64,000 nucleotides of DNA from positions 434,001 to 498,000 of the forward strand of contig NC_014506.1 in assembly GCF_000147355.1 (NCBI RefSeq), given 5' to 3'. The translations under genes and the position numbers were made by a program. The notes beneath the pieces are model-generated. The model searched no databases, had not been told where the DNA came from, and worked only from the letters and a program-made list of their open reading frames with translations. The DNA is from Sulfurimonas autotrophica DSM 16294 (lineage in GTDB: Bacteria > Campylobacterota > Campylobacteria > Campylobacterales > Sulfurimonadaceae). Of this stretch, positions 1 to 64,000 are shown one piece after another (positions within the stretch are counted from its first letter, which is position 1; each line of letters opens with the position of its first letter).

Positions 1-2762
1 TTTGTGTCATTACTATCTATGCTTGACATGCACTCCGCATCTTGTATGTTTTTAAACCATTTTATGTATAAAGTGGCGTTTACACCTCCGCCTATTGCCC
101 TGATAACAGTAAATGAGGCATTTTTTTCTTTATTGTCACTCCATATTGTTTTATTGTAATCCCCCGCATATCCGCTGGTTGACTCAACTTTAGCGCACAC
201 GGTTCCGTTAAAGTCTTGTTTAGTACCATTTTCATCCAGTGACATAAGTGTAAGTTGAAACTCTCGGCTTACTATTTTTGTTGAAATATTTCTGTCATCT
301 TCACCCCTGAAAATATCTCTTGCATCAAATTGATAATTTCTTATTGGCGGTTGAGTGCCTCCGCACTCCGGCGCAGTTCTATCTGAACCGTCATAATTTT
401 TCCCATTATTTTCATTGCCATATATAGTTTGTATTTGAGAGTTGCTTAATGCTTTATCAAAGATTTTAAATTCATCGACACTTGCACCTATTGATTGAGC
501 ATTTGTTACGTTATCGTTACTGTTATAATCACTATTAAATAATAATCCGAGGTTTCCTCTATTTGGATGAGTAGTAAATGTATGTTCTTTGTTTGTATCA
601 AGATAAAAATCTGTTCCGTTATTGGTAATTACAAAGGTAAGCATATACCAACCACTTAAATTTTGTGGATTAAAATTCATAGATTTACTGTCATGGTCAT
701 CATCAATATTTAAAGTCCACTTATTTCTTCTTATGTCCTTCGTGAAGTATATAAAATCTTTATTACTGCCTGTTCTATCGGCTATATTAAAATACTGTAC
801 TCTTTTTCTGCCGCTTCTAAAGATTTTATGTCCATTGGTATTAAGCGGAAATTTAATCCAAGTCGTAAGAGTGTATTTATGTGGCAGTGATAAGTCTGTT
901 TTTGAAATAATTGCTTTATCATCACTGGCAGTACTGTTTATATCTCCGGCTCTGTAAATTTTCCCATCCTCAATAGTATCGGCATTGTTTAGCGCTGAAG
1001 CATTATAGTCGTTTTCAAGGCTTCCAAAATTTTTAATTTCATAAGTGTTACTGCCGCTATCCCAGCTGCACTCATCCATATGATAATTAATGATTGGTGT
1101 AAGTGAAGGAGTTTCACCGCTACAGCTGTTTGGACAACTAGAAAGTGTTTGGTTGTCAAAAACATGATTATAATTATAATCTCCGCTTACGCCTTCCCAA
1201 AAATTTCCTTTATAATCATTTCCATTCTTTTCAGTTCTAGCCAAATTTTCTTTTGGTGCGCCGTATATACAGTTATTGTTTACTTTTGCATTAGTTTCCC
1301 AGTTATGAACATAAAGATCATAAAATGAAGAATCATTATTTTTATAAAAACAACTGTCCTTTATCTGAATATTATTGGTGTTTGTATCAAAAAAGATTGT
1401 ATGATTTTTTTGACTAACAATCTTGCTTTTTTCAATATTCGGTTTTCCATTTTTTAGTTCAAGTGCAATGCCTGTTACATTAATATCTGAATTTTTGATG
1501 CTAACAGTGCCGTTTACATTTGCATCACCATAAATTCCCCAGTAATTTTCATTTGGGCTATTGCCTTTTAGTGTTAAATTGTCAAAGGTTATATCATTTG
1601 ATTTTCTGATTATAAAACCGTAAGAAGAGGTTGAACTGTTTACATCCTTAAAAGTATAGTTGCCTTGCATCCCCCAATCACAAAAGAGAATATATCCTGT
1701 ACCGCTTATTCCGGTAATATTTGCATCTTCCATATTCAAATCATTACCGTTTTTTATATAAATACCATACTCTTGATTTGCTTTTAGAGACAAATGTGTA
1801 AAAGTCAGTTTTCCTTTTATACTGCTATCTAAAAATATACCATACCCGCTGCTGCCGTTTATACTGAGAGTATCAAAATTTATGTCATCAGCTTTTTTTA
1901 CATTTATGCCTTCACCTTTATTTAAATCTATATTTACATTTTTAAAAGTAAATTGTGCATTACTATCAATTCCCCAGTCAAGATAAAGTGCTGTTTTATA
2001 GTCACTATCATAATCTGTCGCTTTTATATCTATATTTTCAAAAGTTATATTTTTTGAATGTTTAACAAAAATTGCGCTTTGTTTTTTTACATTAAAATTC
2101 AAATTTTTAAATATATGATTTTCATTTTTAATATTATCACCGAGAAAAATTCCAAAATAGTTTGCATTGTTCCCGTCTATCGTTATATTTATATCTTCAA
2201 AAGTCTGTTTTGTTCCTTTGTTTATATAAATTCCATTTGCTTTGGAGTTTATAGTTAAATTTTTATATATGCCTTCTCCGTCAAAGTTCCAATCTCCATA
2301 TATGGCGCTTCCGGCTTCTGTTTTTAAAATAACATTATTTAGAGTTATAATTTTACCTTTTAAAAGTCTGAGTGCATAATAGTTTGCATTTGAACTTGTC
2401 TCTTTTAATGATATATTTTTTATTATTGTATTTTCACTTGAATTATTAGAACCTATAGTTAATGTATATGTATTGCTATACCAGTTTACATCAGTCGGCG
2501 AAGAAGCATCGGCACCATTTGTTATAATTAAATTTTTTAAACCATCTATAATTACTGCTTCATTATAATCACCTTTACAGATTTTAATGGTATTGCCGTT
2601 TTGAGCATTATTTACGGCATCTTGAATTGAGACATAATTATTAGAGAAAGAAAAACCTTCACAATTAAAGTAACCCAGGAAACTAGGTGTATTATCAACA
2701 ACTAAAGTTTTTGCAAATAAAACGTTGACAAATATAAAAAATATAAAAATGATTTTTATCAC
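1..2762 (-). CDS. Secreted right-handed beta-helix protein with LamG-like domain (3' end outside window)
   Basis: An uninterrupted minus-strand reading frame enters from the left edge and starts at a GTG at 2762, seven bases after a GGAAAC ribosome site; the nearest upstream ATG hits a stop within six codons. About 920 codons are visible. Residues 1-16 form a hydrophobic signal peptide ending near VLFA. Residues about 40-500 are irregular beta-helix coils recurring as NITFENI, DINFDTL, DLNMEDA and NDITFDNL. Residues about 557-782 resemble a LamG/concanavalin-type domain (TLTTWIKFP, SVDEFKIFDKALS). The last visible part, from FDARDIFRG on, resembles the tail of MshQ-type or DUF6701 proteins, which is a weak guess. 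Probably a cell-surface or secreted carbohydrate- or adhesion-related protein; substrate unknown. Confidence 0.75.
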   Translation of the reverse strand, partial: MIKIIFIFFIFVNVLFAKTLVVDNTPSFLGYFNCEGFSFSNNYVSIQDAVNNAQNGNTIKICKGDYNEAVIIDGLKNLIITNGADASSPTDVNWYSNTYTLTIGSNNSSENTIIKNISLKETSSNANYYALRLLKGKIITLNNVILKTEAGSAIYGDWNFDGEGIYKNLTINSKANGIYINKGTKQTFEDINITIDGNNANYFGIFLGDNIKNENHIFKNLNFNVKKQSAIFVKHSKNITFENIDIKATDYDSDYKTALYLDWGIDSNAQFTFKNVNIDLNKGEGINVKKADDINFDTLSINGSSGYGIFLDSSIKGKLTFTHLSLKANQEYGIYIKNGNDLNMEDANITGISGTGYILFCDWGMQGNYTFKDVNSSTSSYGFIIRKSNDITFDNLTLKGNSPNENYWGIYGDANVNGTVSIKNSDINVTGIALELKNGKPNIEKSKIVSQKNHTIFFDTNTNNIQIKDSCFYKNNDSSFYDLYVHNWETNAKVNNNCIYGAPKENLARTEKNGNDYKGNFWEGVSGDYNYNHVFDNQTLSSCPNSCSGETPSLTPIINYHMDECSWDSGSNTYEIKNFGSLENDYNASALNNADTIEDGKIYRAGDINSTASDDKAIISKTDLSLPHKYTLTTWIKFPLNTNGHKIFRSGRKRVQYFNIADRTGSNKDFIYFTKDIRRNKWTLNIDDDHDSKSMNFNPQNLSGWYMLTFVITNNGTDFYLDTNKEHTFTTHPNRGNLGLLFNSDYNSNDNVTNAQSIGASVDEFKIFDKALSNSQIQTIYGNENNGKNYDGSDRTAPECGGTQPPIRNYQFDARDIFRGEDDRNISTKIVSREFQLTLMSLDENGTKQDFNGTVCAKVESTSGYAGDYNKTIWSDNKEKNASFTVIRAIGGGVNATLYIKWFKNIQDAECMSSIDSNDT

Positions 2763-2855
2763 TTATTGTTTCCAATGTATTAATTTTTTAAGTTCATTTT
2801 ATCAAAAATAGAATTAAAAGTAAGCTTTATTTTATAAATAGTAGTATACTTTGTG

Positions 2856-2861
2856 TATAAT
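2856..2861 (+). promoter_or_regulatory. -10 box for small coiled-coil gene
   Basis: A TATAAT hexamer lies 33 bases before the ATG at 2895, in a T-rich stretch with no clear -35, as is usual for epsilonproteobacterial promoters. The divergent GTG of the beta-helix gene lies about 95 bases away. Confidence 0.45.
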
Positions 2862-2894
2862 TATTGTATGTAAATAAATTCAAAGGATGTTAAA

Positions 2895-3122
2895 ATGGTA
2901 GAATTTTTGAAAAAAGCAATGGACTGGGTTTTGGAAAAAGAACAAGAAGCTGCAAAAAAGTGTTACGTGAATCCTGCAGATGTTCAAAAGCAAATTGAAA
3001 TTTTAGAAGCAAAAAGAGCCCAACTGCGCAAAAAATTTGAAGAAGAAGATGCAGAGTTTGGACATGTTTTAAGCAGACTTTCGTTGATAAAAGTAAATGC
3101 AAGTAAATGTGAAACAAAATAA
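2895..3122 (+). CDS. Small charged helical protein, function unknown
   Basis: A 75-residue protein with a good ribosome site (AAGGATGTTAAA before ATG). It is almost entirely predicted helix, with a Glu/Lys-rich stretch from about residue 28 to 58 that looks like a coiled coil. No signal peptide or membrane segment is seen. It has two cysteines (about residues 23 and 72). It sits one base upstream of the EI24-type membrane protein gene, so the two are probably cotranscribed. I do not recognise the family. Confidence 0.6.
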   Translation: MVEFLKKAMDWVLEKEQEAAKKCYVNPADVQKQIEILEAKRAQLRKKFEEEDAEFGHVLSRLSLIKVNASKCETK

Positions 3123-3123
3123 G

Positions 3124-4044
3124 ATGCAAAATATTTTAGAAGCTATTTTCTTCGGCTTTAGTGGGATACTCAACTATAAAACAATGAAACTGGCATTGGC
3201 AATCGGTGCTGTAGTGACTATCATCTGGTCGGTTATCGGCTATTTTGTGTGGGATGATTTGGTCTCTTTTGCTGCATATTTTATTGATTTGGTTCCTTTT
3301 TCCATGTTGCGTGCAAACGGAGCATGGATTCTCTCATCATTTTTATGGTTTTCTCTTGTACTAGTAACATTTGCTTTAGTTTTAGCATTTTTTGGCAATA
3401 TGATTTTAGAAAGAGTTTCCAAAGAAAAATACAGTTCGTTTTCTTTGCTGGTAGTATTTGTAAGTGCTGCTTTTTGGTCATTAATTTGGTTTTTTAAAGG
3501 CTCTTACATACATGTACAGTTTTTAAAACTGCTCAATTGGCTGCCGTTTGAAACAGTAGAAGCGAGTCTCTCATATTTGATGGGGCTCTATTTTATTTAC
3601 AGTGCCATTATTGTGACGATGCTATTGGTAACAAGCTTTTTTAGTCAAACACTGCTTGAAGATATCCGAGACAAAAATTTTCCTTATGAACCGCTTTTAG
3701 AAGAAGATGAAGTGAAAGTGAGTGAAAACAGATTACTGGATATATTGATTTATGCCATCATTTCTATTATTGCTTTTCCTCTGCTGTTTATACCTATTTT
3801 AAACTTTGTTCTTCAGCTTGGTTTATGGATTTGGTTGATTAAAGATACTTTTGTAAATGATAGCGCGGCTTTGGTTATACCGAAAGAGAAAAGAGCAAAA
3901 CTTTCTGAGTATAAAGGAGGGTTTTTAACTATAAGTGTGGTGACATCACTCTTTAATTTTTTACCGGTTTTCAATATCTTTGGACCGTTTTTTGGTGAGA
4001 TTGCGATGTTTTATTATTTAAAGGGAATTCAAAAGGAGTTATAA
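3124..4044 (+). CDS. EI24-domain integral membrane protein
   Basis: A 306-residue multi-span membrane protein resembling the EI24/CysZ-like family, with N-terminal KAIFFG-type opening (EAIFFGFSGILNYKTMKL) followed by about six hydrophobic segments and a C-terminal LPVFNIFGPFFGEIAMFYYL helix. CysZ members are sulfate-transport related, but many epsilonproteobacterial EI24 proteins have no known role. An in-frame start at 3097 would add nine residues and overlap the upstream gene by 26 bases; I prefer the ATG at 3124 because the family opening begins there. An AAGGAG at its 3' end points to a lost downstream gene (see the pseudogene that follows). Confidence 0.65.
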   Translation: MQNILEAIFFGFSGILNYKTMKLALAIGAVVTIIWSVIGYFVWDDLVSFAAYFIDLVPFSMLRANGAWILSSFLWFSLVLVTFALVLAFFGNMILERVSKEKYSSFSLLVVFVSAAFWSLIWFFKGSYIHVQFLKLLNWLPFETVEASLSYLMGLYFIYSAIIVTMLLVTSFFSQTLLEDIRDKNFPYEPLLEEDEVKVSENRLLDILIYAIISIIAFPLLFIPILNFVLQLGLWIWLIKDTFVNDSAALVIPKEKRAKLSEYKGGFLTISVVTSLFNFLPVFNIFGPFFGEIAMFYYLKGIQKEL

Positions 4045-4202
4045 AAGAAAATTGCATTTTTTGAGATTAAACCTGAAGAAAAAAGCTTTTTTGAAGAGCA
4101 TGTGAAAAATCATGCATTGTTTTTTTTGATCGTTGCAGCGCTCAAAACAAAGAAATTTTGGGCAGTGTTCAAGATTCCGTGTCAACGTCGGATAATTCCT
4201 AA
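4045..4202 (+). pseudogene. Remnant of D-isomer 2-hydroxyacid dehydrogenase, N-terminus only
   Basis: Directly after the EI24 gene the frame from 4045 reads KKIAFFEIKPEEKSFFEEHV and then KNHALFF, which resembles the opening of D-lactate/2-hydroxyacid dehydrogenases. The AAGGAG ribosome site remains, but the expected ATG is AAG. After a run of eight T (4120-4127) the frame shifts; the next frame continues FDRCSAQNKEILGSVQDS and stops at 4202. The rest of the roughly 330-residue enzyme is absent. Start loss, frameshift and truncation are all visible; the family assignment rests on a short match. Confidence 0.55.
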
Positions 4203-4226
4203 AATTGTAACATAAAGCAAAGCTAT

Positions 4227-5786
4227 CTATTTTACTTCGACTCTATTTCTTCCGTGTTCTTTAGCTTCATAAAGTGCATCGTCCGCTCGCTTTATTAATG
4301 ACTCTTTCGTATCATCTTCTTTAAAATGTGTCACTCCAAAACTTACAGTAACTTTTCCAACATCTTTAAAGTTGTATGATTCTATATTGTGTCTTAAACG
4401 CTCTACCAAAATTTGTGCTTCATCTGATGGAATGTTTGACTGAAGTATGATAAACTCATCCCCGCCCCAACGCGCAATCAAATCACTTTTTCTGATACTA
4501 TCATGCCCAATCTTAGCAATCATTTTTAGAACATCATCACCGCAAAGATGCCCATATGTATCATTTACTTTTTTAAATTTATCTACATCAAATAAGATGA
4601 CTGACAAATTTACTTTATAGCGTTTCGCCCTATCTATAGAAAATTGAAGTACTTCATCAAATCTAAGACGGTTTGAGATACCTGTCAACTTGTCAATTGC
4701 AGCTAACTCTCTAAGCTTCTCTTCCAATAACATCTGCTCGGTAACATCTTTTCCTGTTGATACAAAATAGCTTATATTACCTTTTGCATCAACAATTGGT
4801 GCAATTGCTTTGTACTCATGGTAAAGCTCACCATTTTTCTTTTTGTTTAACATATAGCTTCTGAATATATTTTTAGATAGTATAGTTGCCCATAATTCAT
4901 TTCTGTAAAAGTCAATAGAGTGCCTTCCAGATTTTACAATATTTGACTTTTTACCAATTGCCTCTTTTTTTGTAAAACCTGTTTGTTGTTCAAATGCAGA
5001 ATTTACATATTCAATAACTCCGTTTCTATCTGTTATTACAACACTATCTCCACTATGCTCAATTGCACTTGAGAGCTTCAACATATCCATTTCCGTTCTT
5101 TGTCGCAAGAGTTGAAATAAAGCAATAGCAGCAAATGCGGAGACTACACCACAAAAGGAACGAAATACCTGAACCGGCACTCCGAAGTATTCTTGAAATG
5201 TTGTGTAGTTTATAATTGAAGCCATTAATATTGGTGCTTTTGGAACAACAATTCCTGCAAAAATTCCATAAAAGAAAAAAGAAAAACTCAAAATGAATAA
5301 GTAAACTTTGGCTGAGATAAGGGTTTCAATCCCTTGTGCATCTTTTTGCATAAAAAGTACATATGAGGTTAGAAAGATTCCGGGGATACCAAATAGATAC
5401 CGTGCCCATACATTTCCTTCCAGATAGAGGTTGTCGCTTTGAAAAGAAAACACTGCAAACATCAGAAGAAGAGTGCCTACCACAAATTTAATATGGGTAT
5501 ATGATACTTTTTTTTGTTCTGAAAGAGAAATCAGCCCAAAATATAATAAAAACAGGAACGAAAGCGGTAGGATGACAAAACTAGCCATTTCAACCACTGG
5601 TGTTTTAGTCTGCTCAATGTATGCAAACATATCAATCCATTCACTTATTCCATGAATAATGCCAAACACCCCAATTAGCCAAAAATGCGCACTCAGCTTG
5701 ATAAAAGCCGACATTTTAGGATACAGCAACACTGCAAGACCAAATGAAAAAAATGACAAACCATAAATAAAATATATATAAACCAC
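4227..5786 (-). CDS. Membrane PAS-GGDEF diguanylate cyclase
   Basis: Predicted to make cyclic di-GMP from two GTP at the inner membrane. With the GTG start at 5786 it has 519 residues: about seven hydrophobic segments in the first 230, a PAS/PAC sensor at about 232-355 and a GGDEF domain at about 355-519. The active motif RWGGDEF is intact, and RKSD stands five residues before it, which is a product-feedback I-site. An in-frame ATG at 5849 would add 21 residues, but it lies inside an IS256 transposase remnant and has a poor ribosome site, whereas the GTG follows AGAGG at good spacing. No EAL domain. Signal sensed by the membrane part is unknown. Confidence 0.85.
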   Translation of the reverse strand: MVYIYFIYGLSFFSFGLAVLLYPKMSAFIKLSAHFWLIGVFGIIHGISEWIDMFAYIEQTKTPVVEMASFVILPLSFLFLLYFGLISLSEQKKVSYTHIKFVVGTLLLMFAVFSFQSDNLYLEGNVWARYLFGIPGIFLTSYVLFMQKDAQGIETLISAKVYLFILSFSFFFYGIFAGIVVPKAPILMASIINYTTFQEYFGVPVQVFRSFCGVVSAFAAIALFQLLRQRTEMDMLKLSSAIEHSGDSVVITDRNGVIEYVNSAFEQQTGFTKKEAIGKKSNIVKSGRHSIDFYRNELWATILSKNIFRSYMLNKKKNGELYHEYKAIAPIVDAKGNISYFVSTGKDVTEQMLLEEKLRELAAIDKLTGISNRLRFDEVLQFSIDRAKRYKVNLSVILFDVDKFKKVNDTYGHLCGDDVLKMIAKIGHDSIRKSDLIARWGGDEFIILQSNIPSDEAQILVERLRHNIESYNFKDVGKVTVSFGVTHFKEDDTKESLIKRADDALYEAKEHGRNRVEVK

Positions 5787-5829
5787 TAAATAAAACCTCT
5801 GATTTATTAGAATAATAACATAGATTATT

Positions 5830-5967
5830 TTAAAGGTAGTTGTAGCCATTCTTACGGTTTCTACTCAGGTCTTGTGAAAGGTAAGCATCTATCTCAGCTG
5901 CAGATGCGGCTTCGGTAAGTTGTTTTATGAGTGAGCCTAAAGCTCCGTCAGAACCGCCAATACTATA
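5830..5967 (-). pseudogene. IS256-family (Mutator) transposase remnant
   Basis: On the minus strand this stretch reads SIGGSDGALGSLIKQLTEAA, then SAAEIDAYLSQDLSRNRKNG, and then meets a stop. It resembles the N-terminal part of IS256-type transposases (a G-x-DG-x-L...LTE-A...E-x-D-x-HL...NRRNG pattern). No catalytic DDE region, no other transposase part and no clear terminal repeat are present, so it is a scar of an old insertion. It abuts the 5' end of the diguanylate cyclase gene and may have replaced that gene's original promoter. Confidence 0.65.
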
Positions 5968-6071
5968 ACTTTTTTTTATAACTTTATTCTTATGTTATTA
6001 AGTTTATGATAAGTAGTCAGTATTATGTTTAAAACAGTTTTATGCCATTATTTGTTTACTTAAAAAGGAGT

Positions 6072-6077
6072 ACAATA
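6072..6077 (+). promoter_or_regulatory. Possible -10 box for ppsA
   Basis: TACAAT lies about 35 bases before the ppsA ATG in an A+T-rich stretch, followed by a CAGGAG ribosome site. The 262-base gap between the diguanylate cyclase ATG region and ppsA otherwise holds only the transposase remnant and T-rich DNA. Confidence 0.35.
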
Positions 6078-6111
6078 TCTCTAAGAGTTAAAAGCTATTC
6101 AGGAGTTTTAA

Positions 6112-8526
6112 ATGTCACAAAATATTAAATGGTTTAATGAAATTGGCATAGAAGATGTTGCCGAGGTCGGCGGAAAAAACGCTTCGCTGGGTGAGATGTA
6201 CCAAAATTTAACACAAGAAGGTGTACGTGTCCCAAATGGCTTTGCTGTTACATCAAGTGCTTATATACATCTGCTTGATGCAAACAATACCTGGGAAAAA
6301 CTCCATGCACAACTTGACAATCTTGATGTTAATAATGTTGATGCCCTGCAAAGTGCAGGAAAAAAATGCCGTGAGATAGTTTATAATGCAAAGCTGCCGG
6401 ATGATTTGCGCGAGGATATTTTACAAGCTTATAAAAAATTAAAAGAAGAATACGGTGAGAGTCTCTCTTTAGCTGTCCGCTCCTCTGCTACTGCGGAAGA
6501 TTCTCCTGAAGCTTCTTTTGCCGGACAAAATGATACTTATTTGCATATATCAAATGCAGATGAACTGCTTGATGCATATAAGCGCTGTCTTGCCTCAAAT
6601 TTTACAGACCGTTCTATACATTATAAATATGATAATAGTTTTGATTATTTAAAAGTTTATCTCTCTGTCGTTGTTATGAAAATGGTTCGCAGTGATATAG
6701 GTGCAAGCGGTGTGATGTTCTCACTTGATACGGAGACAGGTTTTAAAGATGTTGCTTTTATAAATGCCGCTTTTGGACTCGGTGAAAATGTTGTGCAGGG
6801 TACTATTAACCCCGATGCTTTTTATGTGCATAAACCGACGTACAATAAAGGTTTTAAAACTGTACTCAAACGTTCTTTAGGCTCAAAAGAGAAAAAAATG
6901 ATATTTACAGATACTATCAATCTTGATAATATCGCAGTGGAGTATACAAAAAATATTCCGACAACTCCTGAAGAACAGAGTCACTTTTGTATAACAGATG
7001 AAGAGGTAATAGTTCTTGCCGGATACGCTGTTAAAGTTGAAAATCATTACTCTCAAAAAGCCGGTTTTCATAAGCCTATGGATATGGAGTGGGCAAAAGA
7101 CGGCTTAGACGGGCATCTTTATATGGTGCAGGCACGCCCTGAAACGGTAGAATCTCAGAAGAAAGGCAATGTGCTTGAAACCTATCACTTAAAAGAAAAA
7201 GGCAAGGTACTTGTTACGGGTCAGGCAATCGGCACAAAAATCGGACAGGGGAAAGCGCGCTATATAGCAGGTGTAAAAGAGCTCAATACTTTTGAAGCCG
7301 GTGAGGTGCTTATAGCAGATACAACCAACCCTGATTGGGAGCCTATAATGAAAATAGCATCTGCCATCATTACAAATAAAGGCGGGCGTACTTGTCATGC
7401 AGCCATTCTTTCCCGTGAGCTTGGCATACCTGCCGTTGTAGGTTGTGATAATGCTACCGATGTACTTCAAGATGCCGATAAAGTAACGGTAAGTTGTGCT
7501 GAGGGAGAAGAGGGCCATGTCTATGAGGGGCTTTTAGAGTATGAAGTGATAAAAACAGACCTCTCAAATCTACCAAGAACAAAAACAGAGATTATGATGA
7601 ATCTGGGAAATCCTGATATTGCTTTTTCACTCTCATCTATGCCTGTTGACGGTATAGGTTTAGCCAGAATGGAATTTATCATTAACGAATATATAAAAGC
7701 ACACCCGATGGCACTCAAACATCCCCAAAAGGTCGATGAAACAACGCGAAAAAAACTAGAAGAGTTGACACAGGCATATAACTCTATGGAAGACTTCTTT
7801 GTTAAAACGCTCTCCGAGGGCGTGGCAACCATCGCTTCTTCTGTTTATCCAAAACCGTGTGTAGTGCGCATGAGTGACTTTAAATCAAATGAATATGCAA
7901 CACTGCTCGGCGGTGAGACTTTTGAGCTCAAAGAAGATAACCCGATGATAGGTTTCCGCGGGGCTTCAAGATATGCGCATCCAAATTATGAAGAGGGCTT
8001 TGCCCTAGAATGTGCGGCTATGAAGCGTGTGCGTGATGAGATGGGATTTGACAATGTGACTTTAATGATTCCGTTTTGCCGCAGAGTAGATGAGGGACAA
8101 CGAGTTCTGGATACTATGGCAAAATACGGTCTTAAACAGGGAGAAAACGGACTGCAGATTTATGTGATGTGTGAAATTCCTAACAATGTCATCCAGATTG
8201 ATAATTTTAGTAAACTTTTTGACGGTTTCAGCATCGGCAGCAACGACCTTACACAGTTGACTCTCGGAGTAGACCGTGACAGCCAAATCGTTGCTTTTGA
8301 TTATGATGAACGTGATGAAGGTGTCAAAGAGATGATTCGACTGGCAGTTGAGGGTTGTAAACGCAACAACCGACACAGTGGTATCTGCGGTCAAGCTCCG
8401 TCTGATTATCCTGAAATAGCAGAGTATCTTGTGCGTTTAGGTATTGATTCAATGAGTTTGAATCCTGACAGTGTTTTAAAAACTATAGAAAATATAGGAA
8501 AACTTGAACAAGAACTAGGGAGATAA
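6112..8526 (+). CDS. ppsA: Phosphoenolpyruvate synthase
   Basis: Converts pyruvate, ATP and water to phosphoenolpyruvate, AMP and phosphate, the entry step of gluconeogenesis from pyruvate. At 804 residues it has the usual three parts: N-terminal ATP-grasp domain (VGGKNASLGEMYQNL; AVRSSATAEDSPEASFAGQ), a phosphohistidine swivel domain with GGRTCHAAILSRELGIPAVV near residue 429, and a C-terminal PEP/pyruvate barrel with MCEIPNNV, GFSIGSNDLTQLTLGVDRDS and a GICGQAPSDYP loop whose Cys is the expected acid/base. The ribosome site is AGGAG. It opens a run with a DUF308 protein and the aldolase gene, so it is probably the first gene of a gluconeogenic operon. Confidence 0.96.
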   Translation: MSQNIKWFNEIGIEDVAEVGGKNASLGEMYQNLTQEGVRVPNGFAVTSSAYIHLLDANNTWEKLHAQLDNLDVNNVDALQSAGKKCREIVYNAKLPDDLREDILQAYKKLKEEYGESLSLAVRSSATAEDSPEASFAGQNDTYLHISNADELLDAYKRCLASNFTDRSIHYKYDNSFDYLKVYLSVVVMKMVRSDIGASGVMFSLDTETGFKDVAFINAAFGLGENVVQGTINPDAFYVHKPTYNKGFKTVLKRSLGSKEKKMIFTDTINLDNIAVEYTKNIPTTPEEQSHFCITDEEVIVLAGYAVKVENHYSQKAGFHKPMDMEWAKDGLDGHLYMVQARPETVESQKKGNVLETYHLKEKGKVLVTGQAIGTKIGQGKARYIAGVKELNTFEAGEVLIADTTNPDWEPIMKIASAIITNKGGRTCHAAILSRELGIPAVVGCDNATDVLQDADKVTVSCAEGEEGHVYEGLLEYEVIKTDLSNLPRTKTEIMMNLGNPDIAFSLSSMPVDGIGLARMEFIINEYIKAHPMALKHPQKVDETTRKKLEELTQAYNSMEDFFVKTLSEGVATIASSVYPKPCVVRMSDFKSNEYATLLGGETFELKEDNPMIGFRGASRYAHPNYEEGFALECAAMKRVRDEMGFDNVTLMIPFCRRVDEGQRVLDTMAKYGLKQGENGLQIYVMCEIPNNVIQIDNFSKLFDGFSIGSNDLTQLTLGVDRDSQIVAFDYDERDEGVKEMIRLAVEGCKRNNRHSGICGQAPSDYPEIAEYLVRLGIDSMSLNPDSVLKTIENIGKLEQELGR

Positions 8527-8528
8527 CA

Positions 8529-9131
8529 ATGTGGAAATGGCATAAAAATTTGAATATAGAGATGAACATAAACAAAAACCTTGTCGACAACTTTAAAAAA
8601 CACGCCAAAATAAGTGGTATGCTTTTTATTCTTTTTGGATTAGCAGGCATTTTATTCCCTCCTATGATGAGTCTTACGACTACAATTTTGGTAGGCTATT
8701 TAATGCTTTTTGCAGGCGTTTCGGCAGGAATACTGACATATAAGAGTAACCCTGAGGACTGGATGGGATGGCTTAAAAGCTTTGTTTTAGTGCTTTCATC
8801 ACTTTTTATTGTTTTTTATCCGGTTCAGGGCGCAGCAGCACTCGGACTTGTCTTTGCTATATACTTTTTTACGGATGCTTTTGCTAGTTTTTCTTTGGCA
8901 TTTTCACTCCGACCGCAAAAAATATGGCTGGTCTGGCTTTTTAATGCCATTACATCTTTAGCGCTGGGTGTGTTGTTTGTGATAGGCTGGCCGATGAGTT
9001 CACTTTTATTGATTGGAATTCTTGTCGGTATAAGTTTATTGTTTGACGGTATTGCACTGTTGCTCGGCGGTGCTTTTGTTCAAGATATAGATGATGAAAA
9101 TAATGAAAAAAAGAATGGAGAAGAAAAATGA
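8529..9131 (+). CDS. HdeD-like DUF308 membrane protein
   Basis: A 200-residue protein with about six transmembrane helices after a 30-residue charged N-terminus, ending in an acidic, lysine-rich tail. The repeated pattern (GMLFILFGLAGILFPPM, LVGISLLFDGIALLLGG) matches the HdeD/DUF308 family of small membrane proteins, some of which protect against acid. It starts two bases after ppsA with an AGGGAG site and overlaps the aldolase start by four bases (ATGA), so it is translationally coupled between two gluconeogenic enzymes. Its role there is unknown. Confidence 0.8.
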   Translation: MWKWHKNLNIEMNINKNLVDNFKKHAKISGMLFILFGLAGILFPPMMSLTTTILVGYLMLFAGVSAGILTYKSNPEDWMGWLKSFVLVLSSLFIVFYPVQGAAALGLVFAIYFFTDAFASFSLAFSLRPQKIWLVWLFNAITSLALGVLFVIGWPMSSLLLIGILVGISLLFDGIALLLGGAFVQDIDDENNEKKNGEEK

Positions 9132-10030
9132 AATATAATATTCCCGCGGATGTAGATAAAAACAGAGTTTCTCAGTACAAAAAAAATTTAAAAGAGGCGA
9201 CAAACGGTACAAACCATTTGATGCTTTTTGCAGGTGATCAAAAAGTTGAACATTTAAATAATGACTTTTACGGTAAAGATATTCCGCTAGAAGACAACTC
9301 TCCCGAACATATGTTTAAAATTGCTTCAAGTGCAAAAATCGGTGTTTTTGCAACACAGTTTGGGCTTATAAGTAGATATGGCAGAGATTATAAAAATGTG
9401 CCTTATCTGGTAAAACTCAATTCTAAAACAAACCTCATACCATATGATAAACAAGACCCTTATTCTCAAAGTTGGATAAGTGTAGGTGATGTAGTAAACT
9501 TCGCCAAAGAGAGCGGACTTGACATCAAAGGTGTGGGCTATACACTTTATCTTGGGGGTGAACATGAGCATTCTATGCTGAGTGAAGCTGCAAAAATAGT
9601 ACATGAAGCCCATAAAAACGGACTATTGGCGGTTCTTTGGATTTATCCAAAAGGTAAATTTGTAAAAGATGAGCATGATGGGCATCTCATAGCAGGTGCA
9701 GCAGGTGTCGGTGCGGCTTTGGGTGCTGATTTTGTAAAACTTAAAGTTCCCTATGACAAAGAAGGCAAATTTGACTCAAAACTTTTGCGTGAAGCAACAA
9801 TGGCGGCAGGAAGAACAGGCATGTTGTGTGAAGGCGGCGCAAAGATAGATGAAAAAGTGTTTTTGACAGAGTTGTATGCACAGATACACAAAGGCGGTAG
9901 CCGTGGAAACGGCACAGGACGAAATATCCATCAGCGACCGCTTAAAGAAGCTGTAAAAATGGCAAATGCCATATATGCCATCACATCAGAAAATGCTACT
10001 GTAAAAGAAGCATTAAAACTGCTAAAGTAA
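9128..10030 (+). CDS. Class I fructose-bisphosphate aldolase, archaeal/DhnA type
   Basis: Joins dihydroxyacetone phosphate and glyceraldehyde 3-phosphate to fructose 1,6-bisphosphate by a Schiff-base mechanism. The 300-residue protein matches the DeoC/LacD-like (DhnA, FbaB) barrel: LMLFAGDQKVEHLNNDF near the N-terminus, a Schiff-base lysine candidate in DFVKLKVPY near residue 204, and a phosphate-binding GGSRGNGTGRNIHQRP loop near 257. It is metal-independent by family and unrelated to class II Fba. It overlaps the DUF308 gene by four bases and follows ppsA, which fits a gluconeogenic job. I do not see the bifunctional FBP aldolase/phosphatase signature. Confidence 0.88.
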   Translation: MKYNIPADVDKNRVSQYKKNLKEATNGTNHLMLFAGDQKVEHLNNDFYGKDIPLEDNSPEHMFKIASSAKIGVFATQFGLISRYGRDYKNVPYLVKLNSKTNLIPYDKQDPYSQSWISVGDVVNFAKESGLDIKGVGYTLYLGGEHEHSMLSEAAKIVHEAHKNGLLAVLWIYPKGKFVKDEHDGHLIAGAAGVGAALGADFVKLKVPYDKEGKFDSKLLREATMAAGRTGMLCEGGAKIDEKVFLTELYAQIHKGGSRGNGTGRNIHQRPLKEAVKMANAIYAITSENATVKEALKLLK

Positions 10031-10039
10031 GGTTGCATT

Positions 10040-11437
10040 ATGAAAATACATTATGACTTGATAGTAATCGGGGCAGGACCGGCCGGGACTCCTGCAGCTA
10101 TGACAGCTGCACAGTTTGGTGCAAAAGTTTTACTTGTTGATAAAAGAGATGCTCCCGGCGGCGAGTGCCTTTTTGAGGGATGTATTCCTTCGAAAGTATT
10201 GGAAAATGCAGCAAATAATTATTGGAGAGTTATAAGCTCTAAGAAGTTTCATATCCAAAATACAAATACGGCGCAAATTCATTGGGAAGCAGTTATACAA
10301 GATAAAGACGAAATACTTAAAAAACGTTCTCAGGGTGCGATGCAGGTAATAAAAAAACTTCCTACACTTGATTTTAAACAAGGCACTGCAAAATTTACAG
10401 ATGCCCATACGCTCAACATAGATGGAGAGTTTTTTTCTTTTGACAAAGCTCTTATTGCAACAGGCGGAAAAACTACAATTCCTCCTTTGAAAGGAAACGG
10501 TGTTGATAAAATTTGGACAAACAAAGATGTGTTTTTTGAAAAAGAGTTGCCAAAAGAGTTGCTATTTATAGGTGCCGGAGCTATCAGCTGTGAACTGACA
10601 CAGATGTTTAATAAGCTTGGTGTGAAGTGTCATATTTTAGAACGTAGTGAACGAATATTGAGACATCTTCCTTCAGAAGCTGCCCTTACAGTACAAAATA
10701 AAATGATTGAAAATGGGGTCACCGTTGATTTACATGTAGATTTACAAAAGATTGATTATGAAAATGACAAATTTATTGTTACATTTATGCAAGAGGGCAA
10801 AGAACGCATCTTAGAATGTAAACATGTGCTTATGGCAACCGGTCGCGGTGCAAATGTTGATGGACTTGAACTTGAAAATGCAAATGTGGAGTATAACAAA
10901 GGCGGAGTAGTCGTCAATAAACAACTGCAATCATCACAAGCACATATCTATGCTTGCGGCGATTGTGTGCCGGGTCCAAAATTTGCACATACCGCAACGT
11001 ATGAAGCAGGTATAGTTGTGCATAATATGTTTGCACCGAGTTCACATTTTGTAAATTATGATAAAAATTCATGGGTACTCTTTAGTGATCCTCAAATCGG
11101 TATTGCCGGCATAAATGAACAACAGGCACATGAGAGAGGATTAGATGTAGATATCGCAACTTATGATTATTCACAAGATGCAAGAAGCCAGATAGACAAA
11201 AGCACAGAGGGATTTGTGAAATTTATTATAGATAAAAAATCGAAAGTTATTATAGGCATAGAGATTGTCAGCGAAGATGCAGCTTCGCTTCTAGGCGAAG
11301 CTGCTTTAATAGTGGCTAATGAAATGAACAGTATGGATATTATGAAAGCCATCCATCCGCATCCGACATTAACAGAAAGCTTTGGTAAATTGGCACAACA
11401 GATATTTTTCAAATCTATGATGCAAAGAAACAGATGA
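10040..11437 (+). CDS. Dihydrolipoamide dehydrogenase-like flavoprotein
   Basis: A 465-residue class I pyridine nucleotide-disulfide oxidoreductase. It has the FAD loop IGAGPAGTPAA at residues 10-20, a redox disulfide in GGECLFEGCIPSK (C43, C48), a second Rossmann motif GAGAISCELTQMF, a YACGDCVPG FAD segment, and the C-terminal AIHPHPTLTES with the catalytic His/Glu pair. This pattern fits dihydrolipoamide dehydrogenase or close relatives such as mercuric reductase-like enzymes; the ECLFEG loop differs from the common TCLNVG. It lies ten bases after the aldolase. A second, different Lpd gene lies in the pyruvate dehydrogenase operon, so this copy may serve another complex or another disulfide substrate. 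Confidence 0.8.
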   Translation: MKIHYDLIVIGAGPAGTPAAMTAAQFGAKVLLVDKRDAPGGECLFEGCIPSKVLENAANNYWRVISSKKFHIQNTNTAQIHWEAVIQDKDEILKKRSQGAMQVIKKLPTLDFKQGTAKFTDAHTLNIDGEFFSFDKALIATGGKTTIPPLKGNGVDKIWTNKDVFFEKELPKELLFIGAGAISCELTQMFNKLGVKCHILERSERILRHLPSEAALTVQNKMIENGVTVDLHVDLQKIDYENDKFIVTFMQEGKERILECKHVLMATGRGANVDGLELENANVEYNKGGVVVNKQLQSSQAHIYACGDCVPGPKFAHTATYEAGIVVHNMFAPSSHFVNYDKNSWVLFSDPQIGIAGINEQQAHERGLDVDIATYDYSQDARSQIDKSTEGFVKFIIDKKSKVIIGIEIVSEDAASLLGEAALIVANEMNSMDIMKAIHPHPTLTESFGKLAQQIFFKSMMQRNR

Positions 11438-11520
11438 TAAAACATGTCAAATTCAATAATTAAAAGTCTTAGAAGCTTTTGATTTATGAAGAAATCATAT
11501 TGTGGCTGTTTCTCTCTTTT

Positions 11521-12546
11521 TTAGTGCCAGACTCCTTCAAGCGAGTAGCCGCAATGCGGACAGGTTCCATTCTCATCAAGTTCATTGGTGACGTATTGTC
11601 CGATTTGCCCTTGTCGGTCGATTACTCTTTCACCACATTGAGGACAGTAAGTTGATTCATAATCTTCATCCGCGATATTGCCTACATAAATATACTTTAG
11701 ACCTTCTTCTTTACCTATTTTGTAAGCTCTACGCAGTGTTGATAACGGTGTAGAAGGAACATCCAGCATTTTATACATGGGATGAAAGGCAGAGAGGTGC
11801 CATGGCATTGTCGGATCGACCTCTGCTATAAATTTAGCAATATTCCTTATTTCCTCATCCGAATCATTTTTCCCTGGAATTAATAGTGTTGTTATCTCTA
11901 CCCAGATTCCTTTTTCATGCGCGTATTTGACACATTCCAATACCGGTTTGAGTCTGGCACCGCAAATTTCTTTGTAAAATTCTTCTGTAAAGCCTTTAAT
12001 ATCTATATTCATTCCGTCGATATATGGTGCAAGTAAATCCAAGGCTTTACGTGTTTCAAATCCACTGGTAACATAGATATTTTTCAGCCCTTTTTCATGC
12101 GCCAGTTTTGCCGTATCATAAGTGTATTCAAAAAAGACGATTGGCTCATTATAAGTATAGGCAATAGATTTACATCCATTTTCAATGGCAAGCTCAATGA
12201 TACGCTCCGGTGGAAGTTCCTTACCGAATATTTTATGTTCATGCTCTTTTGGATATTGAGAAATATCGAAATTTTGGCAAAATTTACAAGAAAAATTACA
12301 GCCTACTGTTCCAAGCGAAAAGGCTTTCGTGTTAGGCAGAAAATTGAACATTGGTTTTTTCTCTACCGGGTCTATGTTCACCGCAGCGGCAAGTCCATAT
12401 ACAAGCAGTTTGAGCTCGCCGTCTTCTACTTTTCTTACCCCACAAATTCCGTATTCACCTTCATCCATCTTACATGACTGCGCACATGCTTGACAGAGAA
12501 TTTTTCCGCTACTGAGTTTTTTACTCAACCATGCTGTTGCTGACAT
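11521..12546 (-). CDS. amrS: AmmeMemoRadiSam system radical SAM enzyme
   Basis: A 341-residue radical SAM protein with the cluster motif CNFSCKFC at C83, C87 and C90. The N-terminal CQACAQSC and GICGVR segments and the C-terminal zinc-ribbon pairs (YCPQCGE, CPHCGYS) match the AmmeMemoRadiSam radical SAM family. Its partners in that system, AMMECR1 and Memo-like proteins, are not in this window, and the reaction is not established. It is read convergently toward the dihydrolipoamide dehydrogenase-like gene and divergently from the second metK gene, 135 bases away. The pairing of a SAM consumer with a SAM maker across one promoter region is notable. Ribosome site AAGGAG precedes the ATG. Confidence 0.9.
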   Translation of the reverse strand: MSATAWLSKKLSSGKILCQACAQSCKMDEGEYGICGVRKVEDGELKLLVYGLAAAVNIDPVEKKPMFNFLPNTKAFSLGTVGCNFSCKFCQNFDISQYPKEHEHKIFGKELPPERIIELAIENGCKSIAYTYNEPIVFFEYTYDTAKLAHEKGLKNIYVTSGFETRKALDLLAPYIDGMNIDIKGFTEEFYKEICGARLKPVLECVKYAHEKGIWVEITTLLIPGKNDSDEEIRNIAKFIAEVDPTMPWHLSAFHPMYKMLDVPSTPLSTLRRAYKIGKEEGLKYIYVGNIADEDYESTYCPQCGERVIDRQGQIGQYVTNELDENGTCPHCGYSLEGVWH

Positions 12547-12681
12547 CTTTTCTCCTTTATAAGTCGTGAAAATATCCTTATTGTACCATTAAAATCTTCT
12601 ATTTGCTATAAAAATGATATGATATAAAAATAGAGTTGGTTTGTAAATGTTCTAGTATTGTAAAAAGAAGGAGGGTTTTTC

Positions 12682-13884
12682 ATGTATTATTTTGTTTCAG
12701 AAGCTGTATCAGCAGGTCATCCGGATAAATGTGCAGATATTATTGCTGATTCAATTGTAGATAGATTACTGCAGCTTGACTCCACCGCAAAAGTAGCAAC
12801 GGAGGTATTTATAAGCGGTAAGCATATTATTATTGGAGGAGAAGTTAAAACTGCTGCATTAGTAGATACTTCATTTTATGAAGAGATTGCGAGAGAAGCA
12901 CTTAAGCAGATAGGATATCCTGAGATTGGATTTAAGAAAGATGAAACACTTTTTCCGGATGAGACAGATATTGAAGTCTATATCAGCAGGCAGTCTCCCG
13001 ATATTACAATGGGAGTTGTTAAAGAAGATGATGAAATAGGGGCCGGAGATCAGGGAATGATATTTGGATATGCAACAAGTGAGCGTGAAGATTGCATGCC
13101 GACAGCTTTTTCTTATGCCAGACAAATAAGAGATGTATTGTATCAATATGCACTTAAAAATCCAAAAATATTCGGAGTAGACATAAAAACTGAAATAGTA
13201 ATGGATTATGGCAGTAAGGAAAATTTTGATAATTGTAAGCCGCAACGTATTGCAAAAATCATTGTAGCTATTCCGCATAACAGTAGTGTTGAGGCGGAGG
13301 AAGTGCAAGTGTTGGTTAAAAAAATCATAGCAGAGGAAGTAAACTTCAAAGCAGGGCATTTTAATGAAGATTCCATTGTGTTTTATATAAACAATACAGG
13401 AAGGTATGTAACACATTCGCCGATAGCAGATTCCGGTTTGACAGGAAGAAAGGTAGTCTGTGACACTTATGGAAGTTACGCTCCAATAGGCGGAGGAGCC
13501 CAAAGTTCAAAGGACTACAGTAAAGTTGACCGTTCGGCACTTTATGCTGCGAGATGGCTGGCAAAACATATTGTAGCAGCGGGACTTGCAAAAAAAGCTT
13601 TGGTACAGCTCTCTTATGTGATTGCCGAAGCCAGACCGATTGCTGTTACGGTCGATACACAACATACAAGTCTAATAAAAATGAAAGATGAAGAACTTTC
13701 TCAAATAATTGCAGATAAATTTTCATTAAGTCCCAAATGGATTATGCAAAAGTTTCATTTAAATAAACCAAGTAAAGAGAGTTTTTTATATGCAGATATT
13801 GCTGCAAAAGGGCAGGTTGGTTATGCGCAATATCCATGGGAACAGCTAGATGAATTAAACTGGTTTAAAAGCCTAAAAGAATAA
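12682..13884 (+). CDS. Divergent S-adenosylmethionine synthetase (second MetK)
   Basis: Predicted to form S-adenosylmethionine from methionine and ATP. The 400-residue protein keeps the catalytic landmarks: GHPDK at 12-16, GAGDQG near 118, DSGLTGRK, and Lys/Asp residues in SSKDYSKVDRS. Several surrounding blocks differ from ordinary MetK: QSPDITMGVV instead of [22 protein letters not shown] instead of INPTGxFVIGGP, and GGGAQSSKD instead of GGGAFSGKD; the middle portion (FDNCKPQRIAKI) is also atypical. A canonical metK lies at 59579. A GGAGG ribosome site precedes the ATG. It is ten bases upstream of glucan phosphorylase, so it is probably cotranscribed with it. Likely active by residue conservation, but a changed substrate or interaction is possible. 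Confidence 0.85.
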   Translation: MYYFVSEAVSAGHPDKCADIIADSIVDRLLQLDSTAKVATEVFISGKHIIIGGEVKTAALVDTSFYEEIAREALKQIGYPEIGFKKDETLFPDETDIEVYISRQSPDITMGVVKEDDEIGAGDQGMIFGYATSEREDCMPTAFSYARQIRDVLYQYALKNPKIFGVDIKTEIVMDYGSKENFDNCKPQRIAKIIVAIPHNSSVEAEEVQVLVKKIIAEEVNFKAGHFNEDSIVFYINNTGRYVTHSPIADSGLTGRKVVCDTYGSYAPIGGGAQSSKDYSKVDRSALYAARWLAKHIVAAGLAKKALVQLSYVIAEARPIAVTVDTQHTSLIKMKDEELSQIIADKFSLSPKWIMQKFHLNKPSKESFLYADIAAKGQVGYAQYPWEQLDELNWFKSLKE

Positions 13885-13894
13885 AGAAGATATT

Positions 13895-16027
13895 ATGATA
13901 AATAAAGACCCGTCTGTTAATATAGCTATACCCAAACTTCCCAAAGCGATTGATGGTTTGAAAGAAATTTCACTTAATTTATGGTGGACATGGAACCCTA
14001 GAGGTAAAAATCTTTTTAAACGACTCAATGCCTACCTATGGAAAGAGAGTAGTCATAATCCCATTGCAATGCTTAAAAATATGTCAAAAGAGGAATTAGA
14101 CAAAGCATGTGCGGACGAATATTTTATGCGTGAATATCATTATGTATATGACATGTTTAAAGTATATATTAATGATACTAATATTTATGCAGATGAACCT
14201 CTTCCTATCGCATATTTTTGTGCAGAATACGGTCTGCATCATTCTGTGCCTATTTATTCAGGTGGACTTGGATTTTTAGCGGGAGATATTTTAAAAGAGT
14301 CAAGTGATATGGGTCTGCCGATGGTAGGTATAGGTTTTATGTATCCAAAGGGTTATGTTCGTCAGTTTATCGGTACGGATGGTTGGCAAAACGGAGCAGA
14401 AGAGCCTTTAGAAAAAGATGTAGCACCGATTGAAAGAGTTTTAGATAAAGATGAAAATCACTTTACAATAGAGGTGCCCTTTATTGATCCGCCCGTATAT
14501 GCAAGTGTATGGAAAATTAATGTCGGTCGGGTTACGCTTTATCTGCTTGATACCGATATTGAAAAAAATGATCCTTGGGACAGGCAGATTTCTTCAAGAC
14601 TTTATACCTCCGATAGAAATCAAAGACTGCGACAGCAGATTGTACTCGGTATAGGCGGGTACAGAGTGCTTGAGGAACTCGGTATTGAGTATTCCATTTT
14701 ACATCTTAATGAAGGGCATCCTGCTTTTGCTCTTTTTGAGAGAGTGAGAAGTTTTATGGAAAATGATAAATTAAGTTTGGATGCAGCTATCCAAAAAGTG
14801 AAAAAGACATCTGTATTTACAACGCATACGCCACTTCAAGCCGCGACTGATGTTTATAATTTTGACATGATAAGTGCATCCTTTAAAGATTACTGGGAAA
14901 AATTAGGGATGAATAAAGAGCAATTCATGAGTTTTGGACTTAACCCTGATAATCAAAGTGCAGGTTTTAATATGACGGTTTTCGGTATAAATATGTGTGA
15001 TAACAGAAATGCAGTCAGTAAAAAGCATTGTGAAGTGGCTACAAAAATATGGGAACATGTGCTGCCAAAAATGAAAGATGATAAACCGGCTATGGATTAT
15101 GTGACAAACGGTGTGCATTTGCCGACATGGATTGGTGATGAACTTGCTGAGGTAATAATGAGTTCTTTAGGAGACAAATGGAGTTTGATACAAGATGACA
15201 GTGCATTATGGGGTTTTGTAAAGGAAATAAATAACAAAAAACTTTGGGATATTTCACAAAGAAGCAAAGTTGCAATGGTTAACTTTATAAGAGAGCGTGT
15301 GCGGATTAAATATGCGCAAGATGGAATAGACCCTGTTGTGGCTATGGCGGAGGGAGTATTGTTAGATCCGGATATTTTAACAATTGGCTTTGCCCGTCGT
15401 ATGACTGAATATAAACGGCCTGATTTGATTTTGCATGATTTAGACAGACTGGAGAAAATTTTAAATAATAGCGGTAAGCCTGTTCAAATTATTTTTGCAG
15501 GGAAAGCTCATCCTTCTGATATGGCAGGGAAAAAAATACTGCAGCATATATTTAAGACAGCTCAAGATTGCAGATTTAGAGGGCGCATAGCTTTTGTGGA
15601 AGATTATGGTGAAAATGTTGCAAAGTATTTAGTTCATGGTGTAGATATATGGCTGAATAATCCACAAATTCCTATGGAGGCTTGCGGTACGAGCGGTATG
15701 AAGGCTTCGCTCAATGGCACACTTCATTTGTCAGTTTTAGATGGCTGGTGGCCGGAGGCTTACAATGGAAAAAATGGTTGGGCATTCGGAGTAGAACCGT
15801 CTGAGAATGCCAAAGATGCCTCAGCTTTATATGATTTACTGGAAAATGAAATAGTGCCGCTTTTTTATGATGTAGATAATAAAGGAGTGCCTAATAACTG
15901 GATACTAAAAATGAAAGAGGCAATGCTAAGCATACCGCCTGAGTTCAGTGCAAGGAGAATGATGAAGGATTATCTTGAAAAATTCTACATTCCTATATCA
16001 AAAGACTTGCAAAATAAAGAGAGTTAG
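13895..16027 (+). CDS. glgP: Alpha-glucan phosphorylase
   Basis: Releases glucose 1-phosphate from glycogen or maltodextrin with phosphate, using pyridoxal phosphate. The 710-residue protein is the shorter TIGR02094-type phosphorylase: an N-terminal DUF3417-like segment (LWWTWNPRGKNLFKRL), YSGGLGFLAGDILKE, HLNEGHPAFALFE, GFARRMTEYKRPDL, and the cofactor lysine in GTSGMKASLNGTLHLS near residue 600. It lies in a run with the second metK, a DUF389 protein, gap and pgm, so its product glucose 1-phosphate can go directly to phosphoglucomutase encoded downstream. Confidence 0.95.
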   Translation: MINKDPSVNIAIPKLPKAIDGLKEISLNLWWTWNPRGKNLFKRLNAYLWKESSHNPIAMLKNMSKEELDKACADEYFMREYHYVYDMFKVYINDTNIYADEPLPIAYFCAEYGLHHSVPIYSGGLGFLAGDILKESSDMGLPMVGIGFMYPKGYVRQFIGTDGWQNGAEEPLEKDVAPIERVLDKDENHFTIEVPFIDPPVYASVWKINVGRVTLYLLDTDIEKNDPWDRQISSRLYTSDRNQRLRQQIVLGIGGYRVLEELGIEYSILHLNEGHPAFALFERVRSFMENDKLSLDAAIQKVKKTSVFTTHTPLQAATDVYNFDMISASFKDYWEKLGMNKEQFMSFGLNPDNQSAGFNMTVFGINMCDNRNAVSKKHCEVATKIWEHVLPKMKDDKPAMDYVTNGVHLPTWIGDELAEVIMSSLGDKWSLIQDDSALWGFVKEINNKKLWDISQRSKVAMVNFIRERVRIKYAQDGIDPVVAMAEGVLLDPDILTIGFARRMTEYKRPDLILHDLDRLEKILNNSGKPVQIIFAGKAHPSDMAGKKILQHIFKTAQDCRFRGRIAFVEDYGENVAKYLVHGVDIWLNNPQIPMEACGTSGMKASLNGTLHLSVLDGWWPEAYNGKNGWAFGVEPSENAKDASALYDLLENEIVPLFYDVDNKGVPNNWILKMKEAMLSIPPEFSARRMMKDYLEKFYIPISKDLQNKES

Positions 16028-16036
16028 AGCAAAACA

Positions 16037-17041
16037 ATGGCACTGAGATTAATAGAAATTATTGTACCAAAAGCAAAAAAGAAAAATATTATAGATTTAA
16101 AAAAACTGCCGTTAGTTATAGACGCATGGCAGGAAGAAAATACGGTTTCAAATTTTATTTTTAAAATTTTAGTTGAAGCTGAAAATTCTGAAGTCTTAAT
16201 TGATAAAGTATCAAGACTTTTTAAAAAAGATGAAATATTTCGCATTGTAGTGCAGGATGTCGAAGCAACACTTCCTTTAGTGGAAGTTCCGCTAAAGGAG
16301 CCAATCAAAAAAAGTATAGGCAAACTAACAGTGAGCAGAGAAGAGTTGTATAATCAGGTTGCCGGCATGGCAGAACTCAATTATCTTTATCTGCTTATGA
16401 TTGCATTTGCAACTATTATTGCATCTTTTGGTTTTATAGAAGATAAATGGGTGGTTATTATCGGTGCTATGGTCGTTGCACCGCTAATAGCACCTAATAT
16501 AGCTTTTTCTTTGGGTGTTGTTCTTGGAGATAAAAATCTTGGAATGATGGGTATACTTGCTATGGGAGCCGGTGTTTTACTGGTGTTGGCAATCTCTTTA
16601 ATACTCGGTTTGACTTATCCACCTGATATTGCTTCAAAATCTCTGCAAAGTACACTCTTTTTTAGTTATGCAGATATAATCGTCGCACTTGCTTCAGGTG
16701 CAGTTGCCGTATTGGCATTTACATCAGGAACAGCCTTTGCCCTTATTGGAGTGATGGTCTCTATCTCTCTTTTACCTCCTTTGGTTGCAGCAGGTTTAGT
16801 ACTTGGAATGGGAAATTTTTATCTCTTTAGCAGTGCGATAACACTTTTTTTGATTAATTTTGTTGCATTGAATCTTTCTGGCGTTGTAACGTTTTGGTTT
16901 CAAGGTGTTCGTCCTAAAAACTGGTGGGAAGAGAAAAAAGCAAAACATTATCGCCTTGCAGCGACAGGCATGTGGCTCTTTTTGTTAATTATTTTAATTA
17001 TTATTATCTACTTGACGCATATAAATTTCTTATTTACTTAA
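16037..17041 (+). CDS. DUF389 / TIGR00341 membrane protein
   Basis: A 334-residue protein with a soluble N-terminal part of about 110 residues and then six or seven membrane segments. Features such as VVIIGAMVVAPLIAPNIAFSLG and ALIGVMVSISLLPPLVAAGL match the DUF389 (TIGR00341) family, whose transport substrate is unknown. The C-terminus carries a WWEEKKAKHY loop and a last hydrophobic helix. It begins nine bases after glgP and ends 48 bases before gap, which has its own TATAAT box. No sign of decay. Confidence 0.85.
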   Translation: MALRLIEIIVPKAKKKNIIDLKKLPLVIDAWQEENTVSNFIFKILVEAENSEVLIDKVSRLFKKDEIFRIVVQDVEATLPLVEVPLKEPIKKSIGKLTVSREELYNQVAGMAELNYLYLLMIAFATIIASFGFIEDKWVVIIGAMVVAPLIAPNIAFSLGVVLGDKNLGMMGILAMGAGVLLVLAISLILGLTYPPDIASKSLQSTLFFSYADIIVALASGAVAVLAFTSGTAFALIGVMVSISLLPPLVAAGLVLGMGNFYLFSSAITLFLINFVALNLSGVVTFWFQGVRPKNWWEEKKAKHYRLAATGMWLFLLIILIIIIYLTHINFLFT

Positions 17042-17047
17042 AAAGAT

Positions 17048-17053
17048 TATAAT
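17048..17053 (+). promoter_or_regulatory. -10 box for gap
   Basis: TATAAT lies 36 bases before the gap ATG in the short gap after the DUF389 gene, with an AAAGGATGG ribosome site between. It suggests gap can be expressed apart from glgP. Confidence 0.4.
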
Positions 17054-17089
17054 TAACAAATAGTCATAAACTTTTCAAAGGATGGTTTT

Positions 17090-18097
17090 ATGAAAAAACG
17101 TGTAGCAATTAACGGTTTGGGGCGTATAGGAAATCAGGTACTCAGACATTATATTAATAATCTGCCGCAAAACTGTGAGATAGTTGCGGCAAATACTTCA
17201 AGCGTAGAAGATGCGGCATATCTTTTACAATATGATTCTGTTCACGGGCGGGCAGGCTTTGATATACAAACAAGAGAAAATAAACTTATTATTGACAGAC
17301 ATGAAATAACGATAGTAAGCAGTCATAATCCCCTGGAATTACCATGGAAAGAACTCGGCATAGATATTGTCATAGACTGTACGGGACGTTTTACCGATGG
17401 AACACTGGCAGTACAGCATATTCAGGCAGGCGCCAAAAAAGTATTAATTTCAGCACCGGGAAAAAATGTTGATTTGACAATAGTAAAAGGTGTGAATCAT
17501 CAAGCGTATGACAGTGCAAAACATCATATCATTTCAAATGCATCGTGTACCACAAATTCATTAGCACCTGTTATGAAAGTATTGGAAGAAGAGTTTGGGG
17601 TAGAAAATGCCATGATAACGACAACACATGCCTATACATCTTCACAGGTAACGGTTGACAAGCGTGCAAAAAAACGCAGACGCGGTCGTGCAGCTGCTGT
17701 AAATATCATACCTACTACAACAGGGGCGGCGGTCGCAACTATTGAAGTCATCCCGGCTTTGGAGGGAAAAATGGAAGCGATGGCGTTGAGGGTTCCTGTA
17801 CCTGACGGTGCTATTACAGAAGTTGTGGCACTGCTAAACAAAGATGTGAATGCAGATGAGGTGAATGCAGCTTTTATAAAGGCTTCACAAGGCGAACTGC
17901 AGGGAATTTTGGAGTTTACAAAAGATGAAATAGTCTCCTCCGATATTTTAGGAAATCGTCACTCATCTATTGTGGACGGACTTTCAACCTCCGTCATAGG
18001 AGGACGAATGGTTAAAGTAATGGCGTGGTATGATAATGAATACGGATATTCACAAAGACTGCTTGAAGTAGCTGACTATATGGCTTCAAAATTATAA
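17090..18097 (+). CDS. gap: Glyceraldehyde-3-phosphate dehydrogenase, NADP-type cofactor loop
   Basis: Interconverts glyceraldehyde 3-phosphate and 1,3-bisphosphoglycerate. The 335-residue protein has the Rossmann motif INGLGRIGNQVLRHY, the catalytic Cys in SNASCTTNSLAP near residue 153, HAYTSSQ with the catalytic His near 180, NIIPTTTGAA, and the C-terminal WYDNEYGYSQR. At the end of the second strand the usual NAD-selecting Asp (as in VAVND) is Thr (VAANTSS). In the gluconeogenic, NADP-linked GapB of Bacillus this Asp is also replaced, so an NADPH-preferring gluconeogenic role is inferred. It follows a DUF389 gene and precedes a lipoprotein gene and pgm. Confidence 0.93.
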   Translation: MKKRVAINGLGRIGNQVLRHYINNLPQNCEIVAANTSSVEDAAYLLQYDSVHGRAGFDIQTRENKLIIDRHEITIVSSHNPLELPWKELGIDIVIDCTGRFTDGTLAVQHIQAGAKKVLISAPGKNVDLTIVKGVNHQAYDSAKHHIISNASCTTNSLAPVMKVLEEEFGVENAMITTTHAYTSSQVTVDKRAKKRRRGRAAAVNIIPTTTGAAVATIEVIPALEGKMEAMALRVPVPDGAITEVVALLNKDVNADEVNAAFIKASQGELQGILEFTKDEIVSSDILGNRHSSIVDGLSTSVIGGRMVKVMAWYDNEYGYSQRLLEVADYMASKL

Positions 18098-18114
18098 AAA
18101 GAGAGGATGCAATT

Positions 18115-18546
18115 ATGAAAAAGTTTTTAGTGACTGTTTTATTGGGAAGTCTGTTTTTTAGCGGATGTGCAACAAGAGGTTTGCAGGAGATGGATGCCAA
18201 TTCCGTAAATTATGAAATGAGTTATCAGGTCGGAATTGTGAAGCGTATTAAACCTGTTGTTATAAAAGATAACGGAGCAGGTACGTTTGTCGGAGCAATT
18301 ACGGGTGCAGTTCTTGGCTCATTGGTAGGAAAAGGAAGAGGAAATACTTTAGCAACTCTAGGCGGTGGTTTAGGCGGTGCTTATGTCGGAAACCAAATAG
18401 GAAAAGCCAATGCACAGGAGTTGAGCGTAGCACTTAATGACGGTAGGAATGTTGTTGTTCTTGCAAAAGGAAAAGATTTTTATGTCGGTCAGCGAGTCCG
18501 TATAGTCAAACATGACGGTAGAGTTTACAGTGTAGAGGCATTTTAA
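18115..18546 (+). CDS. Glycine-zipper outer-membrane lipoprotein, SlyB/Pcp-like
   Basis: A 143-residue protein with a lipoprotein signal (LLGSLFFSGC, lipidated Cys at residue 18), then a glycine-zipper region of two short helices (GAITGAVLGSLVGKGRG; LGGGLGGAYVGNQIGKA) and a small C-terminal beta domain (NVVVLAKGKDFYVGQRVRIV). This matches the SlyB/Pcp/17-kDa antigen type of outer-membrane lipoprotein involved in envelope integrity. It sits between gap and pgm with tight spacing, although its role has no evident link to sugar metabolism. Confidence 0.85.
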   Translation: MKKFLVTVLLGSLFFSGCATRGLQEMDANSVNYEMSYQVGIVKRIKPVVIKDNGAGTFVGAITGAVLGSLVGKGRGNTLATLGGGLGGAYVGNQIGKANAQELSVALNDGRNVVVLAKGKDFYVGQRVRIVKHDGRVYSVEAF

Positions 18547-18547
18547 G

Positions 18548-20209
18548 ATGTTGAGTCCGCTAGCAGGGAAATTAACTCCTCATTCAAAGTTAATAGATGT
18601 TGCCTCACTGATTGCCGATTATTATGAATATGAACCTGATTACTCTTTAGAGAGCCAAAAGGTGAGCTTTGGAACGTCCGGTCATCGTGGAAGTGCATTT
18701 AAAAAAAGTTTCAATGAGGCACATGTCTTGGCAATTACTCAAGCGGTATGTGAGTACAAAAAAAAGATGGGTTATAACAGTGTGCTCTACATTGGCAAAG
18801 ATACACATGCACTCTCAACGCCTGCACAAATGAGTGCTGTTCGTGTATGTGCAGCAAATGGTATTCATATTGCCATCGCTAAAGATGGAATTTATACACC
18901 GACCCCTTTAATCTCCTTTGCAATTTTAGAGCATAATAAAAAAGAACAAGCGACGGCAGACGGCATCGTTATTACCCCTTCACACAACCCTCCTTCTGAC
19001 GGCGGTTTTAAATATAATCCGCCAAACGGAGGACCTGCCGATACCGATGTAACTTCTCTTATAGAAAAACGCGCGAATGAAATACTCAAAAACAATCTTG
19101 AGGATGTAGCATTTGTCTCCTATGAAAAGGCACTCCAATCCCAATATGTTACAGAGTATGATTTTATCACGCCTTATGTAGAAGCACTCTCTAAAATTAT
19201 AGATTTTAAAGCGATAAAAAATGCTAAATTTAAGTTAGCGGCAGACCCATTGGGCGGTTCATCCATACAGGTTTACGAGAAAATAAAAGAGTATTATCAT
19301 CTTGATATGGATATTATCCATCCATATGCAGATTTTACTTTTTCTTTTATGACACTGGATCATGACGGAAAAATCCGTATGGACTGCTCATCACCTTATG
19401 CGATGGCTTCACTGCTTAAACTCAAAGAGAAGTATGATTTGGCTTTTGCAAATGATACAGATGCAGACAGACATGGAATAGTTACACCAAAAGGCGGACT
19501 TATTAATCCGAACCATTATTTGAGTGTGGCTATTTGGTACCTCTTTACGCATAGAAAAAACTTTACCAAAGATTTAAAAGTTGGAAAAACTTTAGTCTCA
19601 AGTTCTATGATAGACAGAATCTGCGCAAATCTCGGTATAGAAGTTTATGAAGTGCCGGTAGGTTTTAAATGGTTTGCCCAAGGTCTGTTTGAGGGATGGC
19701 TTGGTTTTGGCGGAGAAGAGAGTGCGGGAGCATCTTTTTTAAGAAACGATGCCTCTGTATGGACGACAGACAAAGACGGGTTGATTATGACACTGCTTTC
19801 AGCTGAGATTATGGCAGTGACCGGTAAAGATATTGCAGATATTTATGCAGAATTTGAAAAAGAGTTCGGGGCTTCTTATTATGCGCGTATAGATGCTCCT
19901 GCTACGCTGGAGCAAAAAAAGATACTCAAAAATCTCAATGCGGACTCTATAGATATTCAAATGCTCGGCGATGAAAAAATCGAAAAAATTCTTACCAAAG
20001 CTTCAGGCAACGGTGCAGCCATAGGCGGACTCAAAATTGTCACACAAAACGGCTGGGTTGCCATGCGACCGTCGGGAACAGAAGATATTTATAAAATATA
20101 TGCCGAAAGTTTTCTCTCAAAAGAGCATTTAAGTGCTATTCAAAAAGAAGCGCAGGAAATTATGAAAGGTTTATTTTCCGAAGCAAGGTTTTCAAACGCT
20201 AAAGTGTGA
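18548..20209 (+). CDS. pgm: Phosphoglucomutase (alpha-D-glucose phosphate-specific)
   Basis: Interconverts glucose 1-phosphate and glucose 6-phosphate through a phosphoserine. The 553-residue protein matches the bacterial Pgm family (about 546 residues): GTSGHRGSAFKKSFNE, the phosphoserine loop TPSHNPPSDGGFKYNP near residue 145, the metal loop NDTDADRHG near 302, the sugar-binding GGEESAGASFLR near 391 and the phosphate-binding RPSGTEDIYKIYAES near the C-terminus. The start is one base after the lipoprotein stop. It connects the phosphorylase product and the downstream glycogen genes with Pgi and glycolysis. Confidence 0.96.
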   Translation: MLSPLAGKLTPHSKLIDVASLIADYYEYEPDYSLESQKVSFGTSGHRGSAFKKSFNEAHVLAITQAVCEYKKKMGYNSVLYIGKDTHALSTPAQMSAVRVCAANGIHIAIAKDGIYTPTPLISFAILEHNKKEQATADGIVITPSHNPPSDGGFKYNPPNGGPADTDVTSLIEKRANEILKNNLEDVAFVSYEKALQSQYVTEYDFITPYVEALSKIIDFKAIKNAKFKLAADPLGGSSIQVYEKIKEYYHLDMDIIHPYADFTFSFMTLDHDGKIRMDCSSPYAMASLLKLKEKYDLAFANDTDADRHGIVTPKGGLINPNHYLSVAIWYLFTHRKNFTKDLKVGKTLVSSSMIDRICANLGIEVYEVPVGFKWFAQGLFEGWLGFGGEESAGASFLRNDASVWTTDKDGLIMTLLSAEIMAVTGKDIADIYAEFEKEFGASYYARIDAPATLEQKKILKNLNADSIDIQMLGDEKIEKILTKASGNGAAIGGLKIVTQNGWVAMRPSGTEDIYKIYAESFLSKEHLSAIQKEAQEIMKGLFSEARFSNAKV

Positions 20210-20212
20210 CTT

Positions 20213-20235
20213 AGAAAAAAACTAAATTTTTTTCT
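20213..20235 (+). terminator. A+T-rich hairpin after pgm
   Basis: Nine bases (AGAAAAAAA) pair perfectly with TTTTTTTCT across a five-base loop three bases after the pgm stop; the 3' arm is itself a T run. It is a plausible intrinsic terminator in either direction, though weak because the stem has a single G-C pair. Confidence 0.5.
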
Positions 20236-20316
20236 GTAACCTTGCCTTTTAGGTTTTTAAACAAATCAGCCTAGGTTCCGAAAAAAATTAATCTTATAGT
20301 AAAAAAAGGGAGTAAT

Positions 20317-22818
20317 ATGAAAGCAGTAGTTATGGCGGGCGGATTCGGAACAAGAATCCAGCCTTTGACAAATTCACGGCCTAAGCCGATGTTACCGATA
20401 ATGAACAAGCCTATGATGGAGTATACAATGATGATGCTCAAAGATTTAGGTATAACAGAGTTTATAGTGCTTTTATATTTTAAACCCGAAATTATTCAAG
20501 ATTACTTCAAAGACGGCAGTGATTTCGGTATAAATATAAGCTATGTTATACCTGATGATGATTACGGTACGGCGGGAGCCGTGAAACTTGCGCAGGAACT
20601 TATAGGGGATGAGAATTTTATTATAATCAGCGGAGACTTAGTTACTGATTTTAACTTTAAAAAACTTTTTACATTCCATAAAGAAAAAAAATCAAAACTC
20701 TCCATCGGGCTTACATCTGTTGAAAATCCTCTGCAATTTGGTGTAGTTATAGCCAATGAAGAGGGTGTGATTGAAAAATTTCTTGAAAAACCGAGCTGGG
20801 GAGAGGTTTTCAGTGACACCATCAATACCGGTATTTATATAATAGAGCCTGAAATTTTGGATTTTATCCCTGAGGGTGAAAATTTTGATTTTGCAAAAGA
20901 TTTGTTCCCTGCTTTAATGGATAAAAAGATAGAATTGATGGCTTATAACTTAAAAGGCTATTGGCGTGATGTTGGTAATCCGCAAAGTTATCGAGAGGTA
21001 TATGAAGATATATTAGGCGGTGAGGTAAAGTTTAAAATACCGGGAAAAAAGAAAAAATACCCTGATGGAGTGCTGTATTCATTAGGTGAAAATAAGCTTG
21101 CGGATTCCGTTGAAATTATCGGTACAGTTGTATTGGGCCATAATGTAACGATTCAAAGAAATGTAAAACTTACAAACACTGTTATAGGCGACAACGTACA
21201 CATAGGGGATGCTAGTAAAATTAAGAATTCTGTCTTTTGGGAAGATATACAAGTCTCTCGGCATGCTTTTATGGATAGTTGTGTTATTTGTAATGATAAT
21301 ATAATTGAAAAAAATGTCACAGCAACTGCAGGGCTTATACTGGCAGAAGGGTGTGAAGTAGGGGAATTAACACGTTTTGACAAAGATGTAATTATATGGC
21401 CAAATAAAAAAATAGAACCGGCTTCAGTAGTGACAAATAATCTGATTTTGGGGAGTAAATACAAAAATTCTATTTTTGAAGACGGAAGTGTCTATGGTAA
21501 AAGCAACATTGAACTTTCTTGTGAAATGGCTACAAAATTGGGAGAAGCTTTGGGTGCTCAACTGCCGGTTCATTCTACTGTGTTAGCCGGACGTGACCAT
21601 GATAAAAATTCACGTATGATAAAACGTGCTTTTTTAGGAGGTTTAGTATCATCAGGTGTAAATATATTAGATTTAAAAGAGACACCGCCGTCAGTGCTCA
21701 GATTTACTCTTGCTCACAGCAGCAACATTATTGCAGGCGTACATTTTAAAAGATGTTTAAATGATACGGCTAGTTCTGAGATAACATTCTTTAATGATGA
21801 AGCAATGAAAATACATTCAGAATCTGCCAAAACAATCGAAAAAACTTTTTTTACAGAGAAATTCCGCCGTGTTGATTATAATCAAATAGGGAGAATTCGA
21901 GATACCCAACACAATATAGAGTGTAGTAATTATCAACGGGCTATTATGGATAATATAGACCATAAGATTGTAAAACATGAAAATTTCAAAGTAGTTATGG
22001 ATTTAATGCATGGTACAACGATAGATATATTTCCAAAAATTATCAATGATATGGCAGTAGAACATGTAACACTTAATTCTTATTATGATGAGCAAAAATT
22101 AACGAATATCTCTATGCTGGAGAAAAAATCACGGCTTAATGTATCAAAAATTGTACGCTGCCTTAACTATGATATGGGATTTTTAATCTATCCCAATGCC
22201 CAGCAGTTGGTTTTAGTAGCTGAAAACGGTGTTGTTTTGAGTAAAGTAAAAGCTCTGTATGCCGTACTTGAGTTATTGAATTTAGATGCCATGAATACAA
22301 AGAAAAAAGTTTTTTTACCGACTTGGGCGCCTGATATAAGATATTTTAAAAATCTTATAATTGAGCGAGGCAAGTATAGTGATTTTAAAGTGGAAAAATT
22401 AAAAGAGTATGATTTGATTGCTACGGTGGATGGGAATTTTGTTTTTACGGAATTCAGCTATACCCGTGATGCTATTTATGCGAGTTTTAAAATCATGGAG
22501 CTTTTAAGCATCTATAAAATTGATTTGTCAATTCTTATAACGAGTTTGAGCGATTTCTACTATAAACAATTTAAGGTTGATTGTCCACAAAAGTTAAAGG
22601 GTAAAATGATGAGAAAATTTCTTCAATATGCAAAGGGGAAGAAATCATCATCAGAAGTGGGTGTGAAAATTTGGGAAGGCAAAAATGATTGGGTATTAAT
22701 GATACCTGATCAGTACAGCGAACATCTTAACCTCTATATTCAGGCTGAGAATGACGAAAAAGGAGAGTTGCTCTATGAATCATATTTGAAAAAAATAGAG
22801 CAGTTTTCACAAGAATAG
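20317..22818 (+). CDS. Sugar-1-phosphate nucleotidyltransferase fused to a degenerate phosphohexomutase
   Basis: An 833-residue protein. Residues 1-230 are a nucleotidyltransferase with MAGGFGTRIQPLT and the RPKPMLPIMNKPMMEY lysine motif, an ISGDLVTDF metal site and EKPSWGEVFSDTINTGIY; residues about 250-380 are left-handed beta-helix repeats; residues about 385-833 are a phosphohexomutase fold. In the mutase part the expected TASHNP phosphoserine loop reads AGVHFKRCLND and the DGDADR metal loop reads IYPNAQQL, so it is probably not a mutase. Such fusions are usually annotated mannose-1-phosphate guanylyltransferase, but the sugar and nucleotide cannot be read here. It starts the alpha-glucan operon, eight bases before the first GH57 gene. 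Confidence 0.85.
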   Translation: MKAVVMAGGFGTRIQPLTNSRPKPMLPIMNKPMMEYTMMMLKDLGITEFIVLLYFKPEIIQDYFKDGSDFGINISYVIPDDDYGTAGAVKLAQELIGDENFIIISGDLVTDFNFKKLFTFHKEKKSKLSIGLTSVENPLQFGVVIANEEGVIEKFLEKPSWGEVFSDTINTGIYIIEPEILDFIPEGENFDFAKDLFPALMDKKIELMAYNLKGYWRDVGNPQSYREVYEDILGGEVKFKIPGKKKKYPDGVLYSLGENKLADSVEIIGTVVLGHNVTIQRNVKLTNTVIGDNVHIGDASKIKNSVFWEDIQVSRHAFMDSCVICNDNIIEKNVTATAGLILAEGCEVGELTRFDKDVIIWPNKKIEPASVVTNNLILGSKYKNSIFEDGSVYGKSNIELSCEMATKLGEALGAQLPVHSTVLAGRDHDKNSRMIKRAFLGGLVSSGVNILDLKETPPSVLRFTLAHSSNIIAGVHFKRCLNDTASSEITFFNDEAMKIHSESAKTIEKTFFTEKFRRVDYNQIGRIRDTQHNIECSNYQRAIMDNIDHKIVKHENFKVVMDLMHGTTIDIFPKIINDMAVEHVTLNSYYDEQKLTNISMLEKKSRLNVSKIVRCLNYDMGFLIYPNAQQLVLVAENGVVLSKVKALYAVLELLNLDAMNTKKKVFLPTWAPDIRYFKNLIIERGKYSDFKVEKLKEYDLIATVDGNFVFTEFSYTRDAIYASFKIMELLSIYKIDLSILITSLSDFYYKQFKVDCPQKLKGKMMRKFLQYAKGKKSSSEVGVKIWEGKNDWVLMIPDQYSEHLNLYIQAENDEKGELLYESYLKKIEQFSQE

Positions 22819-22825
22819 GATAGTT

Positions 22826-24847
22826 ATGAACTTAAGTTTTATGTGGCATATGCACCAACCTGATTACCGCAACGAGGATGGAATTATGCAGATGCCATGG
22901 GTCTTTTTGCATGCTATAAAAGACTACTATGATATGCCGTGGATGTTAAGCCGATATAAAAATATACAAGCAACGTTTAATATAACTTCCCCTTTGATAG
23001 AGCAGTTAAAACTCTATTATAAAAATCCCGAACAATCAGACAAATTTATATTACTTTGGCTGCAAAACCCATCTTCTTTAAAAACACAAGAGAGACAATG
23101 GCTTGTGAAAATTTGTAAAAGTTCTCAGTTTGACACGATGGTAAAAGGGCTGCCGCGTTATGAAGAACTTTACAAGAAAGACTCTTTTAGTGATGATGAG
23201 GTACTGGACTTGGAAATTTTGTTTATACTCTCTTGGTGTGGAATGTATCTTAAAGAAAATAATTTACATGTAAAAAGTTTAATAAACAAAGAAAAAAATT
23301 ACACGGATGAGGATAAAAAGGTACTTTTAAATGAATTGTCAAAATTTATAGGGGGCATATGGAAGTTTTATAAAGAACTTTATAATGAAAAACGTATAAC
23401 AATCAGTACGACGCCTTTTTATCATCCTATCTTGCCACTACTGCTTGATATGCAAAACGCCAAAAGAGCAAATGCACATACGCAGATACCGCAAAATTAT
23501 GAAAAACTTGAAGAAGATGCCCTGTTACATATACAAAAGGCAAAAGATTTGTTTTCTGACACCTTTGGCTATACAACAGATGTTTTTTGGCCTGCAGAGG
23601 GGGCAGTTGATGAAAAGAGTGTAAAACTTTTAAAATCTCTTGGTGTTAATTTTATAGCCACAGATGAAGAAATACTCTATAAGTCTTTAAACTCAAAGAG
23701 CAAAAAGCTTATTTATGCACCTTATAATTATAATAATATGCTCATAGGATTCCGTGACCATACATTGAGTGATTTGATAGGTTTTGAATATAGATATAAA
23801 AAGGCTGAGGATGCTGCACAAAATTTTATGTCACAATTGCAGTCTATAAAAAGTATTAATGACAATGCAACTGTTTTTGTCATACTAGACGGAGAAAATG
23901 CTTGGGAGTTTTATAAAAATAACGGTTTTGATTTTTTTGAAGCACTTTATAGTGCATTGGAGAAAGCATCTTGGTGTAAAACGTTAACAATGGATGAGGT
24001 GAAAGATCTGCCTTTTCGTGAGCTTATTAACTTGGCGCCGGGCAGCTGGATAAACGGCTCTTTTGATACCTGGGTCGGAGAGTATGAGAAGACGAGAGCA
24101 TGGGAACTTCTTTTTTTAACAAAAAAAGATTATGAACATCATAAAGAGTCATTAAGTGATGATATAAAAGCAAAAATAACAGACAACTTTTTAGGAGCAG
24201 AGTGTTCTGATTGGTTTTGGTGGTACGGCAGTGATCATTATACAAATTTTTCTTTAGAATTTGATGCAATTTTTCGTAGGCATCTCATAAATATTTATAA
24301 CCTGATTGGCATTTCAGTACCCAATGATTTGTTTATTCCTATCGGTAAAAATCAAAGCAGTACAAAATTTTGGATAAAACCGCAGTCAAAAATAACGCCC
24401 AAAATAGATGGAAAAAGAGATTCGTTTTTTGAGTGGATGGGTTGCGGTGTTATAGATGAGAGTAAACTTTTTTCAACAATGCATGCAAACACGCAACCCG
24501 TAAAAAAAATATACTACGGGCAGGATGATAATAAACTCTATTTCGCTTTTGAGGGTGATATAAAAAAGTTGTGTAAAAAGGGTATTATTAACATTATAAT
24601 CGATCCTCTTGAATTGAGTAGTACAATATCTTTTAATCAAAAAAAAGTTTTTTTGCAAAATATTGAAATAAAGTTGGCATGTAAAGAGTGGCTGGAAATA
24701 AGTCTGGATAAAACGCAAATAAAGCAAAAGAAAATTTGGTTAAGATTTGAGATAGCGGACAGTTCCGGTTCCTTGCAGACTTTACCGAGTTTTGGTGAAC
24801 TTGAAATAGACCTGCAAGATGATTACTCTAAAAACTGGTTTATATAA
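22826..24847 (+). CDS. Glycoside hydrolase family 57 protein (alpha-amylase/glucan-transferase type)
   Basis: A 673-residue cytoplasmic GH57 protein with no signal peptide. The N-terminus has the family motif MWHMHQPDYR; a likely nucleophile region is VFWPAEGAVDE near residue 252 and the acid/base Asp candidate is in VILDGENAWEFY near 355. About 200 C-terminal residues form an extra beta-rich domain (DNKLYFAFEGDIKKL), as in GH57 alpha-amylases with a carbohydrate-binding tail. It probably acts on alpha-1,4-glucans inside the cell. It is followed 13 bases later by a second, unrelated-length GH57 gene. Confidence 0.88.
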   Translation: MNLSFMWHMHQPDYRNEDGIMQMPWVFLHAIKDYYDMPWMLSRYKNIQATFNITSPLIEQLKLYYKNPEQSDKFILLWLQNPSSLKTQERQWLVKICKSSQFDTMVKGLPRYEELYKKDSFSDDEVLDLEILFILSWCGMYLKENNLHVKSLINKEKNYTDEDKKVLLNELSKFIGGIWKFYKELYNEKRITISTTPFYHPILPLLLDMQNAKRANAHTQIPQNYEKLEEDALLHIQKAKDLFSDTFGYTTDVFWPAEGAVDEKSVKLLKSLGVNFIATDEEILYKSLNSKSKKLIYAPYNYNNMLIGFRDHTLSDLIGFEYRYKKAEDAAQNFMSQLQSIKSINDNATVFVILDGENAWEFYKNNGFDFFEALYSALEKASWCKTLTMDEVKDLPFRELINLAPGSWINGSFDTWVGEYEKTRAWELLFLTKKDYEHHKESLSDDIKAKITDNFLGAECSDWFWWYGSDHYTNFSLEFDAIFRRHLINIYNLIGISVPNDLFIPIGKNQSSTKFWIKPQSKITPKIDGKRDSFFEWMGCGVIDESKLFSTMHANTQPVKKIYYGQDDNKLYFAFEGDIKKLCKKGIINIIIDPLELSSTISFNQKKVFLQNIEIKLACKEWLEISLDKTQIKQKKIWLRFEIADSSGSLQTLPSFGELEIDLQDDYSKNWFI

Positions 24848-24860
24848 GGAAAATAAAAAA

Positions 24861-26861
24861 ATGAAAAAAGTATCTTTATTGTTCGGAATTCATATGCATC
24901 AGCCAGTAGATAACTTTGATGAAGAAGTACAAAAAGCAGTAGAACTTTGCTATGAACCGTTTTTTCAAACAATGCTGAAATATCCGAAATTTAAGTTTTC
25001 CCTGCATTGCAGCGGCTGGCTGCTCGATAAAATAAAATCAGAGTATCCAAAGCTTTTTGAAAATATGCAGATCTTAACAAAAGAGGGCGCTATAGAGTGG
25101 CTTAGCGGAGGATATTATGAACCTGTACTAGCTTCCATAGCGTCAAATGACCGTCGGGCACAGATAAAAAAGCTCAGTAACTATATAAAAAAACATTTCA
25201 AGGTTAAACCACGAGGTTTATGGCTTGCCGAGAGAGTTTGGGAATCCTCTTTGGTGAGTGATTTGTATGCTTGCGGTATAAAATATGCAATGGTGGATGA
25301 TTATCATTTTTTAAGTAATGGATATGATGCGGATAAGATGAACGGTTATTATACAACAGAAGATAATGCACGAGAATTAGAACTATTTCCGATATCTAAA
25401 GCACTTCGCTATGCACTCCCGTTTTCAAATATTGACGATGCTATAAAGTCTGTTCTGGTACATCAAAAAGAAGAAAATGCTGCTGCTGTTATATTTGACG
25501 ATGCCGAAAAATTTGGACTCTGGCCAGATACAAATAAATGGGTATATGAACAAAAATGGCTGCAAAAGTTTATAGAAGCTGTTTTGGATAATGAAAATAT
25601 TGTTACCCAACACTATGGTGAATATTTGCAAAAAAACAACTCTTTGGGCTTGGCATATTTAGATAACTGCTCTTATGCTGAAATGGGAGAGTGGAGTCAG
25701 CAGACAAAAGATGCGTTAGCGTTTAAAGAGGCCCAAGAGAAAGTCTTGCCTTACATCATAAAAGGCGGGATTTGGAAAAACTTTTTTATAAAATATCATG
25801 AAAGTAATTATTTGCACAAAAGAATGTTGTATTTGAGTTTACAGCAGAAAGATTTTGATAAATATTCCCTTGATGCACTCTACAGGCTTCAGACAAACGA
25901 TGCTTTTTGGCATGGTGTTTTCGGCGGTTTTTATCTGCCGAGCCTGCGTGACAATGCTTACAAATATCTTCTTGAAATCCAACAGCAACGAGCCAAAGAA
26001 AATACAGCATTTGAAGTCTTGGATATTGATAAAGACGGCTATGATGAGCTCAAAGTTCTAACGTCAAATTTGAGCCTGATGTTTTCAACAAAAAACGGTG
26101 CCCAGATGATAGAGTTCGGCTCGTTTGATACGCTGTTTAACTGGCAAAATACCATTATGAGAAGGCAAGAGAGTTATCATAGTAAAATTTTGCATGCAGA
26201 TATAAAAGAAAATCATACAGACAAAGCAGCTGTAACAACCATTCATAACAGAGAAGTTGCAGTGGATGAATCATTAAAAGCCGAGCTTATCTATGACTGG
26301 CATGCAAAAAATTCATTTATAGACCATTTTTCCGGTAATGAATTTAGCTTGGAAAATTTTAAAAGTTTAGTATTTCAAGAAGTGGGAGATTTCGCAAATA
26401 AGCCGTTTTTGTTAAAAAATAAAAAGTTTGTACGTAAAGGCGGTATTTATATAGCTAAGGAAAAATATCCGGCAAAACTGCAGAAAAGTTATAGTTTTGA
26501 TGTCAATACAGTGCATTTAAAAAGCAAATTTAAAACTCAATACATAGATAAACTCTACTTTGCGCAGGAGTTTAATTTTCATTTTGCCCATCCTGATAAA
26601 GTAACTTTCAATGGTAAAATTTTACAAAATGATTTTAGCGAATATAATACAGAAAAACTGATAATTAATGATGATTTTACTAAAAAAACATTGGTTATTA
26701 CGGCAAATCAAAAATGTAATGTTTTTGCTTTTGTTTTACATACAGTTTCACAGTCTGAGAGTGGTTTTGAAAAAATAGCACAGCAGATCAGTTTTATTTT
26801 TACGACAAGTTTTATATCAGAATTACAATTACAATTTAGCTTGGAAGTACGCAATGTCTGA
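24861..26861 (+). CDS. GH57 4-alpha-glucanotransferase (DUF1925/DUF1926 type)
   Basis: A 666-residue GH57 protein with GIHMHQPVDNF at the N-terminus, the nucleophile Glu candidate in GLWLAERVWESS near residue 123, an Asp candidate in IFDDAEKFGLWP near 212, and an all-beta C-terminal half like the DUF1925/DUF1926 domains of amylomaltase-type GH57 enzymes. It probably rearranges or trims maltodextrins made by the phosphorylase. I placed the start at the ATG at 24861, which follows AAGGAAAA at good spacing; an in-frame start 42 bases upstream would lie inside the previous gene. The end overlaps galT by eight bases. Confidence 0.88.
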   Translation: MKKVSLLFGIHMHQPVDNFDEEVQKAVELCYEPFFQTMLKYPKFKFSLHCSGWLLDKIKSEYPKLFENMQILTKEGAIEWLSGGYYEPVLASIASNDRRAQIKKLSNYIKKHFKVKPRGLWLAERVWESSLVSDLYACGIKYAMVDDYHFLSNGYDADKMNGYYTTEDNARELELFPISKALRYALPFSNIDDAIKSVLVHQKEENAAAVIFDDAEKFGLWPDTNKWVYEQKWLQKFIEAVLDNENIVTQHYGEYLQKNNSLGLAYLDNCSYAEMGEWSQQTKDALAFKEAQEKVLPYIIKGGIWKNFFIKYHESNYLHKRMLYLSLQQKDFDKYSLDALYRLQTNDAFWHGVFGGFYLPSLRDNAYKYLLEIQQQRAKENTAFEVLDIDKDGYDELKVLTSNLSLMFSTKNGAQMIEFGSFDTLFNWQNTIMRRQESYHSKILHADIKENHTDKAAVTTIHNREVAVDESLKAELIYDWHAKNSFIDHFSGNEFSLENFKSLVFQEVGDFANKPFLLKNKKFVRKGGIYIAKEKYPAKLQKSYSFDVNTVHLKSKFKTQYIDKLYFAQEFNFHFAHPDKVTFNGKILQNDFSEYNTEKLIINDDFTKKTLVITANQKCNVFAFVLHTVSQSESGFEKIAQQISFIFTTSFISELQLQFSLEVRNV

Positions 26862-27867
26862 GATAAGATATGACAGACTGCACAATAAATATGTGATTAT
26901 TGCACCTGAACGTCTGCACCGTCCAAATCTTATAAAAAGAGAACTCCTAGAATCTGAGAAAAAGGATTGTCCTTTTTGTGAAGGACATGAAGATTTTACA
27001 CCGCCTGAAATTTTTGCCCTGAGGGATAATGCGGCAAATGCAACAGGATGGCGAACAAGAGTTGTGCCCAATCTTTATAAAGCCGTGCAGATAGAAGAAG
27101 AAGATATCTCCCAAAGAGACGGATTTTTTGAATATATCAAAGGTTTCGGTGCACATGAAATCATTATAGATGCACCGTGTCATGAGAGCAGAATATCTTC
27201 TCTTTCAAAAAAAGAGATTTTTGATTGGCTACGTACTATCAATGCGCGGATAAATGATTTGGCAAAAGACAAAAGAGTCATTTATTTAAATATTTTTAAA
27301 AACAGCGGGCAAAATGCAGGGGCTTCACAGCAGCATCCGCATACGCAAATCATAGCTTTGCCGATTATGGCACAAAATACTTTAGAATTTTTAAAAAGAA
27401 ATCAGGAGTATTACTCTGTTCACGGCAGAGGAATAGTACAGGATATGGTGCATAATGAAAAAGAGGTAAAAGTCAGAATCATAGATGAATTGGGCATATT
27501 TACGGCATATTGTCCATATGCAAGTTTTTTTTCTTTTGAAGTGATTATTGCTCCGAGTAAAGTAATTTCAAATATGAGCAGATGCTCCCAAGACGAACTT
27601 ACAGATTTGGCACAAGTGATAAAAAATGTTTTTACAATGCTTGATACTCAGCTTGATTCTTATGATTATAATATCAGTTTTCATATTGCACCGGTAAATA
27701 AAAATTTTGAAAATGAAAAATATATGGATGATATTGCTGAAAATTTTACTTTTTATATACGAATAATGCCAAGGCTTTACACTTTAGCCGGATTTGAAAT
27801 GTCTGCAGAAACGGCAATTAACGGTGTTGCACCTGAAAACTGTGCCAAATTATTGAGAGGTGAATAA
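26854..27867 (+). CDS. galT: Galactose-1-phosphate uridylyltransferase family protein
   Basis: A 337-residue HIT-superfamily nucleotidyltransferase. It has the zinc ligands in DCPFCEGHEDFTPPE, GAHEIIIDAP, and the active-site motif SGQNAGASQQHPHTQIIALP near residue 155, where the middle His of HPH is uridylylated in GalT. Inside a glycogen operon without galK or galE it may act on glucose 1-phosphate or another hexose phosphate; some short GalT-like enzymes use other nucleotides, including ADP-glucose phosphorylases. Its first eight bases overlap the GH57 gene. Family call firm, substrate open. Confidence 0.85.
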   Translation: MSEIRYDRLHNKYVIIAPERLHRPNLIKRELLESEKKDCPFCEGHEDFTPPEIFALRDNAANATGWRTRVVPNLYKAVQIEEEDISQRDGFFEYIKGFGAHEIIIDAPCHESRISSLSKKEIFDWLRTINARINDLAKDKRVIYLNIFKNSGQNAGASQQHPHTQIIALPIMAQNTLEFLKRNQEYYSVHGRGIVQDMVHNEKEVKVRIIDELGIFTAYCPYASFFSFEVIIAPSKVISNMSRCSQDELTDLAQVIKNVFTMLDTQLDSYDYNISFHIAPVNKNFENEKYMDDIAENFTFYIRIMPRLYTLAGFEMSAETAINGVAPENCAKLLRGE

Positions 27868-27868
27868 A

Positions 27869-29227
27869 ATGCATGTTCTTTTTGCAGCAAGTGAAATTTT
27901 CCCCTATGCAAAAACAGGCGGACTTGCCGATGTCTCCTACTCTTTGCCTCTTGCTTTAAAAGAGTATGTAAAAATTAGCAGAGTAATGCCTCTGTATGGA
28001 TTTATGGATGAAAATAAATATCTTTTTTATGATAATTTTACTATAAGTTTAGACGGAGGGGATTACTCTGTTGCAATTTTTATAAAAGAAGAAAAAAATA
28101 TTGTTACATACTTTGTAAAAGCGCCATATCTTAGTCAAACACAAAATCTTTACACAGATGAAAACGGAGATTATAAAAATAATGCACTGCGTTTTGGTAT
28201 ATTTTGTATGGCAATAATTGAACTTGCTTTACGACTAAATTGTAAACTTATTCATCTTAACGACTGGCATACGGCATTGGTGGCACTTTTTGTAAAAGAG
28301 CATCAGCTAAAAATAAAAACGGTTTTTACTATACATAATCTTGCTTATCAAGGTGTTTTTGAAAAATCGGCGCTCAAAACTCTGGGTATCTCTTATAAAT
28401 ATTTTACTATGGATGCTTTGGAATTTTACTCAAAAGTAAATTTGTTAAAGGCTGGGATTGCTTATAGTGATATGATTACTACGGTAAGTCCGACATATGC
28501 ACAGGAAATTTTAACTGAGGGGTTCGGATGCGGTTTAAACGGCTTTTTGCAAAAACATAAGGAAAAACTTGTCGGCATTATAAATGGGATTGATTACACT
28601 GTTTTTAAACCTTTACAAGATAAAGGAACAAAGAGTAAGGCAAAAGCTGATTTTTGCAAAAGGTATGGCTTTGAAAATCCTAAATTACCACTTTTTATAA
28701 TGGTAAGCCGTCTGGCCGAACAAAAAGGTATTGATTTGCTTATAAGCTCATTTGACGAACTGCAAAACAAAAAAATTAATCTCTTTATTTTGGGAGAGGG
28801 TGAAGCAAAATACTCTAAAGCGTTGAATAAATTTGCTAAAAAATATAGAAATTTTTCTTTTTTTCAAAGCTTTGATGAAGATTTATCGCATCAGGCATAT
28901 CTTGCCTCTGATTTTTTGCTGATGCCATCAAGGTTTGAGCCTTGCGGATTAAATCAGTTGATCGCTATGAACTGCGGCAGTGTAGCAGTTGTGCATGAAG
29001 TCGGCGGGTTAAAAGACTCTGTACATGAGCAAAAAGCTGTTTGTGGGCAGGGTATTAGCTATAAAGAACAAAATAAAAAAGAGTTTTTGTATGCTATAGA
29101 GAGAGCTATGAGCCTTTATAGAGTTAAGAAAAAAATGCAAGAGATTATAGATTTTAATCTTACATGTGATTTTTCTTTTGATAAAAGTGCCAAAAAATAC
29201 TTCAAAATTTATAAGAGTCTGCTATGA
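27869..29227 (+). CDS. glgA: Glycogen/starch synthase, first copy
   Basis: A 452-residue GT5 glycosyltransferase that adds glucose from a sugar nucleotide to alpha-1,4-glucan. It has the KTGGLADV substrate loop at residues 15-22, FTIHNLAYQGVF, MVSRLAEQKGIDLL and FEPCGLNQLIAMNCGS. The second block differs from classical GlgA (HEVGGLKDSV instead of RxTGGLxDTV). I chose ATG 27869, eight bases after GAGAGG; an in-frame GTG at 27860 would overlap galT. It overlaps the next gene by four bases (ATGA). Clearly diverged from the second glycogen synthase in the same operon, so not a recent duplicate. Confidence 0.9.
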   Translation: MHVLFAASEIFPYAKTGGLADVSYSLPLALKEYVKISRVMPLYGFMDENKYLFYDNFTISLDGGDYSVAIFIKEEKNIVTYFVKAPYLSQTQNLYTDENGDYKNNALRFGIFCMAIIELALRLNCKLIHLNDWHTALVALFVKEHQLKIKTVFTIHNLAYQGVFEKSALKTLGISYKYFTMDALEFYSKVNLLKAGIAYSDMITTVSPTYAQEILTEGFGCGLNGFLQKHKEKLVGIINGIDYTVFKPLQDKGTKSKAKADFCKRYGFENPKLPLFIMVSRLAEQKGIDLLISSFDELQNKKINLFILGEGEAKYSKALNKFAKKYRNFSFFQSFDEDLSHQAYLASDFLLMPSRFEPCGLNQLIAMNCGSVAVVHEVGGLKDSVHEQKAVCGQGISYKEQNKKEFLYAIERAMSLYRVKKKMQEIIDFNLTCDFSFDKSAKKYFKIYKSLL

Positions 29228-30066
29228 AATTGGGAATTGATATAGGAGGAACATATCTTCGTTATGAACTCAGAGAAAATGATAAAACAATAAAAAAATC
29301 ATCTCTAAAAAGCGCACAAACAGGACTTTGTAGTTTTTTAGAGATGATTTTACATGAAGAAAAAAAGATTTCAAGCATTTTTATAGCATATGCCGGGCAG
29401 GTAAATGAGGGTGTTATTCTCTCTGCGCCAAATATAACCATAGATAAACATGAAATAAAAGCCTATATAGAAGCTAAATATAATGTAAAACTTTTTATAG
29501 AGAATGATTTAAACTGTGCAGTTTTAGCAGAAGCAAAAAGCTGTAAAACAGAAAATATTTGTGCAGTATACGCAGGAACAGGCCTGGGGCTTGGCGTTGT
29601 CAGTTCTTCTGTGCTTATAAAAGGCAGTGATAACATTGCAACAGAATTAGGGCATATTCCTTATAAAGACACCCCCTTTACATGTAACTGTGGCAAACAC
29701 AACTGCATAGAACTTTTTTGCTCAGGAAGCGGACTTTTACGATGGAAGGAGTACTATAAACTCAAACCGGAGCTGAGTTTAGAACAATTACATCAAAGTA
29801 AGAAAGATGAAGCACAAAAGATTTATAATGAGTTTATTGAAGCTCTTTTGTATGCGGTGGGTACAACCATAACGCTTTTTAACCCGAAAGTTTTGGTGAT
29901 TGGAGGCGGATTGATTATGCATAACAGATATTTACATGGAATTATTCAAGAAAGAATAAAAGCGTATGCTCTGCCTCTTGCTTTGAAAAATATAAAAATT
30001 ACCATTTCAACATTAGAAGATGCCTCTTTGGAGGGTGCATTTTTATTAAAGGATTTGTATGAGTGA
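29224..30066 (+). CDS. ROK-family sugar kinase (probable glucokinase)
   Basis: A 280-residue ROK protein with the ATP loop GIDIGGTYLRYE at the N-terminus, FIENDLNCAVLAEA with the catalytic Asp, AGTGLGLGVV, ELGHIPY and a zinc knuckle CNCGKHNCIELFCSG near residue 156. No helix-turn-helix is present, so it is a kinase, not a repressor. Placed between two glycogen synthases, it most likely phosphorylates free glucose released from glucan by the GH57 enzymes. It overlaps both neighbours (four and eight bases), showing translational coupling. Confidence 0.85.
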   Translation: MKLGIDIGGTYLRYELRENDKTIKKSSLKSAQTGLCSFLEMILHEEKKISSIFIAYAGQVNEGVILSAPNITIDKHEIKAYIEAKYNVKLFIENDLNCAVLAEAKSCKTENICAVYAGTGLGLGVVSSSVLIKGSDNIATELGHIPYKDTPFTCNCGKHNCIELFCSGSGLLRWKEYYKLKPELSLEQLHQSKKDEAQKIYNEFIEALLYAVGTTITLFNPKVLVIGGGLIMHNRYLHGIIQERIKAYALPLALKNIKITISTLEDASLEGAFLLKDLYE

Positions 30067-31537
30067 AAAATTAAATATACTTTTTGCGGCTGCAGAGGTT
30101 GTTCCTTTTGCAAAAACAGGTGGACTGGCTGATGTAGCAGGTGCTCTGCCGAAAGCTTTACAAAAGCTGGGTCATAACATTATAGTTGTAATGCCGAGAT
30201 ATTACAGTATCGACAAATCGAAACTGCAAAAACTTCCTGCACCTTTAGGTGTTCCTATGGGTATTATGGGGGAATTTTGGGCTGCTGTTTATAAAACAAC
30301 TTTGCCGCAAAGCGAGGTAGAGATCTATTTTATAGACTATGAACACTATTTTGGGAGAAGTGGATTATACGAAGATGATAATGGCGGCTACCATGATAAT
30401 GACAACCGCTTTGTGTTTTTTTCAAAAGCAGCTTTGCAGCTTTGTAAGATGCTGCAGTTTACACCGGATATTATTCACGCAAATGACTGGCATACGGCTG
30501 CTATGCCAATTCTTGCAAAAACACGGTTTGTGCATGATTTCGGCTTTGCAGCTTCAGTCTTAACGATTCACAATTTGCAGCATCAGGGACATTTTTATAA
30601 AGGTGTAATGGATGTTATGGAAGTTGGATGGGAATATTTTAATCCGCACTCTTTAGAGAGTTTGGACGGCGTCAATATTTTAAAAGGAGGTATTGCCGAA
30701 GCAGATGCAATTACAACTGTATCAAAAAAATATGCGCAGGAGATTCAAACACCTGAGTTTGGTTTTGGACTTGACGGGCACATAAGAGCGCACAACTATA
30801 AACTCTTCGGCATATTAAACGGCGTGGATTATGCTGAGTGGAATCCCTCAATTGATACATTCTTAGCACAAAATTATGATGTTGGAAATATACAGGGAAA
30901 GCTTACATGTAAGCGGAATTTACAGAAATATTTTAACCTTTCAGTACGCGATGATGTGCCTCTTATAGGCTTTGTAGGGCGTTTTGTAGAACAAAAAGGG
31001 ATAGAGCTTATCGCAAGAGTAATAAATGGACTTTTGAATCATGATATACAGGTAGTGATGCTTGGTACCGGTGAGAGTTGGGCAGAAGAATTTTTTTCTG
31101 AAGTGGCTTATTTTAGAGATAATTTTGCGCTGCATGTAGGCTATTCAAATGAGTTGGCGCATAAAATAGAAGCAGGATGTGATATGTTTTTAATGCCTTC
31201 ACTTTTTGAGCCCTGCGGACTTAACCAAATCTACAGTCTGCGATACGGTACACTGCCGATAGTACGTGCAACGGGAGGGCTTGATGATACAATCGTGAAT
31301 TTTGATGAGGAACATCATATAGGCAACGGTTTTAAATTTTATGATGCCACACAGGAAGCACTTTATAACACTGTTTTATGGGCAGTAGATGTGTACAACA
31401 ATAACAAGGAAGCATTTGAGAGAATGCAGAAATTTGCAATGCAGGAGCACTTTAGCTGGGAAGATTCGGCAAAAGAGTATGAAAAAGTGTATGATTTTGC
31501 ATTAGAGCACAAACGAGGAGAAAATTATGGAATATGA
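30059..31537 (+). CDS. glgA: Glycogen synthase, second copy (classical GlgA)
   Basis: A 492-residue GT5 enzyme close to the classical bacterial GlgA length (about 477). It has KTGGLADVAGALPKAL at residues 18-33, HANDWHTAAMP, LTIHNLQHQGHF, FVGRFVEQKGIELI and FEPCGLNQIYSLRYGTLPIV followed by RATGGLDDTI. All core motifs are intact, so this copy looks like the main glycogen synthase, using ADP-glucose by family precedent. glgC is not in the window. It overlaps the kinase gene by eight bases and the branching enzyme by eleven. Confidence 0.95.
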   Translation: MSEKLNILFAAAEVVPFAKTGGLADVAGALPKALQKLGHNIIVVMPRYYSIDKSKLQKLPAPLGVPMGIMGEFWAAVYKTTLPQSEVEIYFIDYEHYFGRSGLYEDDNGGYHDNDNRFVFFSKAALQLCKMLQFTPDIIHANDWHTAAMPILAKTRFVHDFGFAASVLTIHNLQHQGHFYKGVMDVMEVGWEYFNPHSLESLDGVNILKGGIAEADAITTVSKKYAQEIQTPEFGFGLDGHIRAHNYKLFGILNGVDYAEWNPSIDTFLAQNYDVGNIQGKLTCKRNLQKYFNLSVRDDVPLIGFVGRFVEQKGIELIARVINGLLNHDIQVVMLGTGESWAEEFFSEVAYFRDNFALHVGYSNELAHKIEAGCDMFLMPSLFEPCGLNQIYSLRYGTLPIVRATGGLDDTIVNFDEEHHIGNGFKFYDATQEALYNTVLWAVDVYNNNKEAFERMQKFAMQEHFSWEDSAKEYEKVYDFALEHKRGENYGI

Positions 31538-33446
31538 AGTTTTTCACGATGTATCACTTTTTAGTGAATTTGATATTTACCTCTTTAAAGAGGGAACACA
31601 TTTTCAGCTTTACAAACATTTCGGCTCGCATAAAATGCAGCGTGAAGGTGTTGAAGGTGTCTATTTTGCTGTGTGGGCGCCCAATGCAAAAAGTGTTTGC
31701 GTGCAGGGAGATTTTAATCACTACAACAGATACGCTCATTTTTTAAAAAGAAGAGAAGACGGCTCCGGCATTTGGGAAGGGTTTATATCTAATATTGAAG
31801 AAGAAATTACTTATAAATATTTTGTAGATTCCGATAATGAACATGCAAATAAAGACAAATCCGACCCTTTTGCTTTTTATGCGGAGGTGGCACCGAGTTC
31901 CGCATCAAAAATTTATGATTTGAGCGGTTATGAATGGAGTGATGCAAAATGGATGAAAAACAGAGCGAAAAACAATTCTCATAAAGCACCGATTTCAATA
32001 TATGAAGTGCATTTAGGTTCATGGAAACGTAAGGTAGAAGAAGACAACCGTTTTTTAACTTATGGTGAATCTGCAAAAGAATTAGCCCTTTACCTTAATG
32101 AAATGAACTATACACATGTAGAAATCATGCCTGTCATGGAGCATCCGTTTGAAGGTTCCTGGGGCTATCAGACAACCGGATATTTTGCTCCGACATCACG
32201 CTATGGTTCACCACATGAATTTATGGAGTTTGTTGATGTTATGCACGAGCATAATATCGGTGTTATTTTAGACTGGGTGCCTTCACACTTTGTTAATGAC
32301 GGGCACGGGCTTATGAATTTTGACGGAACCTGCTTGTATGAACATGCCGACCCACGCAAGGGTTATCATCCTGAGTGGAAGAGTGCCATATTTAATTATG
32401 ACAGAAATGAAGTGCGCGCTTTTCTTATCAGCTCTGCAATGTTTTGGCTTGATTTGTATCATGCTGACGGCATACGAGTTGACGGTGTGGCATCTATGCT
32501 TTATCTTGATTATGCCAGAGAAGAGGGAGAATGGATACCAAATGAAGACGGCTCGAATATCAATAGGGGTGCCGTGAAGTTTTTGCAGGATTTAAATACA
32601 ACCGTGTATGAAAATTTTCCCGATATTATTATGGCAGCCGAGGAATCGACAAATTACTCAATGGTGACAGGGTTGGTGGACAAAGGCGGACTCGGATTCG
32701 GTTATAAATGGAATATGGGCTGGATGCATGATATTTTAAAATATATGAAAGTAAATCCGCTCTTTCGACAGCATCATCATAAAGATTTAACATTCAGTTT
32801 TGTATATATGTTTAATGAAAGTTATATACTGCCTCTTAGTCATGATGAGGTTGTGCATATGAAAGGCTCTTTGGTAAACAAAATGCCGGGTGATAATTAC
32901 AAAAAATTTGCTAATTTAAGAGCGCTTTATGCACTTATGACGGCACATCCCGGAAAAAAACTGCTTTTTATGGGCGGGGAATTTGCACAGTTTAATGAAT
33001 GGCATTATGAGCAGAGTCTAGACTGGCATCTGTTGGATTATTTTGAACATCAAGGGGTGCAAAACTGTGTGAGAACATTAAACAGGCTCTATAAAGATGA
33101 GGCTTCTTTACATAGAAATGATGTAATCAATGAGGGATTTTCATGGATAGAAGAAAATGATTATAGAGCCAATGTGATAGCTTTTATCAGAAAAGGGGCA
33201 AGAAATCAAAAGCCTGTTCTCATTATATGTAATTTTGCAGATAAAGAGCATAAAAATTATCCTCTAGGTGTACCGGCAAAGGGTGTTTACAGCGAAATAT
33301 TTAATTCTGATTATATTGATTTTGGAGGTTCAAGTGCAGAACTTCACATTGTGAAATCAATTGCAAAAGAGCAGCATGGACGAAAAAACAGTGTAGAAAT
33401 CACATTGCCGCCGCTCAGTGTTATTTATTTGAAAAAAACAAAGTAA
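31527..33446 (+). CDS. glgB: 1,4-alpha-glucan branching enzyme
   Basis: A GH13 branching enzyme of 639 residues that makes alpha-1,6 branches in glycogen. It has an N-terminal CBM48 (VYFAVWAPNAKSVCVQGDFN), ILDWVPSHF, the nucleophile Asp in DGIRVDGVASMLYLDY, the acid Glu in MAAEESTN and LSHDEVVH. It is the short form without the extra N1 domain of E. coli GlgB. The start is inside the end of glgA with AGGAGAAAATT as ribosome site. Pgi follows 12 bases later. Confidence 0.96.
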   Translation: MEYEVFHDVSLFSEFDIYLFKEGTHFQLYKHFGSHKMQREGVEGVYFAVWAPNAKSVCVQGDFNHYNRYAHFLKRREDGSGIWEGFISNIEEEITYKYFVDSDNEHANKDKSDPFAFYAEVAPSSASKIYDLSGYEWSDAKWMKNRAKNNSHKAPISIYEVHLGSWKRKVEEDNRFLTYGESAKELALYLNEMNYTHVEIMPVMEHPFEGSWGYQTTGYFAPTSRYGSPHEFMEFVDVMHEHNIGVILDWVPSHFVNDGHGLMNFDGTCLYEHADPRKGYHPEWKSAIFNYDRNEVRAFLISSAMFWLDLYHADGIRVDGVASMLYLDYAREEGEWIPNEDGSNINRGAVKFLQDLNTTVYENFPDIIMAAEESTNYSMVTGLVDKGGLGFGYKWNMGWMHDILKYMKVNPLFRQHHHKDLTFSFVYMFNESYILPLSHDEVVHMKGSLVNKMPGDNYKKFANLRALYALMTAHPGKKLLFMGGEFAQFNEWHYEQSLDWHLLDYFEHQGVQNCVRTLNRLYKDEASLHRNDVINEGFSWIEENDYRANVIAFIRKGARNQKPVLIICNFADKEHKNYPLGVPAKGVYSEIFNSDYIDFGGSSAELHIVKSIAKEQHGRKNSVEITLPPLSVIYLKKTK

Positions 33447-33458
33447 GGAAGGTTTTTA

Positions 33459-34721
33459 ATGATTGAATTTGATAATGATTTTACATGGGAAAGTGATAAA
33501 AGTATAGATGAAATGATGCAGGAAGCTTATCAAAAGATTCTACTTGAAAAAGAAAACGGTGTTTCTGGGTATTTTACACTTGGAGAGGATTCTTTGGAGA
33601 TTATGGAAGATGCACTTGCTTATGCTGCATCAAATGAGTTTATAAAAAAGAGTGATACGATAGTAATCATAGGTATCGGCGGTTCATCGCTTGGAACAAA
33701 AGCCATTGATTCTATTTTTAAACATCAAAACACAGATGTAAAAAAGATGCTCTTTTTGGAAAATCCTGATGAGATTGATTTGTCTGAAAAATTAGCTTCT
33801 ATTGAAAAAGAAAAAACACTTTTTATAATTGTCTCAAAATCAGGTTCTACGATTGAGACCATATCTATATTTAAAGAGATTATAGAGAGATTTTCACTTG
33901 ATTTTGCAGACGGTGATAAGAGTCGGGTTACTACAATAACAGATGAAGACTCCGTTTTGCATAAGTTTTCTAAGTATTACGGTATTGAATCTTTTCTTAT
34001 TCCTTCAAATGTCGGAGGACGTTTTTCTGTTTTGAGTGCTGTGGGTGTCGTACCGCTTGCAATAGCCGGATACGATATGAAAAGTATTCTTGAGGGTGCA
34101 TCCATTATGGCTGAGCGTTTTTTTACAAAAAAAGAGAATCATATACTAAAAAAAGCAGTTTTTTTAACAAAACATAAAAAAGAGACACCGATGAATGTAG
34201 TTTTTTCTTATGCAAACTGTTTGGAAGATTTTACTAAATGGTATGTGCAGTTGTGGGGTGAATCTTTAGGAAAAATAGACAAGCAGGGAAATCATACGGG
34301 ACTTACGCCTATCGGACATATCGGTTCGGTTGATCAACACTCTTTTTTACAGCTTATTATGCAGGGTCCAAGAGATAAAACAGTGACGTTTATAAAAGTT
34401 GATAATTTTGAAAAAGATATAAAAGTACCCGATATCACGCTGAAATTCATAGAAAAAACGGATTATATCAACGGTTACAGTTTTAACGAGCTTATAGACG
34501 GAGAGTGTGAAGCTACAAAAGAGAGCATAGTAAAAGAGGGCATTAATGTTGATGCAGTTACGCTGGATGTTTTAAATGAAAAAAATATCGGAAAACTCAT
34601 TATGTATTATGAACTTCTTACTTCTCTGTGCGGGATTATGCTCGGTGTCAATACATATGATCAGCCCGGCGTTGAAATTGGAAAGCAGATTTTACTCAAA
34701 AAGTTTACAAAGAGCAGCTAA
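33459..34721 (+). CDS. pgi: Glucose-6-phosphate isomerase
   Basis: Interconverts glucose 6-phosphate and fructose 6-phosphate. At 420 residues it is of the shorter epsilonproteobacterial type. Motifs seen: IIGIGGSSLGTKAI, VSKSGSTIETIS, NVGGRFSVLSAVG, WGESLGKIDKQGNHTGLTPIG with the catalytic Glu, SVDQHSFLQL with the His, and QPGVEIGKQ near the C-terminus with the Lys. It ends the alpha-glucan operon and links it to the aldolase/GAPDH genes upstream. It is convergent with the permease gene six bases away. Confidence 0.95.
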   Translation: MIEFDNDFTWESDKSIDEMMQEAYQKILLEKENGVSGYFTLGEDSLEIMEDALAYAASNEFIKKSDTIVIIGIGGSSLGTKAIDSIFKHQNTDVKKMLFLENPDEIDLSEKLASIEKEKTLFIIVSKSGSTIETISIFKEIIERFSLDFADGDKSRVTTITDEDSVLHKFSKYYGIESFLIPSNVGGRFSVLSAVGVVPLAIAGYDMKSILEGASIMAERFFTKKENHILKKAVFLTKHKKETPMNVVFSYANCLEDFTKWYVQLWGESLGKIDKQGNHTGLTPIGHIGSVDQHSFLQLIMQGPRDKTVTFIKVDNFEKDIKVPDITLKFIEKTDYINGYSFNELIDGECEATKESIVKEGINVDAVTLDVLNEKNIGKLIMYYELLTSLCGIMLGVNTYDQPGVEIGKQILLKKFTKSS

Positions 34722-34727
34722 TTGGTA

Positions 34728-35228
34728 TTATTTCAGTCTGTTTGTAATGACTCCTTGAACAAATGCACCCAGAACAACGTAAAAACTCAGTACAATCGTA
34801 AAACTTATGCCGAAATAACTTATCATAAGCGGCAGCCATGGGAGTTTGATTGAACGTGCATATAAAAAGGCGACAAGCAGCCCGTCAAGTGCTCCTTTTT
34901 TGCGTAACTCTTGCAGCATCGGGTACCAGATGTAGCCCGGTCCATGACTTAAAATGCCGCCAAAAAGAGCGATAAACCAGCCTTTGACTCCGCTCTCTTT
35001 GCCTAAATGTTTTGCAATGCTTTTTTCATCTATGAAGGTATTGAGCAGTGCCATCAAAAAGAAAACAATGAGTAAAATCGGGGCTATCATCTTTAAAACA
35101 TTTAAACTTGCCTTAAGGGATGCAAAAATTTTATCGGGATTATAAAAATAGAGAACAACATAGAGGAGTATTACAACTATAAGCATAATAATGCCGCTTC
35201 TGTTTTTTGGCTGTTTTTTCTTACTCAC
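34728..35228 (-). CDS. Permease half-protein, DUF318/YraQ-like (C-terminal type)
   Basis: A 166-residue membrane protein with about five helices. FFLMALLNTFIDEKSIAKHLGKES and GGILSHGPGYIWYPMLQEL resemble one half of DUF318/YraQ (ArsP-like) permeases. I place the start at GTG 35228, which overlaps the upstream stop as GTGA; an in-frame ATG at 35273 would overlap the upstream gene by 49 bases. With the neighbouring 149-residue gene it would form a two-chain permease. Substrate unknown; ArsP relatives export organoarsenicals. Confidence 0.65.
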   Translation of the reverse strand: MSKKKQPKNRSGIIMLIVVILLYVVLYFYNPDKIFASLKASLNVLKMIAPILLIVFFLMALLNTFIDEKSIAKHLGKESGVKGWFIALFGGILSHGPGYIWYPMLQELRKKGALDGLLVAFLYARSIKLPWLPLMISYFGISFTIVLSFYVVLGAFVQGVITNRLK

Positions 35229-35674
35229 GCGAAAAATCCATGGAATAAATTTAAGGTATAAACGGTTACCCATGAAATTATAAGTGCAAAAATAATGCTT
35301 AAAATATTGCGAATTATCGCAAACCTCATACCAAATATGGAAAATTCCAAAGGAAGCTGTATAACACCTAGAGTTACAAAAGAGAGTATAAATGCCGTTA
35401 CCGCATAAAAAGAGACACCCTCTTTGAGCAGTTCTCCTCCAATAATGTAACTCAAAAACGGCTGCCCGACTGAGACGGCACCGGCTACCGTTCCAATAAC
35501 TGTGTCATGTATCACATGTGCATTAAAAAGGGAGTGAATTATTTGCGGTGTGATATATGTTTCAAAGAGCCCGACAAGACCTATGACGGCTAAAAGCATA
35601 GGTGTTATCATCCACAGGTTTTTTAAAGTATTTATACTGGCTGTTTTTATTTTTTGCATTATCGCTGACTTCAT
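35225..35674 (-). CDS. Permease half-protein, DUF318/YraQ-like (N-terminal type)
   Basis: A 149-residue membrane protein with four or five helices and the motif VGQPFLSYIIGGELLKEGV typical of DUF318/YraQ permeases. It is cotranscribed and translationally coupled with the other half by a GTGA overlap. A TATAAT box (35681-35686, minus strand) stands only six bases before the ATG at 35674, so translation is either leaderless or begins at the ATG at 35659. Divergent from pdhA. Confidence 0.65.
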   Translation of the reverse strand: MKSAIMQKIKTASINTLKNLWMITPMLLAVIGLVGLFETYITPQIIHSLFNAHVIHDTVIGTVAGAVSVGQPFLSYIIGGELLKEGVSFYAVTAFILSFVTLGVIQLPLEFSIFGMRFAIIRNILSIIFALIISWVTVYTLNLFHGFFA

Positions 35675-35737
35675 ATTTTGATTATAGGGTATAAAATATT
35701 AATAAACAACAAAAATAGCTTTTTTTAGATTGTTTTT

Positions 35738-35766
35738 TTGCATATTTACTTGAAAAGGTATACAAT
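35738..35766 (+). promoter_or_regulatory. Promoter of the pyruvate dehydrogenase operon
   Basis: TTGCAT and TACAAT are separated by 17 bases, an unusually clear sigma-70 arrangement for this genome, and the -10 ends 28 bases before the pdhA ATG. A T-rich stretch lies just upstream. Confidence 0.55.
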
Positions 35767-35794
35767 AAATAAAAGCGATATAAAGGCAAAAAAG

Positions 35795-36751
35795 ATGAAT
35801 AAATTAGTTGCTGAAGATATGTACTATTTAATGATTCTGGGGCGTGCATTTGAGTATGGGGCAAAAGAGAACTATATGAAAGGAAATGTATCAGGATTTT
35901 TACATTTGGATATTGGACAGGAGGCTTTTAGTGTCGCTGCCATAAAAGCTTTTGAAAAAGGCGATATATTTTCAGGCTACCGCGAACATATTATGGCAAT
36001 AACACGTGGGATAGAACCAAAAGCAATAATGGCTGAACTTTTTGGAAAAAGTACCGGCGTGAGCGGTGGAAAAGGCGGTTCTATGCATCTTTTTGAGCCT
36101 TCAAGATTTTTTTACGGCGGTGATGCTATAGTCGGCGGGCAACTCCCAAATGCAGTCGGCTGTGCCTACGCAAGAGATTTGCAGGGCAGTGAGGAGGGTG
36201 TGATGGTAATTTTCGGCGACGGAGCAACAAACGGCGGTGCATTTTTTGAATCATTAAATATAGCTGCTGCACATAAACTTCCGCTTCTTTTTGTATGTGA
36301 AAATAACCAATATGCAATAGCTACTAAAATAACGAGAGTTGCACCTTTTAAAGAACAGGCAAAAAAAGCCGAACCTTATATGCTGACATATTCTGTGGAT
36401 GGTATGGATGCAGAGGCTGTATATGAGTGTGTGAAAAAAGCTAAAAAGCAGATTGAAGAGGGGCATGGACCAATTTTTATAGAGGCTTTTACCTGCAGAT
36501 ACGAGGGACATTCAGTGAGTGATTCTAATGCTTACCGTTCAGCGCAGGAAATGAAACACTGCAAGGCAAAAGATCCGATAGAATATTTTAAAAATGAGCT
36601 TAAAGAAAAATGGCTGTGCACAGATAAAGAGCTAGAAGAGATAGAGGCAAAAGTACAAAAAACAATTCAAGAAGCAGTAGAGTATGCTGAGAATTCTCCC
36701 CAACCGGAGTTGAGAGTACTATATGAAAATGTTTTTGATGAGGAAGCTTAA
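35795..36751 (+). CDS. pdhA: Pyruvate dehydrogenase E1 alpha subunit
   Basis: A 318-residue thiamine diphosphate-dependent E1 alpha subunit, which decarboxylates pyruvate together with PdhB. Seen: HLDIGQEAFSVAA, FSGYREHIMAI, GVSGGKGGSMHLF, the ThDP motif FGDGATNGGAFFESLN to FVCENNQYA, and EAFTCRYEGHSVSDSNAYR. I place the start at ATG 35795 (MNKLVAEDMYYLM) after AAAGGC; an in-frame TTG at 35738 coincides with the -35 box and cannot be the start. First gene of pdhABC-lpd-lipA-gpmA. Many Campylobacterota use pyruvate:ferredoxin oxidoreductase, so a PDH here is of interest. Confidence 0.93.
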   Translation: MNKLVAEDMYYLMILGRAFEYGAKENYMKGNVSGFLHLDIGQEAFSVAAIKAFEKGDIFSGYREHIMAITRGIEPKAIMAELFGKSTGVSGGKGGSMHLFEPSRFFYGGDAIVGGQLPNAVGCAYARDLQGSEEGVMVIFGDGATNGGAFFESLNIAAAHKLPLLFVCENNQYAIATKITRVAPFKEQAKKAEPYMLTYSVDGMDAEAVYECVKKAKKQIEEGHGPIFIEAFTCRYEGHSVSDSNAYRSAQEMKHCKAKDPIEYFKNELKEKWLCTDKELEEIEAKVQKTIQEAVEYAENSPQPELRVLYENVFDEEA

Positions 36752-36752
36752 T

Positions 36753-37730
36753 ATGTTGTATCGTGAAGCATTAAACAGGGCACTTGATGAAATGATGAGC
36801 GCGGATGATACAGTCGTTACGCTTGGTGAAGATGTTGGACTTTACGGAGGAAGTTTCCGTGTGACCGAAGGACTGGTTGAAAAGTACGGTGAGAAAAGAG
36901 TCATTGATACACCTATAGCAGAGCTGAGCATTGTAGGCAATGCTGTAGGAATGGCCATTGGAGGACTGCGTCCTGTGGCTGAGTTAATGACGGGAAATTT
37001 TTCACTGCTTGCATTTGATCAGATTATCAATCATATGGCAAAACTGCATTATATGAGTAACGGTAAAATTATATTGCCTATGGTTGTTCGATTTCCGCAG
37101 GGAGTAAGTCGTCAACTTGGGGCACAACACAGTGAAAGTTATGAGCAGATGTTATCTGCTGTACCGGGATTAAGAGTCCTTAGTGTCAATGACGTAAATT
37201 ATGCCTATCATGCTTTAAAACATGTTGTTTTATTGGATGATCCTGTTATTTTTATAGAACATGAATTGCTGTATAACAAAAAAGGGGAAGTTGATTTTGA
37301 GCAGGAGCTTGATCCTTTTAAGGCAAGAATCGCCAAAGAAGGCAGTGATATTACGATAGTGAGCTATTTGAAAATACTTGATGATGTGCTGCTTGCGGTT
37401 CCTGAAATAGAAAAAGAGTTGGGATGCTCTTGTGAAGTAATCGATTTGTGCTCTTTAAACCCGGTAGATTATGAAACACTCAGCAAGTCAATGGAGAAAA
37501 CATCACGCTTGGTAATGGTTGAAGAAGATCATAAAACAGGAGGCTACGGCGCACAAATAGTCTCCTGGGCGGCAGAGGAGATGTTTTATGCTTTAGATGC
37601 AGCTCCTTTGCGTTTGGCAGGAGAGGATGTACCGATTCCTTATAACAGAAGTTTAGAACTTGCAAGTATTCCTACACCGGAGTCCATCGTTCGTGATATT
37701 GTAGCGTGGGGAAAGAAAAACGATGTATGA
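36753..37730 (+). CDS. pdhB: Pyruvate dehydrogenase E1 beta subunit
   Basis: A 325-residue E1 beta subunit. VVTLGEDVGLYGGSFRVTEG, DTPIAELSIVGNAVGMAIGG, MSNGKIILPMVVRFPQG and KTGGYGAQIVSWAAEE fit the transketolase-like central and C-terminal domains. ATG 36753 follows GAGGAAG and one base after the pdhA stop; an upstream in-frame ATG at 36723 lies inside pdhA and is not favoured. The end overlaps pdhC by eight bases. Confidence 0.93.
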   Translation: MLYREALNRALDEMMSADDTVVTLGEDVGLYGGSFRVTEGLVEKYGEKRVIDTPIAELSIVGNAVGMAIGGLRPVAELMTGNFSLLAFDQIINHMAKLHYMSNGKIILPMVVRFPQGVSRQLGAQHSESYEQMLSAVPGLRVLSVNDVNYAYHALKHVVLLDDPVIFIEHELLYNKKGEVDFEQELDPFKARIAKEGSDITIVSYLKILDDVLLAVPEIEKELGCSCEVIDLCSLNPVDYETLSKSMEKTSRLVMVEEDHKTGGYGAQIVSWAAEEMFYALDAAPLRLAGEDVPIPYNRSLELASIPTPESIVRDIVAWGKKNDV

Positions 37731-38991
37731 AATAGTAATGCCGCAGCTCTCAGACTCGATGGATGAGGGCAAGCTAATAAGCTGGAAAGTCAAAGAGGGA
37801 CAAAAAGTAAATCCGGGAGATGTGATTGCCGAAGTTGAAAGTGACAAGGCGATTATGGAGATGCAGAGTTTTAAAAGTGGTGTTGTTAAAGAAATAACGG
37901 CTAAAGAGGGTGATGTTGTTCCTGTAGGGGAAGTTATCGCTAAAATTGAAACAGGCGGTGTAAAAGATGCAAAAGAGTCAACGTCAGCAGCAACTGATGA
38001 ACTACCGGTGAAAAAACCAGCGCCAAAGCCTGTAGTAAAACAAGAGCCAAAACCCACAGTTAAAAAAGAAACAAAAACAGAGCCAAATCTCCAGACATCT
38101 GTTATAAAACATATATCTAAAGAAGCCACAAGCGGTATATCTCCAAAAGCAAGAGCCAAAGCTGGACAGTATGGAATTGATACGCAAATAATTGCGCAAA
38201 AAACATCCAAAAGCGTGTTACATGTAGAGGATGTAGAGGAGTACTTAAGAGAGCATTATTTTACGCCAAAAGCATTAAAACTTTTGGATAAGTACGGCTT
38301 GGATATTGCAACATTTGAACTCAATCATAAAATTGACGAAACAGAAATTCAAGAGTTTATTGCAAACAACGAAACACCTCTGCCGCAGCCTTTGAGCCAG
38401 ATGCAAAAGGCAATTATTGCCAATGTCACGGCTTCGGCACAAAAACCTGTTTATCATCTGTATGAGCATATTGATGCGGCATTGTTTGTAAAAAATGAGG
38501 CTTACAGCATTACGGCCTGGCTTATAAAGATTTTTGCAAAAGTGATGATGGCGCATGACTCTTTTCGCGCGCGTCTGCAAAATGATGCGCTTATCATAAG
38601 CTCCAACGCTTCAATTTCTGTGGCAGTGGCAGACAGTCAAAATCTTTATATGCCGGTTGTAAAAGATGCAAATAAACGCTCTATTGCAGAAATTGCAAAA
38701 GAGCTTGAAAACTTTAAAACAAAGCTCAAAGAAAACTCTTTTACTGCAGCAGATATGCAGGGTTCAAGCTTTAGCATTTCAAATCTGGGCATGCTGGGAG
38801 TGGAGCGTTTTGATGCCATGATAAACAAAAATGACTCAGGTGTCGTGGCTGTGGGCAGAGTGAATGAAGGGAAAATTTCTATAACACTAAGTGCCGATCA
38901 TAGGTTGATAAACGGTTATGAAGCAGCACTCTTTATACAGGATGTCAAACAAGAGGTGCAAAATCCTCTGTTTTTTCAGAATCCACACTAA
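37723..38991 (+). CDS. pdhC: Pyruvate dehydrogenase E2, dihydrolipoamide acetyltransferase
   Basis: A 422-residue E2 core subunit that transfers acetyl groups to CoA. The lipoyl domain carries the modified lysine in EVESDKAIME (K42). A Pro/Lys-rich linker follows (about 85-130). Then come two segments that both look like peripheral subunit-binding domains: ISPKARAKAGQYGID near 138 and FTPKALKLLDKYGLDIA near 179. The catalytic domain starts near 215. Its active motif reads DHRLINGYE, where most E2 proteins have HxxxDG: the His is kept but the Asp is Asn. Function is otherwise supported by the intact operon with E1, E3 and lipoyl synthase. Confidence 0.9.
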   Translation: MYEIVMPQLSDSMDEGKLISWKVKEGQKVNPGDVIAEVESDKAIMEMQSFKSGVVKEITAKEGDVVPVGEVIAKIETGGVKDAKESTSAATDELPVKKPAPKPVVKQEPKPTVKKETKTEPNLQTSVIKHISKEATSGISPKARAKAGQYGIDTQIIAQKTSKSVLHVEDVEEYLREHYFTPKALKLLDKYGLDIATFELNHKIDETEIQEFIANNETPLPQPLSQMQKAIIANVTASAQKPVYHLYEHIDAALFVKNEAYSITAWLIKIFAKVMMAHDSFRARLQNDALIISSNASISVAVADSQNLYMPVVKDANKRSIAEIAKELENFKTKLKENSFTAADMQGSSFSISNLGMLGVERFDAMINKNDSGVVAVGRVNEGKISITLSADHRLINGYEAALFIQDVKQEVQNPLFFQNPH

Positions 38992-39088
38992 AATCTGGGT
39001 TGAGTTGCTTCAAAGCCTAAACGGCGAAGCTAAAGCATCGCTTCCAAAGAGCCAAGAAAATAATTTAAAATCAGAAGAGGGGTAAAAT

Positions 39089-40381
39089 ATGTACGACATA
39101 ATTTTCATCGGCGGTGGATTGAACTATGCCGGGGCAATCGTTGCTGCTAAAAACGGAAAAAAAGTGGCTTTAATTGAAAAAGATATGAAGCAGCTCGGCG
39201 GTGTTTGTCTGCATAAAGGGTGTATTCCTTCTAAAATGTTTTTACATTATGCAAATGTTGTGTATGAGAGTAAAAGTGATATTTTAGAGGGTGAAGCAGT
39301 ACTTTGTATGCAAAAACTTTTTCATAAAAAAACAAATTTGATAGAGAACGCGTGGCATGCAATTACAAAACAGTGCTCTCATGTAGATTTAATAGAGGGC
39401 GAAGCAAAGCTCAAAGAGCCGCATAAGGTCGAAATAAACGGTGAGATTCTTGAAGCCGAGCATATAGTCATGGGAACGGGTTCACATTCTTTTGTTCCTG
39501 AGGGTATCGAATATAATACTAAAGATATTATTGTGAGTGATGAAGTTTTAATGATGCAGGAACTGCCGAAAAAAATTGCCATTTACGGCGTCGGGGCAAT
39601 AGGGCTGGAAATGGCAAGCTTCTTTGCAACGGCAGGCGTAGAAGTGACGCTTATCAATCACAGCGGCAAAATTTTAAAACAGTCAAATCCACTTATTCAA
39701 AAAGAGATAAAAAACCAGCTGGAAAAAATCGGTGTGAAAATTCTTGAAAACCACGGGATAAAAACAGCAAAAAGTACAAAAAAAGGCGTGCATATTACAT
39801 TTGAAGACAAAAGCAGTATATATATACCTGTTTTGCTTGTAGCAGCAGGACGCAGACCAAATGTAGATTTTCTTACATGTAAAGATATAAAAGTTGAAAA
39901 AGGCATTGTAACCGACAGGTTTTTTGAGACAACGCTTGCAAAACATTACGCCATAGGCGATTGTAACGGCAAACTCCAACTTGCACATGCCGCAAGAGCG
40001 GAGGTTTTGAATGTCACGGAACGTATTTTGGGAAAGAATCCGCGTCCATTAAATCTTGATCATGTTGTAAAGTTTATTCATATCCTGCCTATGAGTTATG
40101 CTGTCGTGGGCAAAACCGATGGTGAGAAATCAGGTGTTGTGCCTTTGAGTCAGTTTCCATATTCCGCGTATAATCATGCTTCTGCGGGCTTGATGATTAG
40201 TTACACAGACAATAATGGGTTTATAGTCGGTGCTGAAATTTTGGCACCAAATGCAGAGGAATTAGCAGCAATAGTCGGTATGAGCCTTGCAGGTGAGATG
40301 GATGCAGCACAGGCAAAAAGAACCATTTTTGGACACCCTACATTTAGTGAAGCATTAGAGAGAACATTTTATAAATTATAA
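39089..40381 (+). CDS. lpd: Dihydrolipoamide dehydrogenase (E3) of the PDH operon
   Basis: A 430-residue flavoprotein that reoxidises lipoyl groups with NAD. The disulfide is GGVCLHKGCIPSK (C40, C45), the NAD motif GVGAIGLEMASFFATAGVEV, the FAD segment YAIGDCNGKLQLAHAA and the C-terminal GHPTFSEALE. The FAD phosphate loop IGGGLNYAGAIVA has Tyr where the third Gly of GxGxxG is expected. It is distinctly shorter than the other Lpd-like protein at 10040. It sits 97 bases after pdhC; that gap contains no recognised element. Confidence 0.88.
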   Translation: MYDIIFIGGGLNYAGAIVAAKNGKKVALIEKDMKQLGGVCLHKGCIPSKMFLHYANVVYESKSDILEGEAVLCMQKLFHKKTNLIENAWHAITKQCSHVDLIEGEAKLKEPHKVEINGEILEAEHIVMGTGSHSFVPEGIEYNTKDIIVSDEVLMMQELPKKIAIYGVGAIGLEMASFFATAGVEVTLINHSGKILKQSNPLIQKEIKNQLEKIGVKILENHGIKTAKSTKKGVHITFEDKSSIYIPVLLVAAGRRPNVDFLTCKDIKVEKGIVTDRFFETTLAKHYAIGDCNGKLQLAHAARAEVLNVTERILGKNPRPLNLDHVVKFIHILPMSYAVVGKTDGEKSGVVPLSQFPYSAYNHASAGLMISYTDNNGFIVGAEILAPNAEELAAIVGMSLAGEMDAAQAKRTIFGHPTFSEALERTFYKL

Positions 40382-40404
40382 AGTATCTTCAAAAAGGAGT
40401 TTTG

Positions 40405-41238
40405 ATGATATATAAGCCAAAAATAAAAGTACCAAACCCGGAATTTTTACAAAACATGCAAAGTATTCTAAAATCGAATGCATTAACAGCAGTATGTGAA
40501 GAAGCAGCCTGTCCAAACAGGGCAGAGTGCTATGCGCGAAACAGTGCTACGTTTATGATTCTAGGCGACACATGCACAAGAGCATGTACTTTTTGTAATG
40601 TAAAAACAGGACATGGTAAAGATGTTGATATAAATGAGCCACAACGTTTGGCTAAGGCTATAAAAGAGCTGCAGTTAAAGTATGTTGTAATTACTTCAGT
40701 GGATAGAGATGATTTAAAAGACTATGGTTCAAAGCATTTTACTGCATGTGTGCAGGCAATAAAAGAGCAAAATCCAAATACAAAAATAGAACTTTTAACA
40801 CCTGATTTTAAGTACAACACAGAAGCTTTAGATACCATAATAAGCGCAAATGCTCACAAGCTTGCACATAATCAGGAGACCATAAGACGTCTGAGTAAAG
40901 GTGTGCGTCCACAAAGTAATTATGATCGTTCGTTAAAAGTTTTAGAGTATTATGCAAAAAATTCAGGGTTACATGTAAAGTCTTCTTTGATGCTTGGACT
41001 CGGTGAAACAAAGGAGGAACTCTTAGTAACAATGAAAGAACTTCTGGATGTCGGTGTAAGTGAATTGACGCTGGGACAGTATTTGCAGCCGACTCCGTCA
41101 CATCACAAGGTACAAAAATATTACCCGCCGGAATTTTTTGACGAGATGAAAGAAGAGGCTTTAGGTATGGGTTTTAGGGCTGTAGCATCGGGTATTTTGG
41201 TGAGAAGTTCTTATTTTGCAGAAAATTTGGGAGAATGA
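40405..41238 (+). CDS. lipA: Lipoyl synthase
   Basis: A 277-residue radical SAM enzyme that inserts two sulfurs into octanoyl groups on E2 proteins. Both iron-sulfur clusters can be read: auxiliary CX4CX5C at C31, C36, C42, with the C-terminal RSSYFAE serine, and the radical SAM CX3CX2C at C57, C61, C64 (CTRACTFC). ATG 40405 follows AAGGAG; an in-frame TTG one codon earlier is less likely. Cotranscription with pdhABC and lpd makes sense since it modifies PdhC. lipB or lplA is not in the window. Confidence 0.96.
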   Translation: MIYKPKIKVPNPEFLQNMQSILKSNALTAVCEEAACPNRAECYARNSATFMILGDTCTRACTFCNVKTGHGKDVDINEPQRLAKAIKELQLKYVVITSVDRDDLKDYGSKHFTACVQAIKEQNPNTKIELLTPDFKYNTEALDTIISANAHKLAHNQETIRRLSKGVRPQSNYDRSLKVLEYYAKNSGLHVKSSLMLGLGETKEELLVTMKELLDVGVSELTLGQYLQPTPSHHKVQKYYPPEFFDEMKEEALGMGFRAVASGILVRSSYFAENLGE

Positions 41239-41239
41239 A

Positions 41240-41938
41240 ATGAGTAAAGCAAGGTTGGTTTTGGTGCGTCACGGGCAAAGTATTTATAATCAAAAAAATA
41301 TTTTTACAGGATGGACAGATATTGATTTAAGTGAACAGGGCATAGATGAAGCAAAAAAAGCCGGACTACTTTTGAAAAAAAATAATATTTATCCAGATAT
41401 TTGCTTTACATCCTGGCTCAATCGTGCCATTCATACTGCACAGATTTTGCTAAAAGAGTTGGAGTGGGAGCATATCGATTCGCTTAGAAGTTATAAACTC
41501 AACGAAAGGCACTATGGTGATTGGCAGGGTAGAGATAAAGATGAGGTAAAAAATGAATATGGAGAAGAAAAATTTTTAGCCGTAAGACGCGGCTATGATG
41601 TAGCTCCACCACCACTCAAACCCAATGACGCAAGATGTGTTTCAAATGATAAAAAATATGCAAATATTGATAAAAAGCTTTTACCCCTGAATGAATCGCT
41701 CAAAGATACAAAAAAAAGAGTCTTAGAGTATTATTCAGAGCAGATTATTTCTAAACTGCAGGAACAAAAAACAGTTTTAATTTCGGCACATGGAAACTCT
41801 TTACGTGCTTTGGTGATGGAATTAGAACAAATCAGTGAAACAAATATAGTCTCTTTTGAGATACCAACGGGAGAAATAATTGTATATACTTTTGACTGTG
41901 ATATGAAAATTATAGAGAAAAATGTTTTAATAGGTTAA
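41240..41938 (+). CDS. gpmA: 2,3-bisphosphoglycerate-dependent phosphoglycerate mutase
   Basis: Interconverts 3- and 2-phosphoglycerate. The 233-residue protein has LVLVRHGQSIYNQKNIFTGW with the phosphorylated His, LNERHYGDWQGRDKDE with the acid Glu, RRGYDVAPPPL and ISAHGNSLRALV with the second His. ATG 41240 follows TTGGGAG one base after lipA; an in-frame start at 41216 would lie inside lipA. It supplies the step between PEP synthase products and GAPDH, so it belongs functionally with the gluconeogenic genes although it closes the PDH operon. Confidence 0.93.
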   Translation: MSKARLVLVRHGQSIYNQKNIFTGWTDIDLSEQGIDEAKKAGLLLKKNNIYPDICFTSWLNRAIHTAQILLKELEWEHIDSLRSYKLNERHYGDWQGRDKDEVKNEYGEEKFLAVRRGYDVAPPPLKPNDARCVSNDKKYANIDKKLLPLNESLKDTKKRVLEYYSEQIISKLQEQKTVLISAHGNSLRALVMELEQISETNIVSFEIPTGEIIVYTFDCDMKIIEKNVLIG

Positions 41939-41960
41939 AATATCAAGATATATTGATATT
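41939..41960. promoter_or_regulatory. Inverted repeat, candidate operator before the DUF4395 gene
   Basis: AATATCAA and TTGATATT form a perfect eight-base inverted repeat with a six-base spacer, immediately after the gpmA stop and just upstream of a TATAAT box at 41975-41980. The geometry suits a dimeric repressor such as an ArsR/SmtB-type regulator, which is only a guess. From 41975 the sequence TATAATTAA followed by TTAGTTA is also a weak match to the shared element at 45178 and 48595. Confidence 0.45.
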
Positions 41961-42005
41961 AATATAATTTGTGTTATAATTAAACTCTTAGTTAAAAGGA
42001 AAAAA

Positions 42006-42725
42006 ATGAAAGAATTTTTTGCATATGGTGAAAAAGTACCCGGGTATGATGTCCGGATGTTGAATGAACGTGAGGCCAGAGCAGCAGCTGCAATACTTTT
42101 TGTAGGTGCTTTTTTAGGCCTTACAAATGGTGTGATGTTAGGAACGGCAGTATTTTCCGAATATTTTGTGAGTTTTTTTGCAATTGATTTTACAATGCGA
42201 GTTATTCAACCGCGATATGCCCCAAGTTTGTTGTTAGGACGTTTTTTTGTGCGTAATCAAACACCTGAGTATGTAGGCGCAGCACAAAAAAGATTTGCCT
42301 GGGCTTTGGGAATGATTTTGGCATGGCCTATGTTTTATTATCTTGTGATTGATTTTCAGCCAAACCCGCTGAAAGTATTAGTATGTCTTATTTGTATGGG
42401 ACTGCTCTTTTTTGAATCTGCTTTTTCCGTATGTTTGGGCTGTAAAATTTTTAATCTTGTTAAAAGAGAAAAGGCAACACATTGCCCCGGTGATGTTTGT
42501 GAAATGAAGATTAAAGAACCTATTCAAAGATTTAACCCTATACAAAAGATAATAGTTATACTTACCGCGATTGCTATGTTCTATGGGGCATTTGCCTATA
42601 TGACAAAACTACCCGACAGAACAAACTTGACTAAAAAAATGAAAAAAATAATGACGAGTGATGCAGAATTGCAAAGAATTGAAGATGAAAAAGCCGATCA
42701 AGAGTTTGAAAACGACGATTTTTAG
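42006..42725 (+). CDS. DUF4395 membrane protein
   Basis: A 239-residue membrane protein with about four or five helices and an acidic, charged C-terminal tail. NEREARAAAAILFVGAFLG, RVIQPRYAPSLLLGR, AAQKRFAWALG and a CLGCKIF cysteine pair match DUF4395. The paired cysteines suggest thiol or metal chemistry at the membrane. It has its own promoter region with an inverted repeat and is followed ten bases later by a porin gene. Confidence 0.85.
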   Translation: MKEFFAYGEKVPGYDVRMLNEREARAAAAILFVGAFLGLTNGVMLGTAVFSEYFVSFFAIDFTMRVIQPRYAPSLLLGRFFVRNQTPEYVGAAQKRFAWALGMILAWPMFYYLVIDFQPNPLKVLVCLICMGLLFFESAFSVCLGCKIFNLVKREKATHCPGDVCEMKIKEPIQRFNPIQKIIVILTAIAMFYGAFAYMTKLPDRTNLTKKMKKIMTSDAELQRIEDEKADQEFENDDF

Positions 42726-42734
42726 AAATTAGTT

Positions 42735-44024
42735 ATGAAAAATATTCTGCTTTTATTGAGTTTGGCCTCTTTTCTTTATGCTGATGGACTTTCTGTTGTA
42801 GGTTCTTTGAGAGAGCGTGTGGAGAGTTGGAGTGGTTTTAATAAAAAAGCGTATGGAGATTCTTCAATAGATGCTAATGGTAAAAAAGTAGGTGATAGTA
42901 ATGACGCTATTTTACTCCAAAGAATTATGCTCGGAGGAGAATATAAAACTTCCAACATAGACTACTCACTCATTATGTATGATGCAAGAGAGTGGGGTAG
43001 TTCTTTAGCTGACTCTGACTTCATAAAAAATAAAAATACACCTTACTCCTATGCTATGAACCCTTACCATGAACATTTTGAACTCTATGATGCTTCTCTA
43101 ACATTTAAATCTCTAGGCATACAGAATTTATCTTTTAAAGTAGGCCGTCAAGACATTGCTTATGGTGACAAACGTATTATAGGTCCAGGAAGCTGGGGCA
43201 ATACAATCGGATGGCTTTGGGATGCGGGCAGATTCTCTTACAAGTTTGATGAAAATTTTATAGATGCCTGGTACGGACGCACTAGGACGAAAGATCCGAA
43301 TAAATTTAGTATGATCGAGAAACATCTGTATGAAGGTGCCATTGTATATTCTCATTTTCAAACGATATTACAAGGCGTTGTTGAGCCTTTTTATGTTTAT
43401 AAACATAGTTTAATTCCAAAGATTAGTTCAGAGCAGAAAAGTTATGAGTATCTTAACTATGCCGGAGCAAGATTATATGAAAACGATTACAAGAATTTTA
43501 CTTATGATGTGACCTATGTGAATGAATCAGGCAAAGAAGGCAGCCAAAAAATCAATGATTTCGCTTACATTGTTAAAGGCGGTTATCAATTTAAAACAGC
43601 AGTATTAAAACCAAAAATCGTGCTTGGCAGAGTATACGCAGGTAAAGATTTTACAACGCCCTTCGGTTCAACAGACGGCAGTCATTACGGACGGATGGAT
43701 TTAATAAACTGGGCAAATATGCAAGACAATCAAATAGCACTCTATTTATATCCAACAAGTAAAATAAATACAAAATTTACCTATCATGATTTTAGTCTTG
43801 CAGACGCAAGCGGAAAGTGGGCATATTACGGATATGTAAACAAATCAGGCTATCTTGATAAAAAATTAGGGGATGAAATAGACGCAGAATTTTTTTACAA
43901 GCCTGTAAAAAATATAAAAGTCTCTTTTATTTATGCCTATTTTAAAGCAGGAGCATTTGTAAAAAACAGTGTTGCCGACAACAATGCACAGCATCTGTTT
44001 TTGCAATTTGAATATAAATTATGA
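42735..44024 (+). CDS. Outer-membrane beta-barrel, alginate-export-like porin
   Basis: A 429-residue exported protein with a signal peptide ending SFLYA-DG, alternating beta strands throughout and a C-terminal strand ending in FLQFEYKL. The segment SFKVGRQDIAYGDKRIIGPG resembles the alginate export (AlgE-like) barrel family, which in non-alginate makers serves as a general or metabolite-specific porin. It overlaps the CDF transporter start by four bases, which suggests joint function in ion traffic. Confidence 0.8.
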   Translation: MKNILLLLSLASFLYADGLSVVGSLRERVESWSGFNKKAYGDSSIDANGKKVGDSNDAILLQRIMLGGEYKTSNIDYSLIMYDAREWGSSLADSDFIKNKNTPYSYAMNPYHEHFELYDASLTFKSLGIQNLSFKVGRQDIAYGDKRIIGPGSWGNTIGWLWDAGRFSYKFDENFIDAWYGRTRTKDPNKFSMIEKHLYEGAIVYSHFQTILQGVVEPFYVYKHSLIPKISSEQKSYEYLNYAGARLYENDYKNFTYDVTYVNESGKEGSQKINDFAYIVKGGYQFKTAVLKPKIVLGRVYAGKDFTTPFGSTDGSHYGRMDLINWANMQDNQIALYLYPTSKINTKFTYHDFSLADASGKWAYYGYVNKSGYLDKKLGDEIDAEFFYKPVKNIKVSFIYAYFKAGAFVKNSVADNNAQHLFLQFEYKL

Positions 44025-45166
44025 TAAATGCACTAAAAAACGTCGATGAAAAAAAAAGCTGGCTTTTTGCCTCCACCTTACTAAACGCATCTTTAGCAGC
44101 TGCAAAATTAGGATGGGGCTGGTTTATGGGTTCTACGCTGGTTATGGCAGACGGAATCCATTCTATATCGGATGTTTTTGGTGCATTACTCATTTTTTTG
44201 GCACTCTTTTTTGCGGCGCATAAATCTGAACGTTTCCCCTACGGTCTGCATAAATTAGAAGATATGGCGGCATTTTTTGGCGGTTTTGGTATTTTATTTG
44301 CCGGCTATGAAATAGTTCATTCTGTTTTTTTTGAAAGTGGTATACAAACACCAACAAATATACTCAGTACGGTTCTCTTTATTTTAGTGCTTATTACTAT
44401 TCAGTTTATATTTTATTTTTTTGAATTAAAAGCTGCAAAAAGGCTGAATTCTCCAGGTGTAAAAGCTGATGCAATTAACTGGCTTGGTGACATTGGTGCA
44501 GGGTTCATTGTTGTAGTAGGTTTAATCGCACATCAATACCATATTGCTTATGCGCAGGAAATTGCTGTAGTTATCATTGTGTTTATGATTTTTGAAGGTG
44601 CGTATGATGTTTTAAAAGAAGCGACACTTTCTCTTTTAGATGCAGCAGATATTGAACTTACTAAGAAAATAAAATCTATTATCCTCTCATACAGTGATAT
44701 TACAGAAATTAAAAGAATTATGGTGAGAAAATCAGGTAGTGTTTATTTTGCAGATATTGAAGTGAACATCGATGAAACAATGATGAAAAAAGCACATACA
44801 ACGATAGATAAGATCGTCAATCAATTACATAATGAGATAGAAGAACTTGAAGCCGTAACAATACATTATGAACCACAACATCTGCCTTATAAAACAATCA
44901 TAGAACTTTTGGATGAAAATAAAAATATAAGTGAAGATTTCAAACATGCCGTATGGTTAAAAATCATTAAAAAAACAGATGAAGAAGTACTTAGTGAACA
45001 GATAATAAAAAGTCCTGTTGCAAGTGATGGCAAAGCCAAAGCCTTTAAACTCGTCGCATGGATGATAAGAAATAATGTAGATGAAGTTGTAGTAAACAAA
45101 AAAGATATAGATGAAAATATATTAGCATTGTTTGAGACGCTAGATATTACATTAAGTACAAATTAA
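44021..45166 (+). CDS. Cation diffusion facilitator with C-terminal extension
   Basis: A 381-residue CDF transporter. The membrane part carries MADGIHSISDVFG with the HxxxD site and GVKADAINWLGD in helix five; residues about 210-285 are the usual ferredoxin-like cytoplasmic domain (IKRIMVRKSGSVYFADIEV). About 90 further residues follow; the end (KSPVASDGKAKAFKLVAWMI then NNVDEVVV) resembles the dinitrogenase iron-molybdenum cofactor (NifX-like) fold, a tentative match. Probably exports Fe, Mn or Zn. Starts inside the porin stop. Confidence 0.82.
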   Translation: MINALKNVDEKKSWLFASTLLNASLAAAKLGWGWFMGSTLVMADGIHSISDVFGALLIFLALFFAAHKSERFPYGLHKLEDMAAFFGGFGILFAGYEIVHSVFFESGIQTPTNILSTVLFILVLITIQFIFYFFELKAAKRLNSPGVKADAINWLGDIGAGFIVVVGLIAHQYHIAYAQEIAVVIIVFMIFEGAYDVLKEATLSLLDAADIELTKKIKSIILSYSDITEIKRIMVRKSGSVYFADIEVNIDETMMKKAHTTIDKIVNQLHNEIEELEAVTIHYEPQHLPYKTIIELLDENKNISEDFKHAVWLKIIKKTDEEVLSEQIIKSPVASDGKAKAFKLVAWMIRNNVDEVVVNKKDIDENILALFETLDITLSTN

Positions 45167-45177
45167 TATTTAAAGGA

Positions 45178-45202
45178 ATATAATTAATTAAATAGTTAGT
45201 TA
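45178..45202 (+). promoter_or_regulatory. Shared 25-base promoter/operator element, copy 1
   Basis: A TATAAT box followed by TTAATTAAATAGTTAGTTA, located 22 bases before the VIT gene ATG. The same 25 bases with one difference (T at 45188, C at 48605) occur before the rhodanese gene. The element overlaps the expected transcription start, typical for a repressor site. Confidence 0.6.
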
Positions 45203-45224
45203 GTAATTTTTTAAAGGAGGTTAA

Positions 45225-45866
45225 ATGAGTAATGAAAATACAACAGTTACCATTCATATAGAAGAAGCGCATAAGTCCCATCGTATAGGATGGCTACGAG
45301 CTGCAGTGCTTGGTGCCAATGATGGAATAGTTTCTACTGCGAGTCTTATTGTCGGTATTGCAGCGGGAGAATACATATCTGTCAGTTCTCAGGCTGACAC
45401 CGAGAATGCAGATTTGGAATTGGAGAAAAAAGCACTTCAAGAGAATGAAGCCTATGAAAAAGAAGAGTTGGCACAGATTTATGAAGCAAGAGGGATTAAG
45501 CCGGAACTCGCAAAAGAGGTGGCATCTCAACTTATGGAACATGATGCACTTGATGCTCATGCCAGAGATGAATTGGGCATCACCGAAGGTGGCAAATCAA
45601 ATCCTATAGAAGCAGCACTCTCATCAGCAGCTTCTTTTACGGTAGGTGCGGCAATGCCTCTGCTTACTGCTTGGTTAGTGCCTCAAGAGCAGCTGATAAT
45701 AAGCGTATCCGTGGCATCACTCTTATTTCTGGCAGTATTGGGTGCAATCGCTGCAAAAGCAGGTGGTGCATCAATGACAAAAGGTGCCATCAGGGTAACT
45801 TTTTGGGGTGCCCTTGCTATGGGCTTAACAGCTGCAGTAGGTCAACTTTTTGGCGTTGTGGCATAA
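45225..45866 (+). CDS. VIT1/CCC1-family protein lacking one membrane segment
   Basis: A 213-residue member of the VIT (DUF125) family of iron/manganese transporters. GWLRAAVLGANDGIVSTASL, YISVSSQADTE, SQLMEHDALDAHARDELGI and the last three hydrophobic segments match well. Between SLIVGI and AAGEYISVS, however, about 22-26 residues usually present (the loop and most of the second helix, including a MSM motif) are missing, without a frameshift. Transport activity is therefore doubtful. AAAGGAGG is the ribosome site. Preceded by the shared operator element. Confidence 0.82.
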   Translation: MSNENTTVTIHIEEAHKSHRIGWLRAAVLGANDGIVSTASLIVGIAAGEYISVSSQADTENADLELEKKALQENEAYEKEELAQIYEARGIKPELAKEVASQLMEHDALDAHARDELGITEGGKSNPIEAALSSAASFTVGAAMPLLTAWLVPQEQLIISVSVASLLFLAVLGAIAAKAGGASMTKGAIRVTFWGALAMGLTAAVGQLFGVVA

Positions 45867-45895
45867 ACAAAATTAAAATAAACAAAGGATATATC

Positions 45896-46858
45896 ATGCA
45901 AAGACGTAATTTTTTAAAAACAGCAGCAGTAGCTGCAGGAACAATGGCAATGATGCCTGCAGTGGCATCTTCAAGTATGTTGAAACCGGCAAAAGGTGAA
46001 ACAATTCCAAAGGGTGCAGTGACACTTTATATTGAATTTCGTATTATGCCTAACTTTAAAGATGATTTGTTAGACAAAGTTAATCAATACAATAAAGTTT
46101 TAGCTAAAACAAAAGGTTTTTTATCACTTAGTTTAAAAAACATGGTTGGTGATTCTACAATGGTACACAATTATGATACAAAATTAAAAGGAGTACTTAG
46201 TTCTGCTTATTTTGATGCAAGTAAAGAGGGAAGTATGCCTCTATTTTATTCTCTTTTTATCCGTTTTGAAAATTATCATGATTTAATGGCATCCAAAACA
46301 ACTGAGTGGTTTAGTAAAGTGATTTCAAAATACGGTCCTTTAAGTAAAAACTACAGCGAAGGTGTTTATAAAACTGTTTCAGCAGGAGATCGAGAGCACA
46401 TTTATACTTCGCAGTCAGATATAGAAAAATTCTTAAAAAATCAACAGGACAAACCGACGAACAGATATATTACGGTAAACAATCATGTTGGTATTTTTAC
46501 AAAAGATGTCAATGCATTTAATAAAAAGAGTACATCACTTTTAAAAGTAGCACAAAATACTTTCCGTCCTGCAAAAGGTGATTATGACTATAATCCAAAG
46601 TTTCCTAAAGGAATTCCTGGTTCTTATCAAAATCTTCACTATAGAAGAGCGATCTCTACAGAGATTTTACAAAGTGCATTTTCTGATGGAGATAAAACAC
46701 ATTATCTTTTCCATGGTACTTGGGAGAGTGTATATGACCATGAAAATTCTCATACTGACCCTCGTTTTAGAGCTGACGTTATGAAAATTTTCCCATATAT
46801 AGTTGAAGGTCCGGTTGAGCCGTTCTATGAAACAATTATACTCAATAACAAAGCGTAA
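45896..46858 (+). CDS. Tat-exported protein, possible double ABM-like domain
   Basis: A 320-residue protein with a twin-arginine signal (MQRRNFLKTAAVAAGTM, cleavage near AVA-SS), so it is probably folded with or around a cofactor before export to the periplasm. Two similar-sized halves each start with a beta strand (VTLYIEFRIMP near 42; RYITVNNHVGIF near 190) and contain phrases such as FYSLFIRFENYHDLM and HYLFHGTWESVYDH, reminiscent of dimeric alpha-beta barrel (antibiotic monooxygenase or heme-degrading) folds. No firm family. ATG 45896 follows AAAGGAT; a longer frame upstream overlaps the VIT gene and lacks sense. Confidence 0.65.
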   Translation: MQRRNFLKTAAVAAGTMAMMPAVASSSMLKPAKGETIPKGAVTLYIEFRIMPNFKDDLLDKVNQYNKVLAKTKGFLSLSLKNMVGDSTMVHNYDTKLKGVLSSAYFDASKEGSMPLFYSLFIRFENYHDLMASKTTEWFSKVISKYGPLSKNYSEGVYKTVSAGDREHIYTSQSDIEKFLKNQQDKPTNRYITVNNHVGIFTKDVNAFNKKSTSLLKVAQNTFRPAKGDYDYNPKFPKGIPGSYQNLHYRRAISTEILQSAFSDGDKTHYLFHGTWESVYDHENSHTDPRFRADVMKIFPYIVEGPVEPFYETIILNNKA

Positions 46859-46909
46859 TTAAGAAGGATAATATAAAATGGGAAAAAATAGTAATAGCAG
46901 GAATCTTTA

Positions 46910-48568
46910 GTGCTCGAAGTTTTTTCTGCTATATTATTGATTATTTTAGTATCAAAATTTCTTGAAGATAAAACAAAAGTACCTTTTGTACTGATTGTTA
47001 TTATCTTGGCATATATTGCAGATACATTTTTAGATTTGAGTACATTAGGAAATAATTTTGAAGAGATTATTTACCTGATGCTTCCTATCATCCTCATCCC
47101 TGATGTTTTGGGACTCTCACGCAGTGAATTAAAAGAGAATGCAGGTGATATCTTTTATCTGGCATTTGTAGCTGTTATTGTTTCTATCGCTCTAGCCGTT
47201 GGTGCGACATTTTATGTTGATACTAAATACCATTTTTCTCTCTTTGAGTTGCTGATTGTCTTTACCCCTTTAATGGCAACGGATGTTATCTCTGTGAGTG
47301 CAATCTTCGCAAAGTTCAAACTCCCTCAAAAATTAAAGTTATATGCTGAAGGTGAAAGTCTTTTTAACGATATTACGGCAATGCTTATTTTCTTTTTTAT
47401 CGCATTACCGATCTTACACGGGGATAATTTAGATTTTGCTACGCTTACACAGACAACAATTTATACAGTTGTTATTTCTGCTGTTATCGGTGTCGTGATG
47501 GGACTGGTTGGATACTACAGTTTTAAAATATCACAAAACAGTTTTGAAGAGTTTTTATCTATCTATGTAATGGCATCTATGGCTTTTTTAGTAGCCGATA
47601 AAATGCAGCTCTCGGGAATTTTATCTGTTGTCATATCTGTACTGCTTTTTAAATTTTTGTTCGATAAAGAAGGGCATTACAAGAAACGAAACTACAATGC
47701 GATCATTAAACATCTCAATACTCCAAGCAGCTTGGAGAGCTCTTTTCGTGCCTATAAAAAAGAAGCTTATTATTTGGGCCAATTTGCCAATGCTGTCATC
47801 TTCATAGCTATTGCAAATGTTATAGATTTGGATCTGCTCTTAAAATATAAGGTCGAAATTTTATATGTCTTTACTTTAACAACAATTATACGTTATATCG
47901 TTATTGTTCCTCTAGTGAAATACCGAAAACTTTCATTACTCTGGAACAATATTTTGACACTCTCTGGTATGAAAGGCGGGCTCGCACTTATTATGATAGT
48001 CTCTTTGAGTGATAATTTCGTTTATAAAGAGATGTTCTTGGCGGTTGTTCTGGGCGTTGTTATCTTGTCAATTTTCTTTTATACTATAGTTTTGATGGCA
48101 TATCTTTATACAAATAAAGACAAGCTTATTTCTGATACGGCAAAAGAACATCATCTTGAGATAAAAAATGTGCAGGATTTACTCCAAAAAGAACAACTCT
48201 CAAAAGCATATAATGAGATGGCTTTTGAAGATATTGTAGAAAAAGAGATTCAACGTGCACAACGTTATAAATATGATTTTTCGCTGATGGCGTTTCAAAC
48301 AGATGCTTTAACTGCACATCAAATTTATAAAAAGCTTGTCAGAAAAAGTGACTATTTTGGAAAAATAAATGCGCAAACCTATGCTATCTTATTAACTCAT
48401 AATGATGTTGATAACTCTTTGGAATTTGCAAATAAAATAAAAGAGCATTTTACATGTATAGAGCATATTGCTATTGCCCAGTATACAACTGGTGACAGTG
48501 TTGAGATGTTGTTTGACAAACTATATGCAGCATTATCGGATGATAAAGCGGTTGATGTAGAGATATAA
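46910..48568 (+). CDS. CPA1 cation/proton antiporter with degenerate GGDEF domain
   Basis: A 552-residue protein. Residues 1-400 form about eleven or twelve membrane helices of a Na+/H+ antiporter: TPLMATDVISVSAIF in place of the usual TDPVA, AEGESLFNDITAM and GMKGGLALIM. From about 437 it reads EIQRAQRYKYDFSLMAFQTD, VRKSDYFGKINAQTYAILLT, ANKIKEHF and a final YAALSDDKA, which follows the outline of a GGDEF domain, but the GGDEF motif is replaced and part of the first half is deleted. The start is GTG 46910 after AGGAATCTTTA; the upstream ATG at 46878 encodes only ten residues and stops. Confidence 0.8.
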   Translation: MLEVFSAILLIILVSKFLEDKTKVPFVLIVIILAYIADTFLDLSTLGNNFEEIIYLMLPIILIPDVLGLSRSELKENAGDIFYLAFVAVIVSIALAVGATFYVDTKYHFSLFELLIVFTPLMATDVISVSAIFAKFKLPQKLKLYAEGESLFNDITAMLIFFFIALPILHGDNLDFATLTQTTIYTVVISAVIGVVMGLVGYYSFKISQNSFEEFLSIYVMASMAFLVADKMQLSGILSVVISVLLFKFLFDKEGHYKKRNYNAIIKHLNTPSSLESSFRAYKKEAYYLGQFANAVIFIAIANVIDLDLLLKYKVEILYVFTLTTIIRYIVIVPLVKYRKLSLLWNNILTLSGMKGGLALIMIVSLSDNFVYKEMFLAVVLGVVILSIFFYTIVLMAYLYTNKDKLISDTAKEHHLEIKNVQDLLQKEQLSKAYNEMAFEDIVEKEIQRAQRYKYDFSLMAFQTDALTAHQIYKKLVRKSDYFGKINAQTYAILLTHNDVDNSLEFANKIKEHFTCIEHIAIAQYTTGDSVEMLFDKLYAALSDDKAVDVEI

Positions 48569-48594
48569 TTAAGTTATATTTTAGAGATAGAGGT

Positions 48595-48619
48595 ATATAA
48601 TTAACTAAATAGTTAGTTA
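48595..48619 (+). promoter_or_regulatory. Shared 25-base promoter/operator element, copy 2
   Basis: TATAAT followed by TTAACTAAATAGTTAGTTA, 19 bases before the first rhodanese ATG and identical at 24 of 25 positions to 45178-45202. Within it ACTAA and TTAGT form an inverted repeat around ATAG, as for a TetR- or MarR-like dimer. Confidence 0.6.
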
Positions 48620-48638
48620 TGATATAAGAGGAAGAATT

Positions 48639-49034
48639 ATGAAAAGTAAAGTAGAAGAGTTCGATAAATATCTTAGAAGTTTTGATTATCAAGAACGAAA
48701 AGATATGAAAATAAAGCGTGATGAGCTTTTTGAGAGATATGCAAAAGGCGAATTGCAAATAATAGATATTCGGTTCAATGAAGAGTATGAAGCATGGCAT
48801 ATAGGATTTGGCGATCATATACCACTCAATGAGCTGCCGGATAGACTCGATGAGATAGATAAAAGCAAAACCATAGTAACGATGTGTCCTCATTACGACC
48901 GTGCTGAAATAGCACGCCTTTATTTAAAACTGCAGGGCTTTGATGCAAAATATCTCACAGATGGAATGTTAGGGCTAGTTGAAGGTTTACGTGGTGATAA
49001 AGCACGCGATTATATGAAAAAATTAAAAGACTAA
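48639..49034 (+). CDS. Single-domain rhodanese-like protein, copy 1
   Basis: A 131-residue cytoplasmic protein with a rhodanese fold: LQIIDIRFNEEYEAWHI, HIPLNELPDRLDE and the active-site loop TMCPHYDRAEIAR with Cys83. A 35-residue helical N-terminus precedes the domain. Rhodaneses move sulfane sulfur as a persulfide on this Cys. It heads a run with an FmdE-like protein, a second rhodanese and a TauE permease, under the shared operator. Confidence 0.88.
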   Translation: MKSKVEEFDKYLRSFDYQERKDMKIKRDELFERYAKGELQIIDIRFNEEYEAWHIGFGDHIPLNELPDRLDEIDKSKTIVTMCPHYDRAEIARLYLKLQGFDAKYLTDGMLGLVEGLRGDKARDYMKKLKD

Positions 49035-49054
49035 ATTAAATCAAAGGAAAAAAT

Positions 49055-49705
49055 ATGAAAACAACATTAACAAAAGTAGTTCTAGGAACAATTTTAACAG
49101 GTACATTGGCATTTGGAGGAAATCCACTCTATGAAAAAGCAGGTACTATTAATATTGTTGACCATAAGGCAATGGTAGCAGGCTCAAAAGCACCGGGACA
49201 TGATAACTTTAAGATATCTCTTGAAGATACAGGAATTATTACAGGACATATCTGTGGATGTACAACAGCTGCGTTTATTATCACTAAAAATGCACTTAAA
49301 AAACTCTACCCAAACACTACACCACTAAGACGCGGTGTTAATGTAGAGATGTCAACTTACAATATGGATATAGTTGATGCTATTACATATCTTACAGGAA
49401 CAAGATTTAATCGTGCACAAACTAATTATGACTTTATTATAGATCCAAACCTACAAGGTAAAAAAGGAACTATCACTATTAAGTTTACAAGAAAAGATAA
49501 TAAAAAAAGCGTGACTGCAGTTATAGACAGAATGAAAATATTATCTAAAGAAGAAGCAAAAGTAATCCAAACTATTAAACCAAAAGTAGGGCAACATAAA
49601 GCTACAAAACAAGAGATAATGAAACTTGCTAAAATACAGCAAGAGGTTGTGAAAAAAATAATTACAAATTTACCTCAAGGTTCTATATCATATAGCTCTA
49701 AGTAA
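49055..49705 (+). CDS. Exported FmdE-like protein
   Basis: A 216-residue protein with a signal peptide ending near LAFGG. The segment GIITGHICGCTTAAF with H65, C67 and C69, then VNVEMSTYNMDIVDAITYLTG, follows the pattern of FmdE-type domains (GHxCxG...CxVDAIQxLTG), which bind zinc or iron, although the second usual Cys is replaced by a Tyr-Asn-Met region. Periplasmic FmdE-like proteins are of unknown function. It lies between two rhodanese genes, so a link with extracytoplasmic sulfur or metal handling is suggested. Confidence 0.6.
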   Translation: MKTTLTKVVLGTILTGTLAFGGNPLYEKAGTINIVDHKAMVAGSKAPGHDNFKISLEDTGIITGHICGCTTAAFIITKNALKKLYPNTTPLRRGVNVEMSTYNMDIVDAITYLTGTRFNRAQTNYDFIIDPNLQGKKGTITIKFTRKDNKKSVTAVIDRMKILSKEEAKVIQTIKPKVGQHKATKQEIMKLAKIQQEVVKKIITNLPQGSISYSSK

Positions 49706-49723
49706 ATAGTGAAGGAGAAAAAA

Positions 49724-50086
49724 ATGAATGAATTAGCAAGAAAAATAGTACCGAGTGAAATGAACAATATGCGTATAGAGATTGAAGATTTTGTCTCTTT
49801 ATATAATGAAGGGAAATGTGAACTTGTTGATGTTCGTGTGCCTTTTGAAACAGCAGTATGGCAAGTGAATTTTGGATTAAAAATTCCGGCAAACGAATTA
49901 CCTGAGAGATTAAATGAACTGCCAAAAGACAAGCTTATTGTCGTAGCTTGCCCAAAGACTGACCGCTCTAATATGGCACGAACTTATCTTGCAAGTGAAG
50001 GTTTTGAAGTGAAGTATCTTGTAGGCGGGCTGTTAGGCTTGATGGATGCACTCAAAGGCGGAAAAGCAAAAGGGATAAAACTCTAA
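49724..50086 (+). CDS. Single-domain rhodanese-like protein, copy 2
   Basis: A 120-residue rhodanese with CELVDVRVPFETAVWQ, KIPANELPERLNELP and the active loop VACPKTDRSNMAR (Cys76). It is related to copy 1 (shared NELPxRL and CPxxDR patterns) but not nearly identical, so an older duplication. ATG 49724 follows AAGGAG; a GTG five codons upstream is in frame but overlaps that ribosome site. The TauE gene starts two bases after its stop, a typical rhodanese-TauE pairing. Confidence 0.88.
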   Translation: MNELARKIVPSEMNNMRIEIEDFVSLYNEGKCELVDVRVPFETAVWQVNFGLKIPANELPERLNELPKDKLIVVACPKTDRSNMARTYLASEGFEVKYLVGGLLGLMDALKGGKAKGIKL

Positions 50087-50087
50087 G

Positions 50088-50828
50088 ATGGAATATTATG
50101 TCATATACTTTTTCTTGACATTGGCACTCTCTACACTCTTTTCTATGGGTGGCGTAGGCTCAGCCATAGGGCTTGTTCCTATATTTTCAATGATGGGTAT
50201 GCCCTTAAATCTGGCAAAAGCCATAGGATTGTTCATAAACTCCGCTTCAACGATCACTGCATCAATTATGAACTTTTTTCGCGGTGTTTTGGATGTTGGT
50301 TTTGCGATTCCCCTGATCGTTTCCATTATGATAGCAACGCCTGTAGGTGCATGGATGAGTCAGTATGTGCAAAAAGAGATTGTGGAGTGGGTACTTGTTG
50401 CATTTTTGGTTGTAAGTGCCTTATTGCTGATATTTTCAAACAGAGAACAAAAAGTGGTCTATGACAAGGCATGGATTCTTTATGTTATAGGTGGAACTGT
50501 TGGGCTTATTTCAGGAACTATTGGTGTCGGTGGCGGTTCACTCATTATGCCGCTTTTGATTCTTTTGGGTTTTGATGCGAAAAAAGCTGCCTATGCCATC
50601 AGTTTTGTGATTCCATTTTCAACTCTTGGTGCATTTGCGACATATCTTAGTTTTGTACACATGGACTGGATTCTTTTAGGTGTCGTGACAGTGGCGGCAA
50701 TCATAGGCGGCTACCTGGGTGACAGAATTATGCACTACCGTTTAACACCTTCGCAGGTAAAAAAATTGATTGCAGTCGTATTGTTGCTGCTTGCAGCAAA
50801 AATGATCTATAAACTTATAGGAGTGTAA
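50088..50828 (+). CDS. TauE/SafE-family sulfite/organosulfur permease
   Basis: A 246-residue membrane protein with about seven or eight helices and two related halves (GGVGSAIGLVPIFSMMGMPL; GTIGVGGGSLIMPLLILLGF), matching the TauE/SafE family of anion exporters for sulfite, sulfoacetate or thiosulfate-related compounds. Its immediate coupling to a rhodanese fits a sulfur-compound substrate, which is inferred. The small-paralog gene starts two bases after its stop. Confidence 0.88.
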   Translation: MEYYVIYFFLTLALSTLFSMGGVGSAIGLVPIFSMMGMPLNLAKAIGLFINSASTITASIMNFFRGVLDVGFAIPLIVSIMIATPVGAWMSQYVQKEIVEWVLVAFLVVSALLLIFSNREQKVVYDKAWILYVIGGTVGLISGTIGVGGGSLIMPLLILLGFDAKKAAYAISFVIPFSTLGAFATYLSFVHMDWILLGVVTVAAIIGGYLGDRIMHYRLTPSQVKKLIAVVLLLLAAKMIYKLIGV

Positions 50829-50830
50829 AA

Positions 50831-51073
50831 ATGTTACATATAATGAAAAAAATAGCTATGAAAATGCTGGAAAATGAGAAAAAAGATGCTTTAGACTGTA
50901 GTGTTTCAGATGAAGTTGTTGATGAGTGGTTAGATACTATAGAAGAACGTAAAAAAAGAATGCAAGAGCATCATAAAACAGATACGGAACAGTATGATAT
51001 GCTACTGGGTGTAGAAAAAGAGGTAAAGAAGATTAAAGAGATTCGTGCAAAAAAATGTACGAAACCTGATTAG
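50831..51073 (+). CDS. Small helical protein, tandem paralog 1
   Basis: An 80-residue soluble, charged, mostly helical protein. It shares with its neighbour the pattern MLHxM..IA...ENEKK-ALDC, DEVxDEW, TIEER, EHH, EQYDMLL and a C-terminal IRAKKC, so both cysteines (about residues 23 and 76) are conserved. I do not recognise the family. It is tightly linked to TauE, so it may be an accessory to the permease or the rhodaneses. Confidence 0.7.
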   Translation: MLHIMKKIAMKMLENEKKDALDCSVSDEVVDEWLDTIEERKKRMQEHHKTDTEQYDMLLGVEKEVKKIKEIRAKKCTKPD

Positions 51074-51088
51074 AAAAGGACGTTTATA

Positions 51089-51334
51089 ATGTTACATGTA
51101 ATGGCGAGAATAGCTGATTGGCTCATTGAAAACGAAAAAAAATCCGCACTTGATTGTACTATACCTGATGAAGTTCTTGATGAATGGAGAGAGACTATAG
51201 AAGAAAGAGAGAAATCTATGAAAGAACATCATCTCAAGGGGAGTGAGCAGTATGATATGTTGCTTGAACTTGATAAAAAAGTTAAAAACTTAGAAGCGAT
51301 ACGTGCAAAAAAATGCGCGCAGAAAGAGAAGTAA
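51089..51334 (+). CDS. Small helical protein, tandem paralog 2
   Basis: An 81-residue homologue of the preceding gene, sharing roughly half of its residues, including the ALDC and KKC cysteines, DEWRETIEERE and EQYDMLLELDKKVK. The two copies have diverged enough to be an old duplication. It ends the run; a strong hairpin follows ten bases later. No function assigned. Confidence 0.7.
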   Translation: MLHVMARIADWLIENEKKSALDCTIPDEVLDEWRETIEEREKSMKEHHLKGSEQYDMLLELDKKVKNLEAIRAKKCAQKEK

Positions 51335-51344
51335 AACTATGCTT

Positions 51345-51370
51345 AAAACACTCTGTTTCCAGAGTGTTTT
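51345..51370 (+). terminator. Intrinsic terminator-like hairpin
   Basis: AAAACACTCT pairs perfectly with AGAGTGTTTT over a six-base loop, ending in four T. It lies ten bases after the second small paralog and separates the rhodanese-TauE unit from the downstream redox genes. Confidence 0.75.
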
Positions 51371-51418
51371 GAAGATAGGATTTAGCCTGTCTCAATTTAA
51401 TTTTACAAGGAGTTTGTC

Positions 51419-51799
51419 ATGCAAATGCCAACACCAGAACAAGTTTTAGCACAAATGGAAGAAAAGTTTGGACACGAGGGTGTTCCTAATTCAATTCGTC
51501 TCGCGATGGATGTAGCACCGGAAATGCTTGTAGAACAAGCTATGAGCTCTAAAATGAGTATGCAGAGTGATACAAATGCACTTGATCCAAAAACATCTCT
51601 TTTGGTCTATTTTTCTGCCGCACTTGGCATGAAAGATCAGTCATGTATCGATACTTTAACATATGCTGCATTAAATGCCGGTGTTTCTAAAGAAGAACTG
51701 CTCTCAGTTGTTAAAATAGTGAGACACGCTGCGTTTAGCGGTATTGTCGGTGCTGCGGAAGATGTTCTTAAAATCATCAAGGAACATGAAGCTAAATAA
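51419..51799 (+). CDS. Carboxymuconolactone decarboxylase/AhpD-like protein
   Basis: A 126-residue all-helical protein of the CMD/AhpD superfamily: LDPKTSLLVYFSAALGM, SCIDTLTYAALNAGVSKEEL and VRHAAFSGIVGAAEDVL. The usual AhpD CxxC pair is reduced to a single Cys (SCID), so peroxiredoxin-reducing chemistry of the AhpD type is not expected. A CAAGGAG ribosome site precedes the ATG. It is followed by a ferredoxin and an SQR-like flavoprotein. Confidence 0.7.
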   Translation: MQMPTPEQVLAQMEEKFGHEGVPNSIRLAMDVAPEMLVEQAMSSKMSMQSDTNALDPKTSLLVYFSAALGMKDQSCIDTLTYAALNAGVSKEELLSVVKIVRHAAFSGIVGAAEDVLKIIKEHEAK

Positions 51800-51810
51800 A
51801 GGGATGTAAA

Positions 51811-52449
51811 ATGGCAAAAGATTTCAGCAAAACGCAGTGGCACGGAATAGAGCGAGAAGAGATTCCATGGTTTCCAACGGTTGACAAGGTAAAGTGCATC
51901 GGTTGTGAGCTTTGTTTCGTGACTTGCGGAAGAGATGTTTACGATATGGTTTTGCCCGATGGTAAACATCGAAAGGCAGAAGTCTTGCACCCTTACAACT
52001 GCATGGTCGGATGCACAACATGTGCAAGTGTCTGCCCGACACATGCCATATCTTTTCCTTCACAAGAAATTGTCTGGCAGGCAGAAAAAGAACATAAAAT
52101 CTTTTCAGTTGTCCACAAAGAGGCAAAAGAAAAAAGAGAAAAACTGCAGGCACTTCAAGAACGTAATCAACAACAGTCAAAACCTGAAAAAGTCACAAAA
52201 CAAAGAGTAATGATAGCAGGAGAATTTGCAGAAGAGAACTTTCTGAAAAATCTTCAAGAGTTCATACAGGACAAAGCTGTTGATATAGTCAATTTAAAAC
52301 TTGAAGTACCTACACTCAAAGGCTTGCTTGAAAATACTCCTGCTCATATGGAGTTTGAAGTCACATCGACAAAACAAGAGGATATAGCGGATTTTTTAAA
52401 TGAATTAAGAGGTTTGGTTAATAAATCCGGTTTGGTTTGGGTAAAATAA
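51811..52449 (+). CDS. Ferredoxin-like 4Fe-4S protein with C-terminal domain
   Basis: A 212-residue protein. The first 90 residues carry two cysteine sets, CIGCELCFVTCGRD and NCMVGCTTCASVCP, consistent with two 4Fe-4S clusters although the first lacks the common CP. A charged helical linker (about 95-130) leads to an 80-residue alpha-beta domain (RVMIAGEFAEENFLKNLQEF onward) that I cannot name. It is probably an electron carrier paired with the adjacent flavoprotein. Confidence 0.75.
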   Translation: MAKDFSKTQWHGIEREEIPWFPTVDKVKCIGCELCFVTCGRDVYDMVLPDGKHRKAEVLHPYNCMVGCTTCASVCPTHAISFPSQEIVWQAEKEHKIFSVVHKEAKEKREKLQALQERNQQQSKPEKVTKQRVMIAGEFAEENFLKNLQEFIQDKAVDIVNLKLEVPTLKGLLENTPAHMEFEVTSTKQEDIADFLNELRGLVNKSGLVWVK

Positions 52450-52467
52450 AAAATTAAGGAGAGTGTC

Positions 52468-53688
52468 ATGAAAAAAGTAGTTATTTTAGGTGCAGGGTTT
52501 GCAGGATTACATATCTTTTATAAAATCCGTCATCTTATCGGTAAAAAAATAGATGTAACAGTTATTGACTCACGTTCTCATTCACTTTTAAAGCCTTCTT
52601 TGCCTGAGGTTGCGTTTGAAGGTGCGCCGATTTCTCACTCTTTGGTAGAGTTGAAGCATACACTTGAGAGTCGCGGAGCTGAGTTCATTCAGGATGAAGT
52701 TGTCAGTATTGATGAAAAAAACAATTCTTTATCACTAAAAAGCGGAGAAAGTGTCGGGTATGATTATCTGATGGTAACACTCGGTGCACTTAAAGACTAT
52801 GACGCCATCAAAGGTTTTAGAGAATATGGATATTCTGTTTGTGATGATGAACAGGCACAAAGACTTTGGGAAAGAGTAAAAACCTTTGAAGGCGGAAAAG
52901 TAGTTACCGGTGCTGCAAAAAGTACCTGGGGAACACGTGTCGATGCACCACCGCTTAGCGCACCTTGTGAAGGTCCTATTGGCGAGATTATGTTCATGCT
53001 TGATTACTATCTTGACAAAGATAAAGGCAAAAAAAGAGCCGAGGATTACAGTATAAATGTTTTTACTCCTGGAGAAGTGTTTTTTGAAGATGTAGGCGAT
53101 ACCCCGCGTGAAGCTATTGGCAAGTTTATGAAAGAGTATCAAATGAACTTGTCAAACAATAAAGAATTGACGGAAATAGGCAAGGATTTTGTAGCTTTTG
53201 AAGATGGTACGAAAATGGATTGTGATTTGGCAATTATTATTCCGCCGTATTCTGCGCCACAAGTTTTAAAAGATTCAAATATCGGCGATGAAAAAGGTTT
53301 TATCCCAACAGATAAAACAATGCGTCATTTAGACTTTGACAATATTTTTGCAGCAGGAGACATTACAGCGCTTGCTCAACCAAAACTTGGACATGTTGCC
53401 ATTATACAAGGCGGTATAGCAGCTGCGAGCTTGATGAAAGAACTTGGCGAAGATGTAGAGATTCCTCCGCATGATTTATCTGTCTTTTGTATTATGAATA
53501 TGGGCGGGCATAATACAACACTCATAGAATCGAATGTTTTATATGGCGGAAATGTCGATATTGGTTTTTACTCACCGATTGCAAAAATGATGAAATGGGG
53601 ATTTGATAATTATCTCTATTATAATAAAGGGCATATGCCACCGGATCTTGCGCTTGAGGCAACAGATAAACTGATAAAATTACTTTAA
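52468..53688 (+). CDS. Sulfide:quinone oxidoreductase-like flavoprotein
   Basis: A 406-residue FAD protein of the SQR/NDH-2 superfamily. ILGAGFAGLHIFYKI binds FAD; IFAAGDITALAQPKLGHVAI is the second FAD segment. Three cysteines fall at C125 (YSVCDDEQ), C167 (SAPCEGP) and C341 (VFCIMNMGG), positions compatible with the three SQR active-site cysteines, and the C-terminus (NYLYYNKGHMPP) ends in helices that could sit on the membrane. SQR oxidises sulfide to sulfane sulfur and reduces quinone. The ferredoxin gene just upstream could instead mean a different acceptor. Confidence 0.8.
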   Translation: MKKVVILGAGFAGLHIFYKIRHLIGKKIDVTVIDSRSHSLLKPSLPEVAFEGAPISHSLVELKHTLESRGAEFIQDEVVSIDEKNNSLSLKSGESVGYDYLMVTLGALKDYDAIKGFREYGYSVCDDEQAQRLWERVKTFEGGKVVTGAAKSTWGTRVDAPPLSAPCEGPIGEIMFMLDYYLDKDKGKKRAEDYSINVFTPGEVFFEDVGDTPREAIGKFMKEYQMNLSNNKELTEIGKDFVAFEDGTKMDCDLAIIIPPYSAPQVLKDSNIGDEKGFIPTDKTMRHLDFDNIFAAGDITALAQPKLGHVAIIQGGIAAASLMKELGEDVEIPPHDLSVFCIMNMGGHNTTLIESNVLYGGNVDIGFYSPIAKMMKWGFDNYLYYNKGHMPPDLALEATDKLIKLL

Positions 53689-53700
53689 AAAAAGAAAGAG

Positions 53701-53925
53701 ATGAATGTAACTGATTTAAAGCCAAATCAAAAAGCAATTATTAAACATATAGGCGATTTGGGAGATTTAAGCCATAGACTAGTGGAGCTTGGCATTACGT
53801 GCGGAGAAATTATCAAACTTGTCAGAGTAGCACCTTTGGGTAATCCTTTGGAGGTGAAAGTTCACGATGAGAGAATAGTTATGCGAAAAGAGGATGCAAA
53901 AAAAATAGAGGTAGAAGAGCTGTGA
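53701..53925 (+). CDS. feoA: Ferrous iron transport protein A
   Basis: A 74-residue SH3-like FeoA. LKPNQKAIIKHIGDLGDLSH, LVELGITCGEIIKLVRVAPLG and EVKVHDERIVMRKEDAKKIEV are typical. It begins 12 bases after the SQR-like gene and overlaps feoB by four bases (GTGA), so it is coupled to both. Confidence 0.92.
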   Translation: MNVTDLKPNQKAIIKHIGDLGDLSHRLVELGITCGEIIKLVRVAPLGNPLEVKVHDERIVMRKEDAKKIEVEEL

Positions 53926-56051
53926 ACATTGCTTTCATTGGAAATCCAAATACAGGAAAAACTGCACTCATTAATGCCATTGCAAAAAGTGATCTTGAAG
54001 TTGGAAATTGGCCAGGTGTGACGGTTGAGAAAAAAGAAGCGCATTTCAAGTATGAAAATCAAGAAATAAATCTTATAGATTTACCGGGAATTTATACGCT
54101 GACACCCTATTCTCTTGAAGAAAAAGTTACAGTAGACTATTTGCTGGATAACAGTATTGATGGAATTATCAATGTTCTGGATGCAACGAATTTAAGAAGG
54201 AATCTTTACCTAACACTTTCTCTCATAGATATACAAAAACCAATGGTTTTAGCACTTAATATGTTTGATGATTTTAAAAAAAGAGGCTATGAAGTAGATA
54301 CTAAAAAACTCTCAGATATTTTGGGTGTCAAAATTGTTCCGACTATTGCTTCAAAAAAGATTGGCTCACAAAAAGTGCTTGAGAGTACAGTTGAAACTAT
54401 TACAGATAATAATTTACCAAAAATACAACCGCTGCAGCACCATATAGAAAAAGAAATAGTCTTTATGGAGCATAAACTCCAGATGATTGATAATTTTAAT
54501 TACTCGCCCAGAGCTTTTGCTATAAAACTTCTTGAAGATGATAATTTTATAAAATCTTTGCAACTTAATGAATCATTTAAAAATGTAATTGAATTTACAA
54601 AAGAGGCAAGAAAACGGATAGAAGCACATACACAACTTCCAATAAAAACAATTATATCCAACTCAAGATACTCCTTGATAGATAAAATTTTGGATGAGGT
54701 CTTGAGTAAACCGTTAATGGATAAAGTGGTATTAAGCGAAAAGATTGATAGAATAATTTTAAATAAATATTTGGCATTTCCTATTTTTATACTTGTAATG
54801 TATATGATGTTTGATTTTACTTTCTCATTGAGTATGCCGCTTGTAGATTGGATGAATAATTTTTTTACAGATTTTATAGCAAAATATATAACGATAGTGC
54901 TTTATGATTCTCCTGAGTGGGTGAAAGGGCTGGTTGTTGACGGTGTGCTTAACGGTGTGGGATTACTGCTCTCCTTTTTACCTTTACTCTTCTTTTTATA
55001 TCTTTTTATGGCAATACTTGAAGAGAGCGGGTATATGTCTCGAGTGAGTTTTTTGCTTGATGCTCTGGCAAAAAAACTGGGAGTCAAAGGAAATGCTTTT
55101 ATCTCAATGATTATTGGTTTTGGGTGTAATGTCCCCGCAGTTTATGGTACACGGGTATTGACAACGAAAAGAGAAAGAGTTATCACAACACTTATGATAC
55201 CCTTTATGAGTTGTAGTGGCCGTTTGCCTATTTATGCCCTTTTTGTTGCTATCTTTTTTAAGGAAAATCAGGCTCTAACAGTACTTTCTATTTATCTACT
55301 TGGTATTATTGCTGCATTTTTAGTTGGCTTTATTGCAAACAAACTACTGCCAAAGCAACAAGAAAAACCGTTTTTCTTGGAACTTGCAACATATCATATG
55401 CCAAATATTAACTCTATTTGGATTTTGATGAAACCAAAGCTTATAGATTTTATTTTTAAAGCCGGAAAGTTTATCATTTTGGCTTCTGTCATACTCTGGG
55501 TAGTCATAAGTCTGCCTCTTAATTCAACGCCACAAACATCATATCTTGCAAAAGGCGCAAAAACAATTACCCCAATTTTCAAACCTTTGGGCTTTGGTGA
55601 GCACTGGGAACTTGTAGCAGTTTTAATCCCGGGAACACTAGCAAAAGAGGTTGTGGTAGGTTCTTTGGGAACTATATATGGGATAGAATCGCAAAATAAA
55701 ATGACAGAAGAAAAAGCAGATATTAAAAACGACATAAGAAGTCAAATGATACTTTTGAAAAATGCTTTGAGAGAATCTATATTTAATGTCGTAAAAATAA
55801 AACCAGCAATAACATCTGATGAACATGTGGCTTCAAAACTGCAAGAAGTGATAAAATCACAATTTTCTTCCAAGGCTGCAGCCTATAGTTATATGATATT
55901 TATACTGCTTTATATTCCATGTATATCCACCATGGCAGCAATACAACAAGAATTTGGAAATGCTTTTATGATATTTGAAATTATGTTCCTCCCTTTATTT
56001 GCATATACCGTGTCATTTGTATTTTATCAAGTTATGTTATTATTTGCTTAG
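53922..56051 (+). CDS. feoB: Ferrous iron transporter B
   Basis: A 709-residue Fe(II) transporter. The N-terminal G domain has GNPNTGKTALIN, GNWPGVTVEKKE, DLPGIYTL and NMFDD; the membrane domain has two gate-like motifs, GFGCNVPAVYGTRVL and MIPFMSCSGRLPIYALF. The start is GTG 53922 inside the feoA stop. It lacks a C-terminal FeoC-like part. Expression together with the SQR-like flavoprotein and ferredoxin would tie iron uptake to iron-sulfur redox proteins. Confidence 0.96.
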   Translation: MNIAFIGNPNTGKTALINAIAKSDLEVGNWPGVTVEKKEAHFKYENQEINLIDLPGIYTLTPYSLEEKVTVDYLLDNSIDGIINVLDATNLRRNLYLTLSLIDIQKPMVLALNMFDDFKKRGYEVDTKKLSDILGVKIVPTIASKKIGSQKVLESTVETITDNNLPKIQPLQHHIEKEIVFMEHKLQMIDNFNYSPRAFAIKLLEDDNFIKSLQLNESFKNVIEFTKEARKRIEAHTQLPIKTIISNSRYSLIDKILDEVLSKPLMDKVVLSEKIDRIILNKYLAFPIFILVMYMMFDFTFSLSMPLVDWMNNFFTDFIAKYITIVLYDSPEWVKGLVVDGVLNGVGLLLSFLPLLFFLYLFMAILEESGYMSRVSFLLDALAKKLGVKGNAFISMIIGFGCNVPAVYGTRVLTTKRERVITTLMIPFMSCSGRLPIYALFVAIFFKENQALTVLSIYLLGIIAAFLVGFIANKLLPKQQEKPFFLELATYHMPNINSIWILMKPKLIDFIFKAGKFIILASVILWVVISLPLNSTPQTSYLAKGAKTITPIFKPLGFGEHWELVAVLIPGTLAKEVVVGSLGTIYGIESQNKMTEEKADIKNDIRSQMILLKNALRESIFNVVKIKPAITSDEHVASKLQEVIKSQFSSKAAAYSYMIFILLYIPCISTMAAIQQEFGNAFMIFEIMFLPLFAYTVSFVFYQVMLLFA

Positions 56052-56061
56052 GAGCTGAATT

Positions 56062-56382
56062 ATGTGGGACTTTTTAACTTTTAACAGTTTTATTACGCAG
56101 GATGTATTGTTATTTTTTTATTATATCGGAGCACTTGTGATTCCGATTACTTTGTATTATTTTAGAGATTATCTTATGAAGAATTTTTCTCTTTTCAAAA
56201 CTGTGAATGACAAAGTAAAAGATTTTTATATTTCACTGAGCGCTACAGAACAAAAAGTGTTTTGGATAACTTTTATAACGCTCTTTCTTTGTATGGAACT
56301 TTGTTGGCGCATGATTTTTGAAGCGATGATAGGTTATTTTGATATGCATGATTATTTATATGAAATTTCAAAGAAAATGTAA
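56062..56382 (+). CDS. Small membrane protein, DUF4282-like
   Basis: A 106-residue protein with two hydrophobic segments (about 14-34 and 75-92) separated by a charged loop. MWDFLTFNSFITQDVLLFFYYI resembles the opening of DUF4282 proteins. It follows feoB by ten bases. Role unknown. Confidence 0.6.
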   Translation: MWDFLTFNSFITQDVLLFFYYIGALVIPITLYYFRDYLMKNFSLFKTVNDKVKDFYISLSATEQKVFWITFITLFLCMELCWRMIFEAMIGYFDMHDYLYEISKKM

Positions 56383-56450
56383 ATTAGCAGGAACTTCTTA
56401 TGTGCAAAGCACTGCTTTACCTATAGTTGTCTTTTTTTAAGGGGAGAAAA

Positions 56451-57674
56451 ATGAACGCTGAAAAAGAATCAAAATTGCAAACAACACCCTCTTTGCTACA
56501 GTTAAGCTGGGCTTTTTTGATTATTGGTTTGACTGCGTACAGTGTTGCTATGCTGCAGCAGCTTAAAACGCTTGTTGTGGGTCGTAAATGGCTTTCGCAA
56601 AAAGAGATGGATGAAGGCTTGGCTATGGTACAACTTTATCCAGGACCAATTATGTTCAATCTTGCAACCTACTCTGCCTATCGTATCAAAGGGTTTTGGG
56701 GTGCATTGATCGCAACATTTTTGTTTGTACTTCCTTCATATTTGTTGATGCTGTTTCTTTCATGGCTCTATTTTAATTATGGTAATGTAGCGTGGGTACA
56801 TCCACTTTTTATTGTGCTAGAAGCTATGGTCGTGGGTATCATTATTCATGTTTCTCTTGATTTTGCAACACGCTATATAGATGATGGAAAAACGGCATTT
56901 ATAGCTGGTATTGCATTTGTGTTGATGCTTTATAAAATCAACGCATTTTGGGTTATTTTACTTGCTGTTGTCGTGGGAACTATGCTTTTTTGGCGAGATA
57001 AAATGAATATTGATAGTGAAAAAAATGAACAAATACAAAGTGTTCCCATACCTGGATTATGGCAGTGGCGTTTAGTATCTATTGTATTGAGCGGTTCTGT
57101 TTTTCTTGCTATGATTGTGCTTGGTTTATTGTGGAAAAATGAATTAAGTCTTTTGTTTTTGTCAATGTTTAAAGTGGGAGCTGTGGCTTTTGGAAATGGT
57201 ATGACTATAATGCCGCTACTCCAGCAAGAAGCTGTTATATCACATCATTGGCTGAGTATGAAGCAGTTTGCCGACGGCATTGCCTTTGGACAGATTACAC
57301 CGGGACCATTTTTGATTACTGCAACATTTATCGGTTACAAAGTAAGTGGATTAATAGGGAGTTTGCTCGCGACTGTTGGAATGTTTTATCCTTCATTTTT
57401 TTATACCATCGTGATGTCAGAACTTTATAGTAAAATCAAAAAATATTTGTTCATTCGTAAAGTAATTAAAGGTATTTTGGCTGCCTTTACCGGGATGCTT
57501 TTTTTCGTTGTTTTGAGTATGGGAACAGTCAGTCTTATCTCTCCGTCTGTATACATCTGGGCTATAGGCGCGTTAATTGCCGTTCGCTATTATGAAATGA
57601 ATATTTTGTGGATATTTCTCACTGGAATTGCTGTAGAACTTGGATTGTTTCTAACGGGCATTTCGATTTTGTAA
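56451..57674 (+). CDS. chrA: Chromate transporter, long (two-domain) type
   Basis: A 407-residue member of the CHR family with two homologous halves of about five helices each. The conserved proline motifs are MVQLYPGPIMFNLATYSAYRIKG and, in the second half, GIAFGQITPGPFLITATF. Long ChrA proteins export chromate; close relatives are known whose substrate is unproven. ATG 56451 follows AAGGGGAG; an in-frame start 24 bases upstream lacks such a site. Confidence 0.87.
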   Translation: MNAEKESKLQTTPSLLQLSWAFLIIGLTAYSVAMLQQLKTLVVGRKWLSQKEMDEGLAMVQLYPGPIMFNLATYSAYRIKGFWGALIATFLFVLPSYLLMLFLSWLYFNYGNVAWVHPLFIVLEAMVVGIIIHVSLDFATRYIDDGKTAFIAGIAFVLMLYKINAFWVILLAVVVGTMLFWRDKMNIDSEKNEQIQSVPIPGLWQWRLVSIVLSGSVFLAMIVLGLLWKNELSLLFLSMFKVGAVAFGNGMTIMPLLQQEAVISHHWLSMKQFADGIAFGQITPGPFLITATFIGYKVSGLIGSLLATVGMFYPSFFYTIVMSELYSKIKKYLFIRKVIKGILAAFTGMLFFVVLSMGTVSLISPSVYIWAIGALIAVRYYEMNILWIFLTGIAVELGLFLTGISIL

Positions 57675-57795
57675 AAATGTATGCAAAACATAAATCTCTT
57701 TATATCAAAGATAGTGCTAAATGGATGAAAAAACCGAAGATGGTGATATAATGAAAAAATCATTTATTTTAATATTTATATGATAAGGAAAAATA

Positions 57796-58617
57796 ATGAA
57801 CTACTATTTTGCTCTTTTGCTGCTAATGATAAGTATCGGACTAACGCTGTTTGGTGCTTATTTTATTTATACATTTTACAAACAAAAAAAACTGCAAAAT
57901 ATTTTGGCACAGCCAATCAGGAAAGAGTATATAGATATACTTGACAACATTCCGCTGTATGGCAGACTCAACGAAAAAGAAAAACAACAAATATACAAAT
58001 CTATTCTTATTTTTATAAATACAAAAGAGTTTGTGGGTATAAATATTGGGGTGACAGAGGAAATGAAAATAGTGATTGCTTTTCATGCCTGTTTACTGCT
58101 TTTACATGTAGAGCTGGTGAGTTGTTATGAAAATCTTGCGACAGTCCTGATATATCCGCATACTATGGTTGCCAAACAAGTGAGTGCAAATGGCGGTATA
58201 TACACCAAAGGTGAGTTCTTTCTTGAAGGCCAATCTGCGAGCGATACTGTTATTGTAGCCTGGCATGATGCCAAAAAAGATGCTTACCATCTGCATGAAA
58301 ATAATGTTATGCTGCATGAATTTGCGCATGAAATAGACTTTCTTGACGGCAGTGCAGATGGGACACCGCCCTTGCCCTATTCAAAATATCATGAATGGGC
58401 AAAGGTGCTTTCACAGGAATTTAACAAGCTCTCAAAAGTAGCACTGAGAAATCGTGACTGGGGAAAATACAAGCTTATTGGCTCATATGCCGCAACAAAT
58501 GAAGCAGAATTTTTTGCTGTTGTCACGGAACGTTATTTTGAAAAGTCTGAAGCCTTGAAAAAACATTTTCCAGAGCTGTTTAAAGAACTTAACAGTTTTT
58601 ATAAAGTATACATTTAA
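57796..58617 (+). CDS. mtfA: Zinc-dependent peptidase, M90/MtfA family
   Basis: A 273-residue protein with one N-terminal membrane helix (about 5-27) and a cytoplasmic metallopeptidase domain with the zinc site MLHEFAHEIDF (H174, E175, H178) and a NEAEFFAVVTERYFE helix downstream. MtfA in E. coli cleaves or interacts with the Mlc glucose-PTS regulator; here no PTS is seen, so the target is unknown. The 121-base gap upstream of it holds only A+T-rich DNA and a ten-codon frame I do not call. Confidence 0.87.
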   Translation: MNYYFALLLLMISIGLTLFGAYFIYTFYKQKKLQNILAQPIRKEYIDILDNIPLYGRLNEKEKQQIYKSILIFINTKEFVGINIGVTEEMKIVIAFHACLLLLHVELVSCYENLATVLIYPHTMVAKQVSANGGIYTKGEFFLEGQSASDTVIVAWHDAKKDAYHLHENNVMLHEFAHEIDFLDGSADGTPPLPYSKYHEWAKVLSQEFNKLSKVALRNRDWGKYKLIGSYAATNEAEFFAVVTERYFEKSEALKKHFPELFKELNSFYKVYI

Positions 58618-58631
58618 AAAAAAGGAAAAGA

Positions 58632-59525
58632 ATGTCAGAACATCACCATCATCATGATGTAAGCGGAAAAAATCTCTTCATTACAATAGTATTAAATATT
58701 ATCATAACACTCTCACAAATCGTGGGAGGAATTTTCTCGGGCTCACTTGCTCTTTTGAGTGATGCTATGCATAATTTCAGTGATGTTTTAGCACTACTTA
58801 TAGCGTATGTTGCAAACAGGCTTGCAGCAAAAGAAAATACAAAAGCCAAAACATTCGGCTATAAAAGAGCCGAAATTATTGCTGCCTTATTTAATGCATC
58901 GGTATTAATAGGAATAGCAATATTTTTAATTATAGAGGCCTTTCATAAGTTTTATCATCCTGAAGTGATAAATTCTATTTGGGTTATTGGCCTTGGTCTG
59001 CTCAGTATTGTGCTTAATGCTGCAAGTGTATTGCTTATAAAAGATGACGCTCATAGCAATATGAATATAAAAGCAGCTTATCTACATCTTTTAACTGATG
59101 TTATGACAAGTGTTGCAGTTGTACTTGGCGGTGTGTTGATGTATTTTTATCAAATATTTTGGATTGATCCGCTCATTTCATTTTTAATTGCTTTATATCT
59201 TATTTGGGCATCGTTTGATTTGGTAAAAGAATCAAGCGCAATTTTGATGCAGTTCACACCTAAAGGCATTGATATTGATGAAATTGTAAAGTTTATAATG
59301 CAAGAAAAAGAGATTGCGAATGTGCATCACTTACATATATGGAAACTTGATGATCACCGTATACATTTAGAAGCACACTTGGATTTTAACGAAGATGTGA
59401 CATTGTCTGAATCAAATAAGGTAATTGACACGTTGGAAAAAATACTTCATGATACTTTTGGTATAGAACATACAACTTTTCAGTGTGAATACAATAGAGA
59501 AGATGATAAAAGTCTAATAGTGTGA
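58632..59525 (+). CDS. Cation diffusion facilitator, CzcD/ZitB-like
   Basis: A 297-residue zinc/cobalt/cadmium-type exporter with a His-rich N-terminus (SEHHHHHD), six helices, the metal site LLSDAMHNFSDVLALLIAY in helix two, HLLTDVMTSVAVV in helix five, and the cytoplasmic domain with VHHLHIWKLDDHRIHLEAH. The paired DxxHN and HxxxD sites indicate Zn/Cd rather than Fe/Mn. Start 14 bases after mtfA with AAAAGGAAA. Confidence 0.92.
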   Translation: MSEHHHHHDVSGKNLFITIVLNIIITLSQIVGGIFSGSLALLSDAMHNFSDVLALLIAYVANRLAAKENTKAKTFGYKRAEIIAALFNASVLIGIAIFLIIEAFHKFYHPEVINSIWVIGLGLLSIVLNAASVLLIKDDAHSNMNIKAAYLHLLTDVMTSVAVVLGGVLMYFYQIFWIDPLISFLIALYLIWASFDLVKESSAILMQFTPKGIDIDEIVKFIMQEKEIANVHHLHIWKLDDHRIHLEAHLDFNEDVTLSESNKVIDTLEKILHDTFGIEHTTFQCEYNREDDKSLIV

Positions 59526-59551
59526 TATAATTCGCTCGATTTACGGAGCGA
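59526..59551 (+). promoter_or_regulatory. metK -10 box and adjoining inverted repeat
   Basis: TATAAT at 59526-59531 directly follows the CDF stop. TCGCTC (59532-59537) and GAGCGA (59546-59551) form a six-base inverted repeat with an eight-base loop across the likely transcription start. It could be an operator or an early hairpin; no SAM riboswitch is recognisable in the 53-base gap. Confidence 0.4.
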
Positions 59552-59578
59552 GACTCTGTACTTCAATAAGGAAAATCG

Positions 59579-60736
59579 ATGACGAAAGAGTATATATTTA
59601 CTTCAGAGTCTGTAACAGAAGGGCACCCTGATAAGATGGCAGATCAAATCAGTGATGCAATTTTGGATTATATTATTGAGCATGATGCCAATGCACGCGT
59701 TGCGTGTGAAACAATGGTATCAAATGGTTTTTGTGTAATTGCAGGCGAACTGAAAACGACGGCTTATGCCCCAATGCAAGAGATTGCAAGACAAGTAATT
59801 CGAGATATCGGATATACAGATGCAACATATGGCTTTGATTATAGATCAGCCGCAGTTTTAAACGGAATAGGTGAACAGTCACCGGATATCAACCAGGGTG
59901 TTGATCAGGCAGGGGGTGAAATAGGCGCAGGTGATCAAGGTTTAATGTTCGGTTACGCTTGTCGTGAGACAGATGTTCTTATGCCTTTACCGATTCACTT
60001 ATCACATCGTTTAACAGAGCGATTGGCCGCAGTCAGAAAAGAAGGTATAGTTCCTTACCTACGTCCTGATGGAAAAGCACAAATCAGTGTAAAATATGTA
60101 GGAGATAAACCTGTATCAGTTGAAACTGTCGTTATTTCTACACAGCATGCTCCTGAAGTTTCTCAAGAGCAGATTCACAAAGATGTAATCGAAGAGGTAA
60201 TACGAAAAGTAATTCCTGTCCAAATGATGGATGAAAATACAGTTTTTCATATTAATCCAACAGGAAAGTTTGTAATTGGTGGCCCTCAGGGAGATGCCGG
60301 TCTTACAGGTCGTAAAATAATAGTAGATACATACGGAGGAAGCTGCCCGCATGGTGGTGGTGCATTTTCCGGAAAAGATCCAACCAAGGTTGATAGAAGC
60401 GCTGCATATGCTGCTCGCTGGGTTGCAAAAAACCTTGTAGCTGCAGGTGCATGTGATAAAGTTACAATTCAAGTTGCCTATGCAATCGGCGTTGTCCAGC
60501 CCGTTTCTATTATGGTTGATACACACAATACGGGCAAAGTTGCTGAAGAGAAAATTGAAGCTTGTGTAAAAGATATTTTTGATCTTTCACCGGCAGGTAT
60601 TATTAAATCATTGGATTTATTAAAACCGATTTATCGAAAAACGGCAGCTTATGGACATTTTGGTCGTGAAGAAGCCGGCTTTAACTGGGAAAGAACAGAT
60701 AAAGTTGATGAAATAAAAGAGTATTTAAGCATCTAA
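59579..60736 (+). CDS. metK: S-adenosylmethionine synthetase (canonical)
   Basis: A 385-residue canonical MetK that makes S-adenosylmethionine from ATP and methionine. All standard blocks are present: [74 protein letters not shown] and [20 protein letters not shown]. The ribosome site is AAGGAAAA. This must be the housekeeping enzyme; compare the divergent copy at 12682. Confidence 0.97.
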
Positions 60737-60752
60737 GATATTTCAAATAAAT

Positions 60753-60826
60753 GTAACTATAAGCTATAATTTTTAGATTAGCTGAGCACTTTTAGCTGTA
60801 TTTAAAAGTCTAAAGTGTATAGTTAC
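60753..60826 (+). promoter_or_regulatory. Nested inverted repeats before the ferredoxin gene
   Basis: GTAACTATA (60753-60761) pairs with TATAGTTAC (60818-60826). Inside, TTAGA pairs with TCTAA, and CTTTTA with TAAAAG. If transcribed, the 117-base gap between metK and the ferredoxin gene would fold into a long-range stem ending 27 bases before the ATG. Could be a leader structure or terminator; unproven. Confidence 0.35.
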
Positions 60827-60853
60827 TTTTAATAAAAATTAGGAGAAGAAAAT

Positions 60854-61138
60854 ATGGCAGTATTAATAACAGATACATGTATTAATTGTGGTGCTTGTAT
60901 AGATGAGTGTCCGGTAGAAGCAATCGTAGATGAAGATGATAATCCAACAGGTGAAGAAATTTACTATGTGTATGGTGATAAATGTGTAGAATGTGTTGGT
61001 CACCATGATGAACCTGCATGTGCTACAGCATGTCCTACTGAAGGATGTATCACATGGGATGCTGTTGGTGAGAGTCCAGAACATCGTGAAGATGTTAGTG
61101 CTGAACAACGTTCAAACCACGAACCAGTAGTAGAATAG
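60854..61138 (+). CDS. Ferredoxin, 2[4Fe-4S] Alvin type
   Basis: A 94-residue ferredoxin with CINCGACIDECPVEA for one cluster and CVECVGHHDEPACATACPTEGC for the other; the eight-residue insertion between cysteines of the second set and the C-terminal extension are features of the low-potential Alvin-type (Allochromatium) ferredoxins. In Campylobacterota such ferredoxins serve 2-oxoacid oxidoreductases. AGGAG precedes the ATG and a strong hairpin follows, so it is a one-gene unit. Confidence 0.93.
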   Translation: MAVLITDTCINCGACIDECPVEAIVDEDDNPTGEEIYYVYGDKCVECVGHHDEPACATACPTEGCITWDAVGESPEHREDVSAEQRSNHEPVVE

Positions 61139-61167
61139 TTTATTAGAGCATTCTATGCTCTAATAAA
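61139..61167 (+). terminator. Terminator hairpin after ferredoxin gene
   Basis: TTTATTAGAGCA pairs perfectly with TGCTCTAATAAA over a five-base loop, starting at the ferredoxin stop. No T tract follows, so rho-independent action is likely but not certain. Confidence 0.7.
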
Positions 61168-61230
61168 CCCCCTTATAATCTATATAAATCAAAAAATTTA
61201 CTTTTTAAACTAAAAACAATCTTTTTTAGG

Positions 61231-61236
61231 TATAAT
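61231..61236 (+). promoter_or_regulatory. -10 box for ndk
   Basis: TATAAT 34 bases before the ndk ATG, preceded by a T-rich tract; likely promoter of the ndk-yceD-rpmF-plsX-fabH run. Confidence 0.5.
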
Positions 61237-61270
61237 TCCATTCTAATTTTATATTTTCAGAGGAGATTTG

Positions 61271-61684
61271 ATGGAACGTACACTATCAATAATCAAGCCA
61301 GATGCAGTTGCAAAAGGTGTTATAGGCAAAATTTTAGATCGTTTTGAAAGCAATGGTCTTAAAATTGCAGCAACAAAAAAACTACAACTTTCTCGTGGTG
61401 ATGCGGAAGCATTTTATGCTATTCACGCTGAGAGACCTTTTTTCAACGACTTAGTTGATTTCATGATCAGTGGGCCAGTTGTTGTTTCAGTTTTAGAAGG
61501 TGAAAATGCTATGCAGAAAAACCGTGATTTAATGGGTGCAACAAACCCTAAAGAGGCTGAAGCAGGTACTATCCGTGCAGATTTTGCTGAAAATATCGAT
61601 GCTAATGCAGTTCACGGCAGTGACTCAGTTGAAAATGCAGCTAATGAAATTGCATTCTTTTTTGCTGAGAGAGAAATTTCGTAA
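61271..61684 (+). CDS. ndk: Nucleoside diphosphate kinase
   Basis: Balances nucleoside triphosphates by phosphohistidine transfer. The 137-residue protein has [47 protein letters not shown] and [12 protein letters not shown] with the active His115. ATG 61271 is chosen over an in-frame TTG one codon earlier; AGAGGAG is the ribosome site. Confidence 0.97.
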
Positions 61685-61693
61685 GTAAATCCA

Positions 61694-62074
61694 ATGAGGA
61701 TTGTGCTAAGAAAAGTAACAAAAACTCCTTTAGATTTTGAAGTTGTTTCTAATGAAATAGCTTTTAAAGGTTATTTGGAGTATCATAGTGCAAAATTGAT
61801 TTTACTTAAAGCAAAAATCAGTGGAACACTAGAAAAATCTTGTGACATATGTGCAGAAGATTTTGATCTTATGGTTAATGAAGATATTGAATTTTTCATT
61901 AACGACGGGATATTTGAAGATGACGACAGCACTCTTTTAGATGTTGTGGAATCTTTAGATGGTAATGTAGACATCGAAGAGCTTTTACGCTCCGAGATTG
62001 AACTTATCAAAAGCGATTATCACTCTTGTAATAATTGCAGAGCTTTAGTCGCCTCAGCGGCGCAAGCGAAGTAA
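61694..62074 (+). CDS. YceD/DUF177-family protein
   Basis: A 126-residue protein of the DUF177 family, found next to rpmF in most bacteria and linked to 23S rRNA processing. It has the central CDICAEDFDLMVNEDIEFF and a second pair SCNNCRALV at the C-terminus, so four cysteines may bind zinc. Position between ndk and rpmF supports the call. Confidence 0.8.
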   Translation: MRIVLRKVTKTPLDFEVVSNEIAFKGYLEYHSAKLILLKAKISGTLEKSCDICAEDFDLMVNEDIEFFINDGIFEDDDSTLLDVVESLDGNVDIEELLRSEIELIKSDYHSCNNCRALVASAAQAK

Positions 62075-62162
62075 AAGGGACTTTGTTTCTTTTACGGACT
62101 AATAAGATGAGGGGTCTCCTTCATTTTATTTTTGAAAAAAATTAAATTAAGGAAGTATTACT

Positions 62163-62312
62163 ATGGCAGTACCTAAGAGAAGAGTCTCTCATTCACGTTC
62201 AGCGAAGAGAAGAACTCATTATAAAATTTCTTTAGCTCGTCCGGTTAAAGATAAAGACGGAACTTACAGATTACCACACCACATTAATCCAACTACTGGT
62301 GAGTACAAGTAG
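62163..62312 (+). CDS. rpmF: 50S ribosomal protein L32
   Basis: A 49-residue basic protein starting [17 protein letters not shown] and ending PTTGEYK, diagnostic for L32. AAGGAAG is the ribosome site. The zinc cysteines found in some L32 proteins are absent (C-minus form). It lies in the conserved rpmF-plsX-fabH order; plsX starts three bases after its stop. Confidence 0.96.
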
Positions 62313-62315
62313 TCA

Positions 62316-63314
62316 ATGGTAAAAATTGCTATTGACGCAATGGGCGGGGACTTTGGTCCTGAGCCGATTGTAAACGGATGCATCAAAGCACTCAAAAAGA
62401 AAAAATTTACACCTATACTCGTAGGAAACAAATCAGAAATTTTACCTCTGTTACCAAAACGTTATAGAGATAAGATTTTAATCATCGACTGTGATGATGT
62501 TATTGCAATGAGTGATGCTGCAACAGATGCTGTTAAACGCAAAGAAAGTAGTATTTATAAAGCTGTAGATTTAGTAAGGGATGGTGTAGCTGATGGTATA
62601 GTATCGGCTGGACACAGTGGTGCAACTATGACCCTGGCTACTCTAAGACTGGGGCGCTTAAAAGGTGTTTCCCGTCCTGCATTAGTAACACTTATGCCTA
62701 CAAAAACAAGTCGCCGTTCTGTACTTTTGGATGTTGGCGCCAATGTTGATTCAAAACCTGAACATTTAGCCGAATTTGCTGTAATGGGTGGCTGTTATGC
62801 TGAAGATGTTTTAGGCATCAAAGAACCGAGTATCGGTCTTTTAGCAAATGGTGAAGAAGCATCTAAGGGAAATGAAGTTACAAAAGCAGCTTTTAAACTT
62901 TTAGAAGGTTATAAAGGTTTTAAGGGAAACGTAGAAGGTGGCGATATTTTCAACGGCAGTTGCGATGTAATCACTTGTGATGGTTTCGTAGGAAACTTAG
63001 TGCTTAAAACGGGGGAGGGTGTCGCTTCAACAATTTCACAACTTATAAAAGACTACATTAAAAAATCTCCTATTCGTATCACTGGTGCACTTTTAATGAG
63101 AAAAGTTTTTAAACTGCTGAAAAAAGAGATAGATTACGCTGAAATCGGTGGAGCTCCGCTTATCGGTATAAAAGGTTGTGCTATAGTCAGTCATGGTAAA
63201 AGTAATGCAAGAGCGATTGAAAATGCAATTTATCAGGCAATAAGTTATGTAGATACAGGTGTAAATGAACACATTATTACACGACTTCAAGAGTTAAAAC
63301 AAAAGGAAATCTAA
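62316..63314 (+). CDS. plsX: Phosphate acyltransferase PlsX
   Basis: Makes acyl phosphate from acyl-ACP for phospholipid synthesis at the inner membrane. The 332-residue protein has [68 protein letters not shown] and [19 protein letters not shown]. Two bases separate its stop from fabH. Confidence 0.97.
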
Positions 63315-63315
63315 G

Positions 63316-64000
63316 ATGGCTTATGCTGCATTTCGTTCTATAGGTGCTTATGTACCTCAAAAAATACTTACTAATGAAGAACTTTCTCATATGGTTGACA
63401 CTTCAGATGAATGGATTACAAAAAGAACAGGAATAAAAGAGCGTCATATTGCTTCTAAAGATGAGTTTACAAGTGACTTAGGTGCAAAAGCTGCTCAAAA
63501 AGCATTAGATAGAAGTGGCATAGATAAATCTGAGATTGATATGGTTATAACGGCTACTATTTCACCGGATTATTTTTGTATGCCCTCAACGGCAACGGTT
63601 ATTTCTACAAAACTAGGTATTAAAAATGCGACTGCTTTTGATATTTCTGCTGCATGTACAGGTTTTATTTATATTTTGGCAATTGCAAAATCATTTATAG
63701 AATCAGGAATGAAAAAAAATATTTTAATTATTGGTGCTGAAAAACTCTCTGCCATTACAGATTATAGTGACCGTGGAACTTGTATACTCTTTGGTGACGG
63801 GGCAGGGGCTGCAGTGATAAGTGCTACTGATAATAAAAGTGAAGCTATTATAGATGTACATACCGGTGCTGATGGTGAATATGCAGACTTGCTTATGACA
63901 CCAAACGGTGGAAGCGGTTCTGCTCATGATGCCCTTGATGCAGAAGCAGGAACATGCTTTATGCAGATGAAAGGAAATGAAACTTTTAAAGTTGCCGTAC
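63316..64000 (+). CDS. fabH: 3-oxoacyl-ACP synthase III, N-terminal part (cut by window end)
   Basis: Starts fatty acid synthesis by condensing acetyl-CoA with malonyl-ACP. About 228 of roughly 330 codons are present. [36 protein letters not shown], the active Cys114 in [14 protein letters not shown] and [12 protein letters not shown] are intact. The His and Asn of the triad lie beyond the window edge. Confidence 0.95.

Follow-up and report, generated by a model that had tools for sequence, protein, structure and literature searches.

We identified in Sulfurimonas autotrophica DSM 16294 an accessory methionine adenosyltransferase (MAT) gene, metK2, which belongs to the Campylobacter jejuni type of the enzyme and tends to be co-inherited with amrS2, an orphan second radical SAM gene of the AmrS type. 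SAM synthetase is usually regarded as a single essential housekeeping enzyme per bacterium, and metK2 stands beside a canonical copy. In the reading that we favour, tentatively and at somewhat short of an even chance, MetK2 makes ordinary SAM as an accessory synthetase and was gained with amrS2, and its likeliest job would be the provision of extra SAM for AmrS2.

The window, by which we mean the whole 64,000-nucleotide stretch that was analysed (434001-498000 on a single 2.15 Mb contig), holds two metK genes, as the first-pass annotation had claimed. These are the canonical and presumably housekeeping metK1 (59579-60736, + strand; 385 amino acids) and the divergent metK2 (12682-13884, + strand), an intact open reading frame of 400 amino acids whose product is 37% identical to MetK1. 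A PF02773 search of the 2.15 Mb genome returned exactly two metK copies and no third. The motifs HPDK, GAGDQG, DSGLTGRK, KVDRS, DITMGVV, INNTGRYVTHSP and GGGAQSSKD, all named in that annotation, were found in the metK2 reading frame, and its spacings were also right: 135 bases (12547-12681) lie between metK2 and the divergent amrS2 (11521-12546, - strand), and 10 bases between the metK2 stop and the start of glgP (13895-16027, + strand), an alpha-glucan phosphorylase gene (TIGR02094) of the host island. The spacer carries no promoter signal above chance (22 sigma-70-like sites against 18.5 expected from shuffles) and no RNA family; an Rfam search of 11000-17000 gave no SAM riboswitch and one sub-threshold snoRNA match, which we take as chance, and no clear common operator was seen in eight aligned intergenic regions.

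MetK2 contains all three MAT domains and passes the NCBIfam metK model TIGR01034 with 343.6 bits, compared with 609.9 bits for MetK1 (cut-off 309.4). Its best sequence match in the PDB is 4LE5 (481 bits; next 252), which we take from the PDB title to be the "unusual" C. jejuni MAT of Zano, Pavlovsky and Viola (2014). A fold search with an AlphaFold2 model of MetK2 (single chain, 23-row alignment; mean pLDDT 83.5, residues 244-282 poor) also placed 4LE5 first, with a TM score of 0.88 and 53% identity. In a passage of PMC9202080, 4LE5 is given as a dimer with no tetramer formed in the crystal. Since 4LE5 is the best match by both sequence and fold, most of what stands out in MetK2 belongs to a known enzyme type, and its divergence is not new in kind. 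With that enzyme MetK2 shares family, fold, common insertions and common changed blocks; with canonical MetK (MetK1 and the E. coli group of 1FUG and 7LL3) it shares the fold and the catalytic residues, but the gate loop, the GGP block and the GGGAFSGKD block are changed.

A 69-row MAT tree separated canonical MetK from the C. jejuni type with 100/100 support, and MetK2 groups with 4LE5 on the same side, in agreement with the sequence and fold searches. The C. jejuni type divides into clade A (22 rows, 99/97), to which MetK2 belongs, and a remainder that we call clade B (18 rows, 84/84). Of 35 more loci that were placed, just two, from G013 and G053, joined clade A and brought it to 24 rows. 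The G053 gene (L012, 1501-2685) contains one internal TAG, so it may be decaying, or the assembly may be in error. Sixteen genomes of our 397-genome Campylobacterota sample carry clade A (G000, G013, G029, G036, G053, G057, G198, G218, G220, G224, G228, G257, G263, G364, G371 and G396). All 16 have at least two MAT matches, and in G228 the other MAT is of clade B. Clade A differs from the C. jejuni MAT in that another MAT was always found with it, as well as in further fixed changes, whereas many genomes of other families yielded a clade-B MAT of the 4LE5 type and no second one. By a hand count that defined the C. jejuni type as a best E value under 1e-120, 53 of the 397 genomes combine such a MAT with at least one more MAT match.

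The genes metK2 and amrS2 are linked in relatives, a point that the first-pass annotation had put forward as a check for the divergent MetK and amrS. They directly adjoin in 7 of the 16 clade-A genomes and do so in two opposite orientations, head-to-head in G000, G218, G220, G224 and G263 and tail-to-tail in G228 and G198; in one more (G371) they lie about 2 kb apart. Adjacent pairs are also present on the named contigs L033, L035 and L036, while on L037 and L039 the contig ends are too near metK2 for adjacency to be judged. The partnership is not strict, because amrS2 is farther off or on no shared contig in six of the 16 genomes (G013, G029, G036, G053, G057 and G257), lies about 26 kb away in G364, and is absent from G396, which nevertheless has a clade-A metK2. 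No adjacent amrS was found within the stretches covered of six more named clade-A contigs or genomes, among them L038, L040, L042, L044 and L045.

Irrespective of distance, amrS2 (presence limit, 62% identity) occurs in 15/16 clade-A genomes and in 33/381 others. A one-sided exact test stratified by genus gave p = 0.00024; the stratification limits the effect of kinship, species within a genus still not being independent. The clade-A genomes compare with the rest of their genus as 6/7 to 0/4 (g50), 1/1 to 0/3 (g33), 1/1 to 1/14 (g28), 1/1 to 14/30 (g1), 3/3 to 4/4 (g17) and 2/2 to 1/1 (g27), and G057, the only member of its genus, contributes nothing. In family f8, amrS2 is present in all sampled g17 and g27 genomes, clade A or not. 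Protein distances of MetK2 and AmrS2 are correlated over ten pairs, G371 included (Mantel r = 0.83, p = 0.009). Both genes are under purifying selection: in comparison with L033, dN/dS is about 0.10 in metK2 and 0.05 in amrS2. L033 is a Sulfurimonas MAG contig and, among named relatives, the one closest to this locus (MetK2 91% identical).

The product of amrS2 passes TIGR04337 with 381.9 bits (cut-off 220), and this is the likeness to the AmmeMemoRadiSam system (AmrA, AmrB, AmrS). The same model found two amrS copies in the genome. The other copy (G000:C1:1172547) overlaps amrB (C1:1173539), a good amrA match lies at C1:936838, and a second, partial AMMECR1 match (25.3 bits, cut-off 25) was seen at G000:C1:124845-125132. 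No amrA or amrB adjoins the amrS2 of the window or of any other amrS2 locus fetched. In a quick amrS tree of 83 rows, the relatives of amrS2 occupy their own part with 57 rows, two of which, L137 and L138, join the others on long branches; none of the 57 is beside amrA or amrB, whereas 25 of the 26 other amrS rows have one of them near, the exception being L120. The suggested tie to the AmmeMemoRadiSam system as such therefore found no support, since the amrS linked to amrB is another gene and the amrS2 loci fetched have neither amrA nor amrB next to them. Two different amrS2 genes, from two separate branches of the amrS2 part of the tree, stand in tandem in L130-L133 (G013, G029, G036 and G374). 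AmrS2 has no close solved structure in the PDB, the best match being a pyruvate formate-lyase activating enzyme at 37.8 bits, and neither the AmrS reaction nor metK paralogs in Campylobacterota are treated in the titles and abstracts of the open-licence literature searched.

The metK2 genes of the window and L033 are nested among Sulfurovum rows, and forcing the Sulfurovum rows together without them gave a worse tree (p-AU 0.015, for a grouping chosen after the tree was seen), so metK2 was likely acquired by transfer. The first-pass annotation had named a recent transfer without a link to amrS as the case that would speak against its proposal: transfer is indeed likely for metK2, but amrS2 moved along with it. 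For amrS2, sequence identity hints at a transfer from Sulfurovum: the window copy matches L033 at 95%, most of the Sulfurovum loci with adjacent genes at 91-93%, G224 at 81% and others at no more than 86%. This candidate was set aside, since the fairer AU test allows a Sulfurimonas grouping (p = 0.209); with one row of the Sulfurimonas group omitted, the p-AU was 0.023, which is unreliable. A plasmid or phage origin was rejected as well, as 166 plasmid and 125 phage records matched and none did so at 60% identity or more.

In L033 the gene order is pps-hdeD-aldolase-amrS-metK2-glgP-gap, and in the window the pair lies in a glycogen/gluconeogenesis island that also holds PEP synthase, aldolase, glgP and GH57 genes. 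Next to the GH57 enzyme, 20317-22815 encodes an 833-amino-acid protein that combines a nucleotidyltransferase with a hexapeptide region and a phosphoglucomutase-like half. A functional link of metK2 to glgP, which had also been raised, was not borne out. Of 85 genomes in the genus, only 4 have the window's type of glgP, and in two of the other three (G438 and G404) an enolase gene (L218 8626-9903 and L219 4029-5306, by our own reading of the open reading frames) precedes glgP; in the third, G442, the contig starts inside glgP. As enolase occupies the same slot in two sister islands, the 10-base step from metK2 into glgP is incidental, and glgP is a neighbour by insertion that is not thought to be part of the metK2-amrS2 pair.

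These results bear on the strongest rival explanation, namely that metK2 is a redundant, horizontally mobile MAT gene and that amrS2 belongs by chance to the unit in which it moves, with no biochemical link, the two genes sharing stress or carbon-storage islands since such islands gather genes. The likely transfer of metK2, the enolase found in the place of the pair in two sister islands and the nine clade-A genomes of 16 without adjacency all fit such neutral hitch-hiking. Nevertheless, it explains poorly why co-occurrence holds in 15 of the 16 even where the genes are far apart, why adjacency is kept in two opposite orientations and in several families, and why both genes are under purifying selection, and we regard it as possible but on the unlikely side.

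In the accessory-synthetase reading that we prefer, MetK2 would turn ATP and methionine into ordinary S-adenosylmethionine, as a 4LE5-type enzyme, while canonical MetK1 would cover the general need for SAM. Both metK2 and amrS2 would have been gained jointly as a two-gene cassette, probably out of the Sulfurovum lineage, and inserted in a glycogen/gluconeogenesis island, and MetK2 would most likely give AmrS2 extra SAM with kinetics or feedback unlike those of MetK1. We infer this supply role from gene order and co-occurrence. Several observations stand against it: amrS2 is common without a clade-A MetK (33 genomes), and the tail-to-tail layout yields no shared transcription. The loose partnership described above, the g17 and g27 genomes of f8, in which amrS2 occurs whether or not clade A does, and the named clade-A contigs without an adjacent amrS also speak against it.

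The surroundings of amrS2 in other loci raise the possibility that MetK2 is a stress or starvation isozyme, making SAM for several enzymes at low energy or under protein damage, with AmrS2 as one of the set. In several other Sulfurimonas genomes an alanine dehydrogenase gene is followed by a PCMT gene and then amrS2, and elsewhere amrS2 adjoins a flavin reductase, HdeD-like or host-attachment-like gene. Its neighbours PCMT, another methyltransferase, Hsp20, J-domain, HdeD-like and DksA-like proteins would suit this role, as would the PEP synthase, aldolase, glgP and GH57 genes of the window's island. However, no such neighbour recurs beside metK2 in the way that amrS2 does, and the isozyme explanation seems doubtful to us.

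The sequence changes in clade A bear on the question of whether the enzyme itself is altered. Sixteen catalytic, ligand-binding or metal-binding positions, the catalytic and metal-binding ones as in E. coli MAT, are invariant in clade A (22/22 rows), clade B (18/18) and canonical MetK (29/29). Relative to both other groups, and in MetK1 numbering, clade A has S to A at position 187, P to N, G or H at 227 and A to V at 302 (each 22/22), and Q to M or I at 106 (19/22); at position 238 clade A carries A (22/22), where clade B has H or Y and canonical MetK has G. The blocks that the first-pass annotation had described as changed are indeed divergent, but only in part specific to clade A, some being hallmarks of the C. 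jejuni type: clade B likewise has Q and S in GGGAQSSKD and H in HSP, whereas M in DITMGVV and N in INNTG typify clade A alone. The C. jejuni MAT is said, after Zano et al. in 2014, to use alternative substrates better. It is quite improbable, in our view, that AmrS2 uses a modified SAM, with another amino acid or nucleotide, which MetK2 would produce or tolerate: that C. jejuni behaviour and the fixed changes near the pocket are suggestive, but all 16 checked positions are kept and no gene for synthesis of an unusual methionine analogue was recognised adjoining the pair in the annotated loci. Position 302 is a neighbour of I303, which is retained in clade A and which a passage of PMC6152220 places at the methyl group of SAM in MAT, reporting also that I303V lowers product inhibition of the E. 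coli enzyme. The clade-A changes near the pocket thus suggest altered kinetics and nothing beyond.

A bolder version of the supply role would make clade A a partner-dedicated MAT lineage, whose pocket changes would serve the delivery of SAM, or of a variant of it, to AmrS2 apart from the housekeeping pool, under a rule that accessory MATs of Campylobacterota travel with radical SAM enzymes; lineage and rule together strike us as improbable. The accessory MAT of clade B in Sulfurimonas, encoded with MqnE and an autoinducer-2-kinase-like protein, would be a possible parallel. Its gene lies within 5 kb of mqnE in 15/15 loci of the window's genus (L061-L063, L179-L187 and L210-L212) and directly precedes mqnE, which encodes the radical SAM aminofutalosine synthase, in nine of them. 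An autoinducer-2-kinase-like gene (NF008187, 880 bits against 528) accompanies it in 14 of the 15; LsrG-like genes were seen at 10 of the loci, and aldolase-dehydrogenase genes at six. None of these four genes was found at five loci from other genera of the family (L188-L192).

In conclusion, our analyses reveal two accessory MAT lineages, each sitting with a radical SAM gene. The clade-B loci may form an operon in which a radical SAM enzyme is combined with SAM synthesis and with the handling of AI-2 or deoxysugars, and the co-inheritance of metK2 with amrS2 hints at a dedicated cofactor supply. If the link is functional, it would offer a handle on AmrS and a way to test whether a single cell runs separate supply lines for SAM.

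Follow-up and report, generated by a model that had tools for sequence, protein, structure and literature searches.

A CPA1 antiporter of Sulfurimonas autotrophica fused to a degenerate GGDEF domain, a candidate c-di-GMP receptor

PelD of Pseudomonas aeruginosa and Bacillus cereus contains a membrane-anchored, catalytically dead GGDEF domain that binds c-di-GMP by an RxxD motif, equivalent to that of the I-site, plus a downstream basic residue, an Arg; mutating these residues abolishes binding (PMC7112168). PelD, whose GAF-GGDEF part lies behind the membrane part, controls the synthesis of the Pel polysaccharide. The c-di-GMP I-site of PleD is made up of R359 and D362 (the RxxD motif), R390 and, from the neighbouring domain, R313 (PMC7288161); DgcR fills the same role with a non-homologous arginine (PMC8041772). 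In active cyclases, two GGDEF domains are held together by (c-di-GMP)2, which cross-links them via the primary and secondary I-sites (PMC8041772). Cation transport under the control of nucleotides is also known. In the bacterial transport proteins CpaA and KtrA, c-di-AMP acts at a C-terminal cytoplasmic RCK_C (RCK/TrkA_C) domain (PMC7288161), and in the eukaryotic sperm Na+/H+ exchanger SLC9C1, cAMP or cGMP is bound by a C-terminal CNBD located behind a voltage-sensor domain (PMC6052114). An ammonium transporter with a C-terminal GGDEF domain is represented in the PDB (8qj3, 8qj4, 8qpf).

The protein described here, encoded in a 64,000-nucleotide stretch of DNA from S. autotrophica (the window), resembles each of these systems in part. 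Its core shares the fold, the ND motif and the TM10 arginine with PaNhaP, MjNhaP1, SOS1 and NHE, none of which has a GGDEF tail. Its tail shares the GGDEF fold and the I-site with PleD, WspR and DgcR, which are active diguanylate cyclases whereas the active site of the tail is lost. As in PelD, a dead GGDEF domain is anchored to the membrane and combines RxxD with a downstream basic residue, but the putative output is ion antiport, and the short form of the tail has a deletion of the guanine-binding segment. The nucleotide-sensing domain, putative in the fusion, is C-terminal as in SLC9C1. As in CpaA and KtrA, this cytoplasmic domain is proposed to control transport in response to a cyclic dinucleotide, although both the domain and the nucleotide differ. 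The ammonium transporter-GGDEF protein has the same arrangement and belongs to a different transporter family. No description of a fusion between a CPA1 or other antiporter and GGDEF was found in the open-access literature searched. The parts are known; their combination appears to be new.

The gene and its antiporter core

The features are as follows; residue counts refer to 24 fused relatives, the window protein included.

46910..48568, + strand: entire gene for the fusion of a CPA1 antiporter with a degenerate GGDEF domain, 552 amino acids, GTG start (ORF calling, homologue alignment)
46910..48103, + strand: CPA1 transmembrane core, residues 1-398, with the signature T124-D125, E149, N153-D154 and R328 (Pfam, homologue alignment, Foldseek)
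48107..48190, + strand: helical linker, residues 400-427 (lower model confidence; the first 20 residues modelled for the tail have a pLDDT of 58-59)
48191..48565, + strand: degenerate GGDEF domain, about residues 428-552 (profile searches, AlphaFold2 model, structure search)
48254..48256, + strand: R449, aligned to PleD R313 of the secondary I-site (22/24 relatives)
48341..48352, + strand: R478-K-S-D481, RxxD motif of the primary I-site (R in 21/24, D in 24/24 relatives)
48368..48382, + strand: NAQTY (487-491) replacing GG(D/E)EF, with loss of the catalytic loop (GG(D/E)EF in 0/24 relatives)
48434..48436, + strand: K509, aligned to PleD R390, the basic I-site residue (K or R in 23/24)

The GTG start agrees with homologues that open with 'MLEIF...'. 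Pfam Na_H_Exchanger matches residues 10-396 of the core with an E value of 1.2e-25, and 14 fused homologues show no variation at T124-D125, E149, N153-D154 or the TM10 arginine R328. The protein thus has the Na_H_Exchanger core, the ND motif on TM5 and the Glu/TM10-Arg pair by which CPA1 members are recognized (PMC9408914). In Foldseek searches the full-length model (pLDDT 82.5) matches SOS1, PaNhaP, NHE and SLC9C1. Since the signature residues are invariant in the fused homologues, the exchanger part is expected to work, presumably by exchanging Na+ (or K+) for H+.

Immediately upstream lies a micro-ORF of 11 codons, stop included (46878-46910, + strand; ATG GGA AAA AAT AGT AAT AGC AGG AAT CTT TAG), preceded by AAGGA. 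Its stop codon TAG overlaps the GTG start of the antiporter (TAGTG), an arrangement that possibly reflects translational coupling or may be due to chance.

The GGDEF tail and its I-site residues

An earlier note on this DNA had read the gene as a CPA1 core fused to a degenerate GGDEF domain. The Pfam match of the core, the profile comparisons and the predicted fold of the tail bear this out, except that the domain begins earlier, at about residue 428 and not at about 437. In single-sequence searches, the tail matches GGDEF models below the curated cut-off (Pfam 1.3e-4; TIGR00254 2.3e-6, with the tail alone as the query). When the 24-member tail family was compared by hhalign with 30 GGDEF domains of the same genome, P was 2e-26; a PDB search with the tail profile retrieved diguanylate cyclases at E values down to 6e-23, and 22 of the 24 family members matched Pfam GGDEF individually. 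AlphaFold2 modelling of residues 400-552, with fused-family sequences as the only input, yielded a model with a mean pLDDT of 89 and a pTM of 0.79, in which strands and helices follow the GGDEF order. The best match is 3ign, a GGDEF domain with c-di-GMP (Foldseek E 3e-9; VIA-align Z 18.1, 1.7 Å over 131 residues); PleD 2wb4 (likewise bound to c-di-GMP; Z 17.2, 1.7 Å over 128 residues) and LapD (Z 16.9, 2.5 Å over 139 residues) also align with the model in VIA-align. All matches listed for the model by Foldseek and VIA-align are GGDEF domains. The model and the hhalign result together assign to the tail the palm fold of the GGDEF superfamily. The two outcomes that the earlier note had named as speaking against its reading, an unrelated fold and an RCK/TrkA-type tail, were not obtained: no RCK family exceeded the Pfam threshold for the protein, and no RCK/TrkA-type domain is among the structure matches listed, which are not exhaustive. 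A chance or sub-threshold resemblance of the tail to GGDEF is ruled out by the profile-profile, profile-sequence and structure comparisons.

The absence of the GGDEF signature and the shortening of the first half of the domain, both noticed earlier, correspond to NAQTY at the GG(D/E)EF position and to the lack of the segment with FKxxND..GH..GD. Two forms of the tail occur in the family, a long one and a short one, in which the guanine-binding helix is deleted, as in the window protein. Residue conservation was compared among three sets, and fractions are given in this order: 30 active GGDEF domains and 20 other domains of this kind that are degenerate or score weakly, all from the same genome, and the antiporter-tail family. 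The equivalent of N335 is kept at 1.00/0.90/0, that of D344 at 1.00/0.60/0.04, the second G of GGDEF at 1.00/0.55/0, and the equivalents of E370 and K442 at 1.00/0.70/0.25 and 1.00/0.60/0.12, respectively. The residue equivalent to the metal ligand D327 is D or E in 46% of the tail family. The tail therefore has neither the combination of GG(D/E)EF loop, metal ligands and guanine-binding N and D that characterizes active diguanylate cyclases nor the GTP pocket of GTP-sensing degenerate GGDEF domains of the CC3396 type. Judged by these residues, the tail is catalytically dead, its GTP/catalytic site lost.

The residues of the I-site show a different pattern. R478-K-S-D481, which the earlier note had listed as RKSD without recognizing it as the RxxD motif, sits five residues ahead of the position once held by GGDEF; R449 and K509 were assigned to R313 and R390 of PleD by sequence alignment. 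With RxxD at this position and a basic residue at that of PleD R390, the tail has the sequence features of PelD-like I-site receptors. In the same order as above, the R of RxxD is kept at 0.87/0.20/0.88 and the D at 0.90/0.25/1.00, the R313 equivalent at 0.47/0.20/0.92 and the R390 equivalent at 0.67/0.40/0.96. The whole motif occurs in 25 of the 30 active domains and in 4 of the 20 other degenerate domains, which implies that the fold itself does not need RxxD. A Fisher test of 21/24 against 4/20 gives a P of about 1e-5, a value that overstates the evidence because the 24 relatives share ancestry and are not independent. By these counts, the tail family keeps the putative I-site at the rate of active enzymes despite having lost catalysis. 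Since RxxD is common in active enzymes, it may have been inherited by the tail rather than selected. The I-site arginine is replaced in three relatives, by Pro (L004), Gly (L044) and Ser (L093); two of the three belong to the subclade of the window protein, so that a role of c-di-GMP may not be universal in the family. Y434, G484, D529 and K537 are invariants specific to the tails.

Distribution, selection and gene neighbourhood

Full-length fused homologues were found in 13 of 135 genomes of the genus of the window. Of 397 genomes sampled across its phylum, 12 have such a homologue, as do 7 of the 63 genomes from the Thiomicrospira order and 4 of the 369 Gammaproteobacteria sampled. There is one full-length copy per genome at the threshold used; a Halothiobacillus MAG is among the loci. 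The fusion is thus sporadic in Campylobacterota, in other members of which the earlier note had suggested looking for it, and in sulfur-oxidizing Gammaproteobacteria. Homologue scores are bimodal, the remaining matches being antiporters without the tail. A search of plasmids yielded a core-only antiporter in Sulfurovum and nothing else. In a tree built from core columns alone, the 23 tailed proteins lie on one side of a branch with an SH-aLRT of 99, and core-only relatives from the same bacteria occupy separate branches, a topology that fits a single origin of the fusion. The short tail is found in the window protein, several Campylobacterota and Gammaproteobacteria of the Thiomicrospira type; the presence of this clade in two phyla suggests horizontal transfer. 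The dN/dS ratio of the tail is 0.03-0.09 in six of seven close pairs and 0.19 in one, that of the core 0.02-0.09, values that indicate purifying selection on the tail. Every sampled clade member has the tail, and in most the C-terminal sequence is similar to I(D/E)(I/V)E(I/V). A pseudogene or decaying tail was rejected on account of the dN/dS ratios together with the conservation of the tail across the clade.

In the window, the neighbours of the antiporter encode a cation-efflux protein, a VIT1 protein, a TAT-exported CT0912-like protein, rhodaneses and a TauE protein. The genes directly downstream (48639-50828, + strand), two rhodanese-domain genes around an FmdE-like gene followed by a TauE/SafE-type exporter, are likely a sulfur-related cluster. 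Beside the TauE gene, two adjacent small ORFs of 80 and 81 amino acids (50831-51073 and 51089-51334, + strand) are clearly similar to each other and represent a tandem duplication. The diguanylate cyclase with an I-site that the earlier note had placed in the window is indeed present (4227-5849, - strand; PAS-GGDEF with RKSD-x5-GGDEF), but it is 41 kb from the antiporter. With about 50 GGDEF domains encoded in the genome, this cyclase is not specific evidence for the ligand of the tail. A paralogue of it elsewhere in that genome (G000:C1:1054371-1054832, L112) has an almost identical GGDEF domain over the stretch compared.

Neighbourhoods vary between lineages, and no conserved partner gene was found among the compared loci. 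Locus L146, in the genome G414 of the window's genus, has the same neighbourhood as an uncultured Sulfurimonas MAG (L033). At most loci, the window among them, the fusion is not adjoined by a c-di-GMP gene; in L145, L156 and L160 its neighbour is a GGDEF-EAL or GGDEF gene. In L145:4048-10826 (- strand), a relative from another family, genes for RR-GGDEF-EAL, ODP(beta-lactamase-like)-GGDEF, the antiporter-GGDEF fusion and a DUF1538 protein lie on the same strand; in L160, a PAS-GGDEF-EAL gene is located 51 bp upstream of the fusion on the same strand, an arrangement repeated in L161. With loci grouped by hand and expected counts taken from the gene density in the window's genome, a GGDEF gene occurs within 6 kb of the fusion at 7 of 13 loci (P about 0.05) and directly adjacent to it at 3 of 13 (P about 0.02), a weak and at most suggestive enrichment of GGDEF/EAL genes. 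GGDEF domains joined to periplasmic binding domains of the phosphonate or NMT1 type are encoded near a fused antiporter in L156:4122-6005 (+ strand) and L150:231-2663 (- strand).

Possible functions of the tail

We favour the interpretation, with a probability of roughly 0.55, that the degenerate GGDEF tail is a c-di-GMP receptor which binds its ligand through the retained I-site and gates the CPA1 Na+/H+ (or K+/H+) antiporter. CPA1 antiporters are homodimers, as described for PaNhaP (PMC4381880), so that a fused dimer would present two tails. At high c-di-GMP, an intercalated (c-di-GMP)2 would connect the RxxD in one tail with the secondary site in its partner, as modelled on inhibited PleD and DgcR; by analogy with these enzymes, the two tails of the dimer are probably cross-linked in this way. 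The cross-linked tails would be fixed, which would alter exchange activity via the linker that follows the last transmembrane helix. The response could be activation or inhibition.

The earlier note had left the choice between GTP and c-di-GMP as the ligand. Conservation of the four I-site positions makes c-di-GMP much the likelier of the two. GTP binding and ATP hydrolysis have been described for some degenerate GGDEF domains (PMC7288161), and the tail might likewise use its former active-site pocket to sense a nucleoside triphosphate, GTP or another, as do proteins of the CC3396 or YybT/GdpP type. This is improbable given that the equivalents of N335 and D344 are deleted or replaced, the GG(D/E)EF loop and most of the metal ligands at the D327 and E370 positions are lost, and the short form, to which the window protein belongs, is without the whole guanine-binding segment. 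A similarly low probability, if marginally higher, attaches to a signal running in the reverse direction, in which the antiporter domain would sense Na+ or pH and control the tail or a bound partner cyclase, like the transporter-GGDEF fusions. The tail profile does match the GGDEF part of 8qj3/8qj4/8qpf, in which the molecule is named 'Ammonium transporter', but the tail is without the residues needed to make c-di-GMP, and the residues of the transport motifs are conserved as expected of a working exchanger.

More serious, although still unlikely, is the possibility that the tail binds no ligand and serves as a dimerization or docking module that stabilizes the dimer or recruits an active diguanylate cyclase or phosphodiesterase, the I-site residues being kept for structural or protein contacts. 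The loss of catalysis predicted for the tail would suit such a module, the four family-specific invariants may form a protein interface, three members are without the I-site arginine, and at three loci a GGDEF-EAL or GGDEF gene adjoins the fusion. Against it stand the usual loss of RxxD from the other degenerate GGDEF domains of the genome and the retention of the second-site basic residues more often than in active enzymes. That the tail is a decaying relic devoid of function is very improbable: its strong divergence from the GGDEF consensus would be in keeping with decay, but dN/dS ratios mostly close to those of the core speak strongly against it, as does the retention of the tail, in most cases with a similar C-terminus, by every sampled clade member.

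The c-di-GMP receptor interpretation leads to a broader proposal, which we advance tentatively and at somewhat less than even odds: the fusions would form an antiporter family gated directly by c-di-GMP via a truncated GGDEF tail of which only the I-site is left, linking the messenger of the motile/sessile transition to Na+ and pH homeostasis in sulfur-oxidizing chemolithotrophs. The tail represents a natural GGDEF domain reduced to its regulatory site, with the catalytic pocket deleted and the residues of the allosteric site kept, and a construct of it is compact and lends itself to established assays of binding and of exchange in vesicles. Should c-di-GMP bind the tail and alter exchange, ion transport would be under the direct control of c-di-GMP, comparable to the control of potassium transporters by c-di-AMP and of SLC9C1 by cyclic nucleotides, and a biofilm/motility signal would be tied to sodium and pH homeostasis in bacteria of vents and sediments.
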